From a virus, in IMG/VR virus record IMGVR_UViG_3300036845_000531, positions 1 to 20,214 of that record: a stretch of DNA of 20,214 bases; one strand, written 5' to 3'. Both the position numbers and the translations under genes were made by a program. Below, in pieces: positions 1-20,214 of this stretch. The notes beneath the pieces are model-generated. The model did no database searches. It saw nothing but the letters and a program-made list of their open reading frames with translations, and was not told where the DNA came from. Position 1 is the stretch's first letter, and each line of letters starts with the position of its first letter.

Positions 1-143
1 CTGGTCATCATCCGTGGCTCGCGGTCTGGATCGCTGGCCAGGTGCGCCGACGCCCGGTAGCCGTGCAGGCCGCTGGCCCCCCAGGGGATCTTCACCATTA
101 CGGCCAGGTCGCACTCCCTGATGTTGTTCAGGGGCGGCTCCAC
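1..143 (-). CDS. Partial hypothetical protein (C-terminus beyond left edge)
   Basis: An open minus-strand frame begins at a GTG (141-143) and stays open to the window edge, giving 47 residues that begin VEPPLNNIRECDLAVMVKIP. The GTG shares one base with the TAG stop of the upstream 53-aa gene, the tight coupling seen throughout this leftward run. I recognise no family. The fragment has no obvious membrane segment or metal-binding motif. An internal ATG (residue 16) could be an alternative start. The gene is supported by an uninterrupted frame, codon use like its neighbours, and the junction to the upstream gene. Confidence 0.5.
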   Translation of the reverse strand, partial: MEPPLNNIRECDLAVMVKIPWGASGLHGYRASAHLASDPDREPRMMT

Positions 144-304
144 TAGCGGACCAGGTACGTAGTCGAGGTGCGGTTCAGCTTGTGCTTCCTGCCACGGTAG
201 GCCGGATACAGCAGCCCGCCAGTGAACGGGATCAGCACCAGCCACCACAGCGCGCCCTCGGCCACGCTCATGCCGTGCTCTGTCTGTGCTATTGCCTGTC
301 TCAT
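143..304 (-). CDS. Small single-pass membrane protein (53 aa)
   Basis: The gene encodes 53 residues beginning MRQAIAQTEHGMSVAEGALW. It has one hydrophobic segment (about residues 17-35, including WWLVLIPFTGGLLYPAY) followed by a basic tail (RGRKHKLNR), so it probably sits in the host membrane with its C-terminus inside. Its ATG overlaps the TGA of the upstream 61-aa gene as ATGA. The same frame stays open farther upstream, but that extension lies inside the 61-aa Cys/His gene and has shadow-like composition, so I chose the ATG at 304. No family is recognised. Small membrane proteins like this are common in actinobacteriophage genomes, usually without known function. Confidence 0.6.
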   Translation of the reverse strand: MRQAIAQTEHGMSVAEGALWWLVLIPFTGGLLYPAYRGRKHKLNRTSTTYLVR

Positions 305-486
305 GACGACCGGCCCTCCATCGACCTCACGTACGGTAGCCTGCACTCGGGATGAGTGCGGACCTGCTTCTTCGGCGGTACGGTCCGGTGGACGACCTTG
401 TACTTGCCCTTGATCGTCTCGTGGCACCAGCCGCACGTGCCGTTGGTAGTGTTCTTCTTCCTGTCCAGGAAAGCTTTCCCTACCAC
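301..486 (-). CDS. Small Cys/His zinc-binding-like protein (61 aa)
   Basis: The gene encodes 61 residues from a GTG at 484-486. Cys18, Cys21 and His22 (CGWCH), then His45 and Cys48 (HPEC), form a likely single zinc site of the kind found in many small phage zinc-finger proteins. The protein is strongly basic (RKK, KGKYK, PPKKQVR), consistent with nucleic-acid binding, but no specific function can be assigned. An AGAGGA stretch about 11 bases upstream could be the ribosome site. The 42-base gap to the HTH gene contains a TATAGT (507-512, minus strand) resembling a -10 box, without a clear -35. A membrane protein gene follows through an ATGA overlap. Confidence 0.62.
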   Translation of the reverse strand: MVGKAFLDRKKNTTNGTCGWCHETIKGKYKVVHRTVPPKKQVRTHPECRLPYVRSMEGRSS

Positions 487-528
487 AGTACACTGTCCTC
501 TACTAGACTATACTGACTGTACGTAGCG

Positions 529-1134
529 CTACCCGTCGTGGCCTAGAGGGATCTGAGGCTCGCCGCTGACTACCATCGCCTCGACCAGCTCCACGATCTC
601 CTTGTCAACCTCGCCGTTGTCGATCTCCAGCTTGGTAGGCATGTCCAGGCCGTTCAGCTTGGCACGCCGGGTGTACACCGCGACCAGGCCGTGCAGCGCC
701 TTAATCGTCGGGTCGTCGTCGTCCAGCTCCTCAGTCTCGTAGACCGGTACGTTCTCGTCGCCCCGCTGGTAGTACACGAACTCGCCTGTTTCGTCCCGCA
801 GGTTTTTGCGTCTGCCGTTAGCGTCCAGGATGTACCGCGTTACGATGCCCTTGGCGCTGACTACTGGGTGTCCCTTGGCGATGATCGTCCAGTATTCCTG
901 CTCCACCTGATCTAGCTTCAGGTTCTCCTGGGTTCGCAGCGCCTCCACGTCGGGTGACGGGTACTCTGTGAAGTAGTCCTGTACCGCCTTGTACGCTGCT
1001 CCGGGACTGGCGTATCCCACCTCGTCGGCTATCTGCTGCCAGGTCTTGCCGATGGTACGCAGCGTTACGGCTCTCTCTCGCTTTTCCTTGGCCACGGTTT
1101 TCCGGCGTACCATGTCGCCGCTCATCCTGGCCAC
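529..1134 (-). CDS. Helix-turn-helix protein, possibly terminase small subunit
   Basis: The gene encodes 201 residues. The N-terminus is basic, and residues about 25-55 (RTIGKTWQQIADEVGY, then SPGAAYKAVQDYF) read as a helix-turn-helix. The middle is charged and helical and the C-terminus is acidic. HTH proteins of this size and layout are often small terminase subunits in actinobacterial phages, where the HTH binds the packaging site, but no large terminase is in the window, so a transcriptional regulator is equally possible. The start is a GTG at 1132-1134 preceded by GGGAGGA with a five-base spacer. The in-frame ATG at residue 4 would be too far from that site. It lies one base beyond the stop of the upstream 117-aa gene, so the two are probably cotranscribed. 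Confidence 0.72.
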   Translation of the reverse strand: MARMSGDMVRRKTVAKEKRERAVTLRTIGKTWQQIADEVGYASPGAAYKAVQDYFTEYPSPDVEALRTQENLKLDQVEQEYWTIIAKGHPVVSAKGIVTRYILDANGRRKNLRDETGEFVYYQRGDENVPVYETEELDDDDPTIKALHGLVAVYTRRAKLNGLDMPTKLEIDNGEVDKEIVELVEAMVVSGEPQIPLGHDG

Positions 1135-1135
1135 G

Positions 1136-1489
1136 TTAGTCCTCCCTGTGGCACGGGCACTTGCCTCCGCACTTGCACTCTTTACCGTACAGGCTGCTGA
1201 GGTCCAGCCCGCTTGTTTCCTCGAACGCCTTCACTTGCTGCTCGCTGAGCTGGCTCAGCACCAGCGGTCCCTGATACTCGAACGGCTGCCCGGTAACCTT
1301 GTGCAGCCGCGTCATCTGGATCTTGGCCAGGACCTCGATGCTCTGTCCAGCGTCTCCTTCTTCCCATCCCATGCTGACATACCCACCGCAGTCAATGCAC
1401 CGGTACTCGAAGCTGGCCTGGATTACGGGCAGCAGCAGCATCCGGTGGATCCCGCACGACACCGGGAAGTCTTCTACGTTGATTCTCAT
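1136..1489 (-). CDS. Hypothetical Cys-rich protein (117 aa)
   Basis: The gene encodes 117 residues. Cys31-x2-Cys34 (CIDCGG) lies near the N-terminus, and the C-terminus is a dense Cys cluster (KECKCGGKCPCHRED). Together they could hold one or two zinc ions. The central part (IEVLAKIQMTRLHKVTGQPF) looks like a small folded domain. No family is recognised. The ATG at 1487-1489 is preceded by GGAGGA with a short spacer, a strong ribosome site. A 15-bp hairpin stands just upstream, between this gene and the membrane protein gene, so expression of this pair may depend on read-through. The HTH gene begins one base after its stop codon. Confidence 0.65.
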   Translation of the reverse strand: MRINVEDFPVSCGIHRMLLLPVIQASFEYRCIDCGGYVSMGWEEGDAGQSIEVLAKIQMTRLHKVTGQPFEYQGPLVLSQLSEQQVKAFEETSGLDLSSLYGKECKCGGKCPCHRED

Positions 1490-1511
1490 CGCGGTCCTCC
1501 TCCGCCTCAGG

Positions 1512-1555
1512 GCCTGGTCCGGCCGGTATACTCCGCTGGCCCGGCCGGACCAGGC
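1512..1555 (-). terminator. 15-bp perfect hairpin, terminator or attenuator
   Basis: Arms 1512-1526 and 1541-1555 are perfectly complementary (outer part GCCTGGTCCGGCC) around a 14-base loop. It lies 11 bases after the stop of the 79-aa gene in the leftward reading direction. There is no U-run, as is usual for GC-rich actinobacterial hairpins. The next gene begins only 23 bases farther on, so partial termination is likely. Confidence 0.65.
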
Positions 1556-1565
1556 GCTCAGGCGG

Positions 1566-1805
1566 CTAGTGTCCGACTAGCTGACTCACGTAATACGCCA
1601 GGGTGGCGAACCCCAGAAACCACTTGGCCAGGTTGCTGAGCACGGTTAGCTTGGTTGGCTTCCTGGCCATCCATCCGCCGTAGTAGGCCGCCCTGGCAGC
1701 GGTCCGCTGGCCGTCGTCCTGGGCGATCATCGAGTGGGAGTCAAGCCACCCGTCCCAGCCCTTGTCCGGGAACCGCGTCTCCTCTGGCTGCAGCGGCTTG
1801 CTCAC
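1566..1805 (-). CDS. Small membrane-anchored protein (79 aa)
   Basis: The gene encodes 79 residues with a soluble, charged N-terminal half (SKPLQPEETRFPDKGWDGW) and one C-terminal hydrophobic segment (about residues 57-77, including WFLGFATLAYYVSQLVG). This suggests a tail-anchored membrane protein. The start is a GTG at 1803-1805 that overlaps the TGA of the upstream 278-aa gene as GTGA, implying translational coupling. No family is recognised. A strong hairpin follows the stop codon, so this is the last gene of its unit in the leftward direction. Confidence 0.6.
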   Translation of the reverse strand: MSKPLQPEETRFPDKGWDGWLDSHSMIAQDDGQRTAARAAYYGGWMARKPTKLTVLSNLAKWFLGFATLAYYVSQLVGH

Positions 1806-2638
1806 GTGTGCCGCCCGCGTCCCCGCGACCGTGGCCGGGTCCCGCCCCCTACCGGTATCGGGCCAGGGTCCTCCACGCTTACGGGCGTTCCGTCCGCCTC
1901 GCCGTCTGGCGTCTCCCGGCCATCAGCCTGCCCAGCCGGTGCTTCCCCGTCCTCAGGTTCTGGACCGGACGCCAGTCCCTCGGTCCCGGAGCTGCCTTCG
2001 TCCTCGGCTGGACCTTGGTCCCCTTCGGCGTCATGCACTTCGGGCAGTTCACTGCCAGGAAGTGGCCCGGGTGCTTCGGGTCCTCCCTCTGCCGGTGGTC
2101 CGCCTGGGAGTGTCCCCCCGCTATCATCCGGTTCGCCTTCTGGCGTGCTCTCCTCGACACGTTCATCTGCCTTCTCCTTCTCCCGGTACCCGATGATGTC
2201 GCCGGTCCCGTCGTCGGCCAGAATGTCGTCGGCCGCAGCGATGTACTCCTGCAGCCTGTGGTACTTCTCGGCCACGACCAGGCCGTCCCCGACCAGCACG
2301 ATGCACCGGTTGGGGATGTCGGACAGTTCCAGCATCAGCATGATCCGGCGCTGGTATGCCTCGATCTGCTCGTTGGTGAAGTAGGGCGGCAGCAGCACCA
2401 CCAGGGTCTCCCCCGGCTGCAGCACGCTGACCGACCTTCTGAGGGCCTCCCTGATGGCGTCCGACCTCATGGCCGGGGCGTGCACCAGCCTGCACACCGG
2501 GCAGTCGTCCTCCCCCACGTGCAAGGCCAGGAGGTGACCGCACTCGGGGCACGGTCCCATCACGTGGTCGCCCTGCTGTACCCGGTACAGGCAGTGAATC
2601 CTGGCCGCCTGCAGTACGGCGATCGGTCCGGTTGTCAT
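1802..2638 (-). CDS. Zinc-ribbon protein with long disordered acidic Pro/Gly-rich tail (278 aa)
   Basis: The gene encodes 278 residues. A treble-clef or zinc-ribbon motif is formed by Cys30-x2-Cys33 and Cys46-x2-Cys49. A folded region of about 90 residues follows, containing GETLVVLLPPYFTNEQIEAY and CIVLVGDGLVVAEK, with alternating hydrophobic strands. The last 110 residues or so are rich in Pro, Gly, Glu and Asp with almost no hydrophobic residues, so they are probably disordered. I recognise no named family. The ATG at 2636-2638 overlaps the TGA of the upstream gene as ATGA, and I prefer it over the in-frame start at 2701. The preceding gene also has CxxC pairs, so the two products may form a complex, which is inference only. 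Confidence 0.65.
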   Translation of the reverse strand: MTTGPIAVLQAARIHCLYRVQQGDHVMGPCPECGHLLALHVGEDDCPVCRLVHAPAMRSDAIREALRRSVSVLQPGETLVVLLPPYFTNEQIEAYQRRIMLMLELSDIPNRCIVLVGDGLVVAEKYHRLQEYIAAADDILADDGTGDIIGYREKEKADERVEESTPEGEPDDSGGTLPGGPPAEGGPEAPGPLPGSELPEVHDAEGDQGPAEDEGSSGTEGLASGPEPEDGEAPAGQADGRETPDGEADGTPVSVEDPGPIPVGGGTRPRSRGRGRHT

Positions 2639-3120
2639 CCGCCCGGCCTCCATCCCGCTCCGGCAGCCAGCAGGCCGCTCTGCTTCATCGGCGTAAAGCA
2701 CACCATGCAGACGGTGTTGCCGTTCACGAACACGTCCGCTGGCCGCACTGGCGGGATCAGGTCGGGGTGGGTGCCGTTCTGGCCCTGCATCGCGAACGGG
2801 TTCTGGGCCATCTGCGCTCCGGCCTCCAGTGCGCTCTGCATCGCCTGCATGAACTCAGGCATGCCCTGCACGATTCCGGCTGCTTTCAGCTTTCCGGCCA
2901 GCTCCTGGATCGCGATCTTGTGGTTGTTCAGGCAGTTGCAGCACGCGGGCCTCCACGCCTGCTGAGGGGCCATCATCTGCTGGAACGCGGCAGCCATCTG
3001 GGCTGCCTCTTCCGGAGTCGGCTCCCGGTCCTCCGGGGCGTCCGGCGGAGCGCCCTGGGCCGCTTGCTGGCTGGCCGCAGTCCACGCCGCAGCGGGACCG
3101 GTCGGCTCGTCGTCTTTCAT
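2635..3120 (-). CDS. Hypothetical Cys-pair protein (161 aa)
   Basis: The gene encodes 161 residues. The N-terminus is Ala/Pro/Glu-rich and probably disordered up to about residue 50. It is followed by Cys60, Cys61 and Cys63 (ACCNC), a helical stretch (residues 65-110, rich in Met, Ala and Gln), and a second pair Cys138-x2-Cys141 (CMVC). The two Cys groups plausibly make one zinc site that brackets the helical part. No family is recognised. The ATG at 3118-3120 is preceded by GGAGAGG. The gene overlaps the following 278-aa gene by four bases (ATGA), so the two are almost certainly cotranslated. Confidence 0.62.
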   Translation of the reverse strand: MKDDEPTGPAAAWTAASQQAAQGAPPDAPEDREPTPEEAAQMAAAFQQMMAPQQAWRPACCNCLNNHKIAIQELAGKLKAAGIVQGMPEFMQAMQSALEAGAQMAQNPFAMQGQNGTHPDLIPPVRPADVFVNGNTVCMVCFTPMKQSGLLAAGAGWRPGG

Positions 3121-3130
3121 TGTGCCTCTC

Positions 3131-3211
3131 CTAGTCGGTTGCCCACTTGTAGAACATGGTTGCCACGTAGGCCGCAGCTCCCACGCACGAGAACACTGCC
3201 ATCGTGATCAC
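3131..3211 (-). CDS. Candidate membrane microprotein (26 aa)
   Basis: The reading frame starts at a GTG (3209-3211) that overlaps the TGA of the Arg-rich 59-aa gene as GTGA. It gives 26 residues, with one hydrophobic span (MAVFSCVGAAAYVATMF) and a short polar end (YKWATD). An internal ATG at 3200-3202 is an alternative start. The size is at the limit of what sequence alone can support. The stop-start overlap and the clean hydrophobic segment argue for a real single-pass microprotein. No function can be proposed. Confidence 0.4.
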   Translation of the reverse strand: MITMAVFSCVGAAAYVATMFYKWATD

Positions 3212-3387
3212 TCGGTGCCCCTTCCACGGTTGGTAGCCAGGGTGTTCCACCTAGCGCGGCTGCGCCGCTCCGGGTGAGCCAGCTCGTAGCGCTGGTTGCG
3301 GGCCTGGCCCTTGCTGCTGGTGTTGTACCTAGCGTTGGCCAGCCTGCGCCGCTCAGCCCGGTCAGCTTCCGCTTGATCCGAACCCAT
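3208..3387 (-). CDS. Small Arg-rich repeat-like protein (59 aa)
   Basis: The gene encodes 59 highly basic residues. Two imperfect repeats of about 14-15 residues can be seen, ARYNTSSKGQARNQ and then RYELAHPERRSRARW, each with an aromatic-x-x-Ser/His-x-(K/E)-(G/R) core. Similar Arg-rich RYxxSxKGxAR patterns recur in small phage proteins of unknown role and suggest nucleic-acid binding. The ATG (3385-3387) lies 26 bases inside the end of the dUTPase gene. The stop overlaps the next start as GTGA. The frame has none of the low-complexity look of antisense shadows in this GC-rich sequence. Confidence 0.55.
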   Translation of the reverse strand: MGSDQAEADRAERRRLANARYNTSSKGQARNQRYELAHPERRSRARWNTLATNRGRGTE

Positions 3388-4063
3388 TGGTGCCCCGCTC
3401 GCTGTCCGGCAGTGCCACGTACGGCTCTACGAAGTGGACCTGCAGGCCCTCCAGCAGGTTCGGCAGGACGATAAGCTGGGCCACCCGGGTGCCCCTGGGC
3501 AGGTGCAGGATGCTGCACTGGCCCAGCGGATCGGCGGTAAGAGGCCGGTACAGCATGACCCGCAGCTCGCCCCGCCATCCTTCGTCGATGATCCCGGCCA
3601 TCACGATCAGGCCGTGCTTGCTCCAGGTCGAGGACCGCCCCGTAATCCAGCCGAACGTGCCGTGGGGCAGCGCGACCGCTACGCCGCATGGCACGTTCGC
3701 GGTGCCGCCCGGCGCGACCTCCACGTCCTGTGACAGAGCCAGATCCAGGCCGCAATCGCCCGCGTACGACGGAGGGGTGAACGGCGGCAGGTCCTGGCCG
3801 TCCGTGCGCTTGGCTACCAGAACGTGGCGGGAGAAGTCTTGTGAACCGCCGGACGTAGCGCCCAGGCTGTCCTGGACGTGAACAGGACCACGACGGGTCC
3901 GGCGGCGTTCCGCTATCACGTCCCGCTGGGTCATCTGCTCAGCGTCCCCCGGAAACGGGCTGGCCGTCGGGAACGGTGGCCACGGGTCGTCTGGCCTGGC
4001 CGGAACCCGGAATGTCCGGATCTCGCTCCCTAGCGGGTAGTCGGCTCCGTCGGCGTCGTTCAT
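3362..4063 (-). CDS. dut: dUTPase (dUTP diphosphatase) with N-terminal extension
   Basis: The 233-residue product hydrolyses dUTP to dUMP and pyrophosphate, keeping uracil out of DNA and supplying dUMP. All five motifs of the trimeric dUTPase family are visible: AGDCGLDL (101-108), GRSSTWSKHGL (142-152), GIIDEGWRGEL (157-167), RGTRVAQLIVLP (190-201), and the C-terminal arm RGTNGFGSSG (223-232) that closes over the nucleotide. The catalytic Asp of motif 3 (GIID) is present. The family is usually about 140-160 residues, so the first 80 or so residues are an unexplained extension. An internal ATG at residue 44 could shorten it, but the ATG at 4061-4063 overlaps the upstream stop as ATGA. It lies directly after the putative nucleotide pyrophosphohydrolase and PurZ-like genes, a nucleotide-pool cluster. 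Confidence 0.93.
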   Translation of the reverse strand: MNDADGADYPLGSEIRTFRVPARPDDPWPPFPTASPFPGDAEQMTQRDVIAERRRTRRGPVHVQDSLGATSGGSQDFSRHVLVAKRTDGQDLPPFTPPSYAGDCGLDLALSQDVEVAPGGTANVPCGVAVALPHGTFGWITGRSSTWSKHGLIVMAGIIDEGWRGELRVMLYRPLTADPLGQCSILHLPRGTRVAQLIVLPNLLEGLQVHFVEPYVALPDSERGTNGFGSSGS

Positions 4064-4560
4064 GACATCCACCTTCCGTGCTCTCGGACATAGCGCCCTA
4101 TGTAAGTGTAGATCGTGCCGTCGTGCCAGGTGTCGCCGCGCGGCTCCCGGCCCATCTGCCACGCACTGAACAGGCGAGAGGTCTTGCCCATCAGGTAGAA
4201 CCCGATGGCCATCTCCAGGCCAGCCCGCTCGCGCGACTCGCGGTCGAGGTCGGCTCCGGCGGGCAGCAGGGCCTCCATTGACTTGCCCATGATCACGAAG
4301 TCGTAGCCGCCGTACTCGTCGGCCTTGTCCTTGAGGCCCTGCAGGTCGGCCTCGAACGTGGCGCGCAGCCACTTTTCGATCTTGTCCCACTGGGCGTCGG
4401 CCTCCTGCACCCGGGGTGTAGCGGGTCCCATCCACGTCGAGCTGCACTTGAGACCGCTACGGAGTGCGGCAACCAGGCCGCAGTCGCCGCACACGTCGGT
4501 GTCGCCTGGTTCGACGCTGGGCCACAGGTGGCCGTTCTCGTCGCGGTAGGTGACAGGCAT
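4060..4560 (-). CDS. MazG/Nmad1-like putative nucleotide pyrophosphohydrolase (MazZ candidate)
   Basis: The gene encodes 166 residues. The N-terminus carries Cys24-x2-Cys27 and Cys39, possibly a small zinc site. The C-terminal domain (about 60-166) resembles all-alpha MazG-superfamily or DUF1599/Nmad1-type phage proteins: DEYGGYD (81-87), Glu116 in GLEMAIGFYLMGKTSRLFSAW, then DTWHD (143-147) and the YxxIxRYVREHGRW end. The acidic residues would bind Mg in a dNTP pyrophosphohydrolase. In Z-genome phages MazZ converts dGTP and dATP to the monophosphates, making dGMP for PurZ. Here the ATG shares one base with the purZ stop (TGATG), which strongly suggests a linked function. Assignment to MazZ rests on context plus fold-level resemblance; an Nmad1 protein of unknown substrate is the alternative. 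Confidence 0.6.
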   Translation of the reverse strand: MPVTYRDENGHLWPSVEPGDTDVCGDCGLVAALRSGLKCSSTWMGPATPRVQEADAQWDKIEKWLRATFEADLQGLKDKADEYGGYDFVIMGKSMEALLPAGADLDRESRERAGLEMAIGFYLMGKTSRLFSAWQMGREPRGDTWHDGTIYTYIGRYVREHGRWMS

Positions 4561-5711
4561 CAGGACCGCGCCAGAGAGTTCTGGAGGTTGATGATGGTCG
4601 AGGGCGAGGTACCGACCAGCTCGACCGGGCGGCCGATGTCGGCGGACCGGGACGCGAGCAGGCGATCCCACGCGTGCATCTTGTGGTCGGGGATGTCCTT
4701 CTCGAACCACAGGCCGGACAGCTCCGGGATCACGTAGTCGGCCATCGTGAGAGCAGCATGCACGGGGGACCCGGGGCCATGTCCGTGACCGTTGGCCTCC
4801 ATCGCCGCGCGTGCCAGGCGGCCATCCCACTGGCCGACCCGCCGCACCTTACGGGTGACCGTAGTGTGCTCCTCCGGCAGGCCAAGCGCCTCCCACGTGG
4901 TTTCGTGCAGGAGGGGACCTGAGTTGCCAGCCACCCGGATGGGCAGGGTACGGAACACTACCCACGCCTCGAACCTGAAGCCACCGGCCGACCACGGCGC
5001 GATCCCGGCCATGGCCAGCATGTCCATCGCGGTGCAGTCGGACGAGGTGCACTGAGGGTAGTAGCCCGCATGGGTGCCCAGCAGGTAGCCCTGGGTTCCC
5101 TCGACCAGCACCTGGCCGCCGTCGCCCAGGTGGCCCATTGCATCGCGAGCTACGGACCCACCGAACCTGGTGAAGCGGTCCAGGAGGCGGCAGTCCCCCG
5201 CGAGGGTGGCCTCCCTCATCGCGCGGGACGCGCGGGCAGCTCCGATTCCCTTGGCAGTCGATCCGATCCGGTCCGACAGGTTGCGTCCGGCCTCGGCTTG
5301 CTTGTGACCGTCCTCTATCACCGTGGCGGTCCAGTCCACGGTCAGGCGTTCCCCGGCGTTGTACCCGGCCGCGTCGAGCGCAGCCACCTCTGCAAGGAGG
5401 ACCTGGGGGTCAACCTCGGACCCGGCCGCGATCGCCAGCATCGACGAGGTGTTGCTGACCGCCGCGACCGGGACCTGCCGGAGCCGCCACGGATGGCGGT
5501 CGGACGCGTGGAAGTCGGGACCGGGGTCGGGAAGCTCGGTGGCGGCCGAGTTCGTGCAGTCCGGCGGGCACCGGCCGATGACGGTGTGACCGGCGTTAGG
5601 TCCGGCAACGCGAATGGCGAGTCCGTTGGTGTGAAGGGAACAGAGGTAGGCGGCGATCGCGCCCTTGCCCTCGGACCCGTACTGGCCTCCTACGACGGCC
5701 TGCAGTGTCAC
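4560..5711 (-). CDS. purZ: PurZ-like N6-succino-2-amino-2'-deoxyadenylate synthase (PurA family)
   Basis: The gene encodes 383 residues of the adenylosuccinate synthetase family. The P-loop reads GGQYGSEGKG (8-17). PurA has GDEGKG with a catalytic Asp, and replacement of that Asp by Ser is the diagnostic change of PurZ, which joins aspartate to dGMP on the way to dZMP (2-aminoadenine). Other PurA landmarks are kept: AGPNAGHT with its His, TAKGIGAARASRAMR, VLVEGTQGYLLGTHAGYYP, RKVRRVGQWDGRLAR, and a C-terminal GRPVELVGTSPS. Family members are about 340-430 residues. The GTG start (5709-5711) is preceded by AAGGAGA. A promoter-like element lies at 5771-5800 and the MazZ candidate follows by TGATG. 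Ordinary PurA is the alternative, but the Ser argues against it. ATP versus GTP as phosphate donor cannot be settled here. Confidence 0.88.
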   Translation of the reverse strand: MTLQAVVGGQYGSEGKGAIAAYLCSLHTNGLAIRVAGPNAGHTVIGRCPPDCTNSAATELPDPGPDFHASDRHPWRLRQVPVAAVSNTSSMLAIAAGSEVDPQVLLAEVAALDAAGYNAGERLTVDWTATVIEDGHKQAEAGRNLSDRIGSTAKGIGAARASRAMREATLAGDCRLLDRFTRFGGSVARDAMGHLGDGGQVLVEGTQGYLLGTHAGYYPQCTSSDCTAMDMLAMAGIAPWSAGGFRFEAWVVFRTLPIRVAGNSGPLLHETTWEALGLPEEHTTVTRKVRRVGQWDGRLARAAMEANGHGHGPGSPVHAALTMADYVIPELSGLWFEKDIPDHKMHAWDRLLASRSADIGRPVELVGTSPSTIINLQNSLARS

Positions 5712-5770
5712 TAGCTCTCCTTAGGGTTGCGGTCCCCGGTGGGCATCCACCAGCCGGGGACCGTAGGACC

Positions 5771-5800
5771 AGGCTACCCTGGCACTTGTCGGCGTGTCAA
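5771..5800 (-). promoter_or_regulatory. Promoter-like element upstream of purZ
   Basis: On the minus strand TTGACA (5795-5800) is followed after 18 bases by TAGCCT (5771-5776). The spacer contains GACAA four bases after the -35, as in six other elements of this window. Transcription would begin near 5764, about 50 bases before the purZ start. The element overlaps the last codon of the resolvase gene. Confidence 0.7.
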
Positions 5801-6337
5801 CAACGGGGAAGAGGGGTCGCGGGCAGCCCACACGACGCCGTGAGACGCGGCATCGCGGCGATGGGGACGGCCGGGCAGGTCGAAGTCGGGACCACGGTAC
5901 TTGAACCGGCCGGAGCCGAGGACGCGGCTCTTCATCTTGAAACCGGACGACTTGGCGATAGCCCGGCCAGCCTTCAGGTTACCCTTGGCGTCCTGCTGGG
6001 TGAGGGGCAGGCTGGCACGGTCGGCCAGGTACCGGACTACGCCGACGCACTGGGAAGTAAGCAGCTCGGAATAGCCCTGCTCGCGGGCCAGCCACGGGTA
6101 CAGGGAATAGCGCTCCAGGACCAGGTGGTGGAGGGAGGGGATCAGGGTCTCCAGCTTGCGGTAGAGCTGCTGTGGCTCCAGGGTCAGGCAGGTGAGCAGG
6201 ACGATCCGGCCCTTGGTGGACTGGTCGATGCAGTCGCCAGCGTAGCGCATGGAGCAGCCAGGGCGGAGCAGGAAGATAGCGAGGCCGCACCACGATTCGC
6301 CAGGGTCTACGGCAGCGACCTGGTAGCCCCTGGACAT
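5774..6337 (-). CDS. RuvC-like Holliday junction resolvase
   Basis: The gene encodes 187 residues with the RNase H fold signature of phage RuvC-like resolvases. Asp11 lies in strand 1 (VAAVDPGESWCGLAIF), Glu75 in LVLERYSLYP, and the C-terminal acidic site is His159-x2-Asp162 in HRRDAASHGVVWA. These four residues would bind the two metal ions that cut branched DNA, removing recombination and replication intermediates before packaging. Length is close to RuvC (about 170). The ATG at 6335-6337 shares one base with the stop of the upstream 49-aa gene. The last codons overlap the purZ promoter element. Direct homology to bacterial RuvC versus a phage-specific RNase H-like nuclease cannot be separated by eye. 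Confidence 0.85.
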   Translation of the reverse strand: MSRGYQVAAVDPGESWCGLAIFLLRPGCSMRYAGDCIDQSTKGRIVLLTCLTLEPQQLYRKLETLIPSLHHLVLERYSLYPWLAREQGYSELLTSQCVGVVRYLADRASLPLTQQDAKGNLKAGRAIAKSSGFKMKSRVLGSGRFKYRGPDFDLPGRPHRRDAASHGVVWAARDPSSPLLTRRQVPG

Positions 6338-6486
6338 CAGGACCCGCTGCCCAGGACGCGGCGCAGAAGACGGGCAACAGGCGACTCATTTTCCAGGTCC
6401 TGGCGCTCCTGCTCCTCGCGCATGGCGACGTGATCGGGACACGGACAGTCGTTGTCCTCGTCGTAGTGAGCGTCCGGGTAGCTCAT
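6337..6486 (-). CDS. Small acidic protein with CPC motif (49 aa)
   Basis: The gene encodes 49 residues, beginning MSYPDAHYDEDNDCPCPDHV, with CPC at 14-16 and His19, then a charged helical stretch (REEQERQDLENES) and a basic end (ARLLRRVLGSGS). Whether the Cys and His bind metal is unclear. No family is recognised. Support comes from the junctions: its ATG overlaps the stop of the 34-aa membrane gene (ATGA) and its TGA overlaps the resolvase start (TGATG). It is therefore one link of an unbroken chain of coupled genes running from the polymerase to the resolvase. Confidence 0.55.
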   Translation of the reverse strand: MSYPDAHYDEDNDCPCPDHVAMREEQERQDLENESPVARLLRRVLGSGS

Positions 6487-6587
6487 CGCAGGACCAGCCA
6501 GACAGCGAGGCCGAGAACAGCGGCGATGATCAGGAGGACAGCGACCACCCGGAGCCAGTCGAGGGAAGTCCCGGCCGACGCGCCCAT
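6483..6587 (-). CDS. Single-pass membrane microprotein (34 aa)
   Basis: The gene encodes 34 residues with a polar N-terminus (MGASAGTSLDW) and one clear transmembrane helix (about 12-33, including VVAVLLIIAAVLGLAVWLVL). The ATG shares one base with the stop of the 70-aa upstream gene, and its own TGA overlaps the next ATG. The coupling at both ends supports a real gene despite its size. Function is unknown. It is one of two membrane microproteins between the polymerase and the resolvase. Confidence 0.5.
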   Translation of the reverse strand: MGASAGTSLDWLRVVAVLLIIAAVLGLAVWLVLR

Positions 6588-6799
6588 CAGAGACGGCCGA
6601 GTCGCCTGGGAGGGGCAGAGTGACGGGACCACGACCGGGGGCACTTAAGGCAGATGTAGTGATCGATCCGGCGGGCCAGCAGATGGCGGTGTGGAATGAA
6701 GTAACGCCACCACGCGTACCGGCCGCCCCGGGTGGCCAGGACTACGGCGGTAGCGGCGGTGAAGACAGCAGCCGGAATCAGGACGTCGGTAGAAGTCAC
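6587..6799 (-). CDS. Small membrane protein with basic C-terminus (70 aa)
   Basis: The gene encodes 70 residues. An N-terminal hydrophobic segment (about 5-22, VLIPAAVFTAATAVVLA) is followed by a basic, aromatic and Cys-containing tail (YICLKCPRSWSRH, with CxxC). The likely topology is an N-terminal anchor with a cytoplasmic tail that might bind metal. The start is a GTG at 6797-6799 overlapping the polymerase stop as GTGA. No family is recognised. It lies directly behind the polymerase gene, so it should be made in coupled fashion with it. Confidence 0.55.
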   Translation of the reverse strand: MTSTDVLIPAAVFTAATAVVLATRGGRYAWWRYFIPHRHLLARRIDHYICLKCPRSWSRHSAPPRRLGRL

Positions 6800-8802
6800 G
6801 CGGCAACCTCCTCGAAGTAGGCCGAGGAGCCGAAACGCTTAACGTCGGCCTTGAACGGGACAGGGGAGAACAGGTTAGAGAAGGTAGAGACGATGGCCGA
6901 GGACATAGCCGGAACGACGCCCTCCACGTCTGTGACAGGTATACGGCACACGAGGGAGTCGTGGATCTGGAGCAGGAGCAGGCCAGGATACTCGCGGTCG
7001 AAACGGACCATAGTGATGCGCATGCCCTCGGAGACGTCGCCCTGGACCCGCTGGTTGAACGCCTTGTGGACCGGCTCGTAGTCTGCGAACTTCCGGACCT
7101 TGCCGGTGCACAGGCGGACGAAGCCAGACTCGGTGGCCATCTGCGAGAAGGTCCAGAGGGCACGGGCAAAGGCAGGGAAGGCGTTCTTGTAGTCGGAGAT
7201 CCACTCGCGGCACTGGTCGACCGAGTAGTCGTAGCCGGTGAACTTTAGGATCTGGGTCCGGAGACCGCCAGCGCCGATGCCGTACAGGATGCCGAGGTTG
7301 CAGCGCTTAGCGACCTGGCGGTAACGCTCCCACTCGGCCATCAGCTTGGCGTCAGCCACGGACTTGTCAGGAAAGAACATCAGCTTGCAGGCGGCGTCGT
7401 GCGAGTCAACACCAGCGCGGAGGGCGCGTAGCATCGACTTCTCCTGAGCAACCTTGGTGGCTACCCGGATCTCGGCCTGGGATGCGTCAGCTTCCCAGTG
7501 CTCGTAGCCGTCATCGTTGCCAAGGAAAGATCGGATAGGCTCGATGCCGGGAGGGATCTGGTAGTCGTGGGGCAGAGCCTGAGCCTGGAAACGTTCCACA
7601 GAGAGACGACCTGAGACGACTCGTCCCTGACGATGAGTAGTCCGGAGACGCCCATCGGGTCCAGCAAGAGCGGGGAAGGCGGCGTACCACTTGGACCGGG
7701 CACTGGACAGCTCCTGGTAGTGGGCGTACTCGGAAGCACCGGGGGCACCGGCCTTGATCAGGCGGCCGATGACCTCCTCGTCGACCTGAGGATTGGCGTG
7801 GGAGGTGATCTTGTCGGAGTAGGGGAGGTAGCCGAGGCCGCCGTCCTTGGGTGCACCGAAGAAGTATTTGATGGCGGAGGGGGAAGTAGGGCGGCCAGTG
7901 CCGCCCTTGAAGGGGACAGCAGCGGCAGCGTCCTGGATGAGGGAGTCCAGCTTGGACAGCTCACGGCGGCAGCCGGGGGCGTCAAAGCCCACTCCTCGGA
8001 CCTCCATCCCGTAGAGGGTCCGGAGGAGGGCGAACTCCTCCTCGCAGCGGATCAGGGTCTGGTCGTTAAGCTGGGACTGCTGGTACTCGTAGAGCAGGTA
8101 GGTAAGCTGGGCATCGCGGGCCGCGTAGGGGCCGAGGATGAACCATGGAATCAGGTCAAAGCGGGGATCGGTGCGAGGACCTTTCCAGGGGCCGAGGGCC
8201 TCCTGCTCGGCGGCCTCGTCGCCCTCCTCTATGCCGAGGGCCTTGCCGATGTGAAGGCGGACGGCGGTGTCCTTGAGGCCGATCGGGTAGCCGGGCCAGA
8301 GCTGGCCAGAAGCGAGCATCGAGTCCCACACGAGGGCGGGCATGAGGTTGACGTGGCCGCCGTCCCACGGCGGATGGGGAGACTGGAACTCGCAGTTGCC
8401 GCCGTGAGGGCGGTCGCGCTGGCCCGCGTAGAACTGGAGGGAGTCGTGCTTGCCGTTGTGCATGATGAGCTGTTGCCGGGACAGCCAGGACACCAGGCGA
8501 TCCCAGGCAAGGAAGGAACGGTTAGGGGCCGAGTAGAGCTGGGCAGGAGTAAGGTCGGGGTAGGCAGCAGCCCACTTGGCAAGGCGACGAGAGTGGGTGG
8601 CGGGGATCTGCTTCGGACCGCAGGGCAGGCAGGTGAAGTCGGATCCCTGGTCGAACGGGACAGCGATCGACACAAGGTCAGAAGAGGCAGGGTCCCGCCA
8701 CGCGGCGGAGACAACGCTAATGCGAGCACCGTCGTCGTTGAACAGGCCGGACGACTCGGAGTCGAGAGCGACCAGGAGTCCGGAGACGGGCGGCAGCTTC
8801 AT
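6796..8802 (-). CDS. Family A DNA polymerase with 3'-5' exonuclease (DpoZ candidate)
   Basis: The gene encodes 668 residues. The N-terminal DnaQ-type exonuclease has Exo I (LDSESSG, Asp14 and Glu16), Exo II (HNGKHD, Asp120) and Exo III (YAARD, Asp230), so proofreading looks intact. The polymerase domain has motif A DASQAEIRV (Asp439), motif B RQVAKRCNLGILYG (Arg495, Lys499, Tyr507) and motif C QIHDSL (His614, Asp615). Motif C in PolA is usually HDE; here Glu is Ser616. There is no 5'-3' exonuclease domain, as in other phage PolA enzymes. In Z-genome phages a related enzyme, DpoZ, favours dZTP over dATP. The candidate name here rests on the nearby purZ-like gene. The ATG at 8800-8802 overlaps the upstream stop (TGATG). 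Confidence 0.93.
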   Translation of the reverse strand: MKLPPVSGLLVALDSESSGLFNDDGARISVVSAAWRDPASSDLVSIAVPFDQGSDFTCLPCGPKQIPATHSRRLAKWAAAYPDLTPAQLYSAPNRSFLAWDRLVSWLSRQQLIMHNGKHDSLQFYAGQRDRPHGGNCEFQSPHPPWDGGHVNLMPALVWDSMLASGQLWPGYPIGLKDTAVRLHIGKALGIEEGDEAAEQEALGPWKGPRTDPRFDLIPWFILGPYAARDAQLTYLLYEYQQSQLNDQTLIRCEEEFALLRTLYGMEVRGVGFDAPGCRRELSKLDSLIQDAAAAVPFKGGTGRPTSPSAIKYFFGAPKDGGLGYLPYSDKITSHANPQVDEEVIGRLIKAGAPGASEYAHYQELSSARSKWYAAFPALAGPDGRLRTTHRQGRVVSGRLSVERFQAQALPHDYQIPPGIEPIRSFLGNDDGYEHWEADASQAEIRVATKVAQEKSMLRALRAGVDSHDAACKLMFFPDKSVADAKLMAEWERYRQVAKRCNLGILYGIGAGGLRTQILKFTGYDYSVDQCREWISDYKNAFPAFARALWTFSQMATESGFVRLCTGKVRKFADYEPVHKAFNQRVQGDVSEGMRITMVRFDREYPGLLLLQIHDSLVCRIPVTDVEGVVPAMSSAIVSTFSNLFSPVPFKADVKRFGSSAYFEEVAA

Positions 8803-9143
8803 CAGGCGCAGTCCGCCGGGGCGGCGTTGTGGTGAGGGCAGTCGCAACCGTAGTCGCAGCGGTCGGGGCGACAGTGAACGAGGTGGAGGTGCCAGCCGGT
8901 CTTGCCGCCCCACTTGCCCGTAACGGGCCACCAGACAGGCACCGGATCGGTCTGGCGGACCTCGGTAACGGCGAGACCCGGCTCAGCGGGAACGCACCAG
9001 CGATCGAGCGACTCGGCGGCCAGGCGGGTGGCCTCCAGCTCGTCGTAGAAGACGCCGACAACGCTGGCCGGACGACTGGCGATCGTGAACGCGTCGGACA
9101 GGGACCTGGCCTGGTGGCGCTCCAGGACTACGTAGACGGTCAT
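8802..9143 (-). CDS. Hypothetical protein with C-terminal Cys/His cluster (113 aa)
   Basis: The gene encodes 113 residues. The N-terminal half (VYVVLERHQARSLSDAFTIA; GVFYDELEATRLAAESLDRW) looks like a small alpha/beta domain that begins with a beta strand. The C-terminus is rich in Cys and His (HLHLVHCRPDRCDYGCDCPH) and probably binds zinc. No family is recognised. The gene is coupled at both ends by TGATG overlaps, to the YiiX-like gene before it and the polymerase after it. Its place just before the polymerase suggests a replication-linked or regulatory role, but nothing in the sequence confirms that. Confidence 0.62.
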   Translation of the reverse strand: MTVYVVLERHQARSLSDAFTIASRPASVVGVFYDELEATRLAAESLDRWCVPAEPGLAVTEVRQTDPVPVWWPVTGKWGGKTGWHLHLVHCRPDRCDYGCDCPHHNAAPADCA

Positions 9144-9727
9144 CAGACCCAGCCCTTGAAAATGGCGTAGTCCTCCAGCATGGCCGGGGAGATCAGGTTG
9201 ACGTCGTAGCCGGGCTTCATGCTGATGAGGTCCCAGGAGAAGACCAGACCGGCGTAGGTCAGCTCGTCGTAGACGTCGGCGGAGCAGACTCGCCAGGTGT
9301 CCTGCTTGAACACAGGGTCGAGCTGCTCGCCTGTGCGGAGGCCGGTTACCTCAAGGCCGAAGCCCATGTAGGCCATGTAGTCGTAAGGGGTGCCGACCAG
9401 GGCGTGGGCACGGGCCACCACGTCGAGCTGGGCCTTAGCGATCATGGCCGGGGTGACAACGGCAGGCCGGGACTTCCAGCTTGCCGGGTCGAGGAGAAGC
9501 TGGTCCCACATCTTGTAGAACCAGATCGTGTCGTCGTGGGACATGGCGGAGGCAATGCGGGTGCAGGGCGCGGTGCCCTCGACGATCTGGCCCTGGCCGA
9601 TCGAGGTGACGATGTGACCGGCCCAGGACTGGGTAGCCATGCGGATAGCTGCACCGGCCATCCCGGAGCCGTGGCAGACGCCGGGAGTACCGGGAGGGAC
9701 GCGGGAAAGATCAACGTTCTGAGGCAT
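9143..9727 (-). CDS. YiiX/permuted NlpC-P60-like papain-fold protein
   Basis: The gene encodes 194 residues with the order of motifs expected for the circularly permuted NlpC/P60 (YiiX/LRAT-like) superfamily. His38 (SWAGHIVTSIG) and Glu50 (QIVEG) lie in the N-terminal half. A central segment GTPYDYMAYMGFGLE follows, and the nucleophile candidate Cys148 (WRVCSADVYDEL) opens a helix. Such proteins are amidases, peptidases or acyltransferases acting on peptidoglycan or lipids. No signal peptide is visible, so a phage product would need holin release or virion packaging. The ATG at 9725-9727 has AAGGA upstream. The gene follows the strong 9747-9783 hairpin and couples to the next gene by TGATG. 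The specific substrate is unknown. Confidence 0.68.
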   Translation of the reverse strand: MPQNVDLSRVPPGTPGVCHGSGMAGAAIRMATQSWAGHIVTSIGQGQIVEGTAPCTRIASAMSHDDTIWFYKMWDQLLLDPASWKSRPAVVTPAMIAKAQLDVVARAHALVGTPYDYMAYMGFGLEVTGLRTGEQLDPVFKQDTWRVCSADVYDELTYAGLVFSWDLISMKPGYDVNLISPAMLEDYAIFKGWV

Positions 9728-9746
9728 CAGGAGATCCTTACTAGAG

Positions 9747-9783
9747 GGGCCGCCCGTGGCGGGATGAGCGCCACGGGCGGCCC
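9747..9783 (-). terminator. Terminator after the secreted lectin-like gene
   Basis: A 15-bp perfect stem (9747-9761 with 9769-9783; half-site GGGCCGCCCGTGGCG) closes a seven-base loop. It lies about 30 bases after the stop of the secreted protein gene in the leftward direction and isolates that gene from the replication run that follows. No U-run is present, as is common for GC-rich genomes. Confidence 0.8.
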
Positions 9784-9811
9784 TGCCATTGTACCTGCCG
9801 TCAGGCGGGGG

Positions 9812-10840
9812 CTAGAAGGAGATGAGGTTCCAGCGGACGTTGTTGAGAGTGCCGAAGGAGGGGGTTCCGAGAGCCGGAACGAACGGGCCTCGCTGGTACA
9901 GGCCGACCAGGAGGGAACTGGCGGAGAGACGGAGCAGGCCGCCGGACTGGAACAGCATGGGCGAGGGGGAAGAGGTCAGGGAAAGCTGGGCGTTGGAGCC
10001 GTTGTCCCGGACCGCCTTGCCGGTCTGGACGGAGACGAGAGCGTGGGTGCCGTCGGAGTAGGTGACGTTGACCCAGCGGAGGGAGGCGTAGACCAGCGCC
10101 TGGCAGGCGAAGGTCGAGAGGAGGCCGTTGGCCTGGTTCTCGTTCAGGCACTGGCCGGTCGCGCGGTTCTGGACCTGGAACGGAGCGGAGGTGGCGACGG
10201 CGCAGTAGACCGTGCCGGTGATGTTACCGGCGGACGAGTCGGTGCCGTCGCCGTTCGCGGACGAGTCGGTCCAGTGCTCGCACACGGAGGTGTAGGTCCA
10301 GGAGTAGGCCCCGCCGGAGACGACCACAGAAGACGGAGTGGCGAACGCCTGGGTGAGCCAGTTGGTGGTGGAAACCGAGGGAGTGGCGTTGTGGTCGTCT
10401 TCGGTGGCCGGAACCGTGCCGGTCAGGGCGTCGGCCGAGGGCGCGAACGCGGTCAGGGAGTAGGTGCCGGAGAGCTGGCCGGTCAGCGCGTGGCTGATCT
10501 GGCCGCCGGACCCGGAGGGATCGCCAGCGGCAAGGATCGTGGTGAACGTGCCGGTGTCGGTGATGGTGGCGTCGTAGCAGTTGTCGGTCGAGGCGTTGAA
10601 GGCCGGGATCGAGGTGCAGTCGTTGGTGGGGGCGGTCGTGACGGAAAGCACGCGCTTCATGCTGTCGGAGGCCCAGACAGCGGGAGTGCCGTGGCCGTTG
10701 TCCGGCCGGTTCGAGATCTGGGTGGTGGCGGAAACGGTGGTGACAGCGGCGCTGGCGGAGACGGAAACGGCGAGCAAGCTGCCGAAGACCGTCGCGACCG
10801 TGGCGGCAAGGGCCGCGATGACGCGCTTGGTTCTGGACAT
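9812..10840 (-). CDS. Secreted protein with ricin-B/beta-trefoil-like C-terminus
   Basis: The gene encodes 342 residues. Residues 1-31 form a Sec signal peptide: basic MSRTKR, a hydrophobic core VIAALAATVATVFGSLLAV, and an ASA cleavage site. The mature protein is rich in Ser, Thr, Ala and Gly. The last 120 residues (QNRATGQCLNENQ with Cys231, then FACQ, and later repeated L-x-S/L strands) resemble a ricin-B-type carbohydrate-binding beta-trefoil. The middle part has several Cys (TNDCTS, DNCYD, SVCEHW) that may form disulfides outside the cell. The ATG at 10838-10840 has AGGAG upstream. The gene has its own divergent promoter region and a strong terminator, like a moron or lysogenic-conversion gene. 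A virion or cell-surface role is the alternative. No enzymatic motif is visible. Confidence 0.75.
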   Translation of the reverse strand: MSRTKRVIAALAATVATVFGSLLAVSVSASAAVTTVSATTQISNRPDNGHGTPAVWASDSMKRVLSVTTAPTNDCTSIPAFNASTDNCYDATITDTGTFTTILAAGDPSGSGGQISHALTGQLSGTYSLTAFAPSADALTGTVPATEDDHNATPSVSTTNWLTQAFATPSSVVVSGGAYSWTYTSVCEHWTDSSANGDGTDSSAGNITGTVYCAVATSAPFQVQNRATGQCLNENQANGLLSTFACQALVYASLRWVNVTYSDGTHALVSVQTGKAVRDNGSNAQLSLTSSPSPMLFQSGGLLRLSASSLLVGLYQRGPFVPALGTPSFGTLNNVRWNLISF

Positions 10841-10876
10841 CAAGGATCTCCTAGTCGATTGGACGATACGGAGAGA

Positions 10877-10906
10877 AGGATAGCAGACGGGTTGACAGAG
10901 AGACAA
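10877..10906 (-). promoter_or_regulatory. Divergent promoter candidate for the secreted protein gene
   Basis: On the minus strand TTGTCT (10901-10906) and TATCCT (10877-10882) are separated by 18 bases, and TGC before the -10 makes an extended -10. It overlaps the helicase promoter on the opposite strand: the GACAA element of that promoter is the TTGTC of this one. The two divergent units may therefore be regulated together. Confidence 0.5.
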
Positions 10907-10921
10907 GTCCGATGGTACGAT
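10892..10921 (+). promoter_or_regulatory. Promoter of the SF1 helicase unit
   Basis: TTGACA (10892-10897), an 18-base spacer containing GACAA at 10902-10906, and TACGAT (10916-10921) form a near-consensus sigma70-type promoter. The helicase ATG follows 38 bases after the -10, with AGGAGAGG as ribosome site. This is the best example of the shared element found at seven places in the window. Confidence 0.78.
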
Positions 10922-10958
10922 TTGAGGCATAAGGTGGAGACTAGGAGAGGGCAGGGCG

Positions 10959-12515
10959 ATGGAACCCAACAGCGAGCAGAGAGACATCGTGAGGGCGAGC
11001 AGGACGTCGAGGACGATGGTCGTGGACGCGCTCGCGGGGACGGGCAAGACCAGCACACTGGAGCTGGTCGGCGGAGCGAACCCGTACACGCAGTTCCTGT
11101 ACGTGGCGTTCAACCGGGCAGTGAAGGACGAGGCTGAGGCCAGGTTCCCGGGCAACGTGCGGTGCAAGACCTCCCACGGCATGGTCTTCATGCAGTACGG
11201 GAAGCGGTATGGCCACCGGCTCAACGCGCCCAGGGTGCCCAGCAGGCGGGCGGCATCGATCCTGGGACTCAGGGACGTGCGGGCCGAGTTCTGCGTGAGC
11301 TGCAACGAGGCAACGCAGGACGGGTACACGTGGGCTGCAGCCGAGGTGGACGCGGGGCGGGGCAGCGACTGGCACCTGTCGACGGACGCGGAGCAGCCGA
11401 AGAGCCACCAGGGCCACGCGGTGATGGCGGAGACGCTGGAGCCGGTGACGGTGGCCAACCTGGTGATGCGGACCGTGGACCGGTTCTGCCACAGCGCGGA
11501 CCGGAAGATGACGACCTGGCACGTGCCGTTTGCCAAGGGGGTGGACCCCAGGCTGATGCCAGCGATCCGGCAGGCCGTTCTCCCCCACGCGCAGGACGCG
11601 TGGACGGACATGCTGCAGGCGAACGGGCAACTGAGGTTCAGCCACGACGTCTACCTGAAGATGGCGCAGCTCGACGGGTGGCGGTGCAAGGAGGGAACGG
11701 TGCTGCTGGACGAGGCGCAGGACACGAACCCGTGCCTGAGCAGCATGTTCAAGAACATGACCGGGAAGAGGCTGTTCCTGGTCGGGGACCCCAACCAGGC
11801 GATCTACGAGTGGAGGGGTGCCAAGGACGCGATGGAGGAGTTCGAGACCGAGACCCGGCTGAGCCTGACCGGCAGCTACCGGTTCGGTCCGGCGATCGCG
11901 GAAGAGGCCAACCTGTGGCTGGGCATGCTGGGCACCGACCTGAGGCTGAGGGGCTGGAAGAAGCGCGACTCCCACGTGGTGGAGCGGATCGAGGACCCCG
12001 ATGCGATCCTGACCCGGAGCAACGCCGGGGCGATCGTCGAGACGATGGAGCAACTGGAGCGGGGCAAGAAGGTCGCGATCGTGGGCGGGGGCAAGGACAT
12101 CGAGGCCCTGGCGAGGGCGGCCCAGGACCTGCAGGCCGGGCGGAAGAGCGACCACCCGGAACTGGTCGTGTTCGAGAGCTGGACCGACGTGCAGCGGTAC
12201 TGCAAGGAAGAGCCTGAGGACGCGGGGACGCTGGTGCCGCTGGTCCGGGCGATCGACTCCCACGGTCCGCAGGCGATCATGGCCATGACCAGGCAGCTCG
12301 TGGACGAGTCGAACGCCGACGTGACCGTGAGCACGGCGCACAAGGCCAAGGGGCGGCAGTGGGGCAAGGTCAGGATCGGCGGGGACTTCCCTCCGCCCAA
12401 AGAAGGGGAGCCGCAGGAGAAGGAAGAGCTGAGGCTGGCGTACGTGGCCGTGACCCGGGCAATGTTCGAGCTGGACAAGGGCAGCCTGGACTACGCGACA
12501 GGAGTGGCAGCGTGA
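10959..12515 (+). CDS. UvrD/Rep-like superfamily 1 DNA helicase
   Basis: The gene encodes 518 residues with the SF1A helicase motifs in order: Q motif (EPNSEQRDIV), Walker A AGTGKT (26-31), Ia (YVAFNRAVKDEA), motif II LLDEAQDTNP (Asp251-Glu252), motif III (FLVGDPNQAIYEWRGA), motif IV (GSYRFGPAIAEEAN), motif V (STAHKAKGRQWGKV) and motif VI (RLAYVAVTRA). It should unwind DNA 3'-5' using ATP and may act in phage replication or recombination. At about 518 residues it is shorter than UvrD (about 720), with reduced 1B/2B regions, like other phage and Fbh1-like helicases. The ATG is preceded by AGGAGAGG and a strong promoter. It starts the rightward unit and couples by TGATG to the next gene. Confidence 0.93.
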   Translation: MEPNSEQRDIVRASRTSRTMVVDALAGTGKTSTLELVGGANPYTQFLYVAFNRAVKDEAEARFPGNVRCKTSHGMVFMQYGKRYGHRLNAPRVPSRRAASILGLRDVRAEFCVSCNEATQDGYTWAAAEVDAGRGSDWHLSTDAEQPKSHQGHAVMAETLEPVTVANLVMRTVDRFCHSADRKMTTWHVPFAKGVDPRLMPAIRQAVLPHAQDAWTDMLQANGQLRFSHDVYLKMAQLDGWRCKEGTVLLDEAQDTNPCLSSMFKNMTGKRLFLVGDPNQAIYEWRGAKDAMEEFETETRLSLTGSYRFGPAIAEEANLWLGMLGTDLRLRGWKKRDSHVVERIEDPDAILTRSNAGAIVETMEQLERGKKVAIVGGGKDIEALARAAQDLQAGRKSDHPELVVFESWTDVQRYCKEEPEDAGTLVPLVRAIDSHGPQAIMAMTRQLVDESNADVTVSTAHKAKGRQWGKVRIGGDFPPPKEGEPQEKEELRLAYVAVTRAMFELDKGSLDYATGVAA

Positions 12516-12790
12516 TGAGGACGATAGTGACCGGGGTCCCGGCCGGACTGGACCCCGGCAGGCCGCAGCGGATGAGGTTCCTGCGGATGCACCAGGACGC
12601 AGAGGGGATGGTGGCAGTGTACGAGTGGTTGCCGCCGGAGCCGCAGACGACTACGCTGAGGGTGACAGTAACAACGCAGGGCGAGGACCGGCTGCTCCAC
12701 CAGGAGGACGTGGAGAGGGTTACCCGGGCGCTAAGCCACTCGGGGTCCGACGCAACGTGGGAGATGGAAGGAGGTGGGGACGATGGCTAA
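12515..12790 (+). CDS. Hypothetical protein (91 aa)
   Basis: The gene encodes 91 residues beginning MRTIVTGVPAGLDPGRPQRM. The pattern of short strands (FLRMHQDAEGMVAVYEWL; TTLRVTVTTQG) followed by a helix (EDVERVTRALSHSG) suggests a small alpha/beta domain. No family is recognised. The ATG shares its A with the helicase TGA (TGATG), so translation is coupled to the helicase. It overlaps the next small gene by eight bases, and its 3' end carries that gene's strong ribosome site (GGAGGTG). The coupling suggests a helicase accessory role, but this is inference. Confidence 0.6.
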   Translation: MRTIVTGVPAGLDPGRPQRMRFLRMHQDAEGMVAVYEWLPPEPQTTTLRVTVTTQGEDRLLHQEDVERVTRALSHSGSDATWEMEGGGDDG

Positions 12791-12890
12791 GTGCATCCAG
12801 TGCATGGGGCCTGGCGGGCAAGCCAAGCTGGGCGGACTGTGCAAGCGGTGCGCGCCGATCCGGCGGGCGATGCGCTGGCTCGGCCGGTAA
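12783..12890 (+). CDS. Zinc-ribbon microprotein (35 aa)
   Basis: The gene encodes 35 residues with two CxxC knuckles, Cys4-x2-Cys7 and Cys20-x2-Cys23, and a basic C-terminus (RRAMRWLGR). This is a minimal zinc ribbon, as seen in many tiny phage proteins that bind nucleic acid or RNA polymerase. The ATG at 12783 has a near-perfect ribosome site (GGAGGTG) seven bases upstream, which argues strongly that it is translated. It is the last gene before a terminator hairpin, so it belongs to the helicase unit. Confidence 0.6.
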   Translation: MAKCIQCMGPGGQAKLGGLCKRCAPIRRAMRWLGR

Positions 12891-12895
12891 GGACA

Positions 12896-12931
12896 GAGGC
12901 CCCCGGATCAGAGTCTGCGGCCGGGGGCCTC
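12896..12931 (+). terminator. Terminator of the helicase unit
   Basis: An 11-bp perfect stem (12896-12906 with 12921-12931; GAGGCCCCCGG) surrounds a 14-base loop and begins six bases after the stop codon of the 35-aa gene. A promoter for the next gene starts 16 bases later. Confidence 0.75.
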
Positions 12932-12946
12932 GTCGTGGGCGGGGAG

Positions 12947-12976
12947 TTGACAAGAGGACACAAAGGTGGTTTACTG
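12947..12976 (+). promoter_or_regulatory. Promoter-like element upstream of the DUF2786-like gene
   Basis: TTGACA (12947-12952) is followed by AGAG-GACAC, the same arrangement as the other elements, and by TTTACT/TTACTG at 12970-12976 as a weak -10. It lies between a terminator and a gene start at 13030, so a promoter is needed here. Confidence 0.6.
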
Positions 12977-13029
12977 GGGGGACGAGGGGACGCGAGGCGC
13001 GGACCCCGGAGCCGAGAGGAAACGGCAAA

Positions 13030-14025
13030 ATGAGCGCAGTGGTGGAAACCAAGGACGCGAACAGCAGGCTGGGCACGGTCAGGAAGCTGCTGGCCAAGGC
13101 CGACGACCTGGCCAGGGCGGGAGACCAGCACAGCCTGAACGAGGCCGAGGCGCTGAACGAGCGGGCGGCTGAGCTGATCGCGAGCTACGGAATCGACAAG
13201 GCGATGCTGGCAGCGGACGGCAGCTTCGGAGACGAGATCGTCGACGAGGTGATCATCGTCGGCAAGCCGTTCGCCAAGGAGTTCACCGACCTGCTGTGGT
13301 ACGTGGCCTCGAACATGCGGGCCAAGGGGCGGCTGATCAAGCGGTGGAATAAGGAGCTGCACGGCGGCCGGACCAAGGGCGGGTACGAGTACGGGCTGCG
13401 GCTGTTCGCGTACGAGAGCGACATGGAGCGGATCAAGCTGGTGTACGGCAGCGTCAAGAACCAGGCGCTCGCGGGCATGAGCAAGATCGTGGACCGCAGC
13501 AGCACGTACGGGCAGACTCAGAAGGCGGACCGGCAGAGCTACCTGGACGGGTTCGGCACGGCAGTGTACTCAAGGCTGCAAAGGGCCGAGAGGGAGGCCC
13601 AGCGGATCAAGCAGGCCGAACTGGACGAGGCCAGGGACGTGGCGATGATCGAGGGCCGGAGCACGGCAACCGGGTTCAGCACCGAGCTGGTGCTGTCGGA
13701 CCGGGGGCTGGCGGTCAAGGTCGCGATGGACGCGGCGTACGGGATCACCCAGGCCCAGCGGGCAAAGTGGGCCGAGGACGACAAAAAGGCCAGCGAGGCG
13801 TGGGAGGCCGGAGCAGCGGACCGCGAGAGGGAGCGCGCCGAGTGCAAGCGCTGCAGCAAGGGCAGGCCGTGCAGCCAGCACGGCACCGCGATGGGGCGGA
13901 GCCGCGACTACCAGCGCGTGGGAAGCAAGTGGAGCGCCGGTTACACGGACGGCAGCAAGGCCGACCTGAGCGGCAGCAGCGGACGGCAGCGGATCAGCGG
14001 AACGCGGGCCACAATCGAGCAGTAG
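13030..14025 (+). CDS. DUF2786-like protein
   Basis: The gene encodes 331 residues. The N-terminal 50 or so residues (LGTVRKLLAKADDLARAG, then LNEAEALNERAAELIASYGI) match the DUF2786 pattern: a helix with a (K/R)xxLLxxA core and a helix with EAxx...AxxLxxxYGI. The central region is helical and basic. The C-terminus has a Cys/His group (CKRCSKGRPCSQHG) and a Ser/Gly/Arg-rich tail that may bind nucleic acid. The biochemical role of DUF2786 is unknown; it is common in actinobacterial phages and plasmids. The ATG at 13030 is preceded by GAGAGGA. It is a single-gene unit with its own promoter element and terminator. Confidence 0.78.
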   Translation: MSAVVETKDANSRLGTVRKLLAKADDLARAGDQHSLNEAEALNERAAELIASYGIDKAMLAADGSFGDEIVDEVIIVGKPFAKEFTDLLWYVASNMRAKGRLIKRWNKELHGGRTKGGYEYGLRLFAYESDMERIKLVYGSVKNQALAGMSKIVDRSSTYGQTQKADRQSYLDGFGTAVYSRLQRAEREAQRIKQAELDEARDVAMIEGRSTATGFSTELVLSDRGLAVKVAMDAAYGITQAQRAKWAEDDKKASEAWEAGAADRERERAECKRCSKGRPCSQHGTAMGRSRDYQRVGSKWSAGYTDGSKADLSGSSGRQRISGTRATIEQ

Positions 14026-14043
14026 CGGTAGCGGTAAGGTAAA

Positions 14044-14074
14044 GGCCCCGCCCCCCACGTCGGGTGGCGGGGCC
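14044..14074 (+). terminator. Terminator after the DUF2786-like gene
   Basis: A 9-bp GC stem (14044-14052 GGCCCCGCC with 14066-14074), extended by CCC/GGG across a bulged T, begins 19 bases after the stop codon. A further promoter-like element follows at 14091. Confidence 0.7.
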
Positions 14075-14090
14075 GCGCCGTGTCCGAGGG

Positions 14091-14120
14091 TTGACAAGCG
14101 GACAAGGACGTGGTTGGGTG
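14091..14120 (+). promoter_or_regulatory. Promoter-like element upstream of the 178-aa gene
   Basis: TTGACA (14091-14096) is followed by AGCG-GACAA, identical in spacing to the other elements. The -10 position reads TTGGGT/TGGGTG, a poor match, so this copy may be weak, activator-dependent, or mainly an operator site. Confidence 0.45.
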
Positions 14121-14168
14121 GAGGCAATCGGGCCTGGATGCCCGGAACCAACGCAAGGAGAGCACGCA

Positions 14169-14705
14169 ATGTCGCAGGCAGACAAGCTGAACCCCGACCA
14201 CATCCCCTACACGCCGGACCCGGACGCCCACGAGGCGGGCATGCCGAGGCGCGGCCAGCGGGTGAAGGTGAACGGGTCGCACGCGGGCATGGAAGCGCGG
14301 GGCCTGGAGGATGGCCACGAGGGGATCGTGGTCGGCCACGCCAGGGGACGGAGGGCGCATCGCCACTTCGTCAAGAACGTGGTCGCCGCCAGCAAGGCCG
14401 GGCGGCCGGTCAGCGGGGACGACTACGAGCCGCTGATCGACAACGAAGGTCCGCTGGTGCAGTGGGACGGCAAGGAGAACGAGGACCCCGACTGGTTCCC
14501 CGGCCAGGCCGAGGGGATCATCGCGGTAACCAAGCCGTTCGACATCGAGGCCGTGGCCGAGATCGTCAGGCAGGCGCTGGCGGAGCACGCCGGGGCCGAG
14601 GTCGGGATGTTTGAGCCGGTCGGGGACAAGGAGTGGCTGATCGGCGCGAAGACGGCCAACGGGGTGCCGCTGAGCGTCGTCGTCGGGGTCACGCCCGACA
14701 AGTAG
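14169..14705 (+). CDS. Hypothetical protein (178 aa)
   Basis: The gene encodes 178 residues beginning MSQADKLNPDHIPYTPDPDA. The middle (RRGQRVKVNGSHAGMEARGL, then EGIVVGHARGRRAHRHFV) has the look of a small beta-barrel such as SH3/KOW. The C-terminus (GMFEPVGDKEWLIGAKTANG) is alpha/beta. No family is recognised. The ATG at 14169 is preceded by AAGGAGA. The gene forms a single-gene unit between a promoter-like element and a strong terminator, which suggests independent control and perhaps a regulatory or early function. Confidence 0.65.
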   Translation: MSQADKLNPDHIPYTPDPDAHEAGMPRRGQRVKVNGSHAGMEARGLEDGHEGIVVGHARGRRAHRHFVKNVVAASKAGRPVSGDDYEPLIDNEGPLVQWDGKENEDPDWFPGQAEGIIAVTKPFDIEAVAEIVRQALAEHAGAEVGMFEPVGDKEWLIGAKTANGVPLSVVVGVTPDK

Positions 14706-14721
14706 CACCGCAACCCCAGGA

Positions 14722-14751
14722 GAGGCCCGCCGTGACATTGCGGCGGGCCTC
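14722..14751 (+). terminator. Terminator after the 178-aa gene
   Basis: An 11-bp perfect stem (14722-14732 GAGGCCCGCCG with 14741-14751) with an eight-base loop is followed by TTGCTATGTT, a partial T-run. It ends the rightward block ahead of the convergent prim-pol gene. Confidence 0.8.
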
Positions 14752-14840
14752 TTGCTATGTTAGGGCAGGGGCGGCGTCCCGTGGCTCACGGAGGCCGGGG
14801 AGAGGCGTGACGGGCGTATTTGTTCCCACGAAACAACGGA

Positions 14841-14996
14841 GTGTAGGTGTGTAGGCCGTGTAGGTGCGGTGACCGGCGTCTCGGTGTCTGAGCGGTGTAG
14901 GAGTGTAGGTGGTGTAGGTGTGCTCCACTCTACCCCTCGTAGAGAGGAGAGGGAGGGATACGGGTGGAGCACCTACACCGCATACACCACCTACAC
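14841..14996. repeat. GTGTAGGTG repeat cluster with inverted arms (origin or protein-binding candidate)
   Basis: On the plus strand GTGTAGGTG occurs at 14841, 14858, 14903 and 14912, with variants GTGTAGGCC at 14849 and GTGTAGGAG at 14895. The reverse complement CACCTACAC occurs at 14970 and 14988, with a CATACAC variant between. The arms 14895-14927 and 14965-14996 are imperfect inverted repeats sharing GCTCCA at their inner ends. They surround a 6-bp hairpin (CTCTAC, 14928-14944) and a purine-rich stretch. The last copy covers the prim-pol stop codon. Between the terminator at 14751 and 14840 I see no gene. Confidence 0.7.
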
Positions 14997-17240
14997 CGTG
15001 CGGGAAAACGCCCAGACCACGCCAGTCTTACGGCGGTCCTTGTCGGCCCGGACGCCCGACTTACGCAGGATGCCCCGGATGCGCTCGATCCGGCGGCCGA
15101 CCATGGCCGGGCTTTTCGGCCAGTCGGTGTCGCCCCGGTCGCGCAGGCCGTGGTAAGTGGCGAACAGGGCAGCGGCGGACCCGGACCAGTTCTGCTCGGA
15201 CAGGGCCACCACGTGCATCGTGAAGGGGTCCGTCTCAGCCGAGGACTGAATGCCGTCTGCGATCTTCTGCCGGTAGCCAGCGAGGGTGGAGGTGCCACGG
15301 CACTGGTCCATCGCCTGGCAGATCTGGGCAAAGTCGGTCAGGCGCTCCTGTCCCTCCCACGTGGCGCGGACCGAGGGCAGCTCGGCCAGCACGGCGGAGG
15401 CAAGGTCGAGGAAGGCACCTAGTGCCCGTGGCTGGTCCGCCCTCCAGGCCGCGTCCAGGGCAGACTCGGACCGGAACGCGGTGATGGGGCTAGGCTCAAA
15501 GACCACGGACCGGTCCACCAGGTCGCCGTTCTCGACTAGCGACTTGATCGAGGTGACGATAAAGGAGCGGCGTACGGAGACAACAGAGAGGTCCTGGTTG
15601 GCGTACATCCGGCGCTTGACGTCGCTGGTACCGGTAACTGCGGTGCAGATGGCATCGGAAAGCCACTCGGGCAGCGTGGAGAGGTTGTCGAGGACGACCA
15701 CGGACTGACCGGCCACAATGACCTCCCAGTCCTCGTCGCGGCCCGGCTTGCGCTTCAGCTCGGCTATCGAGGGATCCACTAGGGACCGCAGGCGGCGTGC
15801 CATCGTGGACTTGGCCGTGCCCTCCTCGCCGTGGAGGTAGATTACGGGGTGGGAGATGCCGGGCCAGAGCCAGGAAAGGACGCACGCGACCAGGAGCGAC
15901 CGGTCAGCGGCGGGGAGGTTCAGGGCCGGATAGAGAGTGTCCTTCAGCTTGTAGCCCCGGACCGGCTCAGGCAGCGGACTGGTCAGGGGAGTCCGGCGGA
16001 ACGCGATAGGAGAAACGTCGGTAAGGGTCCAGTGGCCGGGCTGGATGTCGATTACTCGGCCAGTCTCGTCGCCCAGGTCGAGGATCAGGCCGTCGCGGTA
16101 GCTGGCCGTTCTCATGGGGATCTCGACGGGGACCTTGGCTGACGCCTTGCCTTCCATCGAGGTTACCATCTCCGCCAGGTCAGTATTGGAGGGATACTGG
16201 CCGAACTCTTGCTCGTACTGGGCAGCCAGCCGGACCCGCATCGATCCGACTCCGCCTTTGAGAGCATGCAGCACCCGGGGTCCGAACCTGGGCAGGCCGA
16301 ACACCTCGTTCTCCGACGATCGTACCAGCTCGTAATCGCGGTCAGCTATGCGGGCGAGCTTCTGTTTCTGAGTCTCCTTGCCCTCGGGTGGCTCGGCCTC
16401 GAACACGTGCGGCTCGTCTACCACGCGGACCATTGCCAGCTCGGCCCTGGCCCGGGTCAGGCACCGGCTGAACTCCTCGGCCCACCAGCCGGACTGCTGG
16501 CGCTTAGGTTCGTTACGACGCCTGGTAGTAATGCTGTCCTGCTCGGCCAGGGTCCGGATCTGGCCGTCCGTCAGGCCGGTCCGCATGGCCTGCTTGATCA
16601 AGGCAAAAGTGTGGTCGCTAGGGTCGGCCAGCGGGGGAACCATGACACGTAGCGTGGGGGGCAGGTCCTCATAGGCCGGGAGGTCGCCCTCCACGTTCGT
16701 GACGGGCGCGTGATGAGGCTCCATCAGCCACGCCGGGGCGACGGCCAGGGGGTACCAGGACGACACTTCATAAGACCCCTCCGGGCTGGTGCTAGGCGGC
16801 AGTATCACGTAGTCCAGGCTGGTACCTCCGCGTATGTCAATAGTGCGGTTCTTTCCCAGCTTTCCGGACCGCCGGTCGCCCCGGTACAGGAGGTGCCGTC
16901 CCCTGATCCCGCCACGCCCCGGGGTGACATGGGTGCGGGTGGGGGGCAGGTCCAGGCCCGCCACGTCCTCGGCGTGTCCCGGCTTGTACGCGTCGAAGTC
17001 CAGGACCACCAGCCCGTCGGCCCGGCCGCCGATCATCGCGTCCGGGTAAAGGACCCACCAGGCCCAGATTACGCCGGGGTCGGTCGAGGCCCCGGCCTTG
17101 CCTTCGTCGATTAGCGGTCCCTTGTCCGGTCCGCAGGGCAGGACCGGTATTCCGTGATTCTGACTCCACACCATTGCCCAGGCGTACATCCGGCTCGTCA
17201 GCTCGACGCGCTCGGCCAGGGCAGCAGACAGCTTACACAA
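14991..17240 (-). CDS. Prim-pol (primase-polymerase) / P-loop ATPase replication protein
   Basis: The gene encodes 749 residues. The N-terminal third is a bifunctional primase-polymerase domain: MYAWAMVWSQNHGIPVLPC, the metal-binding Asp81-Phe-Asp83 in VVLDFDAY, and the GRHLLYRGD His motif. The C-terminal half holds a RecA/AAA-like helicase-type ATPase with Walker A GEEGTAKST (471-479, Lys477), Walker B VVVLDNLS (Asp518) and a later RRSFIVTS sensor-like strand. Such fusions prime and unwind phage or plasmid DNA at initiation. The frame begins at TTG (17238-17240) with GGGAGAGGG eight bases upstream. An ATG at residue 18 is the alternative, and both keep the whole domain. GTGTAGGTG repeats lie at its 3' end. 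No PurZ-type link is visible. Confidence 0.9.
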   Translation of the reverse strand: MCKLSAALAERVELTSRMYAWAMVWSQNHGIPVLPCGPDKGPLIDEGKAGASTDPGVIWAWWVLYPDAMIGGRADGLVVLDFDAYKPGHAEDVAGLDLPPTRTHVTPGRGGIRGRHLLYRGDRRSGKLGKNRTIDIRGGTSLDYVILPPSTSPEGSYEVSSWYPLAVAPAWLMEPHHAPVTNVEGDLPAYEDLPPTLRVMVPPLADPSDHTFALIKQAMRTGLTDGQIRTLAEQDSITTRRRNEPKRQQSGWWAEEFSRCLTRARAELAMVRVVDEPHVFEAEPPEGKETQKQKLARIADRDYELVRSSENEVFGLPRFGPRVLHALKGGVGSMRVRLAAQYEQEFGQYPSNTDLAEMVTSMEGKASAKVPVEIPMRTASYRDGLILDLGDETGRVIDIQPGHWTLTDVSPIAFRRTPLTSPLPEPVRGYKLKDTLYPALNLPAADRSLLVACVLSWLWPGISHPVIYLHGEEGTAKSTMARRLRSLVDPSIAELKRKPGRDEDWEVIVAGQSVVVLDNLSTLPEWLSDAICTAVTGTSDVKRRMYANQDLSVVSVRRSFIVTSIKSLVENGDLVDRSVVFEPSPITAFRSESALDAAWRADQPRALGAFLDLASAVLAELPSVRATWEGQERLTDFAQICQAMDQCRGTSTLAGYRQKIADGIQSSAETDPFTMHVVALSEQNWSGSAAALFATYHGLRDRGDTDWPKSPAMVGRRIERIRGILRKSGVRADKDRRKTGVVWAFSRTV

Positions 17241-17275
17241 CTCAAAGACCCTCTCCCATGGGTTTCAATACAGAT

Positions 17276-17313
17276 CAGGCCCCGGTCCACCACGAGGGAT
17301 GGTCCGGGGCCTG
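17276..17313 (-). terminator. Terminator after the SSB-like gene
   Basis: The stem CAGGCCCCGG (17276-17285 with 17304-17313) is followed by one T-T mismatch and CCA/TGG, around a 10-base loop. It lies about 20 bases after the SSB stop. The prim-pol gene starts some 35 bases farther, so read-through may supply its transcript. I see no separate prim-pol promoter. Confidence 0.72.
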
Positions 17314-17334
17314 TGCCTGCCCGGGTCCTACCTG

Positions 17335-17835
17335 CTAGAAGTCGTCGTCGTCCCCGGCCGCGTCGTCCTTGGCGTCCTTGTCCTTGGCGTCGTCGTCCCA
17401 CGCGTCGTCGTCGCCAGCCTTGGCGGCCTCGACCGACATCAGGGTCGTGATGTCGTTCGAGAGCTGGCCCTTCCGCGCTCCGGCCTGAATCTCGCGCTGG
17501 CCGACCAGCCCGACGACCTCCTTGCCCAGGAGGGTGTCGGTGTCCACGTTGGGCTTGGCCTCGAACGCCTCGAAGACCATCTTGGCGAACCAGAGCTGGT
17601 CCTCGGAGAAGCCGGTGCTGGTCCGGATGCCCTTGCCCTTGAACTTGTCGCCGGTCGTCTGGCCGCTGACTACGGAGAAGTGCCACCACCAGTAGGCGTT
17701 GCCGTTCTTGTCCGGCTTGGCGGCCACCTCCACCTTGTCCAGCTTGAGGGTGTACTGGTCTTCCTCCAGCAGGGTGAACGCGCTGCCCTCGGCCTTGTGG
17801 ACGGCCTTGGCGGTGTTGGTGTCTAGCTTCGGCAC
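17335..17835 (-). CDS. SSB-like single-stranded DNA-binding protein with acidic tail
   Basis: The gene encodes 166 residues. The N-terminal domain reads as an OB-fold typical of phage SSB/DUF669-like proteins (LLEEDQYTLKLDKVEVAAKP; AYWWWHFSVVSGQ with exposed aromatics; LLGKEVVGLVGQREI). The C-terminus is a long Asp-rich tail ending in DDDDF, like the DDxxF tip through which SSB recruits partner proteins. It should coat ssDNA during replication and Sak4-type annealing. The start is a GTG at 17833-17835 with AAGGAGG upstream. A promoter-like element lies at 17878-17907 and a hairpin follows. Assignment to SSB rests on pattern and context rather than a precise family match. Confidence 0.75.
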   Translation of the reverse strand: MPKLDTNTAKAVHKAEGSAFTLLEEDQYTLKLDKVEVAAKPDKNGNAYWWWHFSVVSGQTTGDKFKGKGIRTSTGFSEDQLWFAKMVFEAFEAKPNVDTDTLLGKEVVGLVGQREIQAGARKGQLSNDITTLMSVEAAKAGDDDAWDDDAKDKDAKDDAAGDDDDF

Positions 17836-17877
17836 TGGGTGCCTCCTTCTGATTGCGTGTCTGTGATCACCCGGCCG

Positions 17878-17907
17878 AGACTACCGGCTAGGTTGTCTCC
17901 CTGTCAA
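17878..17907 (-). promoter_or_regulatory. Promoter-like element upstream of the SSB-like gene
   Basis: On the minus strand TTGACA (17902-17907), GGGA-GACAA, and TAGTCT (17878-17883) after an 18-base spacer match the shared element. It overlaps the last codons of the upstream 69-aa gene and would give a leader of about 36 bases. Confidence 0.72.
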
Positions 17908-18097
17908 GTAGCACGCTCAGCATTGCGAGCTGGTACCGGATCAGCGCCTGGAGCAGCGGAGCCACCGACCTCAGCGCCAGTCCGGCTTCCTCCGGGCTGA
18001 CCTCCGGTGCGCCGCGCTGGCGCATGCCGATTACTACTTCATCGACCTGAGTAGACAGGCGACGGGACCGGGTGGCGATCTGGTCGTGCAGGTTCAC
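17888..18097 (-). CDS. Small helical protein (69 aa)
   Basis: The gene encodes 69 residues from a GTG (18095-18097) that overlaps the upstream stop as GTGA. An ATG nine codons earlier is in frame but lies inside the neighbouring gene and is less likely. The protein is predicted helical: VNLHDQIATRSRRLSTQVDE, a Pro/Glu turn (GAPEVSPEEAG), and an amphipathic end (LLQALIRYQLAMLSVLLD). No family is recognised. It lies between Sak4 and SSB genes, suggesting a recombination-linked role, without proof. Confidence 0.58.
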   Translation of the reverse strand: MNLHDQIATRSRRLSTQVDEVVIGMRQRGAPEVSPEEAGLALRSVAPLLQALIRYQLAMLSVLLDRETT

Positions 18098-18258
18098 TTC
18101 TTCTTTTCCTCTCCGCAATCGCACAGGTGCTTACCGGTCGCGTGGTTGGGCTGGAGGATGCACGCGTGCCGGTGGCGGTCCTCACCGACCCAGGTCTTGT
18201 TGCAGGTCTTACGCCAGATGGCGGGCTGGTGCCTGCCTGAGTTGTGGGCGTTAGTCAT
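18094..18258 (-). CDS. Small Cys/His-rich protein (54 aa)
   Basis: The gene encodes 54 residues. Cys19, then HRHAC (with Cys33), HATGKHLCDC (with His44, Cys46 and Cys48) and a Lys-rich end (EEKKK) suggest one structural zinc site. Similar small proteins with a CxLxxxHxGxHxC pattern are frequent in actinobacterial phages. The ATG (18256-18258) overlaps the stop of the 32-aa membrane gene (ATGA), and its TGA overlaps the next start (GTGA). That makes three small genes in one translational chain after sak4. Confidence 0.58.
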   Translation of the reverse strand: MTNAHNSGRHQPAIWRKTCNKTWVGEDRHRHACILQPNHATGKHLCDCGEEKKK

Positions 18259-18353
18259 CCGAGTCTACCTCGGACGATCCCCCCCACTACCATGCCGAAC
18301 AGGAACACGACTACCACCGAGTCCGGAAAGTGGAATCCCAGGATCGTGATCAT
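18255..18353 (-). CDS. Membrane microprotein (32 aa)
   Basis: The gene encodes 32 residues beginning MITILGFHFPDSVVVVFLFG, with one hydrophobic span (VVVVFLFGMVVGGIV) and a basic end (RGRLG). The ATG lies three bases after the sak4 stop and the TGA overlaps the next ATG. The coupling at the 3' junction and the clean hydrophobic segment support a real gene, although the size makes this uncertain. Function is unknown. Confidence 0.45.
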   Translation of the reverse strand: MITILGFHFPDSVVVVFLFGMVVGGIVRGRLG

Positions 18354-18356
18354 GGG

Positions 18357-19190
18357 TCAGTCCTCCAGCTCCTTGTCTTCGTCCTCCTTGCGAGTGCGGA
18401 GGAGGGCCTTATACGCGAGCTGGGTCGGATCGGTGTCCTTGTCCAGGTCGCCCTGCACGTACGCGAGGACGCGATCGAACGTCGGGTAGGCGAGGCGGGA
18501 CGGCAGCATGCCGTACTGGTCCTTGGCGACGTGGGTGGCGTCCGGCCGGGGGTAGCCGACAACCAGGGGATCGCCCGCCATGTCGCCCTCGACCTGCAGC
18601 CGGATCACTATCCCGGCGTAGCCGATCATGTCGCCCCGGATCGCCGGGCTGAGGTCGGGGGTGAACTGTCCGGCCTCGAACCGCATCTGGCAGGCAATAG
18701 CCACGTGGCAAGGCAGGTCGTGCAGCGCCCTGGTCATCCGGCGGATCTCCTGGGAAGCGCCCTTGTACTGGTCGCGAACGTCGCCGGAGATGTAGCGGTC
18801 GAGCGGGTCGATAGCCACATGGTCGCGCTTGGCGGCTATCCGGGCCTTCCGCCAGTCCTGGTCCACATAGACCTCGATCCGGCGGGCCAGCAGCTCGGTC
18901 CCGGTGTCCAGGCAGACACCGGCCAGCGCTCCGGGGTCCGCCGCGAGCAGCTCGCGCCACTCGGTGATCGACTTCTCGAGGGTTATCGGCTCGAAGTTGT
19001 CGACCGGCTCGATCCGGCTGATGTCGAGGCCCAGGGCGGTGAGCCGCCGGGGCCGGATGCCCTTGTCCGTGCGGATCCACTTGATCACGCCCAGCTTGGA
19101 CATGTAGGCCATTGAGGTCGTCTTGCCCGCGCCGTAGTCGCCATAAAACAGTATCTTGAGGAACTCAGCCTCATCTGCCAGTGTGCTCAT
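18357..19190 (-). CDS. Sak4-like RecA-fold ATPase (single-strand annealing recombinase)
   Basis: The gene encodes 277 residues of the phage AAA_24/Sak4 type: Walker A GDYGAGKTT (17-25), Walker B GVCLDTGTEL (Asp95), and later IACQMRFE and a C-terminal charged tail (KEDEDKELED). Sak4 proteins are shortened RecA relatives that anneal ssDNA, often together with an SSB. An SSB-like gene lies about 500 bases downstream and a Cas4/RecB-like nuclease upstream, completing a recombination module. The ATG (19188-19190) has no ribosome site, and the -10 box of its promoter element ends only seven bases away, so the mRNA may be leaderless. A plain AAA ATPase of unknown role is the alternative. Confidence 0.82.
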   Translation of the reverse strand: MSTLADEAEFLKILFYGDYGAGKTTSMAYMSKLGVIKWIRTDKGIRPRRLTALGLDISRIEPVDNFEPITLEKSITEWRELLAADPGALAGVCLDTGTELLARRIEVYVDQDWRKARIAAKRDHVAIDPLDRYISGDVRDQYKGASQEIRRMTRALHDLPCHVAIACQMRFEAGQFTPDLSPAIRGDMIGYAGIVIRLQVEGDMAGDPLVVGYPRPDATHVAKDQYGMLPSRLAYPTFDRVLAYVQGDLDKDTDPTQLAYKALLRTRKEDEDKELED

Positions 19191-19196
19191 ACGGCC

Positions 19197-19227
19197 AGCC
19201 TACCACGCGTTGTTGACCGATTGTCAA
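19197..19227 (-). promoter_or_regulatory. Promoter-like element at sak4, with GTTGAC/GTCAAC inverted repeat
   Basis: On the minus strand TTGACA (19222-19227) is followed by ATCG-GTCAA and TAGGCT (19197-19202) after 19 bases. The -35 lies inside the inverted repeat GTTGAC-N5-GTCAAC, an operator-like half-site pair. The predicted start point coincides with the sak4 ATG. Confidence 0.6.
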
Positions 19228-19280
19228 CGCATTGACGGCCGAGGGGTCCCCCGGTCCCGTGCACCAGGAGACCCCTCTGC

Positions 19281-19376
19281 TACTGCTGCTAGGCTAGAAT
19301 CGCAGCGCCGGGTATCGGGCATCGGGTTCTCACCGGCAGTGGCCAGCCTGTCCAGAGGACAGCGACTACAGCAGTA
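19281..19376. other. Unexplained structured segment (three nested stems)
   Basis: TACTGCTG-C-TAG (19281-19292) pairs with CTACAGCAGTA (19366-19376). Inside lie GCCGG/CCGGC (19307-19311 with 19333-19337) and a CTGTCC-AGA-GGACAG hairpin (19348-19362), giving a three-way-junction layout. A TAGAAT on the plus strand at 19295-19300 could be a -10 box, but no -35 is seen. The segment lacks D-loop and T-loop signatures of a tRNA. From 19228 to 19280 I see nothing beyond a weak GAGGGGTC/GACCCCTC inverted repeat. Confidence 0.4.
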
Positions 19377-19384
19377 ACCTTAGG

Positions 19385-19433
19385 GAGGCCCCGCACTAGG
19401 CCGGGTCGCCGGACGGACCTAGTGCGGGGCCTC
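19385..19433 (-). terminator. Strong hairpin terminator, possibly bidirectional
   Basis: A 16-bp perfect stem (19385-19400 with 19418-19433; half-site GAGGCCCCGCACTAGG) has a 17-base loop. It follows the promoter at 19564-19593 by about 130 bases with no clear gene between, and separates that transcript from the sak4 unit. Confidence 0.82.
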
Positions 19434-19557
19434 AGCGCCGAGAGGATCAGCAACCATTGGGCCTCGGGGGGTTGGTGCGATCACAGCAGTCCGGAGAGTG
19501 GACCGCCGCTCGTACTCTACGGCGAACTCGGTGCCAGTACACCCTGTCCTGGCACCA
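19385..19557 (-). ncRNA. Candidate small RNA between promoter and terminator
   Basis: A near-consensus promoter (19564-19593, minus) and a 16-bp terminator bracket about 170 bases without a convincing gene. The predicted RNA would begin with an 8-bp hairpin (19530-19537 with 19549-19556, GGTGCCAG) and end at the terminator. A short GTG frame (31 codons, containing HSPDCCDRTNPPRPNGC) and a 48-codon ATG frame lie inside, but neither has a ribosome site, and the latter's ATG overlaps the -10 box. It could also be a regulatory leader for sak4 if antitermination occurs. Confidence 0.45.
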
Positions 19558-19563
19558 GTGCCC

Positions 19564-19593
19564 ATCGTAGTTGACGGCTTGTCTGGGTGTCAA
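19564..19593 (-). promoter_or_regulatory. Promoter for the candidate small RNA
   Basis: On the minus strand TTGACA (19588-19593), CCCA-GACAA and TACGAT (19564-19569) after 18 bases form a copy with the same -10 as the helicase promoter. GTTGAC and GTCAAC form an inverted repeat across the spacer. The -35 directly abuts the stop codon of the nuclease gene. Confidence 0.72.
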
Positions 19594-20214
19594 CTAGTGT
19601 CGTTCGAACTGCTGCTCGAAGCCCTGGTCGCGCAGGAACCGCTGGATACTGAGGCCCTTCCGCCCGGCCAGGCAAGCCTCCTTGAAGTCACACTTCCATT
19701 GGCAGTCCTGCGGATCAGTAGAGCGAGGCGACATCACCCCAGCTCGGGTTACCTCGGCCTGCTGGCGGTACCGGGCAAGGGCAAGCAGGTAGGTGTCCTG
19801 GACCGTGGCGTCCAGCTCCTTGTCCGTGCGGTACAGGGGTATCCGCTTGAACCGCTCGTCCAGCGGCGTACGCTGAGGCCCGGCTAGTCCCCCGGTACTC
19901 ACCGGGGTACCCGACGCGGCCAGCTCGGCTAGCTGGCGCTCGGCTGCCACATCGGCCTGCAGGCGATAAGTCCGGGCAGCGCTGTAGATCTGGCCGAACA
20001 CCTTTTTTCCCATCTGTCGCATCGCCCAGGTGTATAGTCCGAACTGGTCGTCCAGCTCAAGTAGCTTGGCTCCGGGCAGGTCTTTTCCGCTCTTGTGATC
20101 CACCACGTAGATGTTCTTGGTACGGCGGTCCTGGACTACCAGGTCGATCTTGACCTTTAGGTAGAACGAGCTGGGGTTGCCGGTCAGCGCGGGAAGTCGG
20201 CAGACGGCGTTATG
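19594..20214 (-). CDS. Cas4/RecB-like PD-(D/E)XK nuclease (partial, N-terminus beyond right edge)
   Basis: The frame is open to the right edge, giving the C-terminal 206 residues. The nuclease core is visible: an Asp strand (FYLKVKIDLVVQD) and the D-x-K motif in YVVDHKSGK, followed by the helix with Gln and Tyr (LDDQFGLYTWAMRQMG) that marks RecB/Cas4 (PDDEXK_1) nucleases. The C-terminus has CQWKCDFKEAC, three cysteines of the type that hold an iron-sulfur cluster in Cas4/AddB; a fourth may lie in the missing N-terminus. It would trim DNA ends for recombination with Sak4 and SSB. No CRISPR genes or arrays are nearby, so a phage recombination exonuclease is more likely than a CRISPR role. Confidence 0.85.
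   Translation of the reverse strand, partial: HNAVCRLPALTGNPSSFYLKVKIDLVVQDRRTKNIYVVDHKSGKDLPGAKLLELDDQFGLYTWAMRQMGKKVFGQIYSAARTYRLQADVAAERQLAELAASGTPVSTGGLAGPQRTPLDERFKRIPLYRTDKELDATVQDTYLLALARYRQQAEVTRAGVMSPRSTDPQDCQWKCDFKEACLAGRKGLSIQRFLRDQGFEQQFERH

Follow-up and report, generated by a model that had tools for sequence, protein, structure and literature searches.

Z-DNA, in which 2-aminoadenine (Z) stands in place of adenine, is the known case of full adenine replacement in a genome. In the clusters of S-2L, phiVC8 and SH-Ab 15497, purZ is accompanied by genes for the nucleotide-pool enzymes DatZ (an HD-domain dATPase) and MazZ; in the PurZ0 modules of actinophages (Gordonia phages Ghobes and Archimedes, Arthrobacter phage Wayne, Streptomyces phages Hiyaa and Galactica), a dUTPase-type gene lies downstream of purZ and a family A polymerase upstream. 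PurZ0 has been described as GTP-using. How Z is told from A, and which helper functions are needed, are unsettled matters.

The DNA considered here (‘the window’) is a stretch of 20,214 nt, IMG/VR record IMGVR_UViG_3300036845_000531, from an uncultured tailed phage whose host is probably an actinobacterium; a search of INPHARED found no near-identical phage. The fragment is incomplete, and genes absent from it may sit outside.

The purZ gene and its module

It is likely that the window carries a PurZ0-type module for Z-DNA, working by the steps proposed below. The identification as a Z-genome module is well supported by the identity of the PurZ, its phylogeny, conserved synteny and a polymerase within the Wayne-type DpoZ clade, and on these sequence grounds Z-DNA is likely in the virion. 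The module is a recognisable yet variant version of the known gene sets. To that extent a preliminary description of this DNA stands; the model it had drawn on, with PurZ, MazZ and DatZ acting as in S-2L, falls away, since the PurZ is of the PurZ0 subtype and its neighbour is not MazZ.

Genes for the polymerase, a RuvC-like protein, PurZ, a companion protein and a dUTPase-fold protein follow one another in that order, all on the minus strand; the contigs L004, L005, L287 and L289 share the order, at identities of 40-72%. Stop and start codons overlap at both downstream junctions, as had been noted earlier: TGATG couples purZ to the companion gene (4558..4562, minus strand), and ATGA couples the companion gene to the dUTPase gene (4060..4063, minus strand).

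The purZ gene (4560..5711, minus strand) starts with GTG, preceded by AAGGAG, and encodes 383 amino acids. The PurZ profile NF038379 scores 301 bits (7.9e-90), barely exceeding its cut-off of 300; the rival profiles give 124 bits (TIGR00184 purA, cut-off 395) and 198 bits (archaeal-type PRK04293, cut-off 368). PHROG 1211 matches at 1.5e-73, and the top PDB match is 7vf6 (236 bits). The GSEGKG motif reported in the preliminary description is present at 5661..5678 (minus strand), in the context GQYGSEGKG; by alignment with the PurZ of S-2L and phiVC8 and with E. coli PurA, it places Ser at the position of the catalytic Asp13 of PurA. Residues of the dGMP pocket are kept: Y11-G12-S13, N39-A40, G150-S151-T152, Q207, R259-V260 and TTVT at 283-286. 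In the tree, the protein falls in a phage clade with Wayne, Ghobes, Archimedes, Hiyaa and Galactica (99 SH-aLRT), with cellular PurA set apart at 100. By profile, residues and tree, then, the protein is a PurZ.

The Ser by itself is not diagnostic, because 77 of 80 chromosomal PurA-family loci retrieved from bacteria and archaea share it; GSEGKG was accordingly dropped as a mark of Z. The breadth of this Ser among chromosomal paralogs lends something to the idea that the window protein is of the PurA family but serves some other purpose (purine metabolism as in a host, or whatever role the chromosomal Ser-type paralogs play), and that the virion DNA is ordinary. This is improbable: in the tree the protein groups with phage PurZ0 and away from the chromosomal paralogs, and the gene belongs to a conserved module with a companion, a DutZ-like gene and a polymerase of the DpoZ lineage.

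Assignment to the PurZ0 subtype follows from an Asp at the donor-base position and from grouping with the PurZ0 of Wayne and Ghobes. The PurZ of S-2L, phiVC8 and SH-Ab 15497 shares the Ser at the catalytic position and most of the dGMP-pocket residues, and pool enzymes lie beside purZ there also, but it forms a separate clade (100 SH-aLRT) and carries GSTGKG with an NFxQ/N donor motif (NFAQ or NFCN), where the window protein has GSEGKG with TMAD. The motif suggests that GTP is probably the donor. One published account has PurZ0 and PurZ preferring ATP and GTP ‘respectively’ (PMC12884076); that order is read here as swapped, because it conflicts both with the use of ATP/dATP by S-2L PurZ (PMC8342488) and with the GTP use of PurZ0 mentioned at the outset, and reliance is placed instead on the motif Asp.

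The window PurZ0 has 49-51% identity to those of Hiyaa and Galactica and 42-44% to those of Arthrobacter phages. A Cys-bearing insertion after the NAGHTV loop is common to the window, Hiyaa, Galactica, L004-L006 and L038; Wayne, Ghobes and Archimedes are without it.

The companion gene and the nucleotide pool

Downstream of the companion gene lies a gene for a dUTPase-fold protein of 233 aa with an N-terminal extension of ~90 aa (3362..4063, minus strand). PF00692 matches at 8.6e-23, in agreement with the dUTPase called earlier, and PHROG 135 at 1.4e-33; the five motifs of the trimeric type are intact, with Tyr replaced by Trp in motif 3. The gene occupies the DutZ position of the purZ0 module, and the DutZ proteins of Wayne and Ghobes hydrolyse dATP and dGTP in biochemical assays (PMC12884076). 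The window protein is presumed to be a DutZ with the same activities. A pathway can then be proposed: by analogy with the characterised homologues, DutZ would convert dATP and dGTP to monophosphates, depleting dATP and providing dGMP; PurZ0, identified by phylogeny and residues, would join dGMP and aspartate, probably at the expense of GTP, to give succinyl-2-amino-dAMP; host PurB and host kinases would complete dZTP. No PurB was found in the window fragment or the L004 and L005 records, a difference from the actinophage PurZ0 modules.

The companion (4060..4560, minus strand) is a protein of 166 aa with four predicted helices (AF2 pLDDT 86.5; 93.8 for the L004 homologue). Used by itself as a pattern against IMG/VR, its sequence gave no matches, and a family alignment was needed to find relatives. 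These show K79, Y122, K126, R129, D143, D147 and Y151 as invariant. The association with purZ0 is strict: all 45 viral loci of the PurZ0 clade (L004-L048) have the gene, as against 0/35 more distant viral PurZ loci (L049-L083); conversely, a scan for the companion alone found purZ in 78 of 80 family loci, the remaining two being cut by contig ends. It is shared with Ghobes gp51, Archimedes gp51 and IndiRoo gp59, and in Galactica gp66 and Hiyaa gp68 it corresponds to the C-terminus.

The preliminary description had called this gene MazG/Nmad-like, a label that did not survive: Pfam, NCBIfam and PDB gave no match at a useful level, the MazG, DUF550 and DUF5664 profiles gave none, two Foldseek searches of the PDB matched no solved fold, and the weak signals that did appear were to DUF6378/Nmad. 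DUF6378 (for example gp29 of Salmonella phage 9NA) gives a weak profile match for 5 of 71 members (best E 0.0027, below significance) and a weak match to the companion by structure (probability 0.90, E 0.33, also below significance); the two have in common a K-x2-R ... D-x3-D-x3-Y motif, and 9NA gp29 adjoins a dUTPase gene as the companion does, although no purZ is annotated within the 50 kb of 9NA that was read. We know of no function for DUF6378. Weak matches of 20 members to PHROG 474 ‘phosphofructokinase’ (best 3.5e-4) were treated as an annotation artefact.

The companion might still be a diverged MazZ in a system of the S-2L/SH-Ab 15497 kind, given its place beside purZ, its similar size and its all-helical predicted fold. 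That reading, largely refuted already, is very improbable. The family profile matches neither S-2L MazZ nor phiVC8 p26 nor DUF5664 in profile-profile comparison (hhalign probability 0.1% for DUF5664, with Wayne gp51 as DUF5664-1), and no MazG-type PDB entry is matched by sequence or fold; MazZ and DUF5664 were both rejected as identities, profile-profile comparison, Pfam, PHROGs, PDB sequence and Foldseek PDB all being without significance. The window PurZ stands outside the S-2L/VC8/SH-Ab clade. DatZ, too, is missing from the 20-kb window, a related 62-kb contig and 20 PurZ0-phage records (fragments included), in a search that finds the DatZ of S-2L, VC8 and SH-Ab; DatZ is not to be expected here. 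Nor did the 20-kb window yield MazZ or DUF5664. DmtZ (an NDT-like dAMP hydrolase/transferase), which in the actinophage PurZ0 modules lies between companion and dUTPase, was found neither in the window nor in the L287, L005 and L291 contigs (59-64 kb), by a search positive for Wayne, Ghobes and L292.

The companion belongs to an unnamed, unstudied family strictly tied to purZ0, and holds the position of MazZ/DUF5664 but not their sequence. Most simply, this near-obligate partner would be another dNTP-pool enzyme, or a partner or regulator of PurZ0. So closely is it bound to purZ0 that its omission from present pathway models is probably a gap.

The polymerase and a possible preference for Z over A

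The polymerase gene (6796..8802, minus strand) ends 1,084 bp upstream of purZ, and as earlier described encodes a family A enzyme with a 3'-5' exonuclease: residues D14/E16, D120 and Y226/D230 are present, along with polymerase motifs A, B and C, and the DNA_pol_A profile matches at 4.6e-33. NF038381 (phage_DpoZ_2, Wayne-like) fits best, with about twice the bits of the next PolA model (252 against 127), yet 252 is below its cut-off of 350. In the tree, the window enzyme lies in a 61-member Wayne-type DpoZ clade (support 100) of which 57 members come with purZ, though its identity to the Wayne and Ghobes polymerases is only ~30%. It would use dZTP; a preference for Z over A is suggested by its lineage only, because the ordinary Tyr of motif B is kept (RQVAKRCNLGILYG). 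The Phe at the position of phiVC8 F459 has been given as the sole residue common to both described DpoZ clades; the polymerases of the window, L004, L005, L287 and L289 have ILYG there. A DpoZ-type polymerase is thus upheld by clade, not by profile cut-off or motif-B Phe.

The Phe is itself a poor guide. It marks one derived sub-clade in the tree; the same-clade polymerase of Streptomyces phage Stuff has Phe in a phage without purZ, and 31 purZ phages have Tyr, for which reasons it was rejected as a mark of Z. Among the actinophages, Hiyaa and Galactica have polymerases of the Tyr type, and Ghobes has one of the Phe type. Counting against the Z module as a whole are this retained Tyr, the missed DpoZ_2 cut-off and Stuff, together with the PurZ score of 301 against 300 and the Ser13 of chromosomal paralogs.

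Replacement of adenine might accordingly be partial or mixed: the module would raise dZTP, and a non-discriminating Tyr-type polymerase would leave A partly replaced, or its exclusion would depend wholly on depletion of dATP. The motif-B Tyr, kept by the window enzyme and by 31 of the 55 purZ-positive polymerases scoring at least 500, and the missed cut-off agree with this, as does the precedent of S-2L, where a non-selective PrimPol works with DatZ-driven exclusion of A from the pool. We regard it as possible but on the unlikely side. The lineage is nearly confined to purZ phages (55/58 polymerases scoring at least 500), suggesting co-adaptation; Phe is by lineage neither necessary nor sufficient; and selectivity is not set by any single residue (PMC8599892).

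The module reading can be carried further, tentatively and at somewhat under an even chance: the companion would be an unrecognised near-obligate part of non-Wayne PurZ0 systems, bringing new chemistry or regulation, and the window group would replicate its Z-DNA by means of a Tyr-type polymerase, dispensing with DatZ, MazZ, DUF5664 and DmtZ. If so, the DpoZ Phe would be a later refinement, not a requirement. The window and its relatives form a natural contrast set that could be used to test what Z selection requires: a single purZ-linked clade contains polymerases of both the Tyr and the Phe type, and DmtZ is present in some modules but absent from others.

Between the polymerase gene and purZ lies a candidate RuvC/RNase H-like resolvase gene (5774..6337, minus strand; PHROG 5202, 2.3e-8). 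Similar ORFs occur in L004, L005, L287, L289, Wayne and Ghobes; the gene is syntenic with the module, yet not a known member of Z synthesis.

PurZ subtype

The window likely carries a PurZ0-type Z-genome module, a type of module already known, and its virion DNA would then be expected to contain Z. Homology, PurZ subtype, key residues, gene order and gene absences in the records searched are what the sequence analysis itself establishes. All the features listed in the preliminary description are present, on the minus strand: the PurA-family gene (4560-5711; its GTG start codon is preceded by AAGGAG), a 166-aa companion ORF (4060-4560) joined to it by TGATG, a dUTPase (3362-4063) joined in turn by ATGA, and a polymerase (6796-8802). 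A RuvC-like ORF lies at 5774-6337 on the same strand. Of three rightward genes (10959-14705, plus strand), opposite to the others, one encodes a UvrD-type helicase, one a DUF2786 protein, and one is an ORF that is also conserved in the related viral contig L005.

The 383-aa PurA-family protein passes the NCBI PurZ exception model (301 bits; cut-off 300), and PurA models score it far under their own cut-offs. Its closest PDB relative is 7vf6, with S-2L PurZ (7odx) well behind. With the ligand contacts of S-2L PurZ (PMC8342488) as reference, the alignment shows Y11-G12-S13, N39-A40, G150-S151-T152, Q207, R259-V260 and the TTVT loop (283-286) to be kept. The donor-base site differs: NFAQ/NFCN of S-2L/phiVC8 is replaced here by TMAD, which carries the Asp also seen in PurA; enzyme activity and donor nucleotide we infer. 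In a 78-row tree the protein groups with its homologues at viral loci L004 and L005 (support 99), within a 25-row clade (99) that includes all six named PurZ0-type reference phages and stands apart from S-2L/VC8/SH-Ab (100) and from canonical PurA (100); the tree thus does not place it inside cellular PurA, the outcome named beforehand as arguing against a Z module.

A Cys-bearing insertion (GRCPPDC...; 5480-5580, PurZ residues ~45-78) directly follows the NAGHTV loop in the window, L004, L005, L006, L038, L188, Hiyaa and Galactica; PurZ of Wayne, Ghobes, Archimedes, S-2L and VC8 lacks it.

A companion family linked to purZ

What is new is an uncharacterised companion family strictly linked to purZ. 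The 166-aa protein has no match in Pfam, NCBIfam or PDB; weak tblastn matches led to Archimedes gp51 and IndiRoo gp59, each immediately downstream of purZ. Ghobes gp51 is a further member, as are the C-termini of Galactica gp66 and Hiyaa gp68. Both the first alignment and a later one of 71 members show invariant K, Y, K-x2-R and D-x3-D-x3-Y. When IMG/VR was scanned with this family alone, PurZ was also encoded at 78 of the 80 loci examined (the best 80 of 98 matches), in nearly all of them at most about 500 bp upstream. A contig end lies 327 bp from the start of one of the two remaining loci and 58 bp from that of the other. These counts are to be read knowing that members of the first alignment were originally found via purZ, and that the loci include many near-copies (all scans together gave 70 clusters below 85% identity). 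The companion occurs in all 45 viral PurZ0-clade loci (L004-L048) and is missing from all 35 viral PurZ loci that are more distant (L049-L083); of 80 genome loci one has it (L094), itself inside the PurZ0 clade. Five of the six named PurZ0-type phages have it; Wayne has DUF5664 at that place. No mention of the family was found in the main text of the 2026 PurZ0-phage study, where DutZ, DmtZ and DUF5664-1 are named.

The gene had been labelled MazZ-like. Profile alignment to S-2L MazZ, phiVC8 p26 and DUF5664 fails, and Foldseek finds no match in the PDB; the label is therefore not supported. AlphaFold2 predicts four helices (pLDDT 86.5; 93.8, with pTM 0.81, for the L004 homologue), for which Foldseek against a viral library returns family members, then only sub-threshold DUF6378 (probability 0.90, E 0.33) and Nmad proteins. 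The K-x2-R ... D-x3-D-x3-Y spacing is identical in DUF6378; the profile alignment (E 0.0072, probability 5%) makes this resemblance suggestive only. Its function within the module we infer. A short Cys-rich stretch at the N-terminus (4430-4530; DVCGDCG in the window) also occurs in L005 and is absent from most members.

Putative nucleotide-pool enzymes

All five motifs are present in the dUTPase, motif 3 carrying Trp in place of Tyr, as in L004, L005, L006 and L038. Because the homologous DutZ enzymes of Wayne and Ghobes are reported to hydrolyse dATP and dGTP (PMC12884076), it would be the likeliest dATP-clearing, dGMP-supplying enzyme of the module. Its N-terminal extension (~90 residues; 3784-4063) has no recognisable domain; other PurZ0 phages have DmtZ, or a fusion to DmtZ, in that place.

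Most relatives carry DmtZ between companion and dUTPase, with invariant Y6, D12, P57, N77 and E103 in agreement with published residues; it is absent from the window and from its nearest contigs, L287, L005 and L291 (59-64 kb). The suggested search for DatZ found none, either in the window or across 20 records of PurZ0 phages, with a query that detects S-2L, VC8 and SH-Ab. The window is the complete IMG/VR virus record, of only 20,214 bp, and none of 50,697 phage records is a near match at the DNA level; a gene's absence alone is therefore weak proof. Lyase_1 (PurB-type) genes occur in eight of the 20 records, with none in L004 or L005; PurB is therefore presumed to be supplied by the host.

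Polymerase lineage and other Ser-type loci

The best model for the polymerase is NCBI DpoZ_2, at 252 bits against a cut-off of 350 (next PolA model, 127). In a 76-row tree it falls within a 61-member clade (100% support), 57 of them with purZ; the search was quick, with no mixture model, and deep branching is therefore provisional. Among polymerases scoring at least 500, 55 of 58 are purZ-positive, the exceptions being Streptomyces phage Stuff and two fragments. A motif-B Phe is the sole residue common to both described DpoZ clades (PMC8599892). The window, its closest relatives, Hiyaa and Galactica keep Tyr; inside the 61-member clade, Phe marks one derived sub-clade (98). Tyr in purZ phages, and Phe in Stuff, which lacks purZ, together indicate from sequence that Phe is neither genetically required nor sufficient. 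This Tyr-type branch of the DpoZ lineage is also new, and its Z-selectivity is a testable question. The Stuff polymerase (L091, 14630-16974) belongs to the Wayne DpoZ clade, with a MazG-like gene directly upstream; the phage either lost purZ or uses a DpoZ-like enzyme on ordinary DNA.

GSEGKG alone was dropped as a diagnostic mark, because 77 of 80 bacterial and archaeal genome loci, retrieved as a control, also have Ser there; canonical PurA is encoded as well in nine of ten checked genomes with such a locus, and the chromosomal copies are therefore paralogs. Viral PurZ proteins of the Ser type that fall outside the PurZ0 clade (L049-L083), some with dUTPase-like or DmtZ-like genes and all lacking the companion, form an additional set of Z-module variants. 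A literature search for DUF429 together with adenylosuccinate synthetase found nothing. The chromosomal paralogs lie in a conserved gene set, possibly a cellular purZ-like island (for example, L097:7941-11843, L096:7575-11059 and L163:7831-12149, among genome loci L094-L173): upstream, RNase_H_2 (DEDDh-like), DUF429 and AAA_18 kinase-like domains are fused, and downstream lies a dCTP-deaminase/dUTPase-like protein. Of the 70 loci whose full context is available, 37 have the complete four-part set.
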